Shown piece after piece: positions 1-64,000 of a DNA stretch of 64,000 bases. The stretch comes from Nocardia sp. NBC_00403 (lineage in GTDB: Bacteria > Actinomycetota > Actinomycetes > Mycobacteriales > Mycobacteriaceae): NCBI RefSeq assembly GCF_036046055.1, contig NZ_CP107939.1, forward strand, positions 8,661,102 through 8,725,101. The letters run 5' to 3'. Each line of letters starts with the position of its first letter. Positions within the stretch are counted from its first letter, which is position 1. A program made the translations under genes and the position numbers. The notes below the pieces were generated by a model, which was not told the origin of the DNA, ran no database searches, and worked only from the letters and a program-made list of their open reading frames with translations.

Positions 1-1423
1 GGTTCACCTGTCCCATGCCGACGCCGACCGAGGCACCGTCGTGGGCGAGCAGGATCGCGTTCGACTTCACGGCACGGCAGGCGCGCCAAGCGAATTCGAG
101 ATCCGCCAGGGTCTCGGCGTCGGCGGCCTCCCCGGCCACCAGCGTCCAGTTCTCCGGGTCATCGCCTGCCGCGTCCAGAATGTCGCGTTGCTGCAGCAAC
201 GCACCACCGCTGATCGGACGCAGCTCTCCGCCGGCCCGCTGCGGTGCCGCAGCAACCAGGATGCGCACATTCTTCTTGCGCTGCAACACTTCCACGGCGC
301 CGTCGGCGTAGGACGGAGCGACGATCACCTCGGTGAAGATCTCGGCGACCTGCTCGGCCATCTCGACGGTCACCTCACGGTTGGCCGCGATCACACCGCC
401 GTAGGCGCTGACCGGATCACACGCGTGCGCCTTGCGGTGCGCCTCGGCGATATCGGCGCCGATCGCAATGCCACAGGGGTTGGCGTGCTTGATGATTGCC
501 ACCGCGGGGGCGGTGTGGTCGTATGCGGCGCGCCACGCGGCATCGGCATCGGTGTAGTTGTTGTACGACATTTCCTTGCCGTGCAACTGCAGTGCCTGCG
601 CGAGCCCGACGCCGCCGTCGTTGTCGACGTAAAGCGCGGCGGCCTGGTGCGGGTTCTCGCCGTAGCGCAGCACCGCGGCCTGCGCCCAGGTGCCGCCCAG
701 CCAGCCGGGGAACTGCACACCGGCGAGCTCGGCCGACTCGGCCTTCCGCGGCACCAGCACGTTGGTCATCCAGCTCGCCACGGCGACGTCATAGCTCGCG
801 GTGTGTTGGAAAGCCTTGGCCGCCAACGCGGTCCGCTCGGCCAGCGTGAAACCGCCGGCCTGCACCGCGCTGAGCACGTCGTCGTAGTCGCCGCTGTCGA
901 CGACCACCGCGACCGAAGGGTGGTTCTTGGCGGCGGCGCGCACCATGGACGGCCCGCCGATATCGATCTGCTCGACGCACTCGTCCGGAGTCGCCCCGCT
1001 GGCCACGGTCGCGGTGAACGGATACAGGTTCACCACCACCAGCTGGAACGCCTCGACGCCCAACTCCACCAGCTGGTCGACGTGCTCAGCCTTGCGGGTG
1101 TCGGCGAGGATGCCCGCGTGCACGCGTGGGTGCAGCGTCTTGACCCGGCCGTCCAGGGTCTCCGGGAACCCGGTCAGGTCCTCGACCTTGGTGACCGGGA
1201 TGCCCGCGTCGGCGATCTTGCCTGCGGTCGACCCGGTCGACACGAGCTCGATGCCCGCGGCGTGCAGCCCGGTGGCGAGCTCGATGAGCCCGGTCTTGTC
1301 GTACACGCTGACAAGGGCCCGCTTGATCGACTTCCGCACCGATCCTTCGCTGCGCTCAGCCGGGTCAACCGTTCCTTCGCTGCGCTCAGCCGGGTCAACC
1401 GTTCCTTCGCTGCGCTCACTCAC
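1..1423 (-). CDS. purH: Bifunctional AICAR transformylase / IMP cyclohydrolase PurH (3' end cut by window edge)
   Basis: This enzyme catalyses the last two steps of de novo IMP synthesis in the cytosol: formyl transfer to AICAR and ring closure. The MGS-like cyclohydrolase domain shows [10 protein letters not shown] and [16 protein letters not shown]. The transformylase domain shows [18 protein letters not shown], then [13 protein letters not shown], and near the cut end [20 protein letters not shown]. About 474 of roughly 520 codons are present. The chosen GTG at 1423 overlaps the purN stop as GTGA, which implies translational coupling. An in-frame GTG at 1339 would give the usual N-terminus. 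The 28 codons between the two starts are a tandem decapeptide repeat ([10 protein letters not shown]), so the extension is odd and the true start is uncertain. Confidence 0.95.
1340..1417 (-). repeat. 30-bp tandem repeat inside the 5' end of purH
   Basis: Two full copies (1358-1387 and 1388-1417) and an 18-bp partial third copy (1340-1357) of a unit that starts GAGCGCAGCGAAGG on the minus strand. They encode [10 protein letters not shown] twice and then ERSEGS. The two full copies are identical, so the array is either recent or kept uniform. The GAGCGCAGCGAAGG core looks like a dispersed REP-like element rather than purH coding sequence. Confidence 0.85.
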
Positions 1424-2118
1424 CGAAGAACTCGCTCATCTGGGATAACTGCCTTTCGTCCGTCGGAGACAATGCCTCTGATGGCGACGGCGGCGACAAC
1501 TTCCGCCAGCAACCGTCGCTCGACAACCTTGATGCGCTCGTGCAGCGTGGCCTCGTCGTCGTCGTCCAGCACCGGCACCGCTTCCTGCGCGAGGATCGGT
1601 CCGGTGTCGACGCCGGAATCGACAAGGTGCACAGTGGAGCCGGTGACGCGGACACCGTAAGCCAGCGCGTCACGTACCCCGTGCGCGCCGGGGAAGGCGG
1701 GCAGCAGCGCGGGGTGGGTATTGATGATCCGGCCGCCGAATCGGGTCATGAACGCCGGACCGAGGAGCTTCATGAAGCCGGCCGAGACGACGAGATCGGG
1801 GTGGTACGCGGCGACCGCCTCGGTCAGCGCGGCATCCCACGCGGCGCGGTCGGGAAAGTCTTTGAGCGCCACCCGGAAATCCGGGATGCCCGCGGCGGCC
1901 GCGTGCTCGGTGGCGGCACAGTTCCTGTCGACACCGACGGCGACGATTCTCGCGGGATAGTCGGATGCGGACGCGGCTTCGATGAGGGCGCGCAGCAGCG
2001 ACCCGGTGCCCGAGGCCAGCACGACGACGGTGGCCGGGGCCGTGGTGGGCACCCACTGAGCATGCGGGGACGTCAGCGCTCTACTCCTGCGTATCGATCG
2101 AAAGGCGGGGCTGTTCAT
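1420..2118 (-). CDS. purN: Phosphoribosylglycinamide formyltransferase PurN
   Basis: Transfers the formyl group of 10-formyl-tetrahydrofolate to GAR, the third step of purine synthesis. The translation has [13 protein letters not shown] at residues 34-46, the catalytic Asn and His in [10 protein letters not shown] (N133, H135), and the catalytic Asp in [15 protein letters not shown] (D171). At 232 aa it is slightly longer than the usual ~210 aa. The first 20-25 residues are basic and unconserved, so a start nearer the GTG before [10 protein letters not shown] is possible. The stop overlaps the purH GTG. Order and orientation with the upstream PerM-like gene match M. tuberculosis Rv0955-Rv0957. 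Confidence 0.95.
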
Positions 2119-2151
2119 AGTGCGGGCGGCACGAGACCGCCGCTGTAGAGC

Positions 2152-3756
2152 CTAACGACCGTCCACCGGGTCACTTTCCGGCAGGTCCGCCTCGACCACT
2201 TCGGCGTCGACGATGTCGGGGATGGTATCGCCGCCCGGCGCCGAACCGCGCACGCCGAGGGCAGGTTGCTCCTCGACGAGCTCGCCGTCGACTTCCACCT
2301 CGAGGTCAGGCCCGTCGTAGTGCTGGTACTCGTCGTCGTCGAAGTAGTCGTCGTCATCGGCCGCGTACTCGTCGTGGTCGGCGTCGTAGTCGTCATCGTG
2401 ATAGTCGGCGGCGTGGTGATAGTCGGCGTACTCGTCGTCCGCGTAATAGTCGGCGTACTCGTCGTCCGCGTAGTAGTAGTCGTCGTCCTCGTCGTATCGG
2501 GTACTCGAAGCACCGACCGGGACGACGAAGAAACGCCCGAATACCAGCCCCGCATAACCCGCGACGGCCAGCCAGACGAAGCTCACCACCGCAAAGATCG
2601 GCAGGTCGAGACCGACTCGGCCGAACGTCCCGAGCACACCACCCGCGACCACGCCGAGCAATGCCAGCACCACGGTCGCCAGACCGGCCGAGGTCAGCGT
2701 CGCCCAGGGTGCGGCGATCCGGTCGGTGGAGGTCCGCGCGCTGTCCAGCCCGCTGAGGACACCGACCGCCGCCGGGATGAGCAGCAGCACCAGCCACCAT
2801 CCCGCAGCAGGCCCGGTCGGCACCGCGGCGAGCACCGGCGCCGCCGGAATCGGCCCGCCGACCACCGAGAACACACCGACCGACGCGGCGCCGAACTGTG
2901 CGGATGCGCCCATCAGCACGCTCACCGCAGCGACGACCACATTCGGCAGATAGGCGAGCGAGAGCAGAGTCAGTCCGATAACCCCGGCGGCATTGCCGGC
3001 CGATTGGTAGGTCTCACCGATCCTGGACCAATGTGCGAAGAATGACATGACGGTGACCGCGGTGGCACAGGCGAGTAGCCGCAGCACGGTCCGGCCCGCG
3101 CCGAACGTGCCTGCGACAGCCCAGTCCGGCATCCGCAGCAGAGTGAAAACCCGGCGCCGATTGCGGGAGGCGATCCCACCCGCCGCGGCGAGTAGATGCA
3201 CGCTGCCGACCCAACCGAACGCGGCGAGGGTGTTCGGCGGTTGCAGCGCGACGACTCCGGAGGCGTCCTCGGCGACCGCCAGACAGACCGCCGTGACCAG
3301 TAGGGGCCCGCCCAGCGCCGCACCGAGAATCCAACCGAGATCTGCGCGAGTGCTGTTCGGCTCGACCGCGCGGGCACATTCACGTCCGGAAAGCCAGACC
3401 AGCAGACTGGTCGGCAGCAGCGGCAGCAGGCCGAGCGATGTCTTGCCGATCACCAGCGGAACCTGGTGCGTCGCAAGCCAACCCGCGGCGATCGCGCCGG
3501 AGGTTCCGGCCATGTCGCTGCCCGAGGCCAGCAGCGTGGCGAGCACGAGGACGATAACGGCGGTGAGCGTGAGAGCCGTCGGGCGGGCGGCGACGAGCAC
3601 CAGCACGCGGGCGCGTTCCGGACTCAGCGAAAGGAACCCGTGTTCGTCGCCATCGCTTGGTGCCGGAGCGCCGCGACGCGACCTGCGCACCGAGGAATCC
3701 GGCGCGCTACGGGACCCGGTGGTCCGGCGAACAAGAGAGGATCTCGGGGAGCTCAT
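2152..3756 (-). CDS. PerM-like multi-pass membrane protein (DUF6350 type) with acidic tyrosine-rich tail
   Basis: A 534-aa integral membrane protein with an Arg/Ser-rich cytosolic N-terminus (about 1-45), a series of hydrophobic segments (about 47-410) and a charged tail. Position beside purN and the Rv0954-like gene identifies it as the counterpart of mycobacterial PerM (Rv0955), which supports cell division under stress. From residue 420 to the end the tail is almost entirely Asp, Glu and Tyr, with repeats of ADDEYADYY, followed by a less biased segment ending DPVDGR. No enzymatic motif is visible. Family assignment rests on topology and synteny, and the function is inferred from the mycobacterial protein. 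Confidence 0.8.
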   Translation of the reverse strand: MSSPRSSLVRRTTGSRSAPDSSVRRSRRGAPAPSDGDEHGFLSLSPERARVLVLVAARPTALTLTAVIVLVLATLLASGSDMAGTSGAIAAGWLATHQVPLVIGKTSLGLLPLLPTSLLVWLSGRECARAVEPNSTRADLGWILGAALGGPLLVTAVCLAVAEDASGVVALQPPNTLAAFGWVGSVHLLAAAGGIASRNRRRVFTLLRMPDWAVAGTFGAGRTVLRLLACATAVTVMSFFAHWSRIGETYQSAGNAAGVIGLTLLSLAYLPNVVVAAVSVLMGASAQFGAASVGVFSVVGGPIPAAPVLAAVPTGPAAGWWLVLLLIPAAVGVLSGLDSARTSTDRIAAPWATLTSAGLATVVLALLGVVAGGVLGTFGRVGLDLPIFAVVSFVWLAVAGYAGLVFGRFFVVPVGASSTRYDEDDDYYYADDEYADYYADDEYADYHHAADYHDDDYDADHDEYAADDDDYFDDDEYQHYDGPDLEVEVDGELVEEQPALGVRGSAPGGDTIPDIVDAEVVEADLPESDPVDGR

Positions 3757-3799
3757 AGAAATTCAGCGTGGCAGCTCCCCCGGCGCGAGCGGGTCAGGC

Positions 3800-3830
3800 G
3801 CGCCGCGCCCGCCCGCGATGGGCGCGGCGC
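3800..3830 (-). terminator. GC-rich hairpin between Rv0954-like gene and perM-like gene
   Basis: An 11-bp inverted repeat, GCGCCGCGCCC (3800-3810) and GGGCGCGGCGC (3820-3830), with a 9-nt loop. It is flanked by an outer inverted repeat near 3775-3786 and 3827-3837. There is no T tract, so it may act as an attenuator or RNA-stability element rather than a full terminator within the membrane-protein operon. Confidence 0.45.
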
Positions 3831-3848
3831 CGGGGAGAGCGACCGAAA

Positions 3849-4925
3849 CTACTTGTTGTCGTCCGACGGACGGAACGCCTGGGTGGCGTCCGAGGCCGGG
3901 TCCGAACCCTGCTCACTACCGAAAGGCTGGCCCGGCTGGCCCGGCTGACCCGGCTGCGGCTGGCTCTGGCCGTAGCCGGGCGCACCGTACTGCTGCTGAC
4001 CGGGCTGCGGTGCGCCGAAATGCTGGGTGGCGCTTTCGTCGGGGCGCGGCGTGGGCGCCGGCGCACCGTAGGGCGAACCCTGCTGTGCCGCACCGTATCC
4101 GGGCTGCTGACCGTAGGACGGCTGCTGACCGTAGCCCTGGCCGGGCTGGCTCTGGCCGTACGCGGGCTGGCTCTGGCCATAGGTGGGCTGGCTCGGCTGG
4201 CTGGGCTGGGCCTGACCGTAGGAGGGCTGGCTCTGGCCGTAGGACGGCTGCTGACCGTAGGTCTGGCCGGGCTGGCTCTGGCCGTAGCCGGACTGGCTCG
4301 GGCTTTGACCGAACGCCGAAAACGCCCCGGGCTGCTGGCCATAGCCACCCTGACCGAAACCGCTCGGCGGGCCCTGCGGCGCGGCCTGCTTGGGCGCGGG
4401 CGGCGTCAGGATGCCCGCTTCGAACAGCACCGCGCCGACTGCGGCCGCGGCCTGCACCAGGGCGAGGAAGAGCACAACCCATGCGCCCCACTTCAACTCG
4501 ACACCGTCGGACAGATTGAACGACTGGACGACCAGCCCGAGGAAACCCGCGAGCGACGCGGCGGCGGCCGCACCGGTCCAGTTCTGCTTCGGCAGCAGCG
4601 ACAGTCCGGCGAGCAGGCCACCCAGCAGCAGCAGTGCGAGCAGCGCCGTCAGCGGGACGTCGAAGCCGTTGGCACTTTTGCTGGCGATCTTGGCGCCGTT
4701 CAACGGGTTGACCGCCTCGCGGCCCGCATAGGGCAGGAACCCGAGCAGGAAGTTCAGCACGCCGAGGCCGGCGGCACCGGCTGTGAGGAAGTACGGCAGT
4801 CCCTTGGCATCGGGTCCGGGAGTGCTCGAACTTGTGCCGGTACTACCCGCCGACTGGCCGAGGCTGGAAGGAACGGAGGGCGTCGCGGGTGTGTTGTACC
4901 CGGAGCCCCCGGTCGGGTAGGACAT
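3849..4925 (-). CDS. Rv0954-like (DUF5336) four-helix membrane protein with Gln/Tyr/Gly/Pro-rich tail
   Basis: A 358-aa protein with four predicted membrane segments at about residues 44-66, 90-111, 117-136 and 146-169, then a long low-complexity C-terminal region (175-358) built of repeats such as [15 protein letters not shown] and PSYGQ. This matches the mycobacterial Rv0954 family (34-kDa antigen homologue), reported as part of the cell-division machinery. It lies directly upstream of the PerM-like gene, as in mycobacteria. The ATG at 4925 has a good ribosome-binding site (AGGAGACGACGAC then ATG). The tail resembles an intrinsically disordered, prion-like scaffold. No catalytic motif is seen. 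Confidence 0.85.
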
Positions 4926-4981
4926 GTCGTCGTCTCCTAGGTCGAGTCGTACGTTTCTAGACGGCTGGATCTCATCTGACG

Positions 4982-5422
4982 CTACTGCACTGGCCGGTCC
5001 CGGTCATCCTTAACGAACCGGCCGGGCGACCTGATCAAGCCTTCCGTGCCTGGTGCCGCATGACGGTCCCGACTCCATAACAATTCGCGCCCGGGGTATC
5101 CGACGGCCGAGTCGCCGTGGACACTCCGGGCGCGAAACCCCTCGAGTCGATGCGCGGAACCTCCGAATGACGTCAGTAGTGCGGCACCAGATAGTAGGCG
5201 CCGTAGCTGCCCTGGCAGTCGTAGTCCTGCCATTCGCCGTTCTCCACACCCTGCCGCGAGACTCACACTGCCCCACAGGTCCTCGGCCGGCCGGCCATCC
5301 GGCACCGGAACCCCGTTCGCCAGCACCAGTCGCACCAGCACAGCGCGTTCCAAGGGGCGATCGAGGGCGACATTCTCCTCGCCCACCCACACCTGCACTG
5401 AGCCCAGCACCAGCACCTCCAC
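4982..5422 (-). pseudogene. Remnant of a SARP/BTAD-type transcriptional regulator
   Basis: The first ~51 residues (MEVLVLGSVQVWVGEENVAL, then an RAVLVRLVLANGVPVPDG segment and AEDLWG) read as the N-terminal winged-helix DNA-binding domain of a SARP/AfsR-like activator. After that the frame loses all family resemblance, and no BTAD repeats follow. SARPs are normally 250 aa or more, so this is a truncated or frameshifted relic, although 146 codons stay open. A different frame over the same bases contains a short peptide ending GSYGAYYLVPHY. It occupies the interval between the Rv0954-like gene and sucD, where M. tuberculosis carries an unrelated gene (Rv0953c). Expression is doubtful. Confidence 0.45.
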
Positions 5423-5491
5423 GCCAACAGCACGCCAGATTCCAGTGCGCTACCTCGGCCCGCGCAACGCCCGATCAGACCACCCGCAACA

Positions 5492-5530
5492 CGAAAAGGC
5501 CGCCGCCCGAATCGGGCGGCGGCCTTTTCG
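5492..5530. terminator. Bidirectional intrinsic terminator after sucD
   Basis: A perfect 18-bp inverted repeat, CGAAAAGGCCGCCGCCCG (5492-5509) and CGGGCGGCGGCCTTTTCG (5513-5530), with a 3-nt loop. The stem carries AAAA and TTTT at its outer ends, so it can work in both directions. It lies 12 bp after the sucD stop codon. Confidence 0.9.
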
Positions 5531-5541
5531 ACTATCGCGAA

Positions 5542-6456
5542 TCAGGCGGTGATGCTTGCCTTCTCCAGGATTTCGCGTGCGAGCGCGGCGGTCTCGGACG
5601 GCGTCTTGCCGACCTTCACACCGGCAGCCTCGAGTGCGTCCTTCTTGGCCTGGGCAGTGCCGGCCGAGCCGGAGACGATGGCGCCCGCGTGGCCCATGGT
5701 CTTGCCCTCAGGGGCGGTGAAGCCCGCGACGTAGCCGACGACCGGCTTGGTGACATTGGCCTTGATGTAGGCCGCGGCCCGCTCCTCGGCGTCGCCGCCG
5801 ATCTCGCCGATCATCACGATCAGCTTGGTCTCCGGGTCCTTCTCGAACGCCTCGATGGCGTCGATGTGGGTGGTGCCGATGACCGGGTCGCCGCCGATGC
5901 CGATGGCGGTCGAGAAGCCGAAGTCACGCAGCTCGAACATCATCTGGTAGGTCAGGGTGCCGGACTTCGACACCAGACCGACCGGACCCTTGCCGGTGAT
6001 GTTGGCCGGGGTGATGCCGACCAGCGACTCGCCGGGGGTGATGATGCCGGGGCAGTTCGGGCCGATGATCCGGGTCTTGTTGCCCTTCTCGACGTTGTAG
6101 GCCCACGCGTACGCGGTGTCCTGCACCGGGATGCCCTCGGTGATGACCACGAGCAGCGGGATCTCCGCGTCGATGGCCTCGATGATGGCGTCCTTGGCGA
6201 ACTTCGGCGGCACAAACGCGATGGAGACATCCGCGCCGGTTTCCTTGATGGCCTCGGCGACGGTGCCGAACACCGGCAGCTCGACCGCGGCGCCGTCCTT
6301 ATCGGTGTGCGCGACGGTGGTGCCCGCCTTGCGCGCGTTGACGCCACCGACGACCTGGGTGCCGGCCTTGAGCATCAGTGCGGTGTGCTTGGTGCCCTCA
6401 CCGCCGGTGATGCCCTGGACGATGACCTTCGAGTCCTTGTTCAGGAAGATAGACAT
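5542..6456 (-). CDS. sucD: Succinyl-CoA synthetase alpha subunit
   Basis: The alpha subunit carries the CoA-binding Rossmann domain ([15 protein letters not shown] near the N-terminus) and the phosphohistidine used to make ATP or GTP from succinyl-CoA in the TCA cycle. Visible motifs are [13 protein letters not shown] (131-143) and the active-site His in [13 protein letters not shown] (H256). The length of 304 aa is normal. It follows sucC with an 11-bp gap and a good ribosome site (AAGGAAATCGGAA then ATG), so the two subunits are made from one transcript that ends at the hairpin just downstream. Confidence 0.97.
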
Positions 6457-6467
6457 TTCCGATTTCC

Positions 6468-7634
6468 TTACTTGGCCGCTGCCAGTTCGGCGGCCTTGTC
6501 GGCGCCTTCGTCCATTGTCTGCGCAAGTGTGATCAGCGGATGCGCGGCATCGACCAGGATCTTGCGGCCCTCGTCGACCTTGTTGCCGTCGAGACGGACG
6601 ACCAGCGGCTTGTTCGCCTCGGCGCCCAGGATTTCCAGCGCCTTCACGATGCCGTTGGCGACCGCGTCACACGCGGTGATGCCACCGAAGACGTTCACGA
6701 AAACGCTCTTGACCTGCGCGTCGTTCAGGATGACATCCAGGCCCGCGGCCATGACCTCGGCCGAGGCGCCGCCACCGATGTCGAGGAAGTTGGCGGGCTT
6801 GACGCCGCCGTGGTTCTCGCCCGCGTAGGCGACCACGTCGAGCGTGGACATCACGAGACCGGCGCCGTTGCCGATGATGCCGACCTCACCGTCGAGCTTG
6901 ACGTAGTTGAGGTCGTTTTCCTTGGCCTTGAGCTCCAGCGGGTCGGTCGCGTCCTTGTCCGCGAACGCCTCGTGGTCCGGGTGCCGGAACTCGGCGTTCT
7001 CGTCGAGGGTGACCTTGCCGTCGAGGGCCAGGATCTGGTTGTCGGGGGTACGGACCAGCGGGTTGACCTCCACCAGGGTGGCGTCTTCGCCGACGAACAC
7101 CTCCCACAGCTTCTGGATGGTCACGGCCGCGGCATCCAGCACGTCGGCGGGCAGGTGGCCCTGCTCGGCGATCGAACGGGCGAACGCGAGGTCGACACCC
7201 TTGACGGCGTCGACCGGGACCTTGGCCAGCCGCTCCGGCTTGGTGGCGGCGACCTCTTCGATCTCCATGCCGCCTTCGACCGAGCACATGGCCAGGTAGG
7301 TGCGGTTGGAACGATCCAGCAGGAAGGAGATGTAGTACTCCTCCGCGATGTCCTTGGCCTCGGCGACAAGGAGCTTCTTCACGATGTGGCCCTTGATATC
7401 CAGGCCGAGGATGTTCTGCGCATGGGTAAGCGCGTCGTCCGGGGTGGCGGCGTACTTGACGCCACCCGCCTTGCCACGGCCGCCCACCTTGACCTGCGCC
7501 TTGATCATTACCGGCTTGCCGATTTCCTCCGCGATGGCGCGGGCTTCCTCGACCGTGTCCGTCACGCGGCCCTCGGACGAGGGCACTCCGTGCTTAACGA
7601 AGAGCTCCTTCGCCTGGTATTCGAAGAGATCCAT
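6468..7634 (-). CDS. sucC: Succinyl-CoA synthetase beta subunit (ADP/GDP-forming)
   Basis: A 388-aa ATP-grasp subunit that partners SucD in the TCA cycle. The start [18 protein letters not shown] is the standard N-terminus of the family. The nucleotide-binding stretch includes [20 protein letters not shown], and the C-terminal flavodoxin-like ligase domain includes [17 protein letters not shown] and [16 protein letters not shown]. It is the first gene of the sucCD operon and diverges from the M23 peptidase gene across an intergenic region that carries a CRP-like site. Confidence 0.97.
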
Positions 7635-8059
7635 GTACTCACCGTCTCGTCTGCGTTGCTATGACAACGTCTTTGTTGGCGGCCCGACGTCGGAAGCGGG
7701 TCGGGTCGGACTCTAACCAGTCACATGGATGGCCAAACGGCCACATTCATCGTAAGTGGCGCAGGTCACGGGCCAGTGTCCAGGCCGGAAAAACCGCTGG
7801 CCAACACTACTCGCGAGTAGCTTTTGGCGGTGCGCCAGGTAGATCAGCCGAACCCGGAAGGGGGAGCCGTCTACTACAAGCTGTCGTCGAATGACCTCAC
7901 CCGAGTGCCCAGCGCGCGGTGCGATATTCCGTAGTGTTACCGTGATCAATCTCACATGTTTGGATTGATCGCGCGCAGCGCTTGCGGACCCCGCAATCGT
8001 TTCGTTACCGTCAGTGCGGTCGATGTCACAACACGGTCACGACGAGGAGGACGGCAAGC
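7635..8059. promoter_or_regulatory. Divergent control region between sucC and the M23 peptidase operon
   Basis: About 425 bp with no convincing gene. It must hold the promoters for sucCD (leftward) and for the small frame plus peptidase gene (rightward). The only clear element is the dyad cluster at 7941-7970, described separately. No ydaO/c-di-AMP riboswitch core could be recognised, although such elements often precede cell-wall hydrolase genes in actinobacteria. Confidence 0.6.
7941..7970. promoter_or_regulatory. Putative CRP/GlxR-type site overlapping a second dyad
   Basis: CGTGATCAATCTCACA at 7941-7956 fits the actinobacterial cAMP-receptor consensus TGTGA-N6-TCACA in all but the first base. 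The same bases form half of a second inverted repeat, GATCAATC (7944-7951) and GATTGATC (7963-7970), with an 11-bp spacer. Placement between sucC and a cell-wall hydrolase suits a CRP-family target, but binding is inferred from sequence only. Confidence 0.5.
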
Positions 8060-8182
8060 TTGACGCAGCACAGCACTCCGCACACGGAGAGCCGTTCCGC
8101 AGATGACCTGTCAACACCCCATCGGGGCAGGGATCTCGACACCGCGAACATCTCCAGCTTCATGATGTGGCATAGCCGATGA
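8060..8182 (+). CDS. Short upstream reading frame coupled to the M23 peptidase gene
   Basis: A TTG at 8060 sits 9 nt after a strong AGGAGG ribosome site (8045-8050) and opens a 40-codon frame ending SSFMMWHSR. Its TGA overlaps the peptidase ATG as ATGA. The peptidase ATG itself has no clear Shine-Dalgarno sequence, so ribosomes finishing this frame may re-initiate on the peptidase. The peptide shows no recognised domain or signal sequence. It could be a leader that sets the level of the hydrolase, or simply coupling sequence. Confidence 0.5.
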   Translation: MTQHSTPHTESRSADDLSTPHRGRDLDTANISSFMMWHSR

Positions 8183-9450
8183 ATCATCGCTCGACCCTCC
8201 CTACTTCCAATCGCGGTCGCTCCGGCCATCGTTATCGTGCCGATGACGAACCGTTCGGCGGCTACGCCGACCAGAGCAGACAGGGTGCCCCGGCAGCCGA
8301 CGCCCGATATGCGGCCCCCGCCGCCGGAGCGCATGCCGGATACGACTTCCACCCCGCAGGCGACCACCGCGACGACTCCTGGTCCGCGAACGGTGCATGG
8401 TCGCAACAGGATTCGTGGTCCGACGGCGGCGCGTGGTCGGCCGAGGAAGCGTGGGCGCCCGCCGCCGACAACTCGTGGGCGCCCGCCGCCGACAACTCGT
8501 GGACGCCCGAAGCCGACAATTCTTGGACGCCCGAAGCCGACAATTCTTGGACGCCCGAAGCCGGCGACTCCTGGACGCCCCATTCCGACGACTCGTGGAC
8601 TCCCGATACCGGTGATTCCTGGGCCCCCGACGCGGACGACTCGTGGGAACACGAGACGGACGACGCCGAATCCCCTGCCTTTCCCACTGTCATCCCCGGG
8701 CGCCGTTCGCAGCGCCGCGGCGGCGCACATCGAGTGCCCGCGCCACCGTCCTCGCTCAAGGGACGTGCCGCGGTCGTCGCTGTCGCGGCCGGCGCTGTCG
8801 TCGCCGCAGGCCAGGCCGCGTTCGCCTCGCCCGAACAGCCTTCGGCGACCGTCGACTACGAAGCCGCCGGTCAGATTCACGAGATCGCCGCGCAGTCGAT
8901 GAGCGTGTCCGATCCCACTGCCGCTCCGGATTCGCCTCAGGTGCTCAATGTCTCGGCCCCGAGCAACCTGGGCCAGTTCAACGACATCCTGCAAAAAGGG
9001 CAGAAGTACGCCGAGGATCTCGCCGCTGAAGAAGCCGCCAAGCTGCGCCCGCTGTTCACGAAGTTCGCCGCGGGCAATTTCACCTCCGGCTACGGCGCCC
9101 GCTGGGGCGTCCAGCACCTCGGCATCGACATCGCGGGCCCGATCGGAACCCCGATCTACGCGGTAGCCGACGGCACAGTCATCGAGGCCGGCCCGGCCAG
9201 CGGATTCGGCATGTGGGTTCGGCTGCTGCACGACGACGGCACCGTCACCATCTACGGCCACATCGACACCGCAACGGTGTCACAGGGCCAGCGAGTCCTG
9301 GCGGGCGATCAGATTGCCACCATCGGCAACCGCGGCTTCTCCACCGGCCCGCACTGCCACTTCGAGGTATGGCTCAACGGCCACGACAAGATCGACCCGC
9401 TGCCCTGGCTCGCCACCCGCGGCATCAGCCTCGGCCAACAGCGCGACTGA
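8179..9450 (+). CDS. M23/LytM-family peptidoglycan endopeptidase with Trp-rich tandem repeats
   Basis: A 423-aa zinc metallopeptidase expected to cut peptide cross-bridges of peptidoglycan outside the membrane. Layout: polar N-terminus, Trp/Asp/Pro-rich repeats (92-155), one hydrophobic segment (195-216) that acts as anchor or signal, a linker with a short charged helix, and the LytM domain. Zinc and catalytic residues are visible as HLGIDIAG (H313, D317) and HCHFEVW (H392, H394). The gene diverges from sucC, the same arrangement as Rv0950c/Rv0951 in M. tuberculosis. The cytosolic repeat region ahead of the membrane segment is unusual for the family. Confidence 0.9.
   Translation: MNHRSTLPTSNRGRSGHRYRADDEPFGGYADQSRQGAPAADARYAAPAAGAHAGYDFHPAGDHRDDSWSANGAWSQQDSWSDGGAWSAEEAWAPAADNSWAPAADNSWTPEADNSWTPEADNSWTPEAGDSWTPHSDDSWTPDTGDSWAPDADDSWEHETDDAESPAFPTVIPGRRSQRRGGAHRVPAPPSSLKGRAAVVAVAAGAVVAAGQAAFASPEQPSATVDYEAAGQIHEIAAQSMSVSDPTAAPDSPQVLNVSAPSNLGQFNDILQKGQKYAEDLAAEEAAKLRPLFTKFAAGNFTSGYGARWGVQHLGIDIAGPIGTPIYAVADGTVIEAGPASGFGMWVRLLHDDGTVTIYGHIDTATVSQGQRVLAGDQIATIGNRGFSTGPHCHFEVWLNGHDKIDPLPWLATRGISLGQQRD
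8452..8643 (+). repeat. Eight 24-bp repeats encoding W-x-P-x-x-D-x-S octapeptides
   Basis: Eight consecutive octapeptides, WAPAADNS twice, WTPEADNS twice, WTPEAGDS, WTPHSDDS, WTPDTGDS and WAPDADDS, are encoded without spacers. The first two and the next two units are identical or almost identical in DNA. Copy number is likely to vary between strains. A looser Trp-rich stretch lies just upstream in the same protein. Confidence 0.9.
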
Positions 9451-9887
9451 CCAAGCCGCCACACCCGCCTCTGTAGGCATAGAACCCGCTTACCGGTGGG
9501 CTCGGCGCCGCCTCGGACCGATGGTCGCTGTGCCCTGATGTAGTGGCGCGGACTGCTGCCGCAGGTCTTGGTGCCGTGTCCCACACCGTCAACTGCTGCA
9601 GGCCTTGGACGCGTGTCTCGGACCGGCGATCGCTGGAGGCATCGCGCTCTGCCACACCGCCGCATTGCGCGCACCGACCACAGCTACTGCGCCCTTCGCG
9701 CATCGACGGCCACGGTAGGACTCGGCACCATGTCGCGCACCCCGACAGCCGACCGGTGTCCTGTCACAGGTCGGCGAATCCGAGGCCGCGCCGCGCCACG
9801 GTGAGAAGGCCGAGATCGTGGCCGTCGCGTGGGTAGGTGATCAACGGCACGCTTCCTGCGTGCACCGGAGCGAGATAGCTTCTGGGT
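9451..9887. other. Intergenic region without a convincing gene
   Basis: 437 bp between the peptidase and the SRPBCC-SDR gene. The leftward strand from about 9860 to 9764 reads VPLITYPRDGHDLGLL then TVARRGLGFADL and a stop, which looks like the C-terminal end of a protein, but no start or upstream domain can be followed. It may be a gene remnant. A promoter for the rightward gene must lie near 9850. Confidence 0.4.
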
Positions 9888-11267
9888 ATGGCTCGTACAA
9901 CGACGTACACCCAATTCATTGCGCTGCCAACGGAAGACGTATGGCGAGTGCTGGGGGATCTGGATCGGTGGCCGGAGTGGAATGCGGCGGTCACTTCAGT
10001 GCGGTTGCATGGGGTGGTCGCGGTCGGCACTACTGGGGACTATCTGCCGCGCGGGTGGGTCCGCGAGGCGGTGCATGGGCGGACTGCGCCGCCGTTTGTG
10101 ATCACGATGCTTGTTCCTGGGCGTGAACTGGCGCTGGAGCAACCGGAACCGGCGGGGCGAATGCGGATGTCGTGGACGCTGACGCCGCGCGACGGTGGGA
10201 CCGAGGTGACCCAGCGGCTCACCTTCAGCGGGGTGTCCGCGCCGATCGCCAGGGCCGTGGTCGGTCCGCAGCTGGAAACAGATGCCCGTGTGTGCTTTGC
10301 ACGGCTCGCTCAGCTCGCCGGGATCGCTCCGGACGCTTCGGCCTTGCATGCGGTGATCGCGGGCGGCACCGGGGCATTGGGCAAGCAGATTGCCGCAGAC
10401 CTGACCTGCCGGGGCCATCGCGTGACCATCCTGACGCGGCGGCGCGACCCGGGGCTGCCGTTCGCGCAGGCGGAGTGGGACGGCAGGTCCGTCGGCGAAT
10501 GGATTGGTGTGCTGAAGAATTCGGAGCCGACCGCGGTGATCAATCTGGCCGGCAAGCTGGTCGACTGCCGGCCGACCCGACGCAATATCGATGAATTGCG
10601 CCGCAGCCGAGTGGATTCGACGCGCGCCCTGGTCGACGCAGCCGCCACGCTGGACGCGCCGATCGACTACTGGGTGCAGGCCGGCACGACCGCGATCTGG
10701 TCTGATGCGGGCGAAATCCGTTGCACCGAAACAACTCCGCTGCCGGTCGGGCTACCGCAGATGACCGGAGTGGCCGAGCCATGGGAGCGTGCCTTCGATG
10801 GTGCAAATGCGCTGCACTCGACGATCCTGCGCACCTCGATCGTGCTCGACGCCCAGGCTCCCGCACTGAAACGACTCGGCCAATTGACCAAAGCCGGCCT
10901 CGGCGGCCGGGTCGGCAGCGGCAAGCAGTGGTTCAGCTGGATTCACATCGCAGACTGGCTCGCCATCGTCCGCGCCGCCCTCGGACTCGACCCCGAGGTC
11001 ACGCTGCCGAACGGAATCCTGGTGGCCGCCACCGACTTCCCGGTCCGCAACCGCGAACTGATGACGGCGCTGCGCCGACACCTGCACCGCCCGCCCGCAC
11101 CGCCGACCCCGGCAGCCCTGCTGGCAGTAGGCGCGATCCTGCTGTGCTCGGACCCCGCCCTCGGCCTCACCGGCAGGCATGCAACCTCAACGGTGCTGCG
11201 CGAGGCCGGTTTCCGCTTCCAATACCCAAGCCTGGACGAAGCACTCAGCGATCTGCTGCCCCGCTGA
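9888..11267 (+). CDS. SRPBCC-domain / SDR epimerase (TIGR01777-type) fusion protein
   Basis: A 459-aa two-domain protein. Residues 1-145 form a START-like SRPBCC ligand-binding fold (YTQFIALPTEDVWRVLGDLD, then a WTLTPRDGGTEVTQRL strand pair). Residues from about 152 form an atypical SDR of the YfcH/SDR39U1 group, with the nucleotide-binding loop VIAGGTGALGKQIA (about 153-166) and the family signature VINLAGKLVDCRPT. The C-terminal part carries the DUF1731-like ending (LREAGFRFQYPSLDEAL). The combination suggests a redox enzyme acting on a hydrophobic ligand. Substrate and pathway are unknown. It is a single gene inserted between the peptidase and pcrA relative to mycobacterial order. Confidence 0.85.
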   Translation: MARTTTYTQFIALPTEDVWRVLGDLDRWPEWNAAVTSVRLHGVVAVGTTGDYLPRGWVREAVHGRTAPPFVITMLVPGRELALEQPEPAGRMRMSWTLTPRDGGTEVTQRLTFSGVSAPIARAVVGPQLETDARVCFARLAQLAGIAPDASALHAVIAGGTGALGKQIAADLTCRGHRVTILTRRRDPGLPFAQAEWDGRSVGEWIGVLKNSEPTAVINLAGKLVDCRPTRRNIDELRRSRVDSTRALVDAAATLDAPIDYWVQAGTTAIWSDAGEIRCTETTPLPVGLPQMTGVAEPWERAFDGANALHSTILRTSIVLDAQAPALKRLGQLTKAGLGGRVGSGKQWFSWIHIADWLAIVRAALGLDPEVTLPNGILVAATDFPVRNRELMTALRRHLHRPPAPPTPAALLAVGAILLCSDPALGLTGRHATSTVLREAGFRFQYPSLDEALSDLLPR

Positions 11268-11472
11268 TCGAACAACCAGATCGCAGAAAGCTGCCCGCTG
11301 GACCACAACGACCACCCACGACAGCGAGTGGCGCTGCCAGCGCGACCAGCCCGTCAGCGTGCTCACGCAGCCGCAGCTCGACAGACTCGATGCACCCGAG
11401 CGGACACGTCGAACCACCTCGGGGCGGCGGCTTGTCACCCTTCGATCAGCAGAGCGGTTGGCAGCCGCTGTC

Positions 11473-14040
11473 TCAGAGCTTGACCAGCGTCCGGCTGTAT
11501 TGCGGGATCAGGCGGATCTTTCCGGCAGTGCCGAAATCGATGGTGACGGTGGCCAACGGCCCGAAGCCTTCGGCCGCGACAACTCGGCCGAGGCCGTATT
11601 TGTCGTCGGTGACCCGGTCCCCAACGGCAAGTACGAGATTGGCGTTGTTGCGGGTGGCGCCGCCGGGTGCGGGGCGGCGCGGGCCGCGGTCACCGCGCAC
11701 GCCGGGGCGCTGCTCGTTCCAGCCGTCGCCTCGGGTCCAGTCCCGTTCCACGCTGTCGTCGTCACCGCGACGCCGGATGCTGCGCGTCAGCGGTGAACCG
11801 CTCGGCTCCAGCCGCTTCCAGTCGATGAGGTGGCTCGGAATCTCCTGCAGGAAGCGAGATTCCGGGTTCGAGACGGGCTGGCCCCAGCCGGAACGGACTA
11901 CCGCGCGCGACAGGTACAGCCGTTGTCTGGCCCTGGTGATGCCGACGTAGGCGAGGCGGCGTTCCTCGGCGAGCTCGGAGGGATCGCCGAGCGCCCGCAT
12001 GTGCGGGAACTGGCCGTCCTCCCAGCCCGTCACGAACACGACGGGAAACTCCAGGCCCTTGGCGGTGTGCAGGGTCATCATCGTGACCACGCCCGCGCCC
12101 TCGTCGGGGATCTGATCGGTGTCGGCCACCAGCGAGACCCGCTCCAGGAAGGCCGCGAGCGAACCGGGATCCGGTTCACCATCGGCCGCCTCCGGCACCA
12201 GGCCCTCCTCGCGGGCCGCGGCGGCGTTGTTGTAGGCCTCGGAGCTGAATTCCCGTGCGACGCTGACCAATTCGTTCAGGTTGTCCAGCCGGGCGCCGTC
12301 CTGCGGGTCGTCGGACGCCGCCAACTCGGCGCGATAGCCGGTGCGTTCCAGCACCGCATCGACCACATTCCCGACATCCGGGAAGTCGAGGTCGGCCTGC
12401 GCGCCCGCCGCCCGAATCTGCTCGAGCAGCTCGAGGAACCCGGCGATCGCGCGCTGGGCGCGGGTGTTCAGCAGTGCGACCTTGCCCTCGGCGGCATCGC
12501 GCAGTGCCGCGGCGAAACCGATGCCGCGCTGTTCGGCATGCACGGCCACGCACGCCTCGGCGCGGTCACCGATGCCGCGGCGTGGGGTGTTGAGAATCCG
12601 GCGCAGGCTCACCGCGTCGTCGGGGTTCTCCAGTACGCGCAGGTAGGCGACGATGTCGCGCACCTCTTTGCGCTCGTAGAAGCGGACGCCACCGACCACC
12701 TTGTACGGCAGACCCATTCGAATGAAGATCTCTTCCAGCGCGCGCGAGTTGTTGTTGGTGCGATAGAAGACCGCGACGTCGCCGTACGTGGCTTCCTTGG
12801 CATCCACCAGCCGGTCGATCTCGCGGGCCACGAAGGAGGCCTCGTCGTGCTCGTTGTCGGCGACATAGCCGGTGATCAGATCACCTTCGCCGGAATCGGT
12901 CCACAGTCGCTTGTCGCGACGGTTCTCGTTGCGCGAGATCACCGCGTTCGCGGCCGAAAGGATGTGCTGGGTGGACCGGTAATTCTGTTCCAGCAGAATA
13001 GTTTCGGCATCCGGGAAGTCGCGTTCGAATTCCTCGATATTGCGGATGGTCGCGCCGCGGAAGGCGTAGATGGACTGGTCCGCGTCACCGACCACGCACA
13101 GTTCACTCGGCGCCACCGCGTCCGGCGCCTCGCCGTCGCCGGATTCCGCTGCCTCGGTGTGGTGTCCGACCAGCTCACGCACCAGAATGTACTGCGCGTG
13201 GTTGGTGTCCTGATACTCGTCGACGAGCACGTGCCGGAAGCGGCGACGGTAGTACTCCGCGACCTGCGGGTGGTTTTGCAGCAGCGCCACCGTCTCGCCG
13301 ATCAGGTCGTCGAAATCCATCGCGTTCGCCGCGCGCAGTCGGCGCTGATATTCGGTGTAGACCCTGGCGATGAGACCCGGCAATTCGGTCTCGTCGGATT
13401 CGGCGTCCGCCGTTGCCTGCGCGGGCCCGATGAGCTCGTTCTTCAGATTCGAGATGGCGGTCGCGAGTAGCCGCGCCGAGTATTTCTTCACATCGATGTC
13501 GAAGTCGCGGCTGATCATCGTGAGCAGTCGCCGCGAATCGTCGGCATCGTAGATGGAGAAATTCGAATTCAGCCCGGGCAGCAGGGCCGACTGCATGCGC
13601 AGGATGCGTACGCAGCTGGAGTGGAATGTGGAAACCCACATATTGTTGGCGCGCGGGCCGACCAGACCGATGACGCGTTCCCGCATCTCCGCAGCAGCCT
13701 TGTTGGTGAAGGTGATGGCCAGGATCTGGCCGGGCGTCGCGCCGCGCGCGGCGAGCAGATAGGCGATGCGCCTGGTCAGCACGGCGGTCTTGCCCGAGCC
13801 CGCGCCCGCGACGATCAGCAGCGGCGCGCCGGTGTGCACGACCGCGGCGCGCTGTTGCGGGTTGAGACCCTCGAGTAGCCGCTCGGCCTCTTCGGCCTTG
13901 CGTTGCTCCCTTTCGAGGCGGCGCTGCTCAGGGGACTGCGCCGAATCCACGGCACGACCATCGTCGACCTGCGGTTTCTTGGCTGAGTCCTGGTGCCGAG
14001 TCTGCCCGGCCTGCATCTGGGGAGCCACCGTGATGTCCAT
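11473..14040 (-). CDS. pcrA: ATP-dependent DNA helicase PcrA/UvrD1
   Basis: An 855-aa superfamily 1A 3'-5' helicase for repair and replication restart. Visible motifs are the Q-motif region LLEGLNPQQRAAVVHTGAP, Walker A in VAGAGSGKTAVLTRRIA (G79-T85), Walker B DEYQDTNHAQY (about 270), motif III-like VVGDADQSIYAFRGA, and the late motifs LEQNYRST, TMMTLHTAKGLEFPVVFVTG and YVGITRARQRLYLSRA. The C-terminus ends in a Tudor-like RNA-polymerase interaction fold (GDRVTDDKYGLGRVVAAEGF). The first 35 residues are polar and weakly conserved, so a slightly later start is possible. It corresponds to Rv0949 in a conserved neighbourhood. Confidence 0.95.
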   Translation of the reverse strand: MDITVAPQMQAGQTRHQDSAKKPQVDDGRAVDSAQSPEQRRLEREQRKAEEAERLLEGLNPQQRAAVVHTGAPLLIVAGAGSGKTAVLTRRIAYLLAARGATPGQILAITFTNKAAAEMRERVIGLVGPRANNMWVSTFHSSCVRILRMQSALLPGLNSNFSIYDADDSRRLLTMISRDFDIDVKKYSARLLATAISNLKNELIGPAQATADAESDETELPGLIARVYTEYQRRLRAANAMDFDDLIGETVALLQNHPQVAEYYRRRFRHVLVDEYQDTNHAQYILVRELVGHHTEAAESGDGEAPDAVAPSELCVVGDADQSIYAFRGATIRNIEEFERDFPDAETILLEQNYRSTQHILSAANAVISRNENRRDKRLWTDSGEGDLITGYVADNEHDEASFVAREIDRLVDAKEATYGDVAVFYRTNNNSRALEEIFIRMGLPYKVVGGVRFYERKEVRDIVAYLRVLENPDDAVSLRRILNTPRRGIGDRAEACVAVHAEQRGIGFAAALRDAAEGKVALLNTRAQRAIAGFLELLEQIRAAGAQADLDFPDVGNVVDAVLERTGYRAELAASDDPQDGARLDNLNELVSVAREFSSEAYNNAAAAREEGLVPEAADGEPDPGSLAAFLERVSLVADTDQIPDEGAGVVTMMTLHTAKGLEFPVVFVTGWEDGQFPHMRALGDPSELAEERRLAYVGITRARQRLYLSRAVVRSGWGQPVSNPESRFLQEIPSHLIDWKRLEPSGSPLTRSIRRRGDDDSVERDWTRGDGWNEQRPGVRGDRGPRRPAPGGATRNNANLVLAVGDRVTDDKYGLGRVVAAEGFGPLATVTIDFGTAGKIRLIPQYSRTLVKL

Positions 14041-14424
14041 CGTCCATCAACGCTACCGGCGGCTACCGACAGAGATGAAGTCCCCGCTCCCGTCGATGTC
14101 TGTTCGGCGGCGTGTCGGCGAACGATGAGTGAACAGCCGCAGCGTGTCCCGGGCGGCAAATCTGTGACGGCGCTCTCAGCAGATTCACAAAATGAAGTGT
14201 TTTGCATTGCTTCGGACCCATGGCACACTGGCCACATGGTCTGCGCTCGAGGGATGTATCCGATACGGTTAACAGCCGGATATCGTGATGGCAGACCCTA
14301 CGCCTGAGCGCCCGTCCGGGGGGACAATGCAACACCCAAACAGGTCTGTTGCACGGTGAAAGAACCGATCGGTAACGAGCCGGGCTCACCCGCCGATCCA
14401 TGTTCTGACACGAGGAGATGAATG
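14041..14424. promoter_or_regulatory. Divergent promoter region between pcrA and chorismate mutase gene
   Basis: 384 bp with no supported gene. It holds the promoters for pcrA (leftward) and the chorismate mutase (rightward). The part from about 14180 to 14340 is richer in A and T than its surroundings. No specific operator was identified. Confidence 0.5.
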
Positions 14425-14718
14425 ATGAGCACGCCTGCCACGACGACCGGGTCCGACTCGGCTCTCCCGCACTCCGAGGCGGAGATCGAGAAGCTCCGCA
14501 AGGAGATCGACCAGCTCGACGCGGAAATCCTCGCCGCCATCAAGCGCCGAACCGAGATCTCCAGGATTATCGGCCGCACGCGCATGGCTTCCGGCGGAAC
14601 CCGCCTCGTGCACAGTCGTGAGATGAAGGTGCTCGAGCGCTTCAGTGAACTCGGCCAGGAGGGCCACACCCTCGCGATGCTGCTGCTGCGGCTCGGCCGC
14701 GGCCGCCTCGGCCACTGA
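14425..14718 (+). CDS. Chorismate mutase, small monofunctional AroQ type
   Basis: A 97-aa all-helical enzyme converting chorismate to prephenate for Phe and Tyr synthesis. The sequence EIEKLRKEIDQLDAEILAAI, then KRRTEISRIIGRTRM and VHSREMKVLERF, matches the actinobacterial AroQ-delta group represented by Rv0948c, an enzyme that depends on binding DAHP synthase for full activity and feedback control. ATG codons occur at 14418, 14422 and 14425; the last is placed 7 nt after GAGGAG (14412-14417) and is preferred. The location beside pcrA matches M. tuberculosis. Confidence 0.93.
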   Translation: MSTPATTTGSDSALPHSEAEIEKLRKEIDQLDAEILAAIKRRTEISRIIGRTRMASGGTRLVHSREMKVLERFSELGQEGHTLAMLLLRLGRGRLGH

Positions 14719-14803
14719 CTGCCTGCCCGCCGGGCTACCGACCCGCCGCGCACGCGGCCCCCACACTCATGCGGCGATCGTAAGACCTCCGCATTCCCAA
14801 AGG

Positions 14804-14831
14804 CCGCCCCGGGTGTTCACCCCCGGGGCGG
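14804..14831. terminator. Hairpin between convergent chorismate mutase and aldehyde dehydrogenase genes
   Basis: A 10-bp perfect inverted repeat, CCGCCCCGGG (14804-14813) and CCCGGGGCGG (14822-14831), with an 8-nt loop, followed by TCGTTTCG on the plus strand. It lies between two converging genes and probably terminates the rightward transcript. Confidence 0.7.
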
Positions 14832-14855
14832 TCGTTTCGCGTCCGGGACCGGCGC

Positions 14856-16310
14856 TCAGGTGAGCGCGATGTACTTGGTGGACAAGTACTCTTCGATGCC
14901 CTCGATACCGCCCTCTCGGCCGAAGCCAGAGGCCTTCACACCACCGAAGGGCGCGGCGGGGTCGGAGATCACGCCACGATTGACCCCGACCATGCCGCTG
15001 TCCAGACCCTCCGCGACGCGCAGCGCGCGATCGAGGTCGCGGGTGTAGACATAGCTGACCAAACCGAATTCGGTGTCGTTGGCGGCGGCGAGCCCCTCGG
15101 CCTCGGTCTCGAAACCGACGATCGGCGCGACCGGCCCGAACACCTCCTCGCGCAGGATCCTGGCGTGCGGCGGCACCTCCGTCAGGATGGTCGCGGGGTA
15201 GAACCAGCCGGGGCCGCCCGGCGCCTTGCCGCCCAGCTGCACCTGCGCGCCCGCCGACACCGCGTCCTCGACGAGTTCGCTCACGATGTTCAGCTGGTCC
15301 TCGCTGATCAGCGGGCCGAGGGTGGTGCCGGGGTCGGTGCCGGGACCGAGCGTGACGGTGCTCGACATGATCTCGACGAACTTGGTGGTGAACTCCTCGA
15401 GCACGCCGCTCTGCACATGGAAGCGGTTGGCCGCGGTGCATGCCTCGCCGCCGTTGCGCAGCTTGGCGAGCATCGCGCCCTGCACGGCCGCGTCGATATC
15501 GGCATCGTCGAACACCACGAACGGCGCGTTGCCGCCGAGTTCCATCGAGGTACGCAACAGTCCGTGGGCCGACTTCTCGACGAGTTGCTTGCCGACCTCG
15601 GTCGATCCGGTAAAGGTGAGCTTGCGCAGGCGCGGATCGTCGAGCAGCGGCTGCGTCACCGTGCCGGAACGGCTGGAGGTGATCACCGAGAGCACGCCGT
15701 GCGGCAGACCGGCCTCGCTGCACAGCTTCGCTAGCAGCAGCATGGTCAGCGGGGTCGCCGAAGCGGGCTTGACGATCATCGTGCAGCCCGCGGCGAGCGC
15801 GGGACCGATCTTGCGAGTCCCCATGGCCAGCGGGAAGTTCCACGGCGTAATCGCCAGACACGGTCCGACCGGCTGCTTGTGCACCATGATCCGGCCGGCG
15901 CCGGACGGCGCGTGCAGATAGCGCCCGTGCACGCGCACGGCCTCTTCGCTGAACCAGCGAAAGAACTCGGCGCCATAGCGCACCTCGTTGCGACTCTCCG
16001 GCAGCGCCTTGCCCATTTCCAAGGTCATCAGCAGCGCGAATTCCTCGGCGCGTGCGGTGATCGCCTCGAACACCGCGCGCAGGATCTCGCCACGCTCCCG
16101 CGCCGAGGTCGCGGCCCAATCCGCCTGTGCCGCGTCGGCCGCGTCGAGCGCGCGCACCGCGTCCGCCGGCGTCGCGTCCGCGACGTGCGTCAACACCTCC
16201 CCGGTGGCCGGATTGTGCACCTCGAAAGTGCCGCCTCCGGTGGCATCGACCGGCCCGCCGATCCACAACTGTGTCGGTACTGACTGAAGAAGTTCGCGTT
16301 CGGACACCAT
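14856..16310 (-). CDS. gabD: Succinate-semialdehyde dehydrogenase-like NAD(P)-dependent aldehyde dehydrogenase
   Basis: A 484-aa aldehyde dehydrogenase oxidising an aldehyde to its acid. Key features are the cofactor loop [21 protein letters not shown], the general base Glu in MELGGNAPF (E257), the catalytic Cys in [11 protein letters not shown] (C291, exactly 34 residues later as in GabD), and the C-terminal [20 protein letters not shown] that is typical of the succinate-semialdehyde group. That group feeds GABA-derived carbon to succinate, which links it loosely to sucCD. Substrate is inferred from sequence type. It diverges from pgi. Confidence 0.88.
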
Positions 16311-16469
16311 GTCGCCAGCCTATGCCGACCGCTCGACCGATCGCCGGCGAAATCTCCCGCGACCGAGCGGGTGCCACGGACCCGGCTCCGGTGGCCCAGG
16401 GCCCAACACCCGCCCAAGTTTCCGTACCTTCCCTGCGCGGCGGATCGAGGGCTTGTACCCTCGGCGAAC

Positions 16470-18107
16470 GTGAGCAGCGACATCACCGCATCGGCGGCAT
16501 GGGGGAAACTGCACGATCACCACGGCGCGGTCGCCGAGCGACACCTGCGTGAGTTCTTCGCCGACGATCCTGCCCGTGGCCGTGAGCTGACCGTCCAGGT
16601 TGCCGACCTGCACATCGACTACAGCAAGCACCGCGTCACGCGGGAAACCCTGGAGCTGCTGGTCGAATTGGCGCGCGAGGCAGGCATCGTCGAGCGCCGG
16701 GACGCGATGTTCCGCGGCGCGCACATCAACACCTCGGAGAACCGGGCGGTCGAGCACATCGCGCTGCGCCTGCCCGCCGGTGAATCACTGATCGTGGACG
16801 ACGCCGACGCGGTCGCCGAGGTGCACGAGGTGCTGCGGCGGATGGGCGAATTCACCGACTCGCTGCGCTCGGGCGAATGGCGCGGCGCGACCGGCGAACG
16901 GATCACCACGGTGGTCAATATCGGGATCGGCGGGTCGGATCTCGGACCCGAGATGGTCCATCGCGCGCTGCGCCACTACGCCGACGCCGGGATCGGCGCA
17001 CGCTTCGTGTCGAATGTCGACCCCGCGGACTTGGTCGCGAAACTCGACGGCCTCGATCCGGCGACCACGCTGTTCATTGTTGCGTCCAAGACGTTCTCGA
17101 CACTGGAGACCTTGACCAATGCCACCGCCGCGCGGCGCTGGCTGGTGGCGGCACTCGGCGCGGACGCCGTCGCCCAGCACTTCGTCGCGGTGTCGACGAA
17201 CGCCGAGCGGGTCGCCGAATTCGGCATCGACACCGCGAACATGTTCGGGTTCTGGGACTGGGTCGGCGGACGCTACTCGGTGGATTCCGCCATCGGCCTT
17301 TCGGTGATGGCGACGATCGGCAAGGAACGCTTCGGCGAGTTCCTCGCCGGCATGCACGCCGTCGACCAGCATTTCGCGACCGCCCCGCTCGCGGCGAACG
17401 GTCCGGTGCTGCTCGGCCTGCTCGGTGTCTGGTACTCGAACTTCTTCGGCGCGGAATCCCGTGCGGTGCTGCCTTATTCGAACGATCTCGCACGCTTTCC
17501 CGCCTACTTGCAGCAGCTGACCATGGAGTCCAACGGCAAGTCGGTGCGCGCCGACGGCACGCCGGTGACCACCTCGACCGGGGAAATCTTCTGGGGCGAA
17601 CCGGGTACCAACGGCCAGCACGCCTTCTATCAGCTGCTGCACCAGGGCACCCGCCTGATCCCTGCGGACTTCATCGGATTCGCCCGTCCCACCGATGATC
17701 TACCCACCCGCGACGGCACCGGCAGCATGCACGACATCCTGATGAGCAACCTGTTCGCCCAGACCAAGGTGCTCGCCTTCGGCAAGACCGCCGAGGAGAT
17801 CGCCGCCGAAGGCACCGACCCGAAGGTGGTGCCGCACAAGGTGATGCCGGGCAACCGGCCGAGCACCAGCATCCTCGCCCCGCAACTGACGCCGTCGGTG
17901 GTCGGCCAGCTGATCGCCCTGTACGAACATCAGGTCTTCGTCGAAGGCACCATCTGGGGCATCGACAGCTTCGACCAGTGGGGCGTCGAACTGGGCAAAC
18001 AGCAGGCCCTCGCGGTGGCGCCACTGCTCACCTCCCCGGAAGAGCCCGAGCCCCAAGGGGATTCCTCCACCGACGCGCTGATCCGCTGGTATCGCGCCAA
18101 CCGCTGA
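16470..18107 (+). CDS. pgi: Glucose-6-phosphate isomerase
   Basis: Interconverts glucose 6-phosphate and fructose 6-phosphate in glycolysis and gluconeogenesis. The 545-aa product starting at the GTG at 16470 ([18 protein letters not shown]) has [47 protein letters not shown], the [10 protein letters not shown] loop and [20 protein letters not shown], which together cover both PGI signatures. The frame stays open 33 codons further upstream, but that part is unlike the family. Its counterpart in M. tuberculosis is Rv0946c, the last member of the syntenic block. Confidence 0.96.
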
Positions 18108-18327
18108 CAGACGTCGCTGAGCGTGCTGTCTCGGAAACGTCTGTCATGCCGGGTGTTTCGCACGCCTGCGGCCTCCAGTGGGCGGGTAATGCTGGTGTCG
18201 CCGTGTTGCGCGTCGGGTGCGCGAGCCCGGAGATTCGCCGAGACTGCTTCATCGGTCCAAGATTGCCGTCGAGCCGCAGCACTCGCCGAGCCGTTTCGAC
18301 CCGGACGAATGTCCGGGTATCGAGACC

Positions 18328-19017
18328 TCAGGCATCCGCGGTGTAGTAGCGGCCCTCGCGCTGACGGAGCACCAGATCGGCGCGCTGCCTCGTGCCCGCG
18401 ATCAGGTCGGCATTGGGCAGATCGCTGTCGCGCACCTTGATTCGGGCGGCGTCGGCGCTGCGGCCGCCGCGAATATGGCGGCGTATCAGGCGCTGTGCGA
18501 TCACGTCCCGATCGACGTCCAGGTACCAGACTTCGTCGAGCAGCGGGCGCACCCGGCACCACGAGCTGGATTCGCGATCGTCCAAGAGCAGGTAGTTGCC
18601 CTCGGTGATGGCGATCTCGTGCCCGTCGAAGACGACGCCGGCCTGCGTCGGCTCCTCGATGGCACGGTCGAAAGTCGGCCATGGCACCGGCTCGCCGATC
18701 GGGGTATCGCGCAGGCGGCGCAACGTGTCGAGGTAGCCGTCGACATCGAAGGTATGCGGTTCGCCCTTGCGCTCGACATCGCCCGTCGCGCGCAACGCCG
18801 CGTTCGGCAAATGGAAGCCGTCCATCGGCGCAATCTCGGCGATCGGCACGCCCGCTCGAATGTTCAGCTCGTCCCGGATGGACTTGGACAGCGTGGACTT
18901 GCCCGCCCCCGGCGGCCCCGCGATACCGAGCACATACCGGCGGGCGCACGCCGCCGCCCTTATCCGCAGGTGCTCGACGAGCGAGCGCACAGGCATTTCG
19001 ACGGTAGTCCGCGTCAT
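18328..19017 (-). CDS. P-loop nucleoside/nucleotide kinase family protein (uridine- or pantothenate-kinase-like)
   Basis: A 229-aa phosphotransferase with Walker A in VLGIAGPPGAGKSTLSKSI, the substrate-side PMDGFHLPNAAL motif, a TFDRAIEEP segment, and the VITEGNYLLLDD-like motif seen here as AITEGNYLLLDD. These are the signatures of the PRK/uridine kinase/CoaA superfamily branch often annotated only as a nucleoside/nucleotide kinase family protein. The substrate cannot be called from sequence. The ATG at 19017 is preferred over the one at 19044. It converges on pgi and shares direction with the LysR gene 66 bp upstream. Confidence 0.8.
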   Translation of the reverse strand: MTRTTVEMPVRSLVEHLRIRAAACARRYVLGIAGPPGAGKSTLSKSIRDELNIRAGVPIAEIAPMDGFHLPNAALRATGDVERKGEPHTFDVDGYLDTLRRLRDTPIGEPVPWPTFDRAIEEPTQAGVVFDGHEIAITEGNYLLLDDRESSSWCRVRPLLDEVWYLDVDRDVIAQRLIRRHIRGGRSADAARIKVRDSDLPNADLIAGTRQRADLVLRQREGRYYTADA

Positions 19018-19082
19018 CGGAGCCACAGTACTCAGACTGCGCACCGCTGCCGCGAATTTGCCCCCGTGGCCGGCGAAGTCGG

Positions 19083-19994
19083 CTATCGGAGTCGCTGCCG
19101 CACCTCGGCGGACAGCTCGGCCGCGCCATCGCGCAGCGCCTCGGTGAACATGCGACGCGGCTCGGTGGCTCCGGCCTCGGATCGATAGACGACGGCCGTG
19201 CCGCGCACCGCCGCGGGATGGTCGATGCGGACGAGCGCGATCGTCGGCGGAAGCACCGGCACCGCGATGCCGGGCACCACGGTGATGCCCATACCCGCCG
19301 CGACCAGACCGAGCTTGGCAAACCAGTCGCGTGCGACGAAGGCGATGTCGGGCTCCCAGGTGGCGTCGCCGAACACACCGAGCAAGGTGCTGTTCAACTC
19401 GGTGCTGCCCGCGATCCAGCGCTCGCTGCGCAACTCCGCCGGCGTCACGCTGACACGATCCGCGAGAGCGTGGCCCGGCCCGACCGCGATGAGCAGCGGA
19501 TCGTCGAGCAGCGATTCGAGCACGAGGTCGCCGGGCAGGTTCGGTGTTGCGGTCACCACGGCCAGATCCAGCCGACCCCGGGCGACCGCGGCGAGCAGCC
19601 GCGGGCTGGTCCCCTCACGCAGCGGCACCCGGGCCAGTCGGGTGGACGTGGCGGCAATGGCCCTTGGCACCAGCGCCGCCATTGCAGTCGAGAACGCGCC
19701 GACACGAAGCAGCGCCGGCGGACGCGCGACGAGCTCCTCGAGGTCGTGCCGGGCCGCGCCGATCCCGGCGAGCACCGTTTCCGCGTGCCGAAGGATGATC
19801 CGCCCCGCATCCGTCGGCCGGACCCCGCGGGCGTGTCGTTCGAACAACGTCTTGCCCGCCGCCTGCTCCATCAGGGCTATCTGCCTGGACACCGCCGACT
19901 GCGTGTAGCCGAGATTCTCGGCGGCGGTCGAGAACGATCGACATCGGCCGGCCTCACGAACCACACGCAAGCCGACAATCGTGAATTCACCCAT
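19083..19994 (-). CDS. LysR-family transcriptional regulator
   Basis: A 303-aa regulator with an N-terminal winged helix-turn-helix (SFSTAAENLGYTQSAVSRQI, then LFERHARGVRPTDAG) and a C-terminal periplasmic-binding-like effector domain (LRVGAFSTAMAALVPRAI onward). It diverges from the SnoaL-like gene with about 70 bp between starts, the classic layout in which a LysR protein controls both itself and the divergent gene. The effector is unknown. Confidence 0.93.
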   Translation of the reverse strand: MGEFTIVGLRVVREAGRCRSFSTAAENLGYTQSAVSRQIALMEQAAGKTLFERHARGVRPTDAGRIILRHAETVLAGIGAARHDLEELVARPPALLRVGAFSTAMAALVPRAIAATSTRLARVPLREGTSPRLLAAVARGRLDLAVVTATPNLPGDLVLESLLDDPLLIAVGPGHALADRVSVTPAELRSERWIAGSTELNSTLLGVFGDATWEPDIAFVARDWFAKLGLVAAGMGITVVPGIAVPVLPPTIALVRIDHPAAVRGTAVVYRSEAGATEPRRMFTEALRDGAAELSAEVRQRLR

Positions 19995-20065
19995 GCGATC
20001 TACTCATACCAAATATGCGAGACTCTCGCTTGTCGCATGTCGAGGAACTGCATACCGTCGAATCC

Positions 20066-20488
20066 ATGAGCGCAGCCGAAAACAAGAAACTGATCGAGCA
20101 CATCTTCGATCAGATGGCACAGGGCAATACGCGGGCGATGAGCGATGCCATGGCCGACGACTTCCGCTGGACTTTTCCGGGGAACTGGTCGTGGTCCGGC
20201 AGCTGGGAGCCGAAAACCATTGTGCTGAAAGAACTTCTGCGCCCACTCATGGCGCAGTTCACCGAATACCGGAGCACAGCAGACTTCATCATCGCTGAAG
20301 ACGACCACGTCGTGGCACAGGTCCGCGGCCACGCGATCACAATTAGCGGCGAGCCGTACGAACAGACCTATTGCATGATCTTCCGACTCGCGGACGGACA
20401 GCTCACCGAACTGATCGAGCACTGCGACACCGCACTGGTCGAACGCGTACTCGAACCGCCCGCGGGCGGCCGTCGTCAACAAGTGTGA
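20066..20488 (+). CDS. SnoaL-like / NTF2-fold protein
   Basis: A 140-aa cone-fold protein (MSAAENKKLIEHIFDQMAQG, FRWTFPGNWSWSGSWEPK, then RGHAITISGEPYEQTYCMIF) of the nuclear-transport-factor-2 superfamily. Members are small isomerases, hydrolases or ligand-binding proteins, and the activity here is unknown. An earlier in-frame ATG at 20015 would add 17 residues with no family resemblance and would crowd the LysR promoter, so 20066 is preferred. Divergence from the LysR gene suggests it is that regulator's target. Confidence 0.82.
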   Translation: MSAAENKKLIEHIFDQMAQGNTRAMSDAMADDFRWTFPGNWSWSGSWEPKTIVLKELLRPLMAQFTEYRSTADFIIAEDDHVVAQVRGHAITISGEPYEQTYCMIFRLADGQLTELIEHCDTALVERVLEPPAGGRRQQV

Positions 20489-20551
20489 ACTTCCCATGGG
20501 CGGCAAGCCCGGACCCGGAGAATATCGATCACTTTTCCTAAACTCGGGCGG

Positions 20552-21403
20552 ATGACACAGCCAACTCCCTGGCAAACGGGCAAAAATCCACCCGGGCGGG
20601 TCGACCCGCCCGCCCCGACTGCACGCGGCGCACCACGGCGTCGAGTCGAGGTCCAGAACGCAATAGCCGCGCTTCGACCGCATCTGGCCCCGCTCCGCGG
20701 AAATTGGGGCTACGTGGTCGCCGCAGTCGGGAGCATCATTACTTTCTTCACACTGTTCCAACCGTGGGTAAACGCTGCCACGCTCGACGGCAGAATCAAA
20801 GCCACCCCTTTCGGGAAATTCGAAATATCCAGCTCCCTTGTCGCCCTGTGGTCGGGAGCACCACCGCCGCAGGCGAAAGTCAACGGCATGTGGGCCGTCC
20901 TGGCCTGCGTCGCCATCGCCGTCACACTGTTCGCCGTGGCTGTCAATCTTCGGGCTCGCACAACGGCACTGTCGCATTTGGCCGCAGGATCTTCGGTGGC
21001 CATGGCACTATTCATTGCCTTCGCCGTTGTACATATGAACGGCAAAGCCCCCGAATTGCGGGCGATGCTCGGATACGGACGCCCGACAGATCTGGGCAGC
21101 CAGATCGGCCTGCTGATGCGCTGGGCTTCCGGCAACGGCAATTACCCGATGCCCGGTATCCGCCAAGTTTCGATAACTACCGCCAGTCTCACCGCCTGGG
21201 CATGGTTCGCCATCGCGATCGCGGTGGTTTCGGCCGTCGCGGCCATCGCCCAGTGGGTCCGCAACCGCCCGGCCGGACCCATTCACATACCGCTGCAGAT
21301 ACCGCTGCGCATGCCCGTCGTCATTACGCGGCCATCGTCGGTACCTGCACCTGCACCTGCACCCACACCCACTCCAGCGCCCACACGCGAACCACCCGAG
21401 TGA
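20552..21403 (+). CDS. Membrane protein of unknown function, copy 1 of a tandem pair
   Basis: A 283-aa protein with no recognised domain. It begins with a polar stretch (MTQPTPWQTGKN and a basic region), has four hydrophobic segments (around GYVVAAVGSIITFFTLFQPW, MWAVLACVAIAVTLFAVAVN, AAGSSVAMALFIAFAVVHM and AWFAIAIAVVSAVAAIAQW), and ends in an alternating Pro/Ala/Thr tail. The soluble loops contain conserved blocks, KATPFGKFEISSSLVALWSG and DLGSQIGLLMRWASG, repeated almost unchanged in the next gene. The short gap and shared direction suggest an operon or a recent duplication. Confidence 0.75.
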   Translation: MTQPTPWQTGKNPPGRVDPPAPTARGAPRRRVEVQNAIAALRPHLAPLRGNWGYVVAAVGSIITFFTLFQPWVNAATLDGRIKATPFGKFEISSSLVALWSGAPPPQAKVNGMWAVLACVAIAVTLFAVAVNLRARTTALSHLAAGSSVAMALFIAFAVVHMNGKAPELRAMLGYGRPTDLGSQIGLLMRWASGNGNYPMPGIRQVSITTASLTAWAWFAIAIAVVSAVAAIAQWVRNRPAGPIHIPLQIPLRMPVVITRPSSVPAPAPAPTPTPAPTREPPE

Positions 21404-21525
21404 CACGGAAAATCTCTACCGCATGGTGACCCCCGGCCGGACGGATGCGCCGACCGATCCGAGCTTCCCACCGGCGGTGGGTTCGGGCTGAACTACACCA
21501 TGGGATGACTCCTAAACTTGGACCA

Positions 21526-22527
21526 ATGGTGCAGCCGACGCCCTGGCAAGCGGGCAAAACTCCACAGGCGCAGGCTGTTTCGCCCAGCCGAGCAGCAGGC
21601 GGTGCGCCACGACGTCAGGTCGACATCGCGAGCACCCTTGCCACGCTCCGACCGTTACTTGCCATGCTCCGACCGCTACTTGTCTTGTGCCGCGGCAATT
21701 GGGGCTACCTGGGCGCCGCGATCGGAAGCGTCATCACGCTGTACGCGCTGTTCCAGCCATGGGTCAACGCTTCCTCGACCGACGGCAAGATCAAAGCCAC
21801 CCCGTTCGGGAAATTCGAAATATCCAGCTCCCTCGTGGCCCTGTGGTCGGGATCGCCACCGCCTGCCGCGAAGATCAACGGCACCTGGGCTGTTCTCGCG
21901 TGCATCACCATCGCCGTTATCATCGTCGCCGCAGTCGTCAATCTGAGGGCGCACACTCAGGCGCTTTCGACTTTGGTGATGGGTTCCTCGATAGCCCTGT
22001 CGCTTTTCGTCGTCTTCGCCTTGGTCCACATGAACGGCAAAGCGCCCGACGTGCGGAACATGGTCGGAAACGGCCCCACGCGGGATCTGGGCAGCCAGGT
22101 CGGCATGATAGTGCGCTGGGCCTCCGGCAACAGCGGTTACGCACTGCCCGGCGTCCGCAGGTACACCTGGACCACCGCCGGTCTCACCTCTTGGGCATGG
22201 TTCGCCGGCGCGATGGCGGTGGTTTCGGCCGTGGCCGCTATCGCCCAGTGGGTACGCAATCGCCCGGCCGGACCCATCCAGATACCGCTGCGCATGCCCA
22301 TCGTCATTACGCGGCCATCGTCTGGCCCCGCACAGCCGGCACCTGAGCCGCAGCAACCCTCGGCTTCCCCACAGCCGGCTCCCGAGCCCCAGCAACCATC
22401 ACCGGCCCCTCGACAGGCTTCTACCGAAGCCGCCTCCCAACAGGCACCGCCCGAGGCTGCCCCCCAACCGGCGGCCCCCGACCCGGCCACCAAACGGCCA
22501 TCTCCCGGCCCCGATCAAACCAGCTGA
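21526..22527 (+). CDS. Membrane protein of unknown function, copy 2 of a tandem pair
   Basis: A 333-aa paralogue of the preceding protein. The start at 21526 (MVQPTPWQAGKTPQ) aligns with the first residues of copy 1; the frame is open further upstream. All four hydrophobic segments and the KATPFGKFEISSSLVALWSG loop are kept. It differs by an inserted LATLRPLLAMLRPLL segment and a longer Pro/Gln/Ala tail after residue 265. The tail repeats APEPQQPS-like units. Function is unknown. Confidence 0.75.
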   Translation: MVQPTPWQAGKTPQAQAVSPSRAAGGAPRRQVDIASTLATLRPLLAMLRPLLVLCRGNWGYLGAAIGSVITLYALFQPWVNASSTDGKIKATPFGKFEISSSLVALWSGSPPPAAKINGTWAVLACITIAVIIVAAVVNLRAHTQALSTLVMGSSIALSLFVVFALVHMNGKAPDVRNMVGNGPTRDLGSQVGMIVRWASGNSGYALPGVRRYTWTTAGLTSWAWFAGAMAVVSAVAAIAQWVRNRPAGPIQIPLRMPIVITRPSSGPAQPAPEPQQPSASPQPAPEPQQPSPAPRQASTEAASQQAPPEAAPQPAAPDPATKRPSPGPDQTS

Positions 22528-22633
22528 CCCAGTCGAGATTTCGACCACGCCGCAGCACACTGTTGTTCGCATGAGCAAACGAAGGGATCACGGCGACGCT
22601 GGTCGAGCGGGCACTCGACCAGCGCGGCGCCGA

Positions 22634-24253
22634 TCAGACGAAGGCGCGTTCGATGATGGCGCCGGTGTCCACGCCCGTCGGCAGGGTGCCGAAGGCGATG
22701 CCCCAGTCGTCGCCCAATCGGGTGGCGCAGAAGGCGTCCGCGACGGCGGGGTGGCCGTGGCGGACCAGTTGCGCGCCCTGCAGGACGAGGGCCATGAGTT
22801 CGATAATGCGGCGTGCGCGGTATTCGATATCGCTGAGGTCGGAGAGTTCCTTGCCGACGCGGGTGATGGCGTCGTCGAGACGGGGGTTCGCACCCCGGGC
22901 CAGCGAGACCTCGTTGAAGTACGCCTCGACGGTCTCGGGCTGACGACCCATGGCGCGCAACGCGTCCAGGGCGGCGACATTGCCGGAGCCCTCCCAGATC
23001 GACATCAGCGGAGCCTCGCGGTAGAGGCGCGGCATCCCGGATTCTTCGGCATAGCCATTGCCGCCGAAGCATTCCAGTGCCTCGGCCGCGTGCGAAGGCG
23101 CACGCTTGCACACCCAGTACTTGGTGACCGCCAAGGCGATTCGGCGCAGCGCCGCCTCGGCCGGATCCTGGCCTGCCCGATCGGTGGCGCCCGCCAGGCG
23201 CATCATCACGGTGGTCGCGGCGTCGGATTCGATCACCAGGTCGGCGAGCACATTGCGCATCGCGGGCTGATCGATCAGCTTCTTGCCGAAGACATCCCGG
23301 TGCCGTGCGTGGTGCACCGCGTACACCGCACCGATGCGCATGCCGGTCGACGAGCCGATCACACAGTCGAGGCGGGTCATATTGACCATCTCGATGATGG
23401 TCTTGACCCCGGACCCCTCCGCGCCGACCAGCCAGCCGGTGGCGTTCTCGTATTCGATCTCCGAGGAGGCGTTGGACTTGTTGCCGAGCTTGTCCTTGAG
23501 TCGTTGGATCCGAATCGGATTGCGGGTGTCGTCGGGCAGCACCCTGGGCAGCAGGAAGCAGGACAGGCCGCCGGGCGCCTGCGCCAGCGTGAGGAACATG
23601 TCCGACATGGGCGCGGAGGTGAACCATTTGTGTCCGACGAGCCGGTAGCTGCCGTCGGGCTGCGGAGTCGCGGTGGTGGTGTTGGCGCGGACGTCGGAGC
23701 CGCCCTGCTTTTCGGTCATCGACATGCCCGCGATGAGCCCGGCCTTGGTCGACGGCTCACGAAGGCCGAAGTCGTAGGTCCTGGAACCGAGCAGCGGTTC
23801 GTATTTCGCCGCGAGCTCCGCATTGTGGCGCAGCGCGGGCACCACCGCGTAGGTCATCGAGATCGGGCACATATGGCCCGCGTCGGCGACACCCCAGGTG
23901 TAGAACTTGGCCGCACGGGCGGTATGAGCGCCGGGCCGGTCGTCGAGCCAGGGTGAGCCGTGCAGTCCGTGCGAGACCGCGACATTCATCAGGTCGTGCC
24001 AGTGCGGGTGGAATTCGACCTCGTCGATGCGATTGCCGTAGCGGTCGTGGGTGTGCAGCACCGGCGGATACTCGTTGGCCAGCCGACCCCACTCCTGCGC
24101 CGCGAAACCGCCCGCGAGCCTGCCGAGTTCACGCACCTCCTGCTCGGCCCAGCCCGCGCCCTCACGGTGCAGGCCCTCCAGCAGCGCCGGGTTCTGCGAG
24201 ACGTCGAAAGGCACGATGTTCGGAACCTGGTTGAAGACTTCATGCGTCGGCAT
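22634..24253 (-). CDS. AidB-like acyl-CoA dehydrogenase family protein
   Basis: A 539-aa flavoprotein of the acyl-CoA dehydrogenase fold, of the longer AidB/DNA-alkylation-response type. Evidence includes GLIAGMSMTEKQGGSDVRAN (flavin-contact loop), FTSAPMSDMFLTLAQAPGG, CFGGNGYAEESGMPRLYRE and the LMSIWEGSGNVAALDALRA signature. E. coli AidB is induced by alkylation damage and has weak isovaleryl-CoA dehydrogenase activity; whether this protein acts on DNA or acyl-CoA is open. The ATG at 24253 has AGGAG upstream and overlaps the end of the TetR gene by 14 bp, so the two are probably co-transcribed. Confidence 0.88.
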   Translation of the reverse strand: MPTHEVFNQVPNIVPFDVSQNPALLEGLHREGAGWAEQEVRELGRLAGGFAAQEWGRLANEYPPVLHTHDRYGNRIDEVEFHPHWHDLMNVAVSHGLHGSPWLDDRPGAHTARAAKFYTWGVADAGHMCPISMTYAVVPALRHNAELAAKYEPLLGSRTYDFGLREPSTKAGLIAGMSMTEKQGGSDVRANTTTATPQPDGSYRLVGHKWFTSAPMSDMFLTLAQAPGGLSCFLLPRVLPDDTRNPIRIQRLKDKLGNKSNASSEIEYENATGWLVGAEGSGVKTIIEMVNMTRLDCVIGSSTGMRIGAVYAVHHARHRDVFGKKLIDQPAMRNVLADLVIESDAATTVMMRLAGATDRAGQDPAEAALRRIALAVTKYWVCKRAPSHAAEALECFGGNGYAEESGMPRLYREAPLMSIWEGSGNVAALDALRAMGRQPETVEAYFNEVSLARGANPRLDDAITRVGKELSDLSDIEYRARRIIELMALVLQGAQLVRHGHPAVADAFCATRLGDDWGIAFGTLPTGVDTGAIIERAFV

Positions 24254-24938
24254 CGGACAACTCCTGTTTCTCTCGAGCGCCCGGGGCGCTCTGATCATCG
24301 CGCACGCCTAGCGCGCGCATCGCGAAGGCAACGAGTTCGGGGACAACGGATTCGCCGTGTGGTGCGTGGGCCAGCGGACCGACGAGCACCTCACCGATCG
24401 CACCGACCAATGCGGCGGCGCTGGTTCGCGCGTCCTGTGCGGGCAGTTCCCCACGCGAGACACCCTCGGTGATAGCCGATTCGAAGGCCTCGGCGAAAGC
24501 GCGCCGGAAGTGCAGGCGCTCGTTGTCGACAGCCGCATCGACCGGTTCGACGAGCAGTACGTAGGCGAGCTTCGGGTTCTTCAGCGCACGCCCCGCGAAG
24601 GTTTCCACCGCGGCGGTGACGCGTTCGACCGCGGAGGCTGCGGTGTCGGCATCCGCGATCCGTTCCGCGGCCGCGGCGGTGACGGCGGCGACCTCACGGG
24701 CGACCACCCTCCGGAAGACCGCACTCACCAGTTCGGACTTGCCTTCGAAATGCTTGTACACCGTCCCGGTCGCCACTGCGGCCTCGTTCGCGACCGCCAC
24801 CATGGACAGCCCGGCAAAGCCCTCTCTGGAGAGGACCTTCGTCGCGGCCTGCACGATCAGCGCGGCCTGCGCATCGAGGCGGGCCTGCACGGCAGGGGTT
24901 CTGCGGTACACCACGCAAGAAGTGAAACACAGATTCAT
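24240..24938 (-). CDS. TetR-family repressor upstream of the AidB-like gene
   Basis: A 232-aa regulator. The helix-turn-helix lies in ALIVQAATKVLSREGFAGLS followed by VAVANEAAVATGTVYKHFEG, the typical TetR pattern ending in VYKHF. The C-terminal ligand domain is helical and unassigned. The frame is open to 25286, but that part is antisense to the crotonase. A start at the ATG at 24938 or the nearby GTG codons before YRRTPAVQ is plausible. It diverges from the crotonase gene and overlaps the AidB-like gene, so it probably controls both units. Confidence 0.88.
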   Translation of the reverse strand: MNLCFTSCVVYRRTPAVQARLDAQAALIVQAATKVLSREGFAGLSMVAVANEAAVATGTVYKHFEGKSELVSAVFRRVVAREVAAVTAAAAERIADADTAASAVERVTAAVETFAGRALKNPKLAYVLLVEPVDAAVDNERLHFRRAFAEAFESAITEGVSRGELPAQDARTSAAALVGAIGEVLVGPLAHAPHGESVVPELVAFAMRALGVRDDQSAPGAREKQELSDADA

Positions 24939-24978
24939 TTCTTGGCGCAAGGACTGTTTCCAGGCTGTTGTACGTCGT

Positions 24979-25773
24979 ATGGTCGTGTACGTGACTGACC
25001 AAGCCAGCGGTCCCGCCGTCCGTGTCGAACACTCCGGACCCGTGACCACCGTCATCCTGCATCGCCCCGCCGCGCGCAATGCCGTCGACGGCCCGACCGC
25101 CGCCGCGCTCGCCGACGCGTTCCGCGCCTTCGACGCCGATCCCATCGCGTCTGTCGCGGTGCTATGGGGTGATGGCGGCACCTTCTGCGCGGGCGCGGAC
25201 CTCAAAGCGCTCGGCACCGAGAACTCCAACCGGCCGATCGAAGACGGTGACGGCCCCATGGGCCCCACCCGCATGAAGCTGTCCAAGCCCGTGATCGCCG
25301 CCGTCTCCGGTTACGCGGTGGCAGGCGGCCTCGAGCTCGCGCTCTGGTGCGATCTGCGAATCGCCGAGCAGGACAGCACCTTCGGCGTATTCTGCCGCCG
25401 CTGGGGCGTGCCACTGATCGACGGCGGCACCGTGCGGCTACCGCGCATCATCGGGACAGGGCGTGCGATGGATCTGGTGCTGACCGGCCGCGCGGTGGGC
25501 GCACCCGAGGCCTTGCAGATGGGCCTGGTGAATCGCGTGGTGCCGACCGGTGATGCGCGCCGGGCCGCCGAGGAGGTCGCCGCCCAACTGGCCGCGCTGC
25601 CGCAAACCTGCCTGCGCTCCGATCGGATGTCGATGCTCGAACAGGACGGCCTCGACGAGGAAGCCGCGATCCGCAATGAGTTTCGGCACGGCATGACCGC
25701 CCTTGCCGACGGGGCTCTGGAGGGCGCCCAGCGATTCGCCGCGGGCGCAGGCCGACACGGCGCACGCGCCTGA
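24979..25773 (+). CDS. Enoyl-CoA hydratase/isomerase (crotonase family)
   Basis: A 264-aa crotonase-fold enzyme acting on acyl-CoA thioesters. The oxyanion-hole motifs are GGTFCAGADLKALG and VSGYAVAGGLELALWCD. The WGVPLIDGGTVRLPRIIG block is typical of actinobacterial family members, and the LSKPVIAAVSG stretch is standard. The start could be the ATG at 24979 or the GTG at 24991. It diverges from the TetR-AidB unit and leads directly into the condensation-like gene 5 bp later, so lipid or acyl-CoA processing is likely. The exact substrate is unknown. Confidence 0.88.
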   Translation: MVVYVTDQASGPAVRVEHSGPVTTVILHRPAARNAVDGPTAAALADAFRAFDADPIASVAVLWGDGGTFCAGADLKALGTENSNRPIEDGDGPMGPTRMKLSKPVIAAVSGYAVAGGLELALWCDLRIAEQDSTFGVFCRRWGVPLIDGGTVRLPRIIGTGRAMDLVLTGRAVGAPEALQMGLVNRVVPTGDARRAAEEVAAQLAALPQTCLRSDRMSMLEQDGLDEEAAIRNEFRHGMTALADGALEGAQRFAAGAGRHGARA

Positions 25774-25778
25774 CCCGG

Positions 25779-27284
25779 ATGGGCCGACCCAGCACACGGA
25801 ATCGCCCCGGCGGCACCGACCGCCCCGGCGGCAGCAACCGCCACGACGACAGCAATCGACACGATGACGCCGAGCGATTCGACCCCACGGATCGGCTCGG
25901 CAGCAGCCGTCGACTGAGCGTCGTCGACGAAATCTTCCTGCGCACTCATCGCGGCCTCGGCACCCCGATCGCCCTACAGGGTCTCTGGCGCACGGCCGAC
26001 CGCATCGACCCACGGCTGCTCCAGGAGGTCCACACCGCCTTGTGCACAGGGCCGTTGGGCCGCCGCGTGATCCGCCCGCGCGTACCCGGCGCCCGACGGT
26101 CCTGGCGACCCAACACCAGGGCCCACCCGCTCGACAGCACCACCCAGCCGATCCGCACCGAAACACTGCTCGACTGGGCCGACAGCCGAGGCGCCGACCT
26201 CGACCCCGAGTTCGGCCCCGGGTGGCGACTGTCGGCCGTAGCCCTCGACGACGGCGGAACCCTTGTCTCCCTGACCTGTTCACACGCCATCGCCGACGGC
26301 CGCGCACTCGTCCTCGCCGTCGACGAAGCCCTGCGCAGCCGAGCCGCAAGGCATCCCCCCGCATCCGACGGCGGCTCCGGCACGAGCTCGACAGCACGGC
26401 AATCACCTCGAGCCGGCGCCACCCGCGCCGTCGACTACACGCCGAGCGGATCGGACCCGATCGATTCGGCGATCCTCGCCAATCAATCGACTAATTCCAT
26501 TGCCTCGAAATCGGATTGGGCCGATGCGCTGCGACAGTGGTCGATCGTGTTGCGCGGCACTGCCCGCGCATTTCGCAATGGCATTCCAGCACGCCCCAGG
26601 ACAGCCCCAGCCGACCGTACCCGCGCCGGTTCCAGCATTGCACCGACGCACAGCGCGATCATGCGGTGCGCGGTATCCGACTGGGACCAGGCGGCCGCCG
26701 CACAGGGCGGTACCGCCAACAGCCTGTTCATCTGGCTGGTCGCGAACATACTGTGGGCCACTGGATTCCCCCACGCGACGATCGACGCCAGCCTCCCCGT
26801 CGACACTCGAGACGAACCCCGTGTCGACAACGATCTCGCGATGACGGAGATCACCATCGACCGCGCCGATACCCCCGCGACGATGCGCGAGAAGTCCCGC
26901 ATCGCCTACGAGCGTCGCATGTCCAGCCCCGGCGGCATGCCCGAGGAGCTGCTACAGGTGATTCCCGACCGCTGGGCCTACGCGCTGTCCAAGGGCGCCG
27001 GTGAACGAGACATCCTGTGCTCCAATATCGGAACCCTCCCCGCGTCCCTGCGCACCCTCGGCCCACACCACTGCACCGGCGTCGCCGCCCGCGCCATCCA
27101 CCCCGGCCTCACCGCGAACCTGCTCCCCCGCACCCGCCTATCCGGCTACCTGTGCCGCATTGCCGACGACTACGTCTTGTCGCTGGTCGGCCTCGACTCC
27201 ACCCGCATCGAATCCACCTCAGCGTTAAGGGATCTCGTTCGCACGACAGCAGCAGATCGGCAATTGCCGCTCACCATGTGGTGA
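25779..27284 (+). CDS. Condensation-domain-like acyltransferase (PapA/CAT superfamily)
   Basis: A 501-aa protein of the chloramphenicol-acetyltransferase-like superfamily. The active-site motif reads SHAIADGRAL, which fits H-x-x-x-D-G. Later blocks VDTRDEPRVDNDLAMTEI and ERDILCSNIGTLPASLRTLG match the DFGWG-side region of wax-ester or PapA-type acyltransferases. The first 45 residues are a low-complexity Arg/Gly/Asp stretch with RPGG and NRHDD repeats, unlike the family. It begins 5 bp after the crotonase stop, so the two are co-translated, and together they may build or modify a lipid. Confidence 0.7.
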   Translation: MGRPSTRNRPGGTDRPGGSNRHDDSNRHDDAERFDPTDRLGSSRRLSVVDEIFLRTHRGLGTPIALQGLWRTADRIDPRLLQEVHTALCTGPLGRRVIRPRVPGARRSWRPNTRAHPLDSTTQPIRTETLLDWADSRGADLDPEFGPGWRLSAVALDDGGTLVSLTCSHAIADGRALVLAVDEALRSRAARHPPASDGGSGTSSTARQSPRAGATRAVDYTPSGSDPIDSAILANQSTNSIASKSDWADALRQWSIVLRGTARAFRNGIPARPRTAPADRTRAGSSIAPTHSAIMRCAVSDWDQAAAAQGGTANSLFIWLVANILWATGFPHATIDASLPVDTRDEPRVDNDLAMTEITIDRADTPATMREKSRIAYERRMSSPGGMPEELLQVIPDRWAYALSKGAGERDILCSNIGTLPASLRTLGPHHCTGVAARAIHPGLTANLLPRTRLSGYLCRIADDYVLSLVGLDSTRIESTSALRDLVRTTAADRQLPLTMW

Positions 27285-27470
27285 CGAGCCGATCTATCCG
27301 ACGCCCGGCGCGTCCGGCGGCGCAAGCGGCGCCGCGCACTCGTCGTCGTTCCGTGGGTAGTCGAGGCTGGATGAGGGTAGTTTTCGAGCCCGTCAGGCGC
27401 ACACATCGCGCGCGGTGAATCGCTTGGCGAATGCACAGTGACCGGACGGTCCGCAGCTCCGCGGATCGCC

Positions 27471-28097
27471 CTAGTCTTCGTCGACTACCGGCGAAGCTGT
27501 GACCGGCTCCCGGAAACGAATGCCGTCCATTACCAATGAGATCAGCTGTTCGGCTTGCTCGCCGCCGTCCAACTCTCGCTCGGTGACGAAGGCGATCGCG
27601 TTGACGAGTTTGAGTAGTTGCGCCGCCGTGATATCAGGGCGCACGGCTCGGGACTGCCGAGCTCGGGTGAGCAGTGCTGTCGCGGCGGCGAATATCGTTT
27701 CGCGGCACCACGACATATCCGATCCCTCGTTGTGCAGGGCGGCCGTCAGTGCGGCAACCAGCCCACGTGAGGTACTTCCGTGGGCAGCGACAGCCCGCAA
27801 CCAGGTGGCCAGTGCCTCGCCCGGTGCTTGCGCGGTAAGCAGCTCCCTGGCCTCTTCCGAGAGTGCCTCGATCTGGTCGCGGTGAACAGCTTCCAGCAGT
27901 GCCTGCCGTGTCGGGAAGTGCCGGTAGAGCGTCGCGTTTCCGACTTCGGCACGCCGGGCGATGTCGTCGAGAGACGCGTCGATGCCGTGTTCGGCGAACG
28001 CGGTCCTGGCGGCGACAAGCAGCTGTTCGTAGTTACGCCGCGCGTCGGCGCGCATCGGACGCTGGGCGAGAGCGTCCTGGCCCTTCGGTTTCGTCAC
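27471..28097 (-). CDS. TetR-family repressor of the divergent NmrA-like gene
   Basis: A 208-aa regulator with the helix-turn-helix FAEHGIDASLDDIARRAEVG followed by NATLYRHFPTRQALLEAV. The GTG at 28097 (TKPKGQDALAQRP) has a GAGAGAG ribosome site and is preferred over the longer open frame to 28310, which would run through the operators and into the divergent gene. Two identical-type palindromes lie between it and the NmrA-like gene, consistent with autorepression and control of that gene. Confidence 0.92.
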   Translation of the reverse strand: MTKPKGQDALAQRPMRADARRNYEQLLVAARTAFAEHGIDASLDDIARRAEVGNATLYRHFPTRQALLEAVHRDQIEALSEEARELLTAQAPGEALATWLRAVAAHGSTSRGLVAALTAALHNEGSDMSWCRETIFAAATALLTRARQSRAVRPDITAAQLLKLVNAIAFVTERELDGGEQAEQLISLVMDGIRFREPVTASPVVDED

Positions 28098-28120
28098 GAG
28101 TCTCTCTCGGATTGCCAAAC

Positions 28121-28133
28121 GGGGATAGTCCCC
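28121..28133. promoter_or_regulatory. TetR operator, copy 1
   Basis: GGGGATAGTCCCC is a perfect 5-3-5 palindrome 24 bp upstream of the TetR start. An equivalent element lies 34 bp further on (center to center, about three helical turns). Confidence 0.75.
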
Positions 28134-28154
28134 ATATCGTAACAGTGGGAAAAC

Positions 28155-28167
28155 GGGGACACTCCCC
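28155..28167. promoter_or_regulatory. TetR operator, copy 2
   Basis: GGGGACACTCCCC shares both 5-bp arms with the first palindrome and differs only in the 3-bp centre. It lies 34 bp upstream of the NmrA-like start. Confidence 0.75.
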
Positions 28168-28200
28168 GATTGACCGTGGTGGGCCACGATGGAGGAAGAC

Positions 28201-29103
28201 ATGCCTGCAGAACACCCGATTCTCGTAACGGGCGCCACCGGATGGCAGGGCGGCGCCGCGGCGCGACACCTGCTCGCGAATGGCTGGCGGGTCCGGGTGC
28301 TCGTCCGCACGCCGTGCAGCCGAGCGGCTCAGGCACTAGCCGAGGCCGGTGCCGAACTCGCGCCGGGCGACATGGACTCCCGCACCTCGCTCGATGCCGC
28401 GATGCGGGACGCGTACGGAGTCTTCAGCGTCCAGCCGACCCAGGGCTATCCCGGCACCCCAACCGAATTCACCATCGATGACGAAATCCGACTGGGCGTC
28501 AACGTGGCCGACGCAGCGAAAGCCGCTGGCGTTCAACACTTTATCTACGCCTCCGTCGGCGGCGCGGACCGCAAGACCGGCATTCGACGATGGGAGAGCA
28601 AGCGGCAAGTCGAGCGGCACATCGACAACCTCGGCCTGCCCGCAACGATCCTGCGCCCGGTCAGGTTCATGGAGAACCAGGCCGACCCGCAACTCGGCGT
28701 GCGAGACAGCACCCTCGCCGATGTCTTCCTCCCCGAAGTTCCCGTGCAGCTCATCGCCGTGAGCGATATCGGCGCCTTCGCCGCACTGGCCTTCGGCAGC
28801 CCGCACGAATACCTAGGTAAGGCAATCGAATTGGCGGGCGACGAACTGACCATGCCACAGATAGTCGACGCGATCACCAATGTCACCGGACACCCCGTCA
28901 CCTACCGTCACATCCCACGAGAAGCACTCCAAGGACGAGACCCCGACGCGATCGCGGGTTACATCGTCGCCAACGAAAAAGGCGGCTGGCAGGCCGACAT
29001 CCCCGCCCTACGAAAACTGCACCCCACACTCATGACCTTCGACACCTGGCTCACCAAAGAAGGCAAAGCGAAATTCGACACACTCCTGGGCAACCAGCCC
29101 TGA
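28201..29103 (+). CDS. NmrA-family NAD(P)-binding protein
   Basis: A 300-aa atypical SDR. The N-terminal Rossmann motif is ILVTGATGWQGGAAARHLL, followed by VRVLVRTPCSRAAQAL and the NmrA-type HFIYASVGGADRKTGIRRWE block. Members sense redox cofactors or act as reductases; no catalytic Tyr-x-x-x-Lys of classical SDRs is evident. The ATG at 28201 follows GGAGGA at good spacing, while 28189 lies upstream of that site. It diverges from its probable TetR repressor and is a likely inducible detoxification or sensor gene. Confidence 0.85.
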   Translation: MPAEHPILVTGATGWQGGAAARHLLANGWRVRVLVRTPCSRAAQALAEAGAELAPGDMDSRTSLDAAMRDAYGVFSVQPTQGYPGTPTEFTIDDEIRLGVNVADAAKAAGVQHFIYASVGGADRKTGIRRWESKRQVERHIDNLGLPATILRPVRFMENQADPQLGVRDSTLADVFLPEVPVQLIAVSDIGAFAALAFGSPHEYLGKAIELAGDELTMPQIVDAITNVTGHPVTYRHIPREALQGRDPDAIAGYIVANEKGGWQADIPALRKLHPTLMTFDTWLTKEGKAKFDTLLGNQP

Positions 29104-29122
29104 GCCGCGGGGCGAGGTGTGA

Positions 29123-29809
29123 TCAGGATGCCGTGACGGCGTCTGCGCGGTCGAGCACATCCCGCGGCACCTCGATGCCGGGCTCGAGATCCGCCGAAGG
29201 CACCGGCGTATCCCACGCCTGACGCACGGGCAGCACGCCCGCCCATACACCGCCGGCCTCGATGTCCTCGGGATCGTCGTTCGGGCCACCGGTCCTGACC
29301 TTCACCGACGCCTCGGTGAGATCGAGCGCGAGCACCTTGGTTGCGGCCAGTTCCTTTTTGTTGGGCTTGCGGACCCGATCCCATGCGCCGGGTGCGGAGT
29401 GCTCGATCACTATGCGCAGCGCGTGCATCCGCGCTTCGGGGTCGGTCACCTCCACGGCGCGGCCGCGCACCACTGCCGAGCGATAGTTCATCGAGAAGTG
29501 CATGGCCGAGCGCGCGTAGATGAGGCCGTCGACGAGGGTGACGGCGATGGAGATATCGCCGTCGAGTGCGGCCCGCAGGTTGCCTGCACCGGTCGAGCCG
29601 TGCAAGTAGAGCGTGTCGCCGGCACGCCCGTAGACGGTGGGGATCACCACGGGAGAGCCGCCGAGCACCACACCGAGATGGCAGACCAGTCCCGCGTCGA
29701 GGACCGCGTCCAGGTCGGCCCTTTCGGTCCTGGCTCGCTCCTTTGCGCGGGTCGGCGTGCTGCGCGGGGTCGGCGAGAGCGGGGGCCGGGAAGTGATCGA
29801 CTTGGTCAT
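29123..29809 (-). CDS. Pyridoxamine-5'-phosphate-oxidase-fold flavoprotein (NimA/PPOX type)
   Basis: A 228-aa split-barrel flavin-binding protein: VCHLGVVLGGSPVVIPTVYG, DTLYLHGSTGAGNLRAAL, then VDGLIYARSAMHFSMNYRS. This is the PPOX/NimA group, which includes nitroreductase-like and F420- or heme-linked oxidoreductases as well as vitamin B6 enzymes. The ATG at 29809 (MTKSITSRPP) is chosen over 29851, which would overlap the divergent regulatory region. Divergence from a MocR-type regulator is a recurrent layout and suggests that the regulator controls it. Confidence 0.85.
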   Translation of the reverse strand: MTKSITSRPPLSPTPRSTPTRAKERARTERADLDAVLDAGLVCHLGVVLGGSPVVIPTVYGRAGDTLYLHGSTGAGNLRAALDGDISIAVTLVDGLIYARSAMHFSMNYRSAVVRGRAVEVTDPEARMHALRIVIEHSAPGAWDRVRKPNKKELAATKVLALDLTEASVKVRTGGPNDDPEDIEAGGVWAGVLPVRQAWDTPVPSADLEPGIEVPRDVLDRADAVTAS

Positions 29810-29847
29810 AGCACTATCCTGAAGCGGAAAGTGGCACTTCGAAATAG

Positions 29848-29878
29848 CCAATTCAAGGAAAAATCAACAGTCCAATTC
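29848..29878. promoter_or_regulatory. Direct repeats in the PPOX/MocR divergent promoter
   Basis: CCAATTC occurs at 29848-29854 and again at 29872-29878, 24 bp apart in the same orientation. MocR-type proteins typically bind direct repeats about two to three helical turns apart. The second copy lies just upstream of the GTG of the MocR gene. Confidence 0.45.
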
Positions 29879-29889
29879 TGGAGGGCCCA

Positions 29890-31257
29890 GTGCTCGACGA
29901 GCTCCCGCTCGTGCTCGATCGCGATGCCGCGCAGCCGCTATCCGCGCAGGTCGCAGCAGGTTTGCGGGCCGCGGCGAGCACCGGCGTGCTACGGACCGAC
30001 GACCGGCTGCCTTCCTCGCGGTCGCTCGCGCAGCGGCTCGGAGTGAGCCGCACGGTCGTCGCCGCGGCCTATGACCAGCTGCACGCCGAGGGCTGGATCG
30101 CAGGCAAGCGCGGGTCGGGCACCTACCTGACCACCGCCCCCGTCGCGAGCCCTACCCGGCCGAGCGCCTTATCCGGATCGACGGACACCCCGGAGCTTCT
30201 CGACCTGGGCCCCGGCGCACCCTGCGTCGAAGCCATCCACCAGCCGGCCTGGCGACGGGCCTGGCGGGCCGCCTCCGACATCGCCCCGATGGTCCGCAAG
30301 GACCGCGGCGGTGAGCCGGAGTTCCGGTCGACGATCGCCGAACACCTGCTGCGGCACCGCGGTCTCGGCGCGAACAGCGACACCGTCGTGCTCGCCACTG
30401 CCGGAACCAGTTCGGCGGTCAGCGAACTCGCCGCCGCGCTGCTGCGACCCGGCGATGCGATCGCGATGGAGGACCCCGGCTATCAACGCGCCGCGGGCGC
30501 GTTCCTGGCCGCGGGGGTCCGGGTACTGCCCGTCCCCGTCGATGCCGAGGGACTGCGGGTCGAGCTGCTGCCGCCCGGCATCAAAGCGGTGTATTGCACA
30601 CCGGCACACCAGTTTCCGATCGGCGCGCGCATGCCGGCGGCACGCCGGGTTCAGCTCGTCGAATTCGCCCGACAAGCAGGCGTGCCCATCATCGAGGACG
30701 ACTACGACGGCGAGCTGCGCTACGACACAGCGCCTTTGCCGTTGCTCGCGGCAATGGCACCGGACGTGGTGGTGCACCTGGGCACCACGAGCAAGATCTT
30801 GTCACCGAGCCTGGGAACCGGCTGGTTGGTCGCAATGCCGGAGATCGCCGACGCGGTGCTCGCGCACCGGGAGCTGACCGGCACCGGGCCGAGTCCCGCG
30901 GGCCAGCAAGTGCTCGTCGAATTCGCCAGGCACGGCGACCTGGCGCGACACCTGCGCAGGCTGCGCCGTGCCCTGCCGCCGCGCCGGGCACTGGTGGTCG
31001 ATGAGCTGCGCCGGCGGGGTCTCGAGGTGGTCGGCGACGACGCGGGTTCGCATATCGTGGTGCCGCTGACATCGGCGGCGGCCGAGCAACAGGCCATCGC
31101 CGAGGGCCGGGCGCGCGGCATCGCCCTCGACGGATTGGCCCGCCACCACATCGGCGCCCAACGGTCCTTCGGCGTCGCCCTCGGTTACACCGCGCTCAGC
31201 TGGGCCGACCTGGAGATCGCCATTCCGTTGGCCGGAGATTGCCTGGCCCGGTCGTAG
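29890..31257 (+). CDS. MocR-type regulator (GntR helix-turn-helix fused to PLP aminotransferase fold)
   Basis: A 455-aa protein with an N-terminal GntR winged helix (DDRLPSSRSLAQRLGVSRTV, then AYDQLHAEGWIAGKRGSGTYL) and a fold-type I aminotransferase domain. The PLP lysine is in GTTSKILSPSLGTGW, and the Asp-Tyr cofactor site is IIEDDYDGELRYD. Proteins of this kind, such as PdxR, respond to PLP. The start is the GTG at 29890 after a GGAGG site. It diverges from a PPOX-fold gene, so a role in B6-linked regulation is possible but unproven. Confidence 0.93.
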   Translation: MLDELPLVLDRDAAQPLSAQVAAGLRAAASTGVLRTDDRLPSSRSLAQRLGVSRTVVAAAYDQLHAEGWIAGKRGSGTYLTTAPVASPTRPSALSGSTDTPELLDLGPGAPCVEAIHQPAWRRAWRAASDIAPMVRKDRGGEPEFRSTIAEHLLRHRGLGANSDTVVLATAGTSSAVSELAAALLRPGDAIAMEDPGYQRAAGAFLAAGVRVLPVPVDAEGLRVELLPPGIKAVYCTPAHQFPIGARMPAARRVQLVEFARQAGVPIIEDDYDGELRYDTAPLPLLAAMAPDVVVHLGTTSKILSPSLGTGWLVAMPEIADAVLAHRELTGTGPSPAGQQVLVEFARHGDLARHLRRLRRALPPRRALVVDELRRRGLEVVGDDAGSHIVVPLTSAAAEQQAIAEGRARGIALDGLARHHIGAQRSFGVALGYTALSWADLEIAIPLAGDCLARS

Positions 31258-31267
31258 CATGGTCTCC

Positions 31268-31513
31268 ATGACCGAACAGGACATCCTGGCGCGTATCAAG
31301 AATTTGGTCGACCGCGAGCACGATCTGCGGTCCAGAGCGACGGCCGGTGAGGTAGATCCGATCACCGAGCGGCAGCAACTCGCGGAGCTCGAAGTCATGC
31401 TCGATCAGGCCTGGGATCTGCTGCGGCACCGGCGGGCGCGCATCGATCAGGGCGGCTCGCCCGACGATGCACAGGTCAATTCGGCCCGTCAGGTCGAGGG
31501 CTATCTGCAGTGA
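31268..31513 (+). CDS. DUF2630 small protein
   Basis: An 81-aa helical protein (MTEQDILARIKNLVDREHDL, then AELEVMLDQAWDLLRHRRAR) matching the DUF2630 family of short actinobacterial proteins of unknown role. An ATG at 31259 would add three residues. The stop overlaps the GTG of the next gene as GTGA, so it is translationally coupled to the disulfide oxidoreductase. Confidence 0.88.
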   Translation: MTEQDILARIKNLVDREHDLRSRATAGEVDPITERQQLAELEVMLDQAWDLLRHRRARIDQGGSPDDAQVNSARQVEGYLQ

Positions 31514-32964
31514 CCTCGGGGCCGGAGACCACCGAGTACGACGTCATCGTGATCGGTGGTGGGCCTGCCGGGGAGAACGCGGCCGCCTACGCCATCGCGG
31601 GTAGCGAGCGCACCGCAGCCATCGTGGAGCGCGAACTGGTCGGTGGCGAATGTTCATATTGGGCCTGCATGCCGAGCAAGGCGCTGTTGCGACCCGTGCA
31701 CCTGTTGGCGAGCGCCCGGGCAATGGCCGGAATCTCCGCGAGCGGCCTGGACGTCGAAGCGGTATTGCGCAGACGAGACAGCTTCACCCACAACCACGAT
31801 GACAGCTCGCAGGTGCAGTGGGCCACCGACAACCGGATCGACGTGATCCGCAGCAGCGGCCGCCTGGCCGGTGCACGGCTCGTCGAGGTCGGGGGCCGCA
31901 CGCTGCGCGCCAGGCACGCCGTGGTGCTGGCTACCGGAACCACCGCCAGCGTTCCGGACATTCCCGGCCTGCGCGAGGCACTCCCGTGGACCTCCCGGGA
32001 TGCCACCAACCTGCACGAAGTCCCCCGGCGGGTGGTGATCGTCGGCGGCGGTGTCGTCGCCTGTGAGGCCGCGACCTGGCTGGCCGGTCTCGGTGCCGAG
32101 GAGGTCACGCTGCTGGTGCGCGGGAATTCATTACTCGGCAATGCCGAACCGTTCGCACGGGAGCGCGTGGCCGCCGGATTGGCCGACGCGGGTGTCCGGG
32201 TCCGCTTCCGGACCCAGCCCGCGCAGGTGGCGCGCGCGGACGCGAAGGACACCGGCGAGGGGCGCATCCACGGCGGCCCGGTGACCGTGCGGTTGCGTGG
32301 CGATGACGTGGATCCGGATAGTGCCCGGATCGAGGCCGACGAGATCATGGTGGCCGCCGGGCGCGGACCGGCCACCGAAGCACTCGGCCTGGCCACGGTC
32401 GGATTGCCCGATGGCCCGGTCGCGGTGGACGACCGGCTGGCCGTGCGCGGTGTCGAAGGCGACTGGCTGTACGCGGTGGGCGATGTGAACGGGCGCGTCG
32501 CATTGACACACATGGGCAAATACCAGGCCAGAGTGTGTGGGGATGTCATTGCCGCACGGGCGGAGGGCCGGAAGCTTTCCGATGCGCGGTTCGCCGCGAC
32601 CGCCGATCACCAGCAGGTACCGCAGGTCGTATTCACCGCACCCGAGGTCGCCTCGGTCGGACTCACCGAGGCGGCGGCGCGCACAGCTGGGTATTCGGTG
32701 GAGACCGTGGAGATCGACATCGCCGTCGCCGGTTCGTCATTGGCGCGCGACGACTATTCCGGGCGCGCCAAGCTGGTGATCGACGCCGCCGCCGACACCG
32801 TGCTCGGTGCGACCTTCGTCGGCCCCGAGGTCGGCGAGCTCATCCACGCGGCGACCATTGCCGTGGTCGGCAAGGTACCGCTGGCAACACTGTGGCACGC
32901 AGTGCCTTCCTACCCGACGGTAAGCGAGCTCTGGCTACGCCTGTTGGAAGCACGTCGAACGTAG
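31510..32964 (+). CDS. FAD-dependent pyridine-nucleotide disulfide oxidoreductase, class I
   Basis: A 484-aa flavoprotein with FAD-binding YDVIVIGGGPAGENAA, the redox-active CX4C pair in GGECSYWACMPSKALL (C48, C53), an NAD(P)-binding VVIVGGGVVACEAATWLAGL, and the FAD motif WLYAVGDVNGRVALTHMG. The C-terminal dimer domain has SYPTVSEL, so the histidine of the usual HPT catalytic pair is replaced by Tyr (Y468). That rules out a simple dihydrolipoamide dehydrogenase and resembles the SthA/LpdA branch. The substrate is unknown. It is coupled to the DUF2630 gene. Confidence 0.88.
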   Translation: MTSGPETTEYDVIVIGGGPAGENAAAYAIAGSERTAAIVERELVGGECSYWACMPSKALLRPVHLLASARAMAGISASGLDVEAVLRRRDSFTHNHDDSSQVQWATDNRIDVIRSSGRLAGARLVEVGGRTLRARHAVVLATGTTASVPDIPGLREALPWTSRDATNLHEVPRRVVIVGGGVVACEAATWLAGLGAEEVTLLVRGNSLLGNAEPFARERVAAGLADAGVRVRFRTQPAQVARADAKDTGEGRIHGGPVTVRLRGDDVDPDSARIEADEIMVAAGRGPATEALGLATVGLPDGPVAVDDRLAVRGVEGDWLYAVGDVNGRVALTHMGKYQARVCGDVIAARAEGRKLSDARFAATADHQQVPQVVFTAPEVASVGLTEAAARTAGYSVETVEIDIAVAGSSLARDDYSGRAKLVIDAAADTVLGATFVGPEVGELIHAATIAVVGKVPLATLWHAVPSYPTVSELWLRLLEARRT

Positions 32965-32977
32965 TTACCATCGGTAG

Positions 32978-34480
32978 ATGGCAGATATCACGACCGCCGA
33001 CGGAGTTGTCCGCGGTCACCGCGGCCGTCGTGTGGTGCGCTGGCGATCCCTTCCATACGCGGCAGCTCCGGTGGGAGACCTGCGCTTTCGTGCACCGCAA
33101 CCGGTAGTCCCGTGGACCGGCGTCCGGGAGGCGACGCGATTCGGTTCGGCCGCGATGCAGCACAGGTCCGGTGCGCGGATCGGGCCGCGCCGCTACCAGC
33201 CGACCAGCGAAGATTCGTTGACACTCAATGTCGTTGCACCGGCCGAGCACTCGTCGACACCACGTCCGGTGCTGGTGTTCATCCACGGCGGTGGCTATGT
33301 GATCGGCACGTCGGCGCTGAGCCTGTATTCGGGCGCGCGGCTGGCGGTGCGCGGCGATGTCGTCGTGGTGTCGCTGAACTACCGACTCGGCGCGTTCGGC
33401 TATGTCGACTTCGGCGAATTCGGCACGCCGGAGCGGCCTTTCGATGCCAACCTCGGGTTACGCGATCAAGTCGCCGCATTGGCATGGGTGCAGCGCAATA
33501 TCGCGGCATTCGGGGGCGATCCCGGCAATGTCACCATCTTCGGTGAATCCGCGGGCGCACACGCGGTGCTCTCGCTGCTGGCCACACCCGCGGCCGAGGG
33601 GTTGTTCCACCGCGGCATCGCACAGAGCCCGCCCGCCGATTGGGCGATGAGTTCCGATGATGCCCGCGCCTTCGCCCGCCGCTGCGTCGAAGCTCTCGGT
33701 GCCACTGCGGAAAACGCGGCCGACGCGCTGATCGCGGCCGACGCGAACGACATTCGCCGCGCGGTCGACCGGAGCAGCGGGCGGGTGCTGCGCGAACACC
33801 CCGGCCTGTTCCCCATCGCACCGACAGTCGACGGCGCCTATCTACCGAGGGCCCCGATCGAGGCGATCACCGACGGCACCGCACACCGGGTGCCGCTCAT
33901 CATCGGCACCAATCGCGAGGAAGGCACCCTGTTCGCGAGGTTCGCCGATGAACTGCCCACCGACCCCGACCGACTGCACCGGCTGCTGTCGCGGGCGGGC
34001 GACGAAGCAGAATCCCGGGTCACCGCCGCGTATCCCGGCTATCCCGCGCCGAAGGTCGCGGTGCGCATGGGTGGCGACTACGTCTTCTGGCGGCCCTCGG
34101 TCACCGCGATGGAAGGCCACAGCCGCCACGCACCCACGTATGCCTACCGCTACGATTTCGCCCCGCGCGCATTCCATCTCGCGGGCGTCGGCGCGACCCA
34201 CGCGACCGACTTGATCCCGGTCTTCGGCGCGGTCGACTCCCCCTTCGGGCGGGCCATCACCGCAGCGGGCGGTCGCCGTGGCCTGCGCGCCGTGACCCGC
34301 CAGTTCCAGGACAACTGGCTGTCCTTCGCCCGCAACGGCGTACCCCTGCCGTCGTGGCCCGCCTACACCGAGGACCGCCGCACCACCTTGATCATCGATG
34401 ATCCGACCCGGCTGGAAAACGACCCTGACTCAGCGAAACGCAGTGCCTGGCAAGGCATCGGAGTGCCGACGCTGACGTGA
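32978..34480 (+). CDS. Type-B carboxylesterase/lipase
   Basis: A 500-aa alpha/beta hydrolase with the type-B signatures EDSLTLNVVAPAE and FGGDPGNVTIFGESAGAHAV, giving nucleophile S191. The acid is probably the Glu of GTNREEGTLFARF, and the base the His in GVGATHATDLIPVFG. The HGGGYVIG stretch forms the oxyanion hole. No signal peptide is obvious, so it is likely cytosolic. The start ATG at 32978 gives the expected MADITTADGVVRG N-terminus. It follows the oxidoreductase by 13 bp, possibly in the same transcript. Confidence 0.92.
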   Translation: MADITTADGVVRGHRGRRVVRWRSLPYAAAPVGDLRFRAPQPVVPWTGVREATRFGSAAMQHRSGARIGPRRYQPTSEDSLTLNVVAPAEHSSTPRPVLVFIHGGGYVIGTSALSLYSGARLAVRGDVVVVSLNYRLGAFGYVDFGEFGTPERPFDANLGLRDQVAALAWVQRNIAAFGGDPGNVTIFGESAGAHAVLSLLATPAAEGLFHRGIAQSPPADWAMSSDDARAFARRCVEALGATAENAADALIAADANDIRRAVDRSSGRVLREHPGLFPIAPTVDGAYLPRAPIEAITDGTAHRVPLIIGTNREEGTLFARFADELPTDPDRLHRLLSRAGDEAESRVTAAYPGYPAPKVAVRMGGDYVFWRPSVTAMEGHSRHAPTYAYRYDFAPRAFHLAGVGATHATDLIPVFGAVDSPFGRAITAAGGRRGLRAVTRQFQDNWLSFARNGVPLPSWPAYTEDRRTTLIIDDPTRLENDPDSAKRSAWQGIGVPTLT

Positions 34481-34666
34481 GGTCCGAACCGGACCGGTCG
34501 CGAGCGATGCACCAGGGCGACGTCTGCACATGGCGCTGACCGGCAGCCCGTGCTGCCGCCGAGTGCGGTGTGGTCAACCGAGCAATAACTGGGGCGTGAC
34601 CGCGGATAGGCGCTGTCCACGACCCGACATCCGGCTGCACACCGGCCTGCTCGCCATACCGGTCGG

Positions 34667-35533
34667 CTACTTCAACAACCGCGACATCCGCCGATCGGCC
34701 AGTACCTTGCCGCCGGTCTGGCAGGTCGCGCAGTACTGGAACGAGCGCTCGGCGTAGGAGACCTCGCGGACAGTGTCGCCGCAGATCGGACACGGCAGCC
34801 CGGTGCGCGCGTGTACCTGCATGCCGGAACGCTTTTCGCCCTTGAGGCGGGCGGCATCCTGGCCGACCGATCGTTGCACCGCGTCGGTGAGCTCGGCCCG
34901 CATGGCCGCATACAGTGTCGAGATCGATTCCGCCGACATGGTTTTGGTGTTGGCGAAGGGAGAGATCCGCGCGGTGTGCAGGATCTCGTCGGAGTAGGCG
35001 TTGCCGATCCCGGCGATCAGCGCCTGGTCGACGATCGCGGTCTTGATGCGCTGGGAAGTGCCGTGCAGGATTTCGGCGAACTGCGCCTCGGTGACGTCGA
35101 GCGCGTCGGGGCCGAGGCGGGCGATGCCGGGCACCACCTTCGGGTCGTCGGCGATATAGACGGCCAGCCGCTTCTTGGTGCCCGCCTCCGTCAGATCGAA
35201 GGCGGGCGTCGCCCCTTCCTGCGTGAAGAAGTGCACACGCAACGCCAACGGTCCCCTGCCCTGTTTCGGCGGTGTCGCACTCGGCTCATCGATCCAGCGC
35301 AGCCAGCCACCCCGGGACAGATGCGTGATCAGCCACAGCCCACCGCACTCGAGCCCGAGAAACTTGCCGAACCGGCCCGCCCCGGTCACATCTCGTCCGG
35401 ACAGCGCCGTCACCGGCGGGTCGAACGTCTTCACCGCGCTCAGCGCGGCCACATCGACACGCCCCACGACAGCGCCGACCGCATGTTCCCGCAGGAACTG
35501 CGCCAACGCCTCCACTTCGGGTAGCTCGGGCAC
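34667..35533 (-). CDS. Fpg/Nei-family DNA glycosylase
   Basis: A 288-aa bifunctional glycosylase/AP lyase for oxidised bases. The GTG at 35533 places the catalytic Pro at position 2 (PELPEVEALA), as the mechanism requires; the frame is open to 35608 but the upstream part must be excluded. Further motifs are LITHLSRGGWLRW, the H2TH region IAGIGNAYSDEILHTARISP, and a C-terminal zinc finger with C248, C251, C268 and C271. It reads as a member of the actinobacterial group with a non-Fpg finger ending (QTGGKVLADRRMSRLLK), so the preferred lesion is not certain. Confidence 0.92.
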   Translation of the reverse strand: MPELPEVEALAQFLREHAVGAVVGRVDVAALSAVKTFDPPVTALSGRDVTGAGRFGKFLGLECGGLWLITHLSRGGWLRWIDEPSATPPKQGRGPLALRVHFFTQEGATPAFDLTEAGTKKRLAVYIADDPKVVPGIARLGPDALDVTEAQFAEILHGTSQRIKTAIVDQALIAGIGNAYSDEILHTARISPFANTKTMSAESISTLYAAMRAELTDAVQRSVGQDAARLKGEKRSGMQVHARTGLPCPICGDTVREVSYAERSFQYCATCQTGGKVLADRRMSRLLK

Positions 35534-35698
35534 GAATCCCAGGCTACCCGGGAGCACCGACAAAACAGCTGGATGCGCAGCAGCAACACCACCCACCTCC
35601 GCGCGCAACCAGGGATAAGCGAGCGTAGTGAAATCGTGGCCCCACAGCCCTACGCAACCACCGTTCCACTACCGCCGACAACCACTTTCGTGCGCACG

Positions 35699-36442
35699 CT
35701 ATGTGTCGACGCGAAGTAGGTAGATGTCCATGATCCAGCCCTTTTCGGCACGCAATTCCGCACGGCGTCGGACGATCTCGTCCTCGACCGCACGCAGCGG
35801 GCCCTCGATGAGGGTCTCATCGGGCATGCCGAGGTAGGCACCCCACCAGATGTGCACATTGTCGCCGGGGACTTCGGTGAAGGCACAGTCGCCGTCCAGC
35901 ATCACCAGGTTCGAGCCAGGGCCGAGGCCCTCCGTGCGCAGGCGCCTGCCCGTGGTGATGTGTACCGGTTCGCCGATGCGGTGCAGCACCATCCGGTGCC
36001 GGGCGGCCAGCGCCTGGGCGCTGGTGACGCCGGGGATCACCTCGTAGTCGAAGCTCTGCGCACCACGTTCGAGTACCCGTTCGATAATCCGCAAGGTGCT
36101 GTCGTACAGCGCGGGATCACCCCACACGAGAATGCCGCCGACTCCGTCGACCTGCGCGAAAGCCTCCTCCAGCAGTGCCGAGCGGCGGTCGTGCCAGTCC
36201 TCGACGACGCCCTGGTAGTCCGCGGGCACGCGGTCGCGCGGCGGGTCGGGAATCTCCACGATCCGGTAATCGCCCGCGAGGTGCTCGGTCAGGATGGCGG
36301 TCCGCACGTCGACGAGCTCCCGCTTCTCGACGCCCTTGCCGATGACGAAGAACACCTCGACCTGCCGCATGGCCTTGATGGCCTGCACCGTCACCTGGTC
36401 GGGGTCGCCGGCGCCGATGCCGATCACGTAGAGCTTGCGCAT
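35699..36442 (-). CDS. cobF: Precorrin-6A synthase (deacetylating) CobF
   Basis: A 247-aa SAM-dependent C1-methyltransferase of aerobic cobalamin synthesis. The N-terminal [20 protein letters not shown] is the tetrapyrrole-methylase signature. [20 protein letters not shown] and [20 protein letters not shown] are characteristic of CobF. Length is normal. It stands alone here, with no other cobalamin gene nearby, and diverges from thyA with only 39 bp between the starts, so their promoters overlap. Confidence 0.92.
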
Positions 36443-36481
36443 GTGCGGAGAGCTTGCCAGGCATCAGTAAACTCGCGAGGC

Positions 36482-37291
36482 GTGGCCACCAATGCTCGCG
36501 ATACCCAGTACGAGGACCTGCTCCGTCTGGTCCTGGACTCCGGGACGGCGAAAGCGGACCGTACCGGGACCGGCACCCGCAGCATCTTCGGCCACCAGCT
36601 GCGCTACGACCTCGCGGCGGGCTTCCCGCTGATCACCACCAAAAAGGTGCATCTGAAGTCGATCGTCTACGAGCTGCTGTGGTTCCTGCGCGGCGATTCC
36701 AACGTCTCCTGGCTGCACGAGCACGGCGTTTCCATCTGGGACGAATGGGCCGACGCCGATGGCGAACTCGGCCCGGTCTACGGCGTGCAGTGGCGGTCGT
36801 GGCCCACGCCGGACGGCGCCCACATCGACCAGATCTCCGAGGTGCTGCACACCCTGCGCAACAATCCGGATTCGCGTCGCATGATCGTCTCCGCCTGGAA
36901 CGTGGCCGAGCTGGACAGGATGGCACTGGCTCCGTGCCATGCGTTCTTCCAGTTCTATGTGGCCGACGGCAAGCTGTCCTGCCAGCTCTATCAGCGCAGC
37001 GCCGACCTGTTCCTCGGCGTCCCGTTCAATATCGCCAGCTATGCGCTGCTCACCCACATGGTGGCCCAGCAGACCGGGCTGGAGCCCGGCGACTTCATCT
37101 GGACCGGCGGTGACTGCCACATCTACGACAACCACGTCGAGCAGGTCACCGAGCAACTCACCCGTGACCCGTACCCGTTCCCGACGCTGCGGCTGCGCCA
37201 GGCGCCGACGCTGTTCGACTACACCTATACCGACGTCGACATCGTCGACTACCAGCATCACCCGGCCATCAAGGCCCCGGTGGCGGTGTGA
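36482..37291 (+). CDS. thyA: Thymidylate synthase ThyA
   Basis: Makes dTMP from dUMP using methylene-tetrahydrofolate. The 269-aa product has the catalytic Cys in [14 protein letters not shown] (C152), the [14 protein letters not shown] phosphate region, and [20 protein letters not shown]. The GTG at 36482 gives a normal N-terminus ([17 protein letters not shown]). The stop overlaps the dfrA start (GTGA), the usual actinobacterial thyA-dfrA arrangement in which DHFR regenerates the folate that ThyA oxidises. Confidence 0.97.
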
Positions 37292-37797
37292 GCGGACCGG
37301 ACCGGACGATCGGGCTCATCTGGGCGCAAACCCCTGAGGGGGTAATCGGTTTCGAGAACACCATCCCCTGGCGCGTGCCCGAGGACATGGCGAATTTCAA
37401 GGCCGTCACCATGGGTCATCCCGTGGTGATGGGCAGGCGCACCTGGGACTCGCTACCACCGAGATTCCGCCCGCTCGACGGCCGTCGCAACATCGTGGTG
37501 ACCAGGCAATCCGATTGGTCCGCCGAGGGCGCCGAACGCGCAGGATCGCTGCCAGAGGCGATGGCCATGAGTACACCGGGCACCGTGTGGATCGCGGGCG
37601 GCGGCGAGATCTATCGCGCCGCTATGGATTTCGCGACGGATCTGCTCGTCACCGAGGTCGACACCACCGTGGACGGCGACGCGTACGCACCTCTCATCGG
37701 CCCCGAATGGCATGCCGTCGAACCGGCGCAGTGGCAGGAGTCGACGACCGGGCTGCGCTTCCGTATCCGGCACTACATCCGCCACCGATCCGACTAG
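37288..37797 (+). CDS. dfrA: Dihydrofolate reductase
   Basis: A 169-aa NADPH-dependent reductase. Recognisable features are [20 protein letters not shown] (folate site), [20 protein letters not shown] and [11 protein letters not shown] (cofactor loop), and the [13 protein letters not shown] stretch. The GTG start lies inside the last codons of thyA, so the two are translationally coupled. It recycles dihydrofolate made by thymidylate synthase. Confidence 0.96.
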
Positions 37798-38025
37798 GAG
37801 GCAAACCTCCGGCATCGGTCAGCCGCAGCAGCACAACACCGTTCGACCGGTGGGGACGGCCGTGAACACGCCGCACCGAGGGCAGGCGATCAAACCTGGC
37901 CCGCGGCGCGCAGACGTCGGGCATACTCCTGAATAGGCGGCGGTTCGGACATCCGTCCACCCACCGCCCACCAGCCCGAATCACCAGCCCTGATCCGGGT
38001 GGATGTGATCTGCGAAAGGCGGTCC

Positions 38026-38352
38026 ATGGACAAGAAATCGCTGACAGCGGTCGCTCGCCAACAGCTCAAGTTGGCCGCCACCGCCACGAGCGGGCGCAGT
38101 TCGCAAACCATTTACGGCGGACACGCCAATTCGCTGCGCCAGACCGTTGTCGGTCTCAGCGCGGGCCAGAGTCTGGCCGAGCACGACAACGCGGGCGAGT
38201 CGACGCTGCTGGTACTGAGCGGCACGCTGACGCTGATCAGCGGCACCAACGAATGGAAGGGCTCGGCGGGTGACCTGCTGGTTGTACCGAAAGCACGACA
38301 CAGCGTCAAAGCCGTGGACGACGTCGCGTTCCTGCTGACAGTCGCCAAGTAG
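38026..38352 (+). CDS. Small cupin-domain protein
   Basis: A 108-aa single-domain cupin (MDKKSLTAVARQQLKLAATA, LSAGQSLAEHDNAGESTLLV, then GSAGDLLVVPKARHSVKAVD). The metal-site pattern is partly kept as HDN-x-E in the first motif and a PKARHSV histidine in the second. Such proteins often serve as dioxygenases or simple binding modules, and the role here is unknown. It lies between dfrA and the peroxidase gene in the same direction. The ATG at 38026 follows an AAGGCGG site. Confidence 0.8.
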   Translation: MDKKSLTAVARQQLKLAATATSGRSSQTIYGGHANSLRQTVVGLSAGQSLAEHDNAGESTLLVLSGTLTLISGTNEWKGSAGDLLVVPKARHSVKAVDDVAFLLTVAK

Positions 38353-38401
38353 CCCGCACCGCTCGACCGGTGTGTCGGCGCCGGCCACTACGCTGTTGAT
38401 C

Positions 38402-39439
38402 ATGGGTGAGCCGCAGCCGATCCTCGAACCGCTCACACCGGCCGCGATCTTCCTCGTCGCCACCATCGACGAGGGCGGAGAGCAGACGGTGCGCGAGGTG
38501 CTCGCCGATCTGTCCGGATTGCGCCGTTCGGTCGGGTTCCGGTTGCCGGGATCTGGACTGACCTGTGTGACGTCGATCGGCTCGGCCGCGTGGGATCGGC
38601 TGTTCACCGGACCGCGGCCCGCCGAGTTGCACGACTTCCCCGGTTACGACGGCGCACACCACAAAGCCCCCGCCACACCGGGCGACCTGCTGTTCCACAT
38701 CAAAGCCGAAGTGCAGGACGCCTGCTTCGAGTTGGCGATGCTGCTCAGCGACCGACTCAACGGCGCGGTGACCATCGTCGACGAGACCGTCGGTTTCCGC
38801 TACTTCGAGCAGCGCGATCTGCTCGGCTTCGTGGACGGCACCGAGAATCCCGAAGGCGCCTCACCAACCTCGGACGCGGGACGGGTGGCACTGATCGGCG
38901 ACGAGGACCCCGACTTCGCGGGCGGCAGCTACGTGATCGTGCAGAAATATCTGCACGCCATGACGGACTGGCGCGAACTACCCGTCCCCGAGCAGGAACG
39001 GGTCATCGGCCGCACCAAGCTGGACGACATCGAGTTCTCCGACGCGGACAAGCCCCTGAATTCCCATGTCGCCGTGAACACCATCGTCGATCCCGATGGA
39101 ACCCAACGTCAGATCCTGCGCGCCAATATGCCGTTCGGCAGCATCCGCGACGACGAATTCGGCACGTACTACATCGCTTACGCCGCCACGCCCAGCGTCA
39201 CCGAGGCCATGCTCACGCGGATGTTCCTCGGCTCGGACGAGGCCGAATACGACCGAATTCTGGACTTCTCCACCGCGGTCACCGGCACGTTGTTCTTCAC
39301 ACCGCCCCAGGACTTCCTCGACGCTCCCCCGGACGCTCCCGAGGTCGAGGAATCTTCGAGCGCCGAGGGCGTTGACAAGTCGGACACCGGAGATGGATCA
39401 CTCGGTATCGGCACGTTGAAAAGGAGCACGCAGCAATGA
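38402..39439 (+). CDS. DyP-type heme peroxidase, encapsulin cargo
   Basis: A 345-aa dye-decolorizing peroxidase. The distal-heme motif GFVDGTENP carries D145, and the proximal ligand is H222 in NSHVAVNT. The C-terminus ends, after a flexible acidic segment, in DGSLGIGTLKRSTQQ, the classical peptide (SLGIGSLK type) that loads cargo into encapsulin shells. The stop overlaps the encapsulin ATG. Expected function is peroxide-dependent oxidation inside a protein nanocompartment, as for the mycobacterial Rv0799c/Rv0798c pair. Confidence 0.95.
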   Translation: MGEPQPILEPLTPAAIFLVATIDEGGEQTVREVLADLSGLRRSVGFRLPGSGLTCVTSIGSAAWDRLFTGPRPAELHDFPGYDGAHHKAPATPGDLLFHIKAEVQDACFELAMLLSDRLNGAVTIVDETVGFRYFEQRDLLGFVDGTENPEGASPTSDAGRVALIGDEDPDFAGGSYVIVQKYLHAMTDWRELPVPEQERVIGRTKLDDIEFSDADKPLNSHVAVNTIVDPDGTQRQILRANMPFGSIRDDEFGTYYIAYAATPSVTEAMLTRMFLGSDEAEYDRILDFSTAVTGTLFFTPPQDFLDAPPDAPEVEESSSAEGVDKSDTGDGSLGIGTLKRSTQQ

Positions 39440-40236
39440 ACAACCTCCATCGCGAACTTGCGCCGATCACCTCCGAGGCGTGGACGGCAATCGAGGAAGA
39501 GGCGACGCGAACCTTCAAGCGGCACATCGCCGGACGTCGCGTCGTCGATCTGTCCGGCCCGCACGGCACCGATTACTCCGCTGTCGGTCTCGGGCGCACC
39601 ACCGCGATCGCCGCGCCCGACGTGGGCGTGCAGGCCCGTCAGCGCGTTGTCGCGCCGCTGGTCGAACTGCGGGTCCCGTTCACACTGTCGCGCGATGAGC
39701 TCGACGATGTCGAGCGCGGCGCCAAGGACACGGATCTGGATCCGGTGAAGGAGGCCGCGCGACGCATCGCGTTCGCCGAGGACCGCGCGATCTTCGAGGG
39801 CTACCCGGCCGCGAATATCACCGGTATCCGGGCGAGTTCGTCCAACGAGGCGATCAACGTGCCGAGCGACCCGCGGCTGGTACCCGAGGCCGTCACCCAG
39901 GCGCTCAGCGCGCTGCGGCTGGCGGGCGTCGACGGCCCGTACTCGGTGCTGCTCAGTGCGGACCTGTACACGGCGGTCAGCGAGACGTCCGATCACGGCC
40001 ACCCGATCCGCACTCATATCGAACGCCTGATCCCCGACGGCGAGATCATCTGGGCCCCCGCCATCGACGGCGCGTTCGTGCTGACCACCCGAGGCGGCGA
40101 CTTCGACCTGCAACTCGGCCAAGACCTGTCGATCGGCTACCTGTCGCACGACGCCGAGTCGGTGCAGCTGTACTTCCAGCAGAGCCTGACCTTCCTGGTG
40201 TACACGGGCGAGGCCGCGGTCGCGTTGGAGGCCTGA
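39436..40236 (+). CDS. Encapsulin shell protein (family 1, linocin-M18 like)
   Basis: A 266-aa HK97-fold capsid protein that self-assembles into a nanocompartment holding the DyP peroxidase. Evidence is MNNLHRELAPITSEAWTAIE at the N-terminus, VVDLSGPHGTDYSAVGLGRT, the EDRAIFEGYPAANITGI block, and GQDLSIGYLSHDAESVQLYF near the end. It overlaps the peroxidase gene by 4 bp (ATGA), so shell and cargo are coupled. Loading is through the cargo's C-terminal peptide. Confidence 0.96.
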   Translation: MNNLHRELAPITSEAWTAIEEEATRTFKRHIAGRRVVDLSGPHGTDYSAVGLGRTTAIAAPDVGVQARQRVVAPLVELRVPFTLSRDELDDVERGAKDTDLDPVKEAARRIAFAEDRAIFEGYPAANITGIRASSSNEAINVPSDPRLVPEAVTQALSALRLAGVDGPYSVLLSADLYTAVSETSDHGHPIRTHIERLIPDGEIIWAPAIDGAFVLTTRGGDFDLQLGQDLSIGYLSHDAESVQLYFQQSLTFLVYTGEAAVALEA

Positions 40237-40275
40237 GAAACCGGAGCGCCTCGGGACACCTATCACAAGACGCCG

Positions 40276-40470
40276 GTGCATATCCGCCTCACCTACTGGC
40301 GGCCGGAGCCGAATCGGATGGTGATCGTCGGCGACTTCGCCGGGCACCGCGGGCACGCTTGGTTCACCGGGGTGAGCATCGGGTCGTTCCCGCTGATCGA
40401 CCGTGGTTCCAACTGGATTCAGGAGGAGCCGTACAACCGCTGCTCCCCTGCGCCTCGACGGGCGGGTCGG
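40276..40470 (+). other. Possible remnant frame after encapsulin
   Basis: An open stretch reading VHIRLTYWRPEPNRMVIVGD, then FAGHRGHAWFTGVSIGS and WIQEEPYNR, in frame with encapsulin after its stop. It looks protein-like up to about 40450 and then degrades into the start of the next gene. No family is recognised. It may be a relic or a small protein, and no ribosome site is visible. Confidence 0.3.
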
Positions 40471-40507
40471 CCCGGTACGGTGGGATTCGCAGTCGGCAGG
40501 AGGCGAG

Positions 40508-41050
40508 ATGACGATGGTGCGCGCTGGCGTGGTTCCCACTCAACGAGCGCTGCTCTACGGCGCGCTCGGCATCGGGGTGACCACACTCGTCTGTGCTGCG
40601 ATCGTCACGGGGTTCGGACCGAACCGGGTGTTCACCGGGCTGCTCGCCGGTGTGGTCGCGGGTATCGCGATCCTGGTCGCGCTGTTCGGACGCGATGTCG
40701 TCGTCCTGACCGACGGCGGGATCTACCGGCGCACCCCGTGGCGGGAATCCAGTATCGACTGGGGTCGGGTGGTTGCCGGACGGTTCGCACTCGACGAGCG
40801 GGCCAGGTGGTCGCTTGCCCTCGACCTTTCCGGTGGCGACGAACGCCACGGCGAGCTGGTGCTGCTGTCCATTCCGCCGGTGATTCGCCCGGTGTCGGGT
40901 GCCTATGACATGCGCAAACGTGAGCAGGTGCAGGAGATTCGGGAGATGCTGCGCCGCCAACGCGTCCCGGTGACCGTGCTCCCGGAGATTGCGGGCGGGC
41001 TGCATCGACATTGGCAGATCGCGCCGCCGACCCGCGGCGTGGAGCCCTGA
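40508..41050 (+). CDS. Small membrane protein of unknown function with PH-like soluble domain
   Basis: A 180-aa protein with two adjacent hydrophobic segments near the N-terminus (GALGIGVTTLVCAAIVTG and VFTGLLAGVVAGIAILVALF), followed by a soluble region (VVVLTDGGIYRRTPWRESSI onward) that resembles a bacterial PH-like fold, and a charged helical end. No enzyme motif is seen. The ATG at 40508 follows GAGGCGAG. It precedes the TerD-like gene in the same direction with a 33-bp gap. Confidence 0.7.
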   Translation: MTMVRAGVVPTQRALLYGALGIGVTTLVCAAIVTGFGPNRVFTGLLAGVVAGIAILVALFGRDVVVLTDGGIYRRTPWRESSIDWGRVVAGRFALDERARWSLALDLSGGDERHGELVLLSIPPVIRPVSGAYDMRKREQVQEIREMLRRQRVPVTVLPEIAGGLHRHWQIAPPTRGVEP

Positions 41051-41083
41051 CGCGGGCGGCCCGTTTCCGATACGTTGGCAGCT

Positions 41084-42517
41084 GTGTCGATGATGAAGGG
41101 CGCCAATGTTCCGGTGCCGATGTCCGCGGTCCGCATCGAACTGGGGTGGCAGTCGGGACCCGCGGTTCCCGATGCGGATGCGTCCGCGCTGCTGCTCGTC
41201 TCGGGCAAAGTGCGGTCCGACAGTGACTTCGTCTTCTACAACCAGCCTGCGCATGCCTCCGGCGCGGTCCGGCACGAGGGCAAACAGCAGGGTCCGATCG
41301 TGCTGGACACGTTGTCGGTAAATCTGGCCCAGGTCGAGTCGCAGATCGACACCATCGTGATCGCGGCCTCCTCGGACGGCGGCACCTTCGGGCAGTTCCA
41401 CGGTCTCTATGTGCGGGTGATCGACGCGTCGAACGGCGGCGAGGTCGCCCGTTTCGACAGCGTCGGCGCGACCACCGAGACCGCGTTCGTACTCGGCGAG
41501 CTGTATCTCAGGCAGGGCACGTGGAAGTTCCGTGCCGTCGGACAGGGATACGCCTCGGGGCTGGCCGGTCTTGCCACCGACTTCGGCATCTCCGTCGATG
41601 ACGCACCGGCTCCCGCCGCATCGCCCGCGCCGCCCCAGCAGTTCACCCCACCACCGCCCGCGCCGCAGCAGTTCGCACCGCCGCCCGCGCCACCGCAGCA
41701 ATTCGCCCCGCCCGCACCACAGTTCGCACCACCGCCGCCGACCTACAGTGCGCCCACGCCACCACCGCCGTATCCGCCGCAGCCGCCTTACCCACCACAG
41801 GCTCCCTACAGCGCGCCGCCACCGCCCTACCCACCGCAGCAGCCTCCGGCAGCCGGGCCGTCGGGTGCGCCGATCAACATGAGCAAGATCTCGCTGACCA
41901 AAGAGTCGCCATCGATCTCGCTGACCAAGCAGGGCGCGATATCGGGCACTATGCGCGTCAACCTGAACTGGACGACCTCGGTCGCTCCGAGCGGTGGCGG
42001 GCTGTTCGGCAGGAAGCGCGGCGGGGGCACCCTCGACCTCGACCTCTGCTGCTTCTTCGAGCTGACCGACGGCCGCATCGGTTCCGTTCGCGCACTGGAT
42101 CGTTCGTTCGGCGCGCTGGACCGTCCGCCCTTCATCCGGCTCGACCAGGACGACAGGACCGGCAGCAGCAGCACCGGCGAGAATCTCGACATCAACCTCG
42201 ATTTCACCGCGCAGTTCCGCCGCATCCTGGTGTTCGCGTCCATCTATGAGGGCGCGACCGATTTCCGCGGTGTACAGGCCACCGCAACCCTGTACCCGGT
42301 CAACTCGGTGCCGATCGAGATGACCATGGATGGCTGCACGGACGACTCACGCGACGTGGTTCTCGCCCACATCGAGAATCTCAACGGCGAGTTCGTCGTT
42401 CGCCGCGACGGCACCTTCATCCGTCCGCCCGGCGGCCGTCCCGGCAGCGGCATCCGGGAGATCGCCCAGATGTACGGCTGGGGCTTCGAGTTCCAGGCTT
42501 CCAGCGGCAAGGGCTGA
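41084..42517 (+). CDS. Two-domain TerD-family protein with proline-rich linker
   Basis: A ~477-aa protein of the TerD/tellurium-stress family. The first TerD domain carries [20 protein letters not shown] and [13 protein letters not shown], the calcium-binding signature region. A linker of about 100 residues is nearly all Pro, Gln, Ala and Tyr. A second, divergent TerD-like domain follows ([40 protein letters not shown]). The start may be the GTG at 41084 or an ATG at 41090 or 41093. The family is linked to stress, membrane and DNA-damage responses, with no defined reaction. Confidence 0.85.
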
Positions 42518-42528
42518 CGAACCGAAGG

Positions 42529-43197
42529 TCAGGCGGCCTGCAATCGGTGCAGCAGCGTGCCCGCCACCGTACGCAACTCGTCGAGGTCGCCCGGCCAGCT
42601 GAGCATCCGCAGCACTGCGTCGGGGATCGCGCGTTCAGCGTAAGCCGGCGCGCTGCCTGCATCGGAGCGGATGCCGATCACCGTCTCGACGAGGCGGAAC
42701 GGGAGCCCCGCCAGCCCGGCGACGCTCGCGCCGACCGTCTCGGCGAGCACGCTTGCGGCCAATACCTCGTAGTGCCTGCGTAATTCGTCGCGCCGCAAAC
42801 GGAAGGCGGCGAAGCGTTCGGTACGCAGCTCGGGAAGCAGATACAGCGCACCCAGATTCCAGCGGGCCGCGCACAGCTGGCGGACATCGAACCAGGCCAG
42901 CGCGTAGAGTCGCGCGGCCACCGACTCCGGCACATCGCGCAGCCGTTCGGCGAGTTCCAAGGGGGCGGCGACAGTTTCGCCGAGCAGCGCGTCGAGGATG
43001 TCGTCCTTGGCGGCGAAGTGGTGGTAGAGCGAGGCCTGCCGGATTCCGACCGCATCGGCGACAACACGCGTCGAGGTGTTGGCGTACCCGTTGGTGGTGA
43101 ACAGCTCACCGGCGGCGTCGAGGATCTCGGCGCGCGGTGTCTGCCCGCGACGCGGTCGCTGTGCCAGTCGAGGACGGCCGGGGCCGAGGTTTGCCAC
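42529..43197 (-). CDS. TetR-family repressor of the permease/DUF1989/carboxyltransferase operon
   Basis: A 222-aa regulator with helix-turn-helix GELFTTNGYANTSTRVVADA and AVGIRQASLYHHFAAKDDIL. The GTG at 43197 (ANLGPGRPRLAQRP) is used. The gene diverges from the permease, and a perfect palindrome lies between them, so it probably represses both itself and the 43420-48651 operon. The effector may be the substrate brought in by the permease. No part of the ligand domain identifies it. Confidence 0.9.
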   Translation of the reverse strand: MANLGPGRPRLAQRPRRGQTPRAEILDAAGELFTTNGYANTSTRVVADAVGIRQASLYHHFAAKDDILDALLGETVAAPLELAERLRDVPESVAARLYALAWFDVRQLCAARWNLGALYLLPELRTERFAAFRLRRDELRRHYEVLAASVLAETVGASVAGLAGLPFRLVETVIGIRSDAGSAPAYAERAIPDAVLRMLSWPGDLDELRTVAGTLLHRLQAA

Positions 43198-43277
43198 CTG
43201 CCCATTCTGGCATCGCGTTTCGGGGCTTTCACCGGCGCATCAGCGGTCACACGGCCGGTCGTGGCCGAGCGGAGAGG

Positions 43278-43297
43278 TTTCTGTCACTTGACAGAAA
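43278..43297. promoter_or_regulatory. Palindromic operator for the divergent TetR
   Basis: TTTCTGTCACTTGACAGAAA is a perfect inverted repeat with 9-bp arms and a 2-bp centre. It includes a TTGACA hexamer that could be the -35 of the rightward promoter, so a bound repressor would block RNA polymerase there. Confidence 0.8.
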
Positions 43298-43419
43298 TCA
43301 AGGCAATCCAGAAGTTACCGGGGTTCCCGTAAGCGATACACACCGGACACCGAAAGCGCGATCGCGAACGCAAAACTGTCATCTGATAGGTATTGGCCAC
43401 TCGCCGAAGGACCCCACCC

Positions 43420-44979
43420 ATGGCCATTGAAGTCGATTCGCCCGCCCCCACCATCGCTGCCCTCGCAGCACTACCGGACACCAGCGCTGACGGCGTGGAC
43501 CTCGCCGGCTTCGGTTATCAGCCGGTGCTGCACCGCAAGCTCGGCCGCTACGCCTCGTTCGCGGCCGGATTTTCCTTTGTCTCGATCCTCACCACGATCT
43601 TCCAGTTCTTCGGCCTCGGCTACTCGTTCGGCGGCGCCGCGTTCTTCTGGACCTGGCCGATCGTGTTCGCGGGCCAACTGCTCGTCGCGCTCAACTTCGC
43701 CGAACTGGCCGCGCGGTACCCGATTTCGGGCTGCATCTACCAGTGGTCGCGCCGACTGGGCGGTGAAGTCGTCGGTTGGTTCGCGGGCTGGATGATGGTC
43801 ATCGCGCAGATCGTCACCGCCGCGGCGGCGGCCATCGCACTCCAGGTGGTGCTGCCCTCCATCTGGAGCGGATTCCAGGTTGTCGGCGCGGACAGCGCGC
43901 TCACCTCTTCGTCCGGGGCCGCGAACGCGGTCCTGCTCGGCAGCGTCCTGCTGGTGATCACGACAGTGGTCAATGTGATCGGCATCGACCTGATGGCCAA
44001 GATCAACTCGATCGGTGTCACCGTCGAGATCGCCGGTGTCGTCGCGATCGTCGCGCTGTTCTTCACCCACACCGAACGCGGTCCGGGCGTGGTGTTGCAG
44101 ACCGATCAGGCCGCACCCGGCCCGTACTGGGCCGCGTTCCTTGTCTCCGGCCTGATGGCCGCGTATGTGATGGTCGGATTCGATTCCGCCGGTGAGCTTT
44201 CCGAGGAGACCAAGAATCCGCGCACGGTAGCGCCGCGCACCATCCTCACTGCACTGTCGGTCTCCGCACTCGGCGGCGGCCTGCTGCTGATCGGCGCACT
44301 GATGGCCGCACCGAGCTTGTCCGACGGCGCGCTGGCCACCGACGGCCTGGCCTATGTGCTCACCTCGAAGCTCGACAGCCCGGCGGGCAAGGTGCTGCTC
44401 GGCTGTGTCGCAGTGGCGATCATGGTGTGCACCTTGGCAATTCAGACCGCGGGTTCGCGACTGATGTTCTCGATGGCGCGCGACGGCAAGCTGCCCTTCG
44501 CCGAGCGACTCGCCGCGGTGCATCCGCGCTACGGCACACCCATACTGCCCGCCATCGTGATCGGTGTGCTCGGCATCGGCCTGCTGGTGCTCAACCTCGG
44601 CAACGCCGCGATCTTCGCGACGCTGGCCAGCGTCTGCATTGTGACGCTGTATCTGGCCTACCTGCTTGTCACGGTGCCGCTGCTGGCCGCGCGCTTCAAG
44701 GGCTGGGGCCGCGACAACGCCGACGCCGGGCTGTTCAACCTCGGCCGCGCGGGCATTCCGATCAATCTGCTGGCCGTGGTGTGGGGCATCGCGATGGCGG
44801 TGAATCTGATCTGGCCCCGCGCGGAGGTGTACACACCGAAGGGCGGAAGCTGGTGGATGCTCTGGGCCGCACCGCTTTTCGTGCTGATAGTGGGGGCCGT
44901 CGGGATCGTCGTACATCGGTTCGTCAATGCCGGACCGCGCCGCGCCGACCTCACAGAACCCGCCGTAGTACCTGCCTGA
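43420..44979 (+). CDS. APC-superfamily permease of the urea-carboxylase-system type
   Basis: A 519-aa amino acid/polyamine/organocation transporter with about twelve hydrophobic segments, starting MAIEVDSPAPTIAALAALPD and then GRYASFAAGFSFVSILTTIF. The block LVSGLMAAYVMVGFDSAGEL followed by SEETKNPRTVAPRTIL is typical of APC proteins. Position ahead of two DUF1989 genes and a urea-carboxylase-like gene identifies it as the permease known from urea/guanidine carboxylase loci. The ligand is inferred to be a small nitrogen compound such as urea, guanidine or a guanidino derivative. Confidence 0.88.
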   Translation: MAIEVDSPAPTIAALAALPDTSADGVDLAGFGYQPVLHRKLGRYASFAAGFSFVSILTTIFQFFGLGYSFGGAAFFWTWPIVFAGQLLVALNFAELAARYPISGCIYQWSRRLGGEVVGWFAGWMMVIAQIVTAAAAAIALQVVLPSIWSGFQVVGADSALTSSSGAANAVLLGSVLLVITTVVNVIGIDLMAKINSIGVTVEIAGVVAIVALFFTHTERGPGVVLQTDQAAPGPYWAAFLVSGLMAAYVMVGFDSAGELSEETKNPRTVAPRTILTALSVSALGGGLLLIGALMAAPSLSDGALATDGLAYVLTSKLDSPAGKVLLGCVAVAIMVCTLAIQTAGSRLMFSMARDGKLPFAERLAAVHPRYGTPILPAIVIGVLGIGLLVLNLGNAAIFATLASVCIVTLYLAYLLVTVPLLAARFKGWGRDNADAGLFNLGRAGIPINLLAVVWGIAMAVNLIWPRAEVYTPKGGSWWMLWAAPLFVLIVGAVGIVVHRFVNAGPRRADLTEPAVVPA

Positions 44980-45068
44980 CCCCGGCGTGCGCGGTGGTGC
45001 GCCGCCATTGCCCGCCACCGCGCACGTCCGATCCGACACCTCGACACACCTGACCCGAGGGACCAATC

Positions 45069-45821
45069 ATGACAAGCACCGCTTCCACAACCGACGCCCG
45101 CGCGCACGCCCGATCGCAGGCCGCAGCGGCCGCCGTCGCCGCCCCTGTGCTGCCCGACGGCGTCGCCACCACGAAGATCACGTGGGCCCAACGCATTCCG
45201 GCAGGCGGCTACACGAACGTTGTGCTCGGCCGCGGCACCCGCATCCGGCTCGGCGATCCCGCGGGCGCCGCATGCGGGCACCTGCTGCTCGTGCGGGCCG
45301 ACGCGCCGTGGGAACGCCTCAATGTCGCCGACACCGTCAAGGTGCCGTGGCAGGCCTACCTCGCGGACGGCCATCCACTGCTCTCCGATCAGGGCCGGGT
45401 GCTCGCCACCGTGCTCGCCGACACCTCCGGCCACCACGACACCCTCTGTGGACCCACCTCGCAGGCCCGTGGCCTGCTCCGGCTCGCGGGAACCAAACAG
45501 GGCCTCGAACCACGGGACATCGCACCCACGGTGTCGTTCTTCCGCGGTGTCCGCGTCGAATCCGACGGCACGTTGATCGCCACCGGCAGCGCGGGTGCGG
45601 GCGCCTCGGTCGACCTGCTCGTGCACTTACCGGTAATCGCGCTGATCGCCAATGCCACGCACCCGCTGGACAACCGGCCCGCAACAGACCTCGATGTCAT
45701 CGCCTGGTCGGCGCCGGAGGAGCTCACCGCCACCCACAACTCCGACCCGGAATACCAACGGGCCGTGCAGAACACCGAACAAGCGTGGGCGGCCGCGCTG
45801 ACGTTGGAGGCATCGGCATGA
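45069..45821 (+). CDS. DUF1989 urea-carboxylase-associated protein 1 (carboxyguanidine-deiminase-like)
   Basis: A 250-aa protein of the DUF1989 family (TWAQRIPAGGYTNVVLGRGT, LGDPAGAACGHLLLVRADAP, LADTSGHHDTLCGPTSQA). The HHDTLCG motif, with Cys and His, is the conserved metal or active-site patch. Related pairs next to urea-carboxylase homologues have been shown in other bacteria to act as a carboxyguanidine deiminase in guanidine breakdown; that assignment here is by family and context. Its stop overlaps the next start (ATGA), so the two subunits are co-translated. Confidence 0.88.
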   Translation: MTSTASTTDARAHARSQAAAAAVAAPVLPDGVATTKITWAQRIPAGGYTNVVLGRGTRIRLGDPAGAACGHLLLVRADAPWERLNVADTVKVPWQAYLADGHPLLSDQGRVLATVLADTSGHHDTLCGPTSQARGLLRLAGTKQGLEPRDIAPTVSFFRGVRVESDGTLIATGSAGAGASVDLLVHLPVIALIANATHPLDNRPATDLDVIAWSAPEELTATHNSDPEYQRAVQNTEQAWAAALTLEASA

Positions 45822-46438
45822 ACTCGACACCGACGCGCACCATCGTGCTCGACCAGACCGTTCCCGCGTGCGCGCCGTGGTCCACGGTAGTCCGGGCAGG
45901 CGAACAGCTCGAGATCATCGACCTGCACGGCAATCAGGCCGTCGACTGCCTGCTGTACTCGGCCGCCGACCACACCGACCGCTACAGCGCGCAGGCCACC
46001 ATCACCGCCCAGCGCAATATCTTCCTCACCACCGGCAGCGTGCTGCGCACCGATGTGGGTACCGCCCTGATGACCGTGGTCGCCGACGAGGTCGGCAACC
46101 ACGACACTATCGCGGGCGCCTGCTCCCAGGAGTCCAACACCCTGCGCTACGGCCACCACACCCGCCAGCAGCACGCCTGCGTGGAGAACTTCCTGGCCGA
46201 GGCACTGAGATGGGGTCTCGGCAAGCGAGATCTGGTGTCCAACATCAACTGGTTCATGAACGTCCCGGTGGAGGCCGACGGCACCCTCGGCATCGTCGAC
46301 GGATTGTCCGCTCCCGGAAAGAAGGTCACCCTCCGCGCCGAGACCGACACGCTGGTGCTCGTCTCGAATTGCCCGCAGATCAACAACCCCTGCAACGGCT
46401 TCGACCCCACCCCCGTGCGCATGGTGGTGACCCGATGA
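45818..46438 (+). CDS. DUF1989 urea-carboxylase-associated protein 2 (carboxyguanidine-deiminase-like)
   Basis: A 206-aa paralogue and probable partner of the preceding protein. Shared blocks are LEIIDLHGNQAVDCLLYSAA, VGNHDTIAGACSQESNTLRY and FMNVPVEADGTLGIVDGLSA. The Cys in GACSQES and the NHD motif match the family pattern. The overlap at both ends (ATGA with its neighbours) fixes the start and places it in a tightly coupled operon with the carboxyltransferase gene. Confidence 0.88.
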   Translation: MNSTPTRTIVLDQTVPACAPWSTVVRAGEQLEIIDLHGNQAVDCLLYSAADHTDRYSAQATITAQRNIFLTTGSVLRTDVGTALMTVVADEVGNHDTIAGACSQESNTLRYGHHTRQQHACVENFLAEALRWGLGKRDLVSNINWFMNVPVEADGTLGIVDGLSAPGKKVTLRAETDTLVLVSNCPQINNPCNGFDPTPVRMVVTR

Positions 46439-48651
46439 CCGTCGCCGAACTACCGCGCAGCGGCGCAACGACCAGCAGCTCACCCGGAAAATCCGCCGAA
46501 ACCTCGACTCCGACAGCGGCCCGGTCGGGATACGGAGAATCCGACCGGGCCGACAGTCGGCCTCCCGCCGGTCCTTTCGGTCAGGCCGCCGCAGACCTTC
46601 TCGACAGCGGTGCAGCCGACTGTCCGGGCCGGAATGCTCGCCCCGCTGTTGCGGACCGCAGAGCTGTGGACTCGTCCGCCCTCGCGCAGGTCGAGGTAGT
46701 GCGCCCAGGGATGCTCACCACAGTGCAGGACTGGCCGGGCCGGGTCGGCTTTTGGCATGTCGGTGTACCGCCGTCGGGACCGATGGACGATCTTTCCTTC
46801 AGGCTCGGCAACCGGGTGCTGGGCAACGACGAGGGCGCGGCCGGACTCGAATGCACCCTCGGCGGGCCCGCACTGAAGTTTTCCGCACCGACCTGGGTGG
46901 TCGTGACCGGTGCACCCACCGATATCACGGTGAACGATGCGCGCGTGCACCAGTGGCGGACCGTGCAGGTTCCGGCCGGCGGCGTGCTGGATGTCGGGGC
47001 CGTTCGCGGGCCGGGCATGCGCTGCTACGTGCTGATCGCGGGCGGCATCGAGCTGCCCGAATACCTCGGCAGCGTCTCGACTTTCACGCTCGGCCGGTTC
47101 GGCGGCAGTGCAGGTAGTGCGCTGCGGGTGGGCGAAATACTGCCGCTTGCACCGCATATCGGCCGAGTTGCGGCGGCGGTGCCGATGGAGGAGCAGCCGG
47201 TGCTGAGCCGACAATGGGAGCTGGCGGTCACCGAGGGTCCACACGGTGCACCGGAGTTCTTCACCCGCGCCGACTTCGACACCGTCATCGGCACCGATTA
47301 CGCAGTGCACTTCAACTCCGATCGCACCGGAGTCCGGCTCATCGGCCCCAAGCCGGAGTGGGCACGGACCGACGGCGGCGAGGCGGGCCTGCATCCGTCG
47401 AATATTCATGACACGCCGTATTCCGTTGGTGCACTCGACTTCACCGGTGACACCCCCATCCTGCTCGGACCGGATGGGCCTAGTCTCGGCGGTTTCGTCT
47501 GCCCGGTCACCGTGGTCGCCGCCGACCGGTGGAAGCTCGGCCAGCTCGCCCCTGGCGACGCCGTGCGCTTCGTTCCGATTCGCAGTGCGCACGCCGCCTC
47601 GATCCGTGAACTGGGTCCGGCGCGTCGGGCCGCATGGCCGACAGTCATTTCGACCGGCGGCGACGATGACGACGGCGTGCTGCGCCGGACCGACGTCGAC
47701 GACCAGACCGGCGTGACCTACCGACGCCAAGGCAATGACGGTGTGCTCGTCGAATACGGCGCCATGACACTGGATTTGGGTCTGCGTGCCCGTGTCCACG
47801 CACTGCACCGGCACCTGCTTGCCGCCGGTGTGCGCGGCGTGACCGAGCTGACCCCCGGTGTCCGGTCCCTCCAGGTCCGCGTCGACCCTGCCATCCTGCC
47901 GGTGCCCGCATTGCTCGACCTGCTCGCCGAAGCCGAACGCACCATCCCGGCCTCCGACCAGCTCATCGTGCCGAGCCGCACGGTCCACCTCCCCCTCTCC
48001 TGGGACGATCCGTCGACCCGAGAGGCCATCACCCGCTACCAGCACGGCGTCCGCGCCGATGCCCCCTGGTGCCCGTGGAACATCGAATTCATCCGCCGTA
48101 TGAACGGATTGGCGGCGGTACAGGACGTCTACGACACCGTGTTCGGCGCCGAGTACCTGGTCCTCGGCCTCGGTGACGTCTATCTCGGCGCGCCGGTAGC
48201 CACCCCCACCGATCCGCGCCACCGGTTGGTCACCACCAAATACAATCCGGCCCGCACCTGGACCCCCGAGAACGCGGTCGGCATCGGCGGCGCCTACCTG
48301 TGCATCTACGGCATGGAGGGCCCCGGCGGCTATCAGTTCGTCGGCCGCACCACCCAGGTGTGGAACCACCGCAACGCCGGCACCGACCCCGCAGACAACC
48401 CGTGGCTGCTTCGCTATTTCGACCGAATCCGCTGGTATCCCGTCGAAGCCGAGGAACTCCTCGATCTGCGTGCCGATTTCGCGGCGGGCAACGTCGGGGT
48501 GAAAGCCGAAGACGGTGACTTCCGACTGGCCGACTACCGGCAGTTCCTCGCCGACAACGCCGGATCCATCGAGGAATTCCGGGCAATGCAAGCCGAGGCA
48601 TTCGCCGCGGAGCGGAACTCCTGGCAGCGCGCGGGCGAACTCACCGGGTGA
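46435..48651 (+). CDS. Stand-alone carboxyltransferase half of a urea/guanidine carboxylase (no BC, no BCCP domain)
   Basis: A 738-aa protein. After about 80 low-complexity residues it runs TTVQDWPGRVGFWHVGVPPS, GPMDDLSFRLGNRVLGNDEG, then the AHS2 and AHS1 halves through IEFIRRMNGLAAVQDVYDTV, NPARTWTPENAVGIGGAYLC and FGAEYLVLGLGDVYLGAP, matching the CT region of urea carboxylase. Intact urea carboxylases are about 1,200 aa with an N-terminal ATP-grasp biotin carboxylase and a C-terminal biotinyl domain with an A/E-M-K-M site. Neither is present, and the protein stops right after AERNSWQRAGELTG. No allophanate hydrolase follows. See findings. Confidence 0.85.
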   Translation: MTVAELPRSGATTSSSPGKSAETSTPTAARSGYGESDRADSRPPAGPFGQAAADLLDSGAADCPGRNARPAVADRRAVDSSALAQVEVVRPGMLTTVQDWPGRVGFWHVGVPPSGPMDDLSFRLGNRVLGNDEGAAGLECTLGGPALKFSAPTWVVVTGAPTDITVNDARVHQWRTVQVPAGGVLDVGAVRGPGMRCYVLIAGGIELPEYLGSVSTFTLGRFGGSAGSALRVGEILPLAPHIGRVAAAVPMEEQPVLSRQWELAVTEGPHGAPEFFTRADFDTVIGTDYAVHFNSDRTGVRLIGPKPEWARTDGGEAGLHPSNIHDTPYSVGALDFTGDTPILLGPDGPSLGGFVCPVTVVAADRWKLGQLAPGDAVRFVPIRSAHAASIRELGPARRAAWPTVISTGGDDDDGVLRRTDVDDQTGVTYRRQGNDGVLVEYGAMTLDLGLRARVHALHRHLLAAGVRGVTELTPGVRSLQVRVDPAILPVPALLDLLAEAERTIPASDQLIVPSRTVHLPLSWDDPSTREAITRYQHGVRADAPWCPWNIEFIRRMNGLAAVQDVYDTVFGAEYLVLGLGDVYLGAPVATPTDPRHRLVTTKYNPARTWTPENAVGIGGAYLCIYGMEGPGGYQFVGRTTQVWNHRNAGTDPADNPWLLRYFDRIRWYPVEAEELLDLRADFAAGNVGVKAEDGDFRLADYRQFLADNAGSIEEFRAMQAEAFAAERNSWQRAGELTG

Positions 48652-48667
48652 GGCGTCGACGTTCAGG

Positions 48668-48820
48668 TCACCAGCCGAACAATTTCGCCATGTCGATCGA
48701 CTCGTCGTCCCAGCGGTTTTCGATGATCACGCGGTCGGATTCCGGCATGGTCGGTGACCAGCCGCAGCGCCCCCAGAAATCTTCACGCTGTTCCTGGGTC
48801 AGCCAACGCTGCTCGCTCAT
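48668..48820 (-). CDS. 50-aa small protein of unknown function
   Basis: MSEQRWLTQEQREDFWGRCG continues to a C-terminus of ESIDMAKLFGW. It is Trp-rich and acidic, with no domain recognised. The ATG at 48820 follows a good AGGAG site 8 nt upstream, which makes expression likely. It lies leftward between the carboxyltransferase operon (convergent) and the WYL regulator (divergent). Confidence 0.65.
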   Translation of the reverse strand: MSEQRWLTQEQREDFWGRCGWSPTMPESDRVIIENRWDDESIDMAKLFGW

Positions 48821-48967
48821 GACGGTCACTCCTGTACATCCGATCGTGGCCTTGCCGCGGCGACGATATGCCGACGCGAGCACCACAGGCTTCGGTTTTA
48901 GCACAAGTCGTGGAAGAACGCGCGGGTGTCGACCACCAACAGTTCCGGCTCCGCTCTGACCCACTTA

Positions 48968-48989
48968 GGACACTTTTCGCCCTATGTCC
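48968..48989. promoter_or_regulatory. Inverted repeat in the WYL regulator promoter
   Basis: GGACA (48968-48972) and TGTCC (48985-48989) form an inverted repeat with a 12-bp A/T-richer centre, 19 bp before the WYL gene start. The arrangement fits an autoregulatory site of a YafY-type protein. Confidence 0.5.
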
Positions 48990-49007
48990 GGGGCAGACTT
49001 TGTAGTC

Positions 49008-49976
49008 ATGTTGGAAACCTCCGCCCGCCTGCTGCGTCTGCTGTCGCTGTTGCAGACGCCTCGCGACTGGACCGGCGCCGAACTGGCCGAACGCCTCGAG
49101 GTCGATGCACGCACCGTCCGCCGCGATATCGACAAGCTACGCAACCTCGGCTATCCCGTCGACGCCACGCCGGGCGTGGCGGGCTACCGCCTCGGCGCGG
49201 GCGCGAAACTCCCGCCCCTGCTGCTCGATGACGACGAGGCCGTCGCGGTCGCCATCGGCCTGCGCACCGCGGCGGGCGGCACCATCGCGGGTATCGAGGA
49301 CAGCTCGCTGCGCGCACTCACCAAGCTCGAGCAGGTGCTCCCCTCGCGGCTGCGCCACCGCGTCAGTCTGCTGCACTCGACCACCATCACCGTCCCCGCA
49401 GCGGCGGCGACCGTCGATCCCGATGTCCTCACCGCGCTCGCCGCCACCATCCGCGACAACCACCGCCTGCGCTTCGACTACCGGAGCCATCGCGGCACAA
49501 CATCACTGCGCACCACCGAACCCCACCGTCTCGCCCACACCGGCCGCCACTGGTATCTGATCGCCTGGGACCTCGACCGCGCCGACTGGCGCACCTACCG
49601 CGTCGACCGCATCAACCCTCGCATCCCCACCGGCCCGCTCTTCACCCCGCGCGAGGCCCCCGATATCGACCTCGCGGGCTATGTTTCCCGCGGCGTCACC
49701 ACCTCCCCCTACCGCTACTCCGCCCGCATCACGCTGGACGTCCCCGCCGAGGTGGCCGCCGACCGCATCGCCCCCACCGTCGGCACCATCGAACCCCTCG
49801 ACCACCAATCCTGCCTACTCCGAACAGGTTCCAACTCCCTGGACGAACTGGCCATCTATGTAGCCGGCTTCGGCTTCCCGTTCCACATCCACGAACCCCC
49901 CGAACTGATCGCCCACATCCGCACCCTCATCGCACGACTCACCGCCGCCGTCGACGACGAGCCGAGTGGCACATGA
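49008..49976 (+). CDS. YafY-type transcriptional regulator (HTH-WYL)
   Basis: A 322-aa protein with an N-terminal HTH-11 domain (LETSARLLRLLSLLQTPRDW, then LEVDARTVRRDIDKLRNLGY) and a WYL domain (FDYRSHRGTTSLRTTEPHRL, GRHWYLIAWDLDRADWRTYR with the W-Y-L triad), plus a WCX-like C-terminal extension. The frame is open from 48984, but ATG 49008 gives the standard start. It converges with the DJ-1/PfpI gene; such pairs recur in actinobacteria. Confidence 0.9.
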   Translation: MLETSARLLRLLSLLQTPRDWTGAELAERLEVDARTVRRDIDKLRNLGYPVDATPGVAGYRLGAGAKLPPLLLDDDEAVAVAIGLRTAAGGTIAGIEDSSLRALTKLEQVLPSRLRHRVSLLHSTTITVPAAAATVDPDVLTALAATIRDNHRLRFDYRSHRGTTSLRTTEPHRLAHTGRHWYLIAWDLDRADWRTYRVDRINPRIPTGPLFTPREAPDIDLAGYVSRGVTTSPYRYSARITLDVPAEVAADRIAPTVGTIEPLDHQSCLLRTGSNSLDELAIYVAGFGFPFHIHEPPELIAHIRTLIARLTAAVDDEPSGT

Positions 49977-50045
49977 GCGAGAGAACTTCTCGACCTGCGC
50001 CGCACCTATGTGCCACTCGACCACAGGAACTGCGTACGGGGCGGC

Positions 50046-50801
50046 CTATACGCCGAGCGCCTCGATCACCAGCCGGGCCGCCGCGGCGCCGGAGTACTGC
50101 TGTTGGCCGGTGATCAGGTTGCCGTCACGTACCGCATGCGGTACGAAGCGACCGGCGACGATGAAGTTCGTACCGTCGAGTTTGCGTGCCTCGTCTTCGA
50201 TTCGGAACGGCTGGATGGTCTGGCCGACGAACTCGTCGGCGAAGTCTTCCTCGGCATTGGCGAATCCGGTCCAGGTTCGCCCGTCCACCACGAGCCGTCC
50301 ATCGGGCAGCGTGGCCTTCAGCAGGACACAGGTGGCGTGACAGACGACGGCGACGACGCGGTCTGCCGCGACGCGGGAGGACACCAAGTCATGAATGCGA
50401 GGCTCGTCGATGAAGGTGTACATCGGGGCCTGCCCGCCGACGAGAAACACCGCGTCGTAGTCATCTGGATTCACCGCGTCCAGCGCCAGCGAATTTTCCA
50501 CCAATGCAGCATGTTTGGGCGAGGAGAGGAACCCCAGGCTGATCAGGTCCTCGTCGCTGTAGGCGGAGTCGTCCCGCGGATCGCTCCACGGATCGGCGGA
50601 CAATGCGCCGCCGTCGAGGCTGGCGATGTCGACCTGATAACCCCGCTCGACGAATTCCCAGTACGGATGGGTCAACTCCGCCCACCAGAATCCGATCGGC
50701 CACCCGGTCTGCCGCGAAACCGCCGGATTCGAAGCCACCATCAGCACCCGCTTGGGTCGCTGCGGGTTCAATACATCTACTCGTGCGCTCACCGGCTGCA
50801 C
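50046..50801 (-). CDS. DJ-1/PfpI-superfamily protein (type-1 glutamine-amidotransferase fold)
   Basis: A 251-aa Hsp31-like protein. The nucleophile elbow VVAVVCHATCVLL gives C154 with H155, and the acid E42 is in WWAELTHPYWEF. YDAVFLVGGQAPMYTFIDEP is the GATase-fold core. Family members act as glyoxalases or deglycases against reactive carbonyls, so a stress role is likely. The ATG at 50801 fits. It converges with the WYL regulator gene. Confidence 0.9.
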   Translation of the reverse strand: MQPVSARVDVLNPQRPKRVLMVASNPAVSRQTGWPIGFWWAELTHPYWEFVERGYQVDIASLDGGALSADPWSDPRDDSAYSDEDLISLGFLSSPKHAALVENSLALDAVNPDDYDAVFLVGGQAPMYTFIDEPRIHDLVSSRVAADRVVAVVCHATCVLLKATLPDGRLVVDGRTWTGFANAEEDFADEFVGQTIQPFRIEDEARKLDGTNFIVAGRFVPHAVRDGNLITGQQQYSGAAAARLVIEALGV

Positions 50802-50938
50802 CTTCCATCGCTACGGCGCGACGCGTCCCGCGTCGCGCCGCCTATTGTGCGGTGTCGCACCTCATTTCCACGCACGAGTTCACTGAGAGCCGAATTCACC
50901 TCTGAGCCAACAGCTTTGATGATTCAGGCGCCTTACGA

Positions 50939-51115
50939 TCACCCGAGGATCACCGTCTCGCCCTGCGCATGACCGTCGGCCAGGTGCACGAAGGCGTCCG
51001 CCGTCTCGGCGAGGGGATACCGCCGTTCGATCAGCGGACACAGGGTGCCGTTCTCGGCGAGGTCGGTCAGGAATTCCAGGTCGGCACGGGTCGCGGCCCG
51101 AGTAGTTAATCGCCC
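50939..51115 (-). pseudogene. 3' remnant of a zinc-type alcohol dehydrogenase (MDR family)
   Basis: Only the last ~55 residues remain: TTRAATRADLEFLTDLAENG, TLCPLIERRYPLAETADAFV, then HLADGHAQGETVILG and a stop. This is the standard C-terminus of a medium-chain dehydrogenase/reductase. The frame is not followed upstream by cofactor- or zinc-binding parts, because the MarR gene ends at 51106 in the same direction. A deletion or rearrangement probably removed the rest of the gene. Confidence 0.75.
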
Positions 51116-51579
51116 AGTGCCGTCGCCTCGGGATTGGCCGCGTCGCGGATGATGCGCAGCCCCGCGACCAACTCGTCCAACTGCGGCCCGGTCAGCAGCC
51201 CGGTGAACCATTGCTCGATGCCCTCCAGATACGCGGGCAGCACGCGCGCGATCCGCGTCGCTCCCGCCGCGGTCAGCACCGCGTAGGAGGTGCGCCGATC
51301 ACCCGCATCGGCTTCCCGCCGAACAAACCCGTTCCTTTGCAGCCGATCCACCAATCGCGTGATGCCACTGGTGGACAGGCGGGTCTGTGCGGCGAGATCG
51401 GTCATGCGCAACCGCCGACCGGGCGAGCGACTCAGCCGCATCAACGCGTTGGCATCCAGACCCGAAAGGCCGTTCTCCTTCCAGGTCGGTTCCAGCTTCG
51501 CGATCAGCCCGTCGTGCGCCTCGTAGAGCAGGCCGATGGTGGTGAGCCTCGGGTCGTCGAAGAGGTCTGTCGCGTCCAT
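51106..51579 (-). CDS. MarR-family transcriptional regulator
   Basis: A 157-aa winged-helix regulator (LDANALMRLSRSPGRRLRMT, DLAAQTRLSTSGITRLVDRL, QRNGFVRREADAGDRRTSYA), the last block being the wing typical of MarR proteins. The ATG at 51579 is preferred. It diverges from the GDSL hydrolase gene across a 16-bp perfect inverted repeat, so it probably represses both. Its 3' end abuts a dehydrogenase relic, which may have been its original partner. Confidence 0.92.
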   Translation of the reverse strand: MDATDLFDDPRLTTIGLLYEAHDGLIAKLEPTWKENGLSGLDANALMRLSRSPGRRLRMTDLAAQTRLSTSGITRLVDRLQRNGFVRREADAGDRRTSYAVLTAAGATRIARVLPAYLEGIEQWFTGLLTGPQLDELVAGLRIIRDAANPEATALGD

Positions 51580-51614
51580 GGCGCCGAGCCTATCCGAGAT
51601 AGTTGCATCGCGGA

Positions 51615-51676
51615 TAGTTGACATGAGGAAAATGTGAGCTAGATTGTTGTCAGCACAATATTCCTCATGTCAACTA
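51615..51676. promoter_or_regulatory. Divergent MarR operator-promoter with perfect 16-bp inverted repeats
   Basis: TAGTTGACATGAGGAA (51615-51630) and its exact reverse complement TTCCTCATGTCAACTA (51661-51676) are separated by 30 bp. Each arm contains a TTGACA -35 pointing inward. The left arm has a matching -10, TAGATT at 51640-51645 (spacing 16), for the rightward gene. The leftward -10 is weaker. A further half copy, ATAGTTG, lies near 51599. Confidence 0.85.
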
Positions 51677-51689
51677 AATGGAGATTCAG

Positions 51690-52844
51690 ATGGCTGCCAC
51701 ATCGCGTTGGATCGCGGGATTCCGTTCCGCACTGGTCGACCCCGCCGAGCAGATTCGGCTGGCCGAGCCGAGGAGCTTCACCGACCAGACGCTGCGGCAG
51801 GTGCTGCACCTCGCCGGTGGCGGTGAGCAGCTGCGAGTGCGCTTGACCAACCGCTACGGCCGGACACCACTCACCATCGGCGCGGCCCGCATCGCGGTGC
51901 GCAAGACAGGCGGCGAGATCGTGACCGAGACCGACACCGAGGTGCGGTTCGGCGGCGCTACTCGGGTGACCATCCCGGCCGGGGGCGAGGTCATCAGCGA
52001 CACCGTCGATCTGGCCGTGACCGCAGGCACCGACCTGGCGCTGAGCCTGTACCTGCCCGGGGAAACCGAGCTTGCGCCGTTCGCCCAGATCCCCGTGGAG
52101 TCCGCGTACGTCGCCACCGGAAACCACACAGCGGCAGTCGGTTTGCCGGATGCCGAGGAGCTCACCTCCCGCTTCTACGTCACCGGCATCGACGTGCTGA
52201 CCGCGACCGACGCTCCAGTCATCGTCGCCTTCGGCGACTCCTGGTTCGAGGGCGTCGGTTCCAGCCATGGCGCCAATCGGCGCTCTGTCGACGTGCTCAA
52301 CGAGCGCTTGACCACAGGCTGGGCGGTCAATCAGGGCACCGGCGGAAATCGACTGCTGACAAACGAAGTCGGCGACCGCGCGCTCGCGCGATTCGACCGC
52401 GATGTGCTCGATGTCCCCGGCGTGACGCACGTCCTGGTGAACATCGGCATCAACGACCTGATCGTGGCGGGCACCGCTCCCGCCGCCGACCTGATCGCCG
52501 GTTTCACCAGTCTCGCGCAGCGCGCGCACGCCGCCGGACTGCCCATCTACGCCAACACCGTCGGCCCCTTCGCCGGGGTGATCTACCCCGGCCTCAGCAC
52601 CGAGACCGGCGTACCCGTCCGCAATGAAATCAACGAATGGCTGCGTACCACCGCCATTTTCGACGGCGTCTTCGATGTCGCACGAGCCGTGGAGGACCCG
52701 GACAACCCCGACTACATCCGCCCGGATTTCGACAGCGGCGATGGCCTGCACCTCAATGACGCCGGGGCCCGCGCAATGGCCGAAACCTTCGATATCACGG
52801 CACTGACACAACGCTCTCGACACTTCGCGCCGACTGCCGGCTAA
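51690..52844 (+). CDS. GDSL/SGNH-type hydrolase (esterase or lipase)
   Basis: A 384-aa protein with an N-terminal beta-rich domain and a C-terminal SGNH hydrolase fold. Catalytic blocks are VIVAFGDSWFEGVGSS (Ser), NQGTGGNRLL (Gly), VLVNIGINDLIVAG (Asn) and DGLHLNDAGARAM (Asp/His). No signal peptide is seen, so it may be cytosolic. The start at 51690 follows GGAG; an ATG at 51678 lies ahead of that site. It is the likely target of the divergent MarR regulator. Confidence 0.9.
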   Translation: MAATSRWIAGFRSALVDPAEQIRLAEPRSFTDQTLRQVLHLAGGGEQLRVRLTNRYGRTPLTIGAARIAVRKTGGEIVTETDTEVRFGGATRVTIPAGGEVISDTVDLAVTAGTDLALSLYLPGETELAPFAQIPVESAYVATGNHTAAVGLPDAEELTSRFYVTGIDVLTATDAPVIVAFGDSWFEGVGSSHGANRRSVDVLNERLTTGWAVNQGTGGNRLLTNEVGDRALARFDRDVLDVPGVTHVLVNIGINDLIVAGTAPAADLIAGFTSLAQRAHAAGLPIYANTVGPFAGVIYPGLSTETGVPVRNEINEWLRTTAIFDGVFDVARAVEDPDNPDYIRPDFDSGDGLHLNDAGARAMAETFDITALTQRSRHFAPTAG

Positions 52845-53452
52845 GGCGCGAGGCCGCGCAGCACGATCTCCAGGCCGCCGCGGAATTCGTCTGCAGCGGA
52901 GACTGTTTGCGCATCGATGGCCGTTCGAGACAGATGCGGGTAATCGTCCGGGGCGAGATCCGCCATGGCGGCGGTGCCGGTTCCCTCGAGTGACGCGTAG
53001 TGGGCATTCTGCAGAAACCCGAGCAGAAAGCCGATCAGGGTGCGCTGGGCGATCACTCGTTCACGACCGGTGAAACCGGCATCGGTGAGGATCTCGAGCA
53101 TTGCCTCGATCCAGGCCAGGGAGCCGGCCGAGGATTGCCGGTGCCGCAACAGCAGCGGCACCACATCAGGGTGCGCCGCGGCGGCGTCGCGCACCCGCGC
53201 CAAGAGCGCCGCCACGCGATCGCGCCAGTTCGGCTCCGGCGGCGGTGACGCATCGATCGCCTGGAAGATCTCGTCGACCACCAGCGCTTCGAGACCGTCG
53301 CGGTCGGGGACGTAGCGGTACAGCGCCATGGTCGCCATGTGCAGTTCCTTGGCGACGGCCCGCATGGTGAGCGCGGGCAGGCCGTCGCGGTCGATCACCG
53401 CGAGCGCGGCGGCCGCAATGGCCCCCGGCGTCAAGGAGCGCGAACGAGGCAT
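52841..53452 (-). CDS. TetR-family repressor of the peroxiredoxin-like gene
   Basis: A 203-aa regulator with the HTH in LPALTMRAVAKELHMATMAL YRYVPDRDG (19-residue recognition region followed by the YRYV turn) and a helical TetR_C-type ligand domain. It diverges from the peroxiredoxin-like gene, with two palindromes in between, the second of them spanning the likely start of transcription. Autorepression and control of that gene are inferred. It converges with the hydrolase gene, overlapping its last 4 bp. Confidence 0.9.
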   Translation of the reverse strand: MPRSRSLTPGAIAAAALAVIDRDGLPALTMRAVAKELHMATMALYRYVPDRDGLEALVVDEIFQAIDASPPPEPNWRDRVAALLARVRDAAAAHPDVVPLLLRHRQSSAGSLAWIEAMLEILTDAGFTGRERVIAQRTLIGFLLGFLQNAHYASLEGTGTAAMADLAPDDYPHLSRTAIDAQTVSAADEFRGGLEIVLRGLAP

Positions 53453-53461
53453 GGGTTGACA

Positions 53462-53476
53462 GCGTACCGGGTACGC
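53462..53476. promoter_or_regulatory. Palindrome near the TetR start
   Basis: GCGTACCGGGTACGC, with arms GCGTACC and GGTACGC, 10 bp upstream of the TetR start codon. It shares the GTAC core with the second palindrome. Confidence 0.65.
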
Positions 53477-53487
53477 TCATACTGGAT

Positions 53488-53510
53488 GTAGGCGTACTTA
53501 GTACACCTAC
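53488..53510. promoter_or_regulatory. Palindrome upstream of the peroxiredoxin-like gene
   Basis: An imperfect inverted repeat: GTAGG then GTAC on the left and GTAC then CCTAC on the right, around a 3-bp centre (GTACTTAGTAC core at 53494-53504). It lies 13 bp before the ATG of the peroxiredoxin-like gene and probably overlaps its promoter. Confidence 0.7.
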
Positions 53511-53522
53511 GAAAGGAGCATC

Positions 53523-54077
53523 ATGCCATCCACCGTGACCACCAGAACGCTGGACTCTGTCACCGGTGTCACCGTGCCGGTCCCGGACCCCGATCACCTG
53601 ATCCACCTACAGTTCCGCCGCTTCGCCGGTTGCCCGGTGTGCAATCTGCACCTGCGTTCGATCGCCACTCGACACCACGAGATCCTTGCCGCCGGCATTC
53701 GCGAAGTGGTCGTGTTCCATTCCAGCGCAGCCGAATTGCGCACGTACGAGGGTGACCTGCCGTTCGACCTGATTGCCGACCCGACCCGAATGCTCTACCG
53801 CGAGTTCGGCATCGAATCCGCCCCACGTGCGCTCCTGGACCCCCGCGCCTGGCCGGGCATCGCGCGTGCTGTCGCAAAGACACTGCCGACCGTCCTCCGC
53901 AAGGACAAGCCCGCTCCCCCGAATAGACCCGACGGCGGCCGCCTCGGCCTGCCCGGCGACTTCCTCATCGCACCGGACGGCCGTGTACTGGCAAGCAAAC
54001 TCGGCAAGCATGCCGACGACCAGTGGTCGGTCGACGAACTGCTCGCGCTCGCACCCATCCGCGTGCCGCGTCCGTAA
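53523..54077 (+). CDS. Peroxiredoxin-like (AhpC/TSA-type) thiol protein
   Basis: A 184-aa thioredoxin-fold protein with a CxxC pair in FRRFAGCPVCNLHLRSI (C37, C40) where peroxiredoxins carry their peroxidatic Cys. Later blocks are FHSSAAELRTYEGDLPFDLI and GLPGDFLIAPDGRVLASKLG. It is of the peroxiredoxin-like (PRXL2-type) group, thought to act in redox defence; enzymatic activity is not assured. The ATG follows a strong AAAGGAG site. It is controlled, by inference, by the divergent TetR. Confidence 0.88.
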   Translation: MPSTVTTRTLDSVTGVTVPVPDPDHLIHLQFRRFAGCPVCNLHLRSIATRHHEILAAGIREVVVFHSSAAELRTYEGDLPFDLIADPTRMLYREFGIESAPRALLDPRAWPGIARAVAKTLPTVLRKDKPAPPNRPDGGRLGLPGDFLIAPDGRVLASKLGKHADDQWSVDELLALAPIRVPRP

Positions 54078-54161
54078 AAGACCATCGTTTGCGGCAAGCC
54101 GGCAAGAGCATTCGTATCAGCACCGGTTGTCGCCGAGGAGCACGTCATCTCGGCGTAGCAC

Positions 54162-54200
54162 CGCGAAAGCCGTTGCCACGAATGGGCAACGGCTTTCGCG
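54162..54200. terminator. Bidirectional terminator between the peroxiredoxin-like gene and the NRPS gene
   Basis: A perfect 16-bp inverted repeat, CGCGAAAGCCGTTGCC (54162-54177) and GGCAACGGCTTTCGCG (54185-54200), with a 7-nt loop. The genes converge here and both transcripts end at it. Confidence 0.85.
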
Positions 54201-54213
54201 TATCGATGTTGTC

Positions 54214-57200
54214 CTACTCGGCGACCACGATTCGGATCTCCGCATCGGCCGCATCCGTCGATTCGCCGGGAACGACGAACCAGTGCGTGACCTCCCCGTC
54301 GGCGAGGTCGTCAGCGAGGTCACCGCCGCTCGGGAGCACCGACAGTGCGCCCGCTGTGGCCGCGGTCAGGAACTCCAGCATCGCCGCCTGGCCTGCGGCT
54401 GCCGTGGTGAACGTCGTCGACTCGTAGTCGATTCCGTACTCCTCCCGCACCTGCGCGGCCCGGTCGAGTGCCTCGGCCTGGCTGAGCACCACCGGCGCAC
54501 CGTTCGCGAGCACCACAAAAGCGGGGTGCTCGTCGGCAAGCGGACGGACCCGATCCGAGTACGAGACCGGATGCGATGGCGCGGCGGCCAATTCGGTCTG
54601 CACCTGCGGATCCGACAGCACCAGCCACTGCACCTCGGCCGCCGCCGCCGGTTCGAGGGTGATCCCGAAACCGGCTCCCGCATTCTCGATCTCGTCGACC
54701 GACGGTGCGAACAGGCAGGCGGCCCCCGCCTTCTGCACAGCCCATGCCGCGACCACCGCGTCCACCGAACGCGGCAGTGCCACCGCGACGATATCGCCGG
54801 GGCCCGCACCACGATCGATGAGCACCCTGGCCAGCTGCGAGGAGCGGCGATCCAGGACGTGGTACGCGATTTCGTCGCCGTCGACCAGCAACGCGGGCGC
54901 TTCGGGGTCCGCCTCGACGACCTCGGCGAGCACCTTGGCCACCGTGCGTGCACCGACCCGGCCCACTGGTTCCAGCGTGGCTGCCGCCGCACCGATACCG
55001 GATTCGGCGAGCAACCGGGTGCGCTCGCTGCTGTCGAGGATATCGATGGCGCCGACCAGTCCGGCCGGATCGCCGAGCAACGCCTCGAGCACCCGAATCA
55101 GTCGGGCGGACAAGGTCTCCACCTCATCGGCGGAGAACCTGCTCGTCAGGTACTCGAGGGTGAACTCGATGGTCGAATCGGCGTTCACCTGCAGGGTCAG
55201 CGGGTAGTGCGCCGCGCTCTCGACGCTGACATCGGTTATCGACATCCCGTCGATCGAGCTCGCCGCCGCGATCGCCTCGCGGTCGACCGGATACGACTCG
55301 AACACGACCAGCGTGTCGAATTGTGCGCCGGGACCGGCCACCCCCTGGATGTCGGTGAGCCCGACAAAGTGGTGGTCGAGCAAATCGGCCTGATCGCGCT
55401 GCAACCGCTTCAGCTGTTCGTCGATGGTCGAGTGATCATCGACGCGCACCCGCACGGGCAGCGTGTTGATGAACAAACCGACCATCGATTCCACGCCGGG
55501 CAGTTCGGCGGGCCTGCCGGACACGGTGGCGCCGAAGACCACATCGTCGCGACCGGTGAGCCTGCCGAGCAGGATGCCCCAGGCCGCCTGCACCAGGGTG
55601 TTGACCGTGATGCCGAGTTCGGCGCAGTGCTTGGTCAGCCTGCGGGTCCGCTCGGCGTCGATCTCGGTGCTCAGCTTGCGCGTCTCGTAGGTCTCCACCG
55701 AACGCGACGGCGGCGCCAGCTCGGTCGGTTCGCCGACACCGTCGAGTGCCTGTGCCCAGGTGCGCAACGACGAGGCCACATCACGCTCGGCGAGCCAGTC
55801 GAGGAAGCTGCGATAGGAACTCACCTGCGGCAGTGCCGCAAGATCACCCCGCGTCGCATAGAGCACCAGCAGATCGCGCAGCAGCAGCGGCATCGACCAG
55901 CCGTCGAGCAGGACATGGTGGGTGGCAATCGCCATATGCCACTGCTCGGCACCGGTACGGAAGAGCGTGTAGCGCACCAGCGGCGCGACGGACATGTCGA
56001 ACTTGGTCGCCCGGTCCGCGGCCAACTGCCGTCGTAGTTCCTCGGCCCGCTCGGCTTCCGGCAGCCCGGTCAGATCGACCTCGCGCCACGGCACCTCGAG
56101 CCGTTCGACGACAACCTGCATCGCCTGGCCATCGGAGCCGCTGACGAACGCGGTGCGCAGGTTCGGGTACCTGTCGAGGATCGCCTGCGCGGACGCACGC
56201 AGTCGATCGCCCTGCACAGTGCCGCTCAGATGCACAACGGCCTGCATCGTGTAGACGTCCACCGTGGCCGCGGTCATCAGCGCGTGGAAGAGCAGACCGG
56301 ACTGCAGCGGCGAGACCGGCCACACTTCCTCCAGGCCCGGGTAGGCCTGCTCCCAGCGCTCGATGTCGGCCTGGCCGACCTGCACCAGCGGCATATCCGA
56401 CGGCGTGAGGCCACCGGCATCCGGGCGCTGTGTGTGCTCGGCCAGCGCGGTCACCGCGGCGACCCACAGGTCGGCGAGCTCCTGGACCTGTTCCCTGCCG
56501 AGCAGCCCGGCCGGGAATGCGAAGGTGGCGGCCAACTTCGGACCGTCGGCGGCCTCGATGACATGCGCCTCGATATCGACCGCGGCAGTGGCGGGCGCGT
56601 CGGCGGACGTCTCGGAGGTGACCGTGATCGATGGCAGACCCCGGTAGCGGAAGCCGACCTGACCCACCTGCGGCAGCGCGAGCAGGCTGTGGCCCGCACC
56701 GTGATCCGGCACGGCGAGCAGCTGTTCCTTGACGGTCTTGACGATCCCGCTCACGGCGATTCCGCCGGTGAACGCGTTGTCCAGGTCCGCGTCGGCCAGA
56801 TCGAACCGGAACGGGTAGGCGGTGGCGAAGGCGCCGATGGTGCGCGAGAGCTCCGCACCGGACACCGCATCGCGACCGTCGGCCTCGAGCCGGACCAGCA
56901 TCGCATTGCCCTGGCCGCGCCAGCGCACCAATGCCATGGCCAGCGCCGAAACCAGCCCGGTGGTCACGCTTGCGCGATACAGCTCCGGAATCGCGGTCAG
57001 CACGGAATCGGTGACCGTAGCGGGCAATTCGACCTGCACCCGCTGCACGGTGGCAGCGGTGTCGATCGCCGGATCGAAGGCACGGGACCCGAGCAGCGGA
57101 TCCGGCGTCGCCGAAACCTCTTGCCAGAACGGCAGTTCCGCAGACCGATCGGTGGCTTCGTCGGCCAGGCTGTGGGCCCAACGCCGTAGCGAAGTACCCA

Positions 57201-60200
57201 CACTCGGCAATGCGACCGGCTGCCCGGCTGCGACCTGCGCCACCGCCTGCGCGAGATCCGACATCAGGATCCGCAGCGACGCGCTGTCGACCGCGAACCG
57301 GTGCGCAACGACAAGCAGTTCGTCACCGCGCTCTTCATCCGCGAAGCACAACCGCACGAACTGCGCCATGACGGCGTTCGCCGGATCGAGACGATCGGCG
57401 GCGGCCGCGCGTTCGGCATCGATGATGCGCGACAGTTCCGCGTCATCGGCCACCACCGAATCGACCGACGCCTCGTGCACCAGGTCGTCGATGTCGGGGA
57501 TGCCGTCGAGCGCCTCGAACACCCAGTTCTCGTCCACCCGACGCAGGCGCGTGCGCAGCGCGTCGTGGTGCTCGAGGACCGCGGTGATCGCCGCGATCAA
57601 GGGCGTCCGATCGAGCACGGCAGGCAGTCGCAGCGTCGTTGCCTGCGAGCGGCGCTGGTAGTCGGCGCCATTCGACAGCACCGCCGCGATGCTCGGCGGC
57701 AGCGCGATCGCACCGACACCGCCCCCGGGCAGCTCCGGCAGACGCACCGGGCCGACGGCCGCCGACCTGGCAATCGACGCGAGCCCAACGACGCTGCGCT
57801 GCTCGAATACTTCGCGCACGCTGAACACCACGCCGAGCGCCTTGGCCCGCGAGACCAACTGGATCGACAGGATGCTGTTACCGCCGAGTGTGAAGAAGTC
57901 GTCGTCGGCGCCGACCCGCTCGACCCTGAGCACGTCGGTGAACACGTCCGCGACGATCTGCTCGGTCGGCGTGGCCGGCGCGCGGAACTCCGCTTGCTCG
58001 AAGACCGGCTGTGGCAACGCCTTTCGATCCAGCTTGCCGTTCACGTTGAGCGGCAGCGCATCCAGTTGCACGAACACCGAAGGCACCATGTAGGACGGGA
58101 GTTCGGCGGCGAGGCGCGACTCCAGATCCCGGGTGTCGACCGCGTCCGATCCCGCGACGATGTATCCGACGAGGCGATCACCGAGGTTCGCGTCATTGTG
58201 TGCGACCACGGCCGCCGCGGTGATCTCCGGCTGACGCAGCAGCGCGACCTCGATCTCGCCGAGCTCGATGCGGAAGCCTCGGATCTTCACCTGGAAGTCG
58301 GTGCGGCCGCGGTAATCCAGCTCGCCGTCGGCGGTCCAGGCCACCAGGTCGCCGGTGCGGTACATCCGGGTGCCGGGCTGGAACGGGTTGGCCACGAACC
58401 GATCCGCGGTCAGGTTCGGCTGACCGAAGTAGCCGCGCGCCAACTGCGCACCCGCGAGGTAGAGCTCACCGGAGACGCCGACCGGAACCGGCCGCAGCCG
58501 AGCATCCAGCACGTACACCTGGCTGTTCCACTCCGGCGCGCCGATGGACACCGACACTTGGTCGGCGTCGGTGACACCGTGGCTGGTGATCGAGACCGCG
58601 GCCTCGGTCGGGCCGTAGAGGTTCCACAGCTGCGCCGAGTTGTTGCGCCGGAACCGCTGCGCGGTCGCCGGGGGCAGCCCCTCGCCGATCGCCAGCACCC
58701 TGCGCAGCGAATCGGCCAGCGTGTCACCGGAGTCGATCAGCAGGGCATCCAGCATCGAGGGCACCACATGCAGCGTCGTCACCGACTCGCGGGCCATCAG
58801 CGCGTTGAGGTATGCCGGATCCTGATGCCCGTCCGGTACGGCGATCACCAGGCGCCCACCGCTGACCGCGGCCGACCAGAACTCCCACACCGACAGGTCG
58901 AAGGTGGCGGCCGTCTTGAGCAAGACGGCGTCATCCGCGGACAGCGCGAATTCCGCTGTCTTCCACGACAACTGGTTGACGATCGCACCGTGCGGGACCG
59001 CGACGCCCTTCGGACGGCCGGTGGAACCCGAGGTGAAGATCACGTATGCCGTGTGCTCCGGACGCAGCGGCGCGACCCGTTCGGCGTCGTCGATCGGATC
59101 GGCGGCGTGACCCGCCAGATCGACAGCATCGATCCGGACGGACTCGACGGCACCTGCGGTGAACCCGTCGCGACTGGTGGTCAGCACACACACCGGCACC
59201 GCGGTATCCAGGATGTACTCGGTTCGCTCAGCAGGCTGATCGGGGTCGATCGGCACATATGCCGCACCCGACTTCGCCACCGCGTACATCGCGACGACGA
59301 GATCCACCGAACGCCGGATCGCCAGCGCGACCCGATCCTCCGGACCGACGCCACGACCGATCAGGTACCGCGCCAAACGATTGACCCGAGCGTCGAGCTC
59401 GGCGTAGGTCAGCACCGTCGGCTCGGCCGCTGATTCGTCACCGATCAGCGCCACCGCATCCGGGGTGGCCGCCACGGTGGCATCCAGCAACGACACCAAG
59501 GTGGCGGCCGCATCGACCTCGTGCTCGGTCGCGTTCCATGTGGTGACCACCCCGGCGCGCTCGGCGGCGTCGAGTACTTCGATGTCACCCACCGAAGTCC
59601 GTGGTGCGGCGGCGATTTCCCGCAGCACCCGCAGGAATCGGTCGGCGAAGCCCTGCACCGTCGCCTGGTCGAACAGATCGGTGGCGTAGGTGAAGTAGCC
59701 GCCGATGCCGGCCGGGTTCCCGTCGGCGTCGTAGCCGTCGGTCACGATCAAGTGCAGGTCGAACTGCGAGAGCTGCGCGTCGATGTCGAGCCCGGAGACC
59801 TTCAGGCCCATCAGTTCCAGCGTAGCTCCGGCGAGGTTCTGGAACGACAAGCCGACCTGGAAGAGCGGATGCCGCGCCGTCGAACGCTCCGGGTTGAGCA
59901 CGTCGACGAGTCGTTCGAACGGCACCTCCGCGTTGGCGAATGCCTGGATGTCCGTCTCACGTTGCCGGGCAAGCAAACCCGTGAACGGCTCGCCCGCATC
60001 TACCGTGGTGCGGAACACCAGGGTGTTGACGAACATGCCGATCATGTCATCCAGCACGGCCTCGCCGCGACCAGCGATCGGCGTACCGATGGCGATGTCG
60101 TCGGTACCCGACAACCGGGCAAGCAGCACCGCGAGGGCGGTGTGCACGACCATGAACAGCGTCGCGCTTTCGGCGCGCGCCAACTCGGTCAGTGCCCGAT

Positions 60201-63200
60201 GCAGCTGCGCGTCGACGCGCACCTCCACCTTGCCGCCGGCGAAGGACTGCACCGCGGGACGCGGGTGGTCCGCCGGCAGATCCAATTGATCGGGAAGCCC
60301 CGCCAATGTCTGCTGCCAGTGCGCGATCTGCTTGGCAACCAGTGAATCCGGGTCGTCCTCGCTGCCGAGCACCTCGCGCTGCCAGATGCTGTAGTCGGCG
60401 TACTGCACCGCGAGCGGAGCCCAGTTCGGAGCCTCACCCGCCGAGCGGGCCGCATACGCGACCATCAGGTCACGGGTCAGCGGACCGACCGACGAACCAT
60501 CACCGGAAATGTGGTGCACGACCATGGCCAGCACATATTCCTGCGCGTCACCACTGTCCTCGATTTCGAACAGCGCGACCCGCAGCGGCACCTCGATGGT
60601 GACGTCGAAGGTCGCCGACATGAAGGCACGCACGGTGGGTTCGATATCCCCCGGCGCGACGACGGTCACGGTGACCTGCGGTATGGCCTGCGCCACCGGC
60701 AGGATCACCTGTACCGGCGCGTCGTCGATCTCCGGGTACATCGTGCGCAGGATCTCGTGGCGGGCCACGACGTCCGCGATGGCCTGCCGCAGCGCCTCGA
60801 CGTCGAGTTCTCCGGTGAGCCGCACCGCGACCGGCACATTGTAGGCGGCCGATTCGGTGTCGAACCGGTTGAGGAACCACATGCGCTGCTGTGCCAGCGA
60901 CAACGGAATCCGCTCCGGGCGCGGACCCGCGACCAGGGCCTTGCGACCACCGGCACCGGCGTCCTGCTCGACCTTGACGGCCAGGCCCGCGACCGTCGAC
61001 GCCTCGAACAGCCTGCGCACCGGCACCTGAGCGTCCAGCGCGGCACCGATGCGTGCGACGGTGTGCGTGGCCAGCAGCGAGTTGCCGCCGAGTGCGAAGA
61101 AGTCGTCGTCGACACCGACGCGCTCGACGCCGAGGACCTCCGCGAACACCGACGCCACGATCTCCTCGATCGGGGTCGACGGCGCGCGGAAGACCTGCGC
61201 CTCGAATTCCGGGTCCGGCAACGCCTTTCGATCCAGCTTGCCGTTCACATTGAGCGGCAGCGCTTCCAGCACCACGAACGCCGACGGCACCATGTACGAC
61301 GGCAGACCGGCGGCAAGCGCCGACTTCACCTGCGCCACATCGATATCGCCACTCGACGCCACCAGGTACGCGACGAGCCGATCACCGGTCTTGGGATCGG
61401 ACTTCGCGAGCACCGTGGTCTGCGCGATCTCCGGCAGCGCCAACAGTGCCGCCTCGATCTCGCCGAGCTCGATCCGGAAACCACGAATCTTCACCTGGAA
61501 GTCCGTGCGGCCGCGGTACTCCAACTCGCCGTTGCCGTTCCACGCGACGAGGTCACCGGTGCGATACATCCGGGTGCCCGACTCGAAGGGGTTGGCCACG
61601 AACCGATCCGCGGTCAGATCCGTCCGGCCGAAGTACCCCCGCGCCAACTGCGCACCGGCCAGATACAACTCACCCGACACGCCCGTGGGCACCGGGTTCA
61701 GGCGCGCGTCCAGAACATAGACGCGGCTGTTCCACTCCGGCACACCGATCGATACGGACGCCAGGTCCTGGCCGGTCACCCGATGACTGGTGATCGACAC
61801 CGCTGCCTCGGTCGGACCGTACAGGTTGAACAACTCGGTACCCGGCTGATCACGGAGGAACCGCTGCGCCAAGGCACCCGGCAGCGCCTCACCGATCGCC
61901 AGCACCCGCCGCAGGGAATCGGACAGACCCATGGTGAGCAGCGCGTCCAGCATGGACGGCACCGCATGCAACGTGGTCACCGATTCGCGAGCGATCAACT
62001 CGTTCAGATATGCCGGGTCACGATGCCCATCCGGTGCCGCGATGACCAGACGTCCGCCGCAGACCGCGGCCGACCAGAACTCCCACACCGACAGGTCGAA
62101 GGTAGCGGCCGTCTTCAACAGCACCGCGTCCGCCGCGTCGAGCCCGAATTCGGCGTTCTTCCACAACAGCTGGTTCACGATCGCCGCATGCGGCACCGCG
62201 ACACCCTTCGGACGGCCGGTCGAACCGGAGGTGAAGATGACGTACGCGGTGTGCTCCGGACGCAACGGCGCCACTCGATCCGCGTCGGTGATCGGCGCGT
62301 CGTCCAGATCGCCCAGCGCGTCCATCGACACCAACGGCGCGACATCGGTGCTGAACTGCGCTTCCGCGTTGGTCAGCACACACACCGGTCCCGCGGTCGC
62401 GAGGATGTAGTCCGTGCGTTCGGCGGGCTGATCCGGATCCACCGGCACATACGCGCCACCGGCCTTCGCGACCGCGTACATCGCGACGACGAGATCCACC
62501 GAGCGACGCACTGCGAGCGCGACCCGGGACTCTGGGCCGACACCCAGCGAAATCAAATGCCGGGCAAGACGATTCACCCTGGCGTCGAGCTCACCGTAAG
62601 TCAGCTTCGAACCGTCGTCGGACACCAGCGCGACACGCTGCGGGGCTACGGCCACCGAGGCATCCAGCAGGCCGACCAGAGTCGCCGCCGAATCCACCTC
62701 GTGCTCGGTCGCATTCCGGCCGACGGTCAGCTCGGCCCGCTCGGCGTGATCGAGGAACTCGATGTCGCCGACAGCCGTGCGCGGCGAGGCGATGATTGCA
62801 CCGAGCAGTCGCGCGAACCGATCCGCGAAGCCCTGCACCGTCTCCCGATCGAACAGGTCGGAGGCGTAGGTGAAGACGCCGGCGATGCCCTGGGGTTCAC
62901 CCGCGTCGTTGTAGCCATCGCTGGCGATCAGGTGCAGGTCGAACTGCGACAGTGCGGTGTCGATATCGAGTCCGGCGACGGTGAGTTCGGGCAGTTCCAG
63001 CCCGGCCTTGGCCAGGTTCTGGAAGGACAGACCCACCTGGAACAACGGGTGCCGTGCGGTGGAACGCACCGGGTTGAGCACCTCGACCAGGCGCTCGAAC
63101 GGCACGTCGGCGTTGGCGAAGGTCTGGATGTCCGTCTCACGTTGCCGCGCGAGCAGTTCGGTGAACGGCTCGCCCGCCTCGACGCGGCTACGGAACACCA

Positions 63201-64000
63201 GGGTATTGACGAACATGCCGATCAGATCGTCCAGCGCGGCCTCACCACGGCCCGCTATCGGCGTACCGATGGCGATGTCGTCGGTGCCCGAGAGGCGAGC
63301 CAACAGCACCGCGAACGCGGTGTGCACGACCATGAACAGCGTCGCGCTTTCGGCACGCGCCAGCTCCATCAAGGCCTGATGGGTGGCCGCGTCGATCCGC
63401 ATCTCCACCTTGCCACCGACGAAGGACTGCACCGCGGGACGCGGCCGGTCCGCCGGCAGATCCAATTGATCGGGCAGCTCCGCCAATGCGTCACGCCAGT
63501 AGGCGATCTGCTTGGTCGCCAGCGATTCCGGGTCGTCCTCGCTGCCGAGCACCTCGCGCTGCCAGATGCTGTAGTCGGCGTACTGCACCGCGAGCGGAGC
63601 CCAGTTCGGAGCCTCACCCGCCGAGCGGGCCGCATACGCGACCATCAGATCACGGGTCAGCGGACCGACCGACGAACCATCACCGGAAATGTGGTGCACG
63701 ACCATGGCCAGCACATATTCCTGCGCGTCACCACTGTCCTCGATTTCGAACAGCGCGACCCGCAGCGGCACCTCGATGGTGACGTCGAAGATCGTCGATG
63801 CCAGTGCCACCACAGCGGATTCGATGTCCTGCGGCGCAAGCACCCGCACGTCCAGCTCGGACCTGGCCTGCGCCGGTGACAGGATCACCTGCACCGGACC
63901 GCTCTCGGTCTCCGGGTAGATCGTGCGCAGGATCTCGTGGCGGCCGACCAGGTCCGCCACCGCGGCGCGCAGCGCGGCCACATCCAGAGCGCCGGTCATG
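54214..64000 (-). CDS. Non-ribosomal peptide synthetase (5' end outside window): C-A-PCP-C-A-PCP-E*-C-A(truncated)
   Basis: At least 3,261 codons, open to the right edge. Residues counted from the edge: C1 (partial; HHISGDGSS near 102), A1 (about 433-930; YVIFTSGSTGRPKGV near 584), PCP1 (Ser ~974), C2 (HHISGDGSS ~1162), A2 (about 1490-1990), PCP2 (Ser ~2042, GGNSILSIQ), an epimerase-like domain (AHRFAVDS ~2232-2239), C3 (HHVLLDGWS ~2694), then about 265 residues of an A-domain start that lacks motifs A3-A10. No C-terminal PCP or thioesterase is present. A1 and A2 have the same pocket residues (D-L-W-H-L-I-L-V-S). The product is unknown. Confidence 0.93.
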   Translation of the reverse strand, partial: MTGALDVAALRAAVADLVGRHEILRTIYPETESGPVQVILSPAQARSELDVRVLAPQDIESAVVALASTIFDVTIEVPLRVALFEIEDSGDAQEYVLAMVVHHISGDGSSVGPLTRDLMVAYAARSAGEAPNWAPLAVQYADYSIWQREVLGSEDDPESLATKQIAYWRDALAELPDQLDLPADRPRPAVQSFVGGKVEMRIDAATHQALMELARAESATLFMVVHTAFAVLLARLSGTDDIAIGTPIAGRGEAALDDLIGMFVNTLVFRSRVEAGEPFTELLARQRETDIQTFANADVPFERLVEVLNPVRSTARHPLFQVGLSFQNLAKAGLELPELTVAGLDIDTALSQFDLHLIASDGYNDAGEPQGIAGVFTYASDLFDRETVQGFADRFARLLGAIIASPRTAVGDIEFLDHAERAELTVGRNATEHEVDSAATLVGLLDASVAVAPQRVALVSDDGSKLTYGELDARVNRLARHLISLGVGPESRVALAVRRSVDLVVAMYAVAKAGGAYVPVDPDQPAERTDYILATAGPVCVLTNAEAQFSTDVAPLVSMDALGDLDDAPITDADRVAPLRPEHTAYVIFTSGSTGRPKGVAVPHAAIVNQLLWKNAEFGLDAADAVLLKTAATFDLSVWEFWSAAVCGGRLVIAAPDGHRDPAYLNELIARESVTTLHAVPSMLDALLTMGLSDSLRRVLAIGEALPGALAQRFLRDQPGTELFNLYGPTEAAVSITSHRVTGQDLASVSIGVPEWNSRVYVLDARLNPVPTGVSGELYLAGAQLARGYFGRTDLTADRFVANPFESGTRMYRTGDLVAWNGNGELEYRGRTDFQVKIRGFRIELGEIEAALLALPEIAQTTVLAKSDPKTGDRLVAYLVASSGDIDVAQVKSALAAGLPSYMVPSAFVVLEALPLNVNGKLDRKALPDPEFEAQVFRAPSTPIEEIVASVFAEVLGVERVGVDDDFFALGGNSLLATHTVARIGAALDAQVPVRRLFEASTVAGLAVKVEQDAGAGGRKALVAGPRPERIPLSLAQQRMWFLNRFDTESAAYNVPVAVRLTGELDVEALRQAIADVVARHEILRTMYPEIDDAPVQVILPVAQAIPQVTVTVVAPGDIEPTVRAFMSATFDVTIEVPLRVALFEIEDSGDAQEYVLAMVVHHISGDGSSVGPLTRDLMVAYAARSAGEAPNWAPLAVQYADYSIWQREVLGSEDDPDSLVAKQIAHWQQTLAGLPDQLDLPADHPRPAVQSFAGGKVEVRVDAQLHRALTELARAESATLFMVVHTALAVLLARLSGTDDIAIGTPIAGRGEAVLDDMIGMFVNTLVFRTTVDAGEPFTGLLARQRETDIQAFANAEVPFERLVDVLNPERSTARHPLFQVGLSFQNLAGATLELMGLKVSGLDIDAQLSQFDLHLIVTDGYDADGNPAGIGGYFTYATDLFDQATVQGFADRFLRVLREIAAAPRTSVGDIEVLDAAERAGVVTTWNATEHEVDAAATLVSLLDATVAATPDAVALIGDESAAEPTVLTYAELDARVNRLARYLIGRGVGPEDRVALAIRRSVDLVVAMYAVAKSGAAYVPIDPDQPAERTEYILDTAVPVCVLTTSRDGFTAGAVESVRIDAVDLAGHAADPIDDAERVAPLRPEHTAYVIFTSGSTGRPKGVAVPHGAIVNQLSWKTAEFALSADDAVLLKTAATFDLSVWEFWSAAVSGGRLVIAVPDGHQDPAYLNALMARESVTTLHVVPSMLDALLIDSGDTLADSLRRVLAIGEGLPPATAQRFRRNNSAQLWNLYGPTEAAVSITSHGVTDADQVSVSIGAPEWNSQVYVLDARLRPVPVGVSGELYLAGAQLARGYFGQPNLTADRFVANPFQPGTRMYRTGDLVAWTADGELDYRGRTDFQVKIRGFRIELGEIEVALLRQPEITAAAVVAHNDANLGDRLVGYIVAGSDAVDTRDLESRLAAELPSYMVPSVFVQLDALPLNVNGKLDRKALPQPVFEQAEFRAPATPTEQIVADVFTDVLRVERVGADDDFFTLGGNSILSIQLVSRAKALGVVFSVREVFEQRSVVGLASIARSAAVGPVRLPELPGGGVGAIALPPSIAAVLSNGADYQRRSQATTLRLPAVLDRTPLIAAITAVLEHHDALRTRLRRVDENWVFEALDGIPDIDDLVHEASVDSVVADDAELSRIIDAERAAAADRLDPANAVMAQFVRLCFADEERGDELLVVAHRFAVDSASLRILMSDLAQAVAQVAAGQPVALPSVGTSLRRWAHSLADEATDRSAELPFWQEVSATPDPLLGSRAFDPAIDTAATVQRVQVELPATVTDSVLTAIPELYRASVTTGLVSALAMALVRWRGQGNAMLVRLEADGRDAVSGAELSRTIGAFATAYPFRFDLADADLDNAFTGGIAVSGIVKTVKEQLLAVPDHGAGHSLLALPQVGQVGFRYRGLPSITVTSETSADAPATAAVDIEAHVIEAADGPKLAATFAFPAGLLGREQVQELADLWVAAVTALAEHTQRPDAGGLTPSDMPLVQVGQADIERWEQAYPGLEEVWPVSPLQSGLLFHALMTAATVDVYTMQAVVHLSGTVQGDRLRASAQAILDRYPNLRTAFVSGSDGQAMQVVVERLEVPWREVDLTGLPEAERAEELRRQLAADRATKFDMSVAPLVRYTLFRTGAEQWHMAIATHHVLLDGWSMPLLLRDLLVLYATRGDLAALPQVSSYRSFLDWLAERDVASSLRTWAQALDGVGEPTELAPPSRSVETYETRKLSTEIDAERTRRLTKHCAELGITVNTLVQAAWGILLGRLTGRDDVVFGATVSGRPAELPGVESMVGLFINTLPVRVRVDDHSTIDEQLKRLQRDQADLLDHHFVGLTDIQGVAGPGAQFDTLVVFESYPVDREAIAAASSIDGMSITDVSVESAAHYPLTLQVNADSTIEFTLEYLTSRFSADEVETLSARLIRVLEALLGDPAGLVGAIDILDSSERTRLLAESGIGAAAATLEPVGRVGARTVAKVLAEVVEADPEAPALLVDGDEIAYHVLDRRSSQLARVLIDRGAGPGDIVAVALPRSVDAVVAAWAVQKAGAACLFAPSVDEIENAGAGFGITLEPAAAAEVQWLVLSDPQVQTELAAAPSHPVSYSDRVRPLADEHPAFVVLANGAPVVLSQAEALDRAAQVREEYGIDYESTTFTTAAAGQAAMLEFLTAATAGALSVLPSGGDLADDLADGEVTHWFVVPGESTDAADAEIRIVVAE
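60347..60610 (-). repeat. Near-identical 264-bp block in NRPS condensation domain 2
   Basis: This block and 63527-63790 match over 264 bp with a single difference. They cover the HHISGDGSS active-site region of C2 and C1, exactly one module (3,180 bp) apart. Neighbouring bases differ normally, which points to recent gene conversion or duplication. Confidence 0.9.
63527..63790 (-). repeat. Near-identical 264-bp block in NRPS condensation domain 1
   Basis: Partner of the 60347-60610 block, with one base different (position 63649 against 60469). It lies in the first, partial condensation domain. Confidence 0.9.

Follow-up and report, generated by a model that had tools for sequence, protein, structure and literature searches.

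The window (64,000 nucleotides, the whole stretch of DNA analyzed) comes from Nocardia sp. NBC_00403 and contains a regulator gene and, divergent from it, an operon encoding a permease, two DUF1989 proteins, and a relative of the urea and guanidine carboxylases reduced to its carboxyltransferase (CT) region. The features are as follows, in window positions.

42529..43197, minus strand: AmtR-type TetR regulator, divergent from the operon (Pfam TetR_N; AmtR 5e57 the best solved relative)
43420..44979, plus strand: APC-superfamily permease of a urea/guanidine carboxylase system (TIGR03428, 833.4 bits, cut-off 740.45)
45069..45821, plus strand: UAAP1 (DUF1989), carboxyguanidine deiminase subunit by family (TIGR03425, 218.7 bits, cut-off 205.95)
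45818..46438, plus strand: UAAP2 (DUF1989), carboxyguanidine deiminase subunit by family (TIGR03424, 334.6 bits, cut-off 284.7)
46435..48651, plus strand: CT-only guanidine-type carboxyltransferase, 738 aa (translation, Pfam, NCBIfam, Kluyveromyces lactis alignment)
46435..46686, plus strand: N-terminal low-complexity tail of 84 residues, lineage specific (length variation across loci)
47437..47439, plus strand: codon for Asp335 (position 1330 in K. lactis), the guanidine signature, which is Asn in urea carboxylases
48175..48177, plus strand: codon of Asp581, K. lactis Asp1584
48238..48240, plus strand: codon for Lys602 (Lys1605 in K. lactis), likely the general base in carboxyl transfer

The regulator gene adjoins the permease gene, and the match of its product to AmtR 5e57 (E 8.5e-64) suggests, by family, that the operon is under AmtR control. 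The permease frame opens at TTG 43393, ATG 43420 being the likely start, and the UAAP2 start ATG overlaps the UAAP1 stop. Members of the TIGR03425 and TIGR03424 families (UAAP1 and UAAP2) we take to be the carboxyguanidine deiminase subunits. The same assignment follows from the PF09347 definition as given in part of PMC11410670. That the CT gene follows two DUF1989 genes and a permease, as the first-pass annotation had read it, was borne out by these over-cut-off matches. The AmtR-permease-UAAP1-UAAP2 operon with its CT-only gene was conserved in relatives, and 85 of 91 loci had a regulator match. A search of window positions 42000-50000 up to E 1 yielded no guanidine riboswitch, an element common but not universal upstream of such genes; the sole match was to a microRNA family (E 0.11; 24.9 bits, the gathering score being 69).

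The 738-aa protein, encoded without internal stops, is a real carboxyltransferase-only relative of urea/guanidine carboxylase. Its only Pfam matches were CT_A_B (residues 109-381, 294.7 bits) and CT_C_D (428-647, 128.4 bits), and the K. lactis urea carboxylase aligned to residues 85-720 (559 bits). Of the 1201 positions of the urea carboxylase profile TIGR02712 it matched 447-1111 only, scoring 955.5 bits and not reaching the curated cut-off of 1303.85. Neither Pfam nor NCBIfam detected in it an ATP-grasp biotin carboxylase (BC) domain or a C-terminal biotinyl (BCCP) domain, consistent with a profile match that begins at 447 and stops at 1111. The initial descriptions of a protein covering only the AHS2-AHS1 region and missing the biotinyl domain at its C terminus were therefore both upheld. 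Modeling its structure with 26 related sequences yielded a prediction of low quality (mean pLDDT 55.9).

The gene's first codon, ATG at 46435, shares bases with the stop of UAAP2 (ATGA). This kind of overlap was seen in 76 of 87 measurable loci, this one counted, and it supports the choice of start. Counted from the overlapping start, the N-terminal tail ranged from 0 to 123 residues in these 76 loci (median 18.5); most loci from Rhodococcus and Mycolicibacterium had a tail of 2-4. Given such variation the tail is no stand-in for BC; the BC domain is absent, as first described, but it has not been replaced by some 80 low-complexity residues.

Active site, distribution and origin

In the alignment, all 89 CT-only sequences, a few of which are copies of one genome, carried Asp at K. 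lactis position 1330, and each of the catalytic residues Asp1584 and Lys1605 was likewise kept in 89/89. Asp at 1330 is treated as a guanidine signature in parts of PMC11410670 and PMC12186494, and Lys1605 as the likely general base in the pertinent section of PMC5770610. Of 276 columns that hardly vary across 25 full-length enzymes, the CT-only sequences kept 228; the 48 that had drifted count against the split guanidine carboxylase reading favored below. The CT-only gene had a dN/dS of 0.04-0.16. Guanidine is well supported as the substrate class, and is the presumed substrate itself. Position 1330 was Met in two divergent CT genes (L203 and L204) outside the window's family.

Within Nocardia, the CT-only protein occurred in 130 of 148 genomes, counted from the matches listed, so that weaker or incomplete copies could have escaped the count. 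UAAP2 occurred in 132: the same 130 and two whose CT gene is either interrupted or truncated at the edge of a contig. The protein was also found in Rhodococcus, Prescottella, Mycolicibacterium, and Skermania, and in a class-wide sample its distribution in the window's own family was patchy (9/25 genomes). Restriction to a single family is ruled out by L203 and L204, which lie in other families and whose CT genes lack BC.

On the midpoint-rooted tree, 34 CT-only sequences formed one group (support 100/99) adjoining full-length Asp-type enzymes. This sequence tree shows the CT-only family nested among full-length guanidine-type enzymes, with a single origin for its main clade. The L203 and L204 sequences sat on long branches, and a single clade uniting them with the other CT-only sequences was not rejected (p-AU 0.29); on the sequence evidence, BC and BCCP may have been lost either once or twice.

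Protein length alone would suggest a full-length gene truncated by frameshift, assembly error or pseudogenization, and the first-pass annotation had allowed that relatives might retain the full-length enzyme. When the comparison was run, relatives were also CT-only at this locus. The identical architecture recurred in 128 frames (some being copies of one genome), the CT-only sequences grouped together on the tree, and the overlap of start and UAAP2 stop was widely kept, leaving truncation with a negligible probability.

Allophanate hydrolase and the search for missing domains

The operon had been described as lacking allophanate hydrolase, which holds for the locus itself but not for the chromosome, where the gene lies at C1:1578134-1579759 adjoining a full-length, Asn-type urea carboxylase (C1:1579874-1583557), nor for 35 of the 91 related loci, in which it lies on the same strand no more than 333 bases downstream of the CT-only gene. 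Among the matches listed, 58 of the 130 CT-only genomes had a full-length urea carboxylase, 71 had none over the cut-off, and one had a partial match. Allophanate hydrolase was found over the cut-off in 68 of these 71 genomes, again among the matches listed, and two of the three counted without it (G006 and G114) have below-cut-off matches. No over-cut-off hydrolase was listed for the nine genomes with neither CT-only protein nor urea carboxylase, one of which (G085) has a below-cut-off match (E 5.9e-149). The genus co-occurrence count comprised 135 hydrolase genomes (136 by tally) among the matches listed, with "beside" taken as starts separated by less than 7 kb within a contig; the Fisher p of ~1e-9 ignores kinship of the genomes.

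We scrutinized the 91 loci for the missing domains, which the first-pass annotation had thought might lie in an adjacent gene. With the genome's own urea carboxylase BC and BCCP as tblastn queries (E 1e-8, at which a very divergent BCCP could be missed), neither was found at any of the 91 loci, 69 of which had at least 8 kb on either side of the gene, the others being shorter and often ended by a contig. No relocated guanidine-type BC was present among the matches listed for 19 of 24 CT-only genomes, where the best BC reached only 47-51% to the guanidine carboxylase BC; in the remaining five, the 63-67% match belonged to frames 1218-1481 aa long, as a full carboxylase would be. For the Rhodococcus globerulus homolog (L138), which neighbors an allophanate hydrolase gene, the best match to that BC in its genome was 49%. 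Nor was one found in the two divergent genomes (L203 and L204).

The genome-wide search proposed at the outset did, however, recover an orphan BCCP in addition to allophanate hydrolase. This 71-aa BCCP (L187) occurred in 28 of 31 genomes, including all nine without the pathway, and hence has no specific link to the CT-only gene; it was rejected as a specific partner. Stand-alone AccC-like (L053) and AccB-like (L181) genes, ~8 kb apart, were read as a separate acyl carboxylase, the nearby genes looking AccD- and KAS-like by eye. Every genome searched contained several BC genes, so co-occurrence is unable to single out a donor.

Biotin supply and relation to known systems

The CT-only protein is a variant of an already known enzyme, guanidine carboxylase (TIGR02712, Asp at 1330). 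It shares with it the CT half, the signature Asp, the catalytic Lys and Asp, and the operon partners UAAP1 and UAAP2, often with allophanate hydrolase; unlike it, the protein lacks BC and BCCP domains and falls below the family cut-off. The urea carboxylase paralog in the same genome has a homologous CT half (56% identity) but retains BC and BCCP, has Asn rather than Asp at the specificity position, and neighbors GntR and allophanate hydrolase genes rather than UAAP genes; the genome's sole close UAAP2 match is the window copy. Because of the signature Asp, the catalytic Lys and Asp, the UAAP neighbors, and the hydrolase tie, the evidence points to the known guanidine carboxylase route and not, as first suggested, to a chemistry unlike the known pathways.

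On balance, we favor the CT-only protein as the CT subunit of a split guanidine carboxylase in this known pathway, with a shared BC-BCCP protein supplying its carboxybiotin in trans. Trans supply was one of two options rightly named at the outset and is now the preferred one, with biotin dependence, delivery in trans, and the donor's identity all presumptive. Since the domains were cleanly lost and yet the protein is well conserved, it probably borrows BC and BCCP from other enzymes of the cell. The permease would import guanidine under AmtR/nitrogen control, and a BC-BCCP protein encoded elsewhere would form carboxybiotin from ATP and bicarbonate, the most likely donor being a shared acyl-CoA-carboxylase alpha subunit; certain strains might instead use the BC-BCCP of their urea carboxylase or a small orphan BCCP. 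The CT-only protein would then transfer the carboxyl group to guanidine, UAAP1/UAAP2 would deiminate carboxyguanidine to allophanate, and allophanate hydrolase, adjoining or elsewhere, would release ammonia. Known shared alpha subunits serve AccD-type carboxyltransferases, whose fold is unrelated to that of the CT-only protein. The actinobacterial acyl-CoA carboxylases nevertheless offer a model, one BC-BCCP alpha subunit (AccA3) being common to several separate carboxyltransferases in mycobacteria, according to the relevant passages of PMC11001197 and PMC4064979. If trans supply is true, the biotin machinery behind lipid synthesis would also serve guanidine use, coupling nitrogen scavenging to fatty-acid carboxylases.

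The alternative to trans supply is a CT fold able to work without biotin. The fused CT_A_B-CT_C_D protein might activate guanidine directly, by analogy with the ATP-dependent phosphorylation of 5-oxoproline assumed for PxpB/PxpC (KipI/KipA; part of PMC13274462), with UAAP1/UAAP2 acting on the product. PxpB and PxpC are homologous to the CT-only protein, have the same two domains, and also lack BC and BCCP, and the absence of these domains from 91 loci and of a relocated BC from the genomes searched would fit such a mechanism. PxpB and PxpC are, however, separate chains, and their partner is PxpA (same portion of PMC13274462) rather than DUF1989 proteins; PxpA (LamB/YcsF) was not detected by Pfam or NCBIfam among seven window proteins scanned. 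Moreover, the CT-only protein keeps Lys1605 and Asp1584 where the PxpB-type alignments (2phc_B, 5dud_B, and 2zp2_A) have Arg and Phe, and it scored far below cut-off with the PxpC (NF045499, 124.3 of 500 bits) and PxpB (TIGR00370, 29.8 of 145.55 bits) models. These differences weaken the PxpB/PxpC-like option raised in the first-pass annotation, as do its placement in the tree beside full-length enzymes that depend on biotin and an occurrence that follows that of allophanate hydrolase, an enzyme that presupposes a carboxylated product; we regard the option as unlikely. A biotin-free fused CT that passes to the DUF1989 pair either ATP-activated guanidine or a product whose carboxyl group does not come from carboxybiotin is decidedly unlikely; if true, domain loss turned a biotin-dependent enzyme biotin-independent.

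Within the preferred trans-supply reading, the BC-BCCP of the same cell's full-length urea carboxylase could serve both carboxyltransferases, that enzyme being present here and in the 58 genomes noted above. The 71 CT-only genomes with none over the cut-off, and one with a partial match, in a count of matches listed that may miss draft-genome partials, make it an improbable general donor. With two of three catalytic modules gone, the protein might instead serve the DUF1989 proteins as a non-catalytic partner in binding or regulation, which its invariant active-site residues and purifying selection render very improbable.

An actinobacterial lineage thus retains, under strong selection, a guanidine-type carboxyltransferase without the domains that make carboxybiotin. 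Among the best 120 of 7997 homologs scored, database names such as "urea carboxylase" and "5-oxoprolinase/urea amidolyase family protein" on these proteins conceal an incomplete enzyme. In gene set and regulator the operon matches the conserved, AmtR-regulated urea carboxylase operon described in connection with nitrogen in Mycobacterium smegmatis (msmeg_2184-2189) and Nocardia farcinica (nfa22230-22180), whose functions are graded highly speculative in the operon section of PMC4222082, a section silent on missing domains. The word "guanidine" has no occurrences in PMC4222082, and a likely substrate, guanidine, can now be offered for this AmtR operon.

Architecture and conservation of the carboxyltransferase protein

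The locus and the domains of its carboxyltransferase protein were as follows.

Window 46435-48651, forward strand: uninterrupted ORF encoding 738 aa (translation), the carboxyltransferase (CT) gene
Residues 109-381 of the CT protein: CT_A_B (Pfam)
Residues 428-647 of the CT protein: CT_C_D (Pfam)
Upstream of the CT gene: AmtR-type TetR gene
Upstream of the CT gene: permease of the urea-carboxylase system
Upstream of the CT gene: UAAP1 and UAAP2 (DUF1989 proteins, by family carboxyguanidine deiminase subunits)

ATGA overlaps occurred at both the UAAP1-UAAP2 and UAAP2-CT junctions. A Pfam scan of the CT protein found nothing beyond the two CT domains, and the urea carboxylase profile TIGR02712 matched only over positions 447-1111 of 1201, scoring 955.5 bits, below the cut-off of 1303.85. 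Among solved structures, 3va7, the urea carboxylase of K. lactis, aligned over residues 85-720 of the protein at 559 bits. The Pfam and partial TIGR02712 matches confirmed the first-pass annotation that only the CT region is present, the N-terminal biotin carboxylase (BC) and C-terminal biotin carrier (BCCP) being absent. Judged by its sequence, the protein is real, conserved and CT-only, and is probably a version of guanidine carboxylase.

Among the matches listed in a genus-wide search, 130 of 148 genomes, counting that of the window, encoded close CT-only relatives (at least 72% identity), and in two more the CT gene was disrupted or ran off a contig. In one draft genome (G096), the CT-only gene behind UAAP1 and UAAP2 (L200) was split across reading frames, representing either a sequencing error or a decaying copy. 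The best 120 of 7997 scored homologues were 644 to 784 aa long with the two CT domains only. Named genomes with the gene belonged to Nocardia, Rhodococcus, Prescottella, Rhodococcoides, Mycolicibacterium/Mycobacterium, Skermania, and Antrihabitans. CT matches fell in 158 frames, of which 129 stopped at most 720 residues past the domain start; one of the 129 (L154) possessed a BC N-terminus and was full-length, leaving 128 CT-only frames, among them several from repeat copies of a single genome. The CT-only layout thus held across Nocardia and its relatives, and a frameshift here beside full-length relatives did not bear out. Genus-wide conservation, the common CT-only architecture, and NG86 dN/dS of 0.04 to 0.16 among CT relatives exclude accidental truncation of the window gene.

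Nor were the missing domains found in an adjacent gene: tblastn recovered BC in 0 and BCCP in 0 of 91 CT-only loci (a few from one same genome; 8 kb or more of flank on each side in 69). The same loci encoded UAAP1 (90), UAAP2 (90), TetR (85), the permease (74), and allophanate hydrolase (35), the latter on the same strand and starting -25 to +333 bases from the end of the CT match. In three Mycolicibacterium/Mycobacterium loci (L125, L131, L134), where allophanate hydrolase was absent, a gene of ~480-510 aa lies downstream of the CT gene and starts like what we take to be a CYTH/CHAD-type protein.

The start codon overlapped the UAAP2 stop in 76 of the 87 loci, out of 88, where overlap was measurable. 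From this start, the N-terminal tail spanned 0 to 123 residues (median 18.5; 76 loci), with 84 in the window protein; under a looser start rule, loci lacking the overlap reached 153. Across 19 loci of Rhodococcus, Prescottella, Rhodococcoides, and Mycolicibacterium/Mycobacterium (L117, L121, L123-L139), the tail was 2 to 4 residues in 16 and 11 residues in two, while one had no overlapping start. This variability argues against the earlier reading of ~80 low-complexity residues replacing BC: the tail is a variable extension, longest in Nocardia, and no substitute for it.

Other observations in the window include a possible 50-aa small protein (48668-48820, reverse strand, beginning MSEQRWLTQEQ) just past the CT gene, an encapsulin (39436-40236, forward strand; Linocin_M18, 334.8 bits), the shell of a protein nanocompartment, and a TerD-domain protein (41075-42517, forward strand; 171 bits) with a long middle rich in Pro/Gln/Ala.

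Substrate signature and proposed pathway

Passages of PMC11410670 and PMC12186494 mark guanidine carboxylases by Asp at K. lactis position 1330 and urea carboxylases by Asn, with Asp1584 conserved; Lys1605 is the likely general base (in part of PMC5770610). Asp335, Asp581, and Lys602 of the window protein occupy positions 1330, 1584, and 1605, and all three residues were found in 89/89 aligned CT-only rows. Position 1330 was Asp in 16 and Asn in 9 of 25 full-length enzymes. The full-length set had 276 near-invariant columns; 228 of these were retained by 95% or more of the CT-only rows and 48 were not. A maximum-likelihood tree (59 rows, midpoint root) placed the 34 CT-only rows in a single group (support 100/99) neighboring full-length Asp-type enzymes from two other families, and the Asn-type enzymes in a separate group. 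Unlike the Asp-type window protein, the full-length paralogue in the same genome is of the Asn (urea) type, preceded by a GntR regulator. Allophanate hydrolase, reported missing from the operon, is indeed absent from the window locus, but one follows this paralogue.

Among the matches listed, and in related genomes whose counts are therefore not independent events, allophanate hydrolase exceeded its cut-off in 68/71 genus genomes with the CT-only protein but no urea carboxylase above cut-off (in 43 within 7 kb of the CT gene, in 25 at other sites), 57/58 with both enzymes, 8/8 with the full-length enzyme only, and 0/9 with neither (one of the nine had a match under the cut-off); two genomes whose full-length matches were partial were set apart. 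UAAP2 occurred in 132/148 genus genomes, namely the 130 CT-only ones plus the pair in which the CT gene is disrupted or incomplete; the window copy was the sole match in its genome at E <=1e-60. Hydrolase and UAAP2 co-occurrence fits a route from guanidine through carboxyguanidine and allophanate to ammonia. PMC4222082 describes the same operon of M. smegmatis as an AmtR regulon, names its N. farcinica counterpart, and terms its functions "highly speculative".

Possible carboxybiotin sources and alternative readings

The guanidine-carboxylase BC domain was searched against 24 CT-only genomes. Among the matches listed, 19 had no BC match above 47-51%, and their best matches fell in frames 473-1224 aa long, most of them 660-770 aa, that we read as putative acyl-CoA-carboxylase alpha type; the other five had 63-67% matches, always within frames of full-carboxylase length (1218-1481 aa). 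This pattern argues that BC was lost, not relocated. The window's genome encodes eight BC genes and fifteen biotin/lipoyl matches. These include a 71-aa stand-alone BCCP (L187, C1:8020901-8021113, LESMKME motif); this gene, in 28/31 genomes checked, was equally present in genomes without the pathway. Its genus relatives fell into two identity groups, 80-93% (four genomes) and 61-69% (others). Separately, a stand-alone AccC-like BC (L053) and an AccB-like protein (L181) lie within ~10 kb at about C1:7898130-7907380, with AccD-like and KAS-like genes nearby by eye, suggesting a distinct carboxylase/fatty-acid or polyketide locus. There is precedent for a shared BC-BCCP subunit, AccA3 serving several mycobacterial carboxyltransferases (parts of PMC11001197 and PMC4064979); which protein supplies the window CT enzyme we can only infer.

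Biotin-free action on the pattern of PxpB/PxpC, assumed to phosphorylate (in part of PMC13274462), is possible because the missing domains suggest it most simply; however, aligned PxpB-type proteins differ from CT-only proteins at both catalytic residues. Full-length urea carboxylase, present as a paralogue in the window's genome, is unlikely as a general carboxybiotin supply, given over half of the hydrolase survey's CT-only genomes lacking an over-cut-off copy. Loss of catalysis, which the absent domains might also suggest, is likewise unlikely alongside the invariant Asp, Asp, and Lys. Among the open-literature titles and abstract openings listed, no BC-less guanidine or urea carboxylase was found; an earlier mention is possible. 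The different chemistry first proposed is premature and not yet justified, since guanidine-type residues and hydrolase and UAAP2 co-occurrence fit the guanidine route.

Class-wide distribution and a divergent pair of loci

In a class-wide search, 33/296 genomes matched at E <=1e-100. Within the window's family, 9/25 sampled genomes carried the CT-only gene and one more the urea type only. Among 23 matching genomes outside it, 20 had full-length frames (at least 1211 aa) and one (G183) had BC and a gene end cut by the contig. The last two, G231 (L203) and G315 (L204), from other families, encoded a DUF1989 pair then a divergent CT gene, with no BC between. Their tree placement is uncertain, with long branches and a single clade with the others not rejected (p-AU 0.29). 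Both have Met at position 1330, the urea/guanidine discriminator. The contig ends before the L204 C-terminus. The nearest BC in either genome reached no more than 50-51% across most of the domain; in G231, a 1066-aa frame also matched partially, at 56% along 150 residues. L203 retains the catalytic Asp and Lys. Its genes run in the order permease, DUF1989 pair, CT, allophanate hydrolase, and its CT gene stops at the hydrolase start, leaving no room for BCCP.
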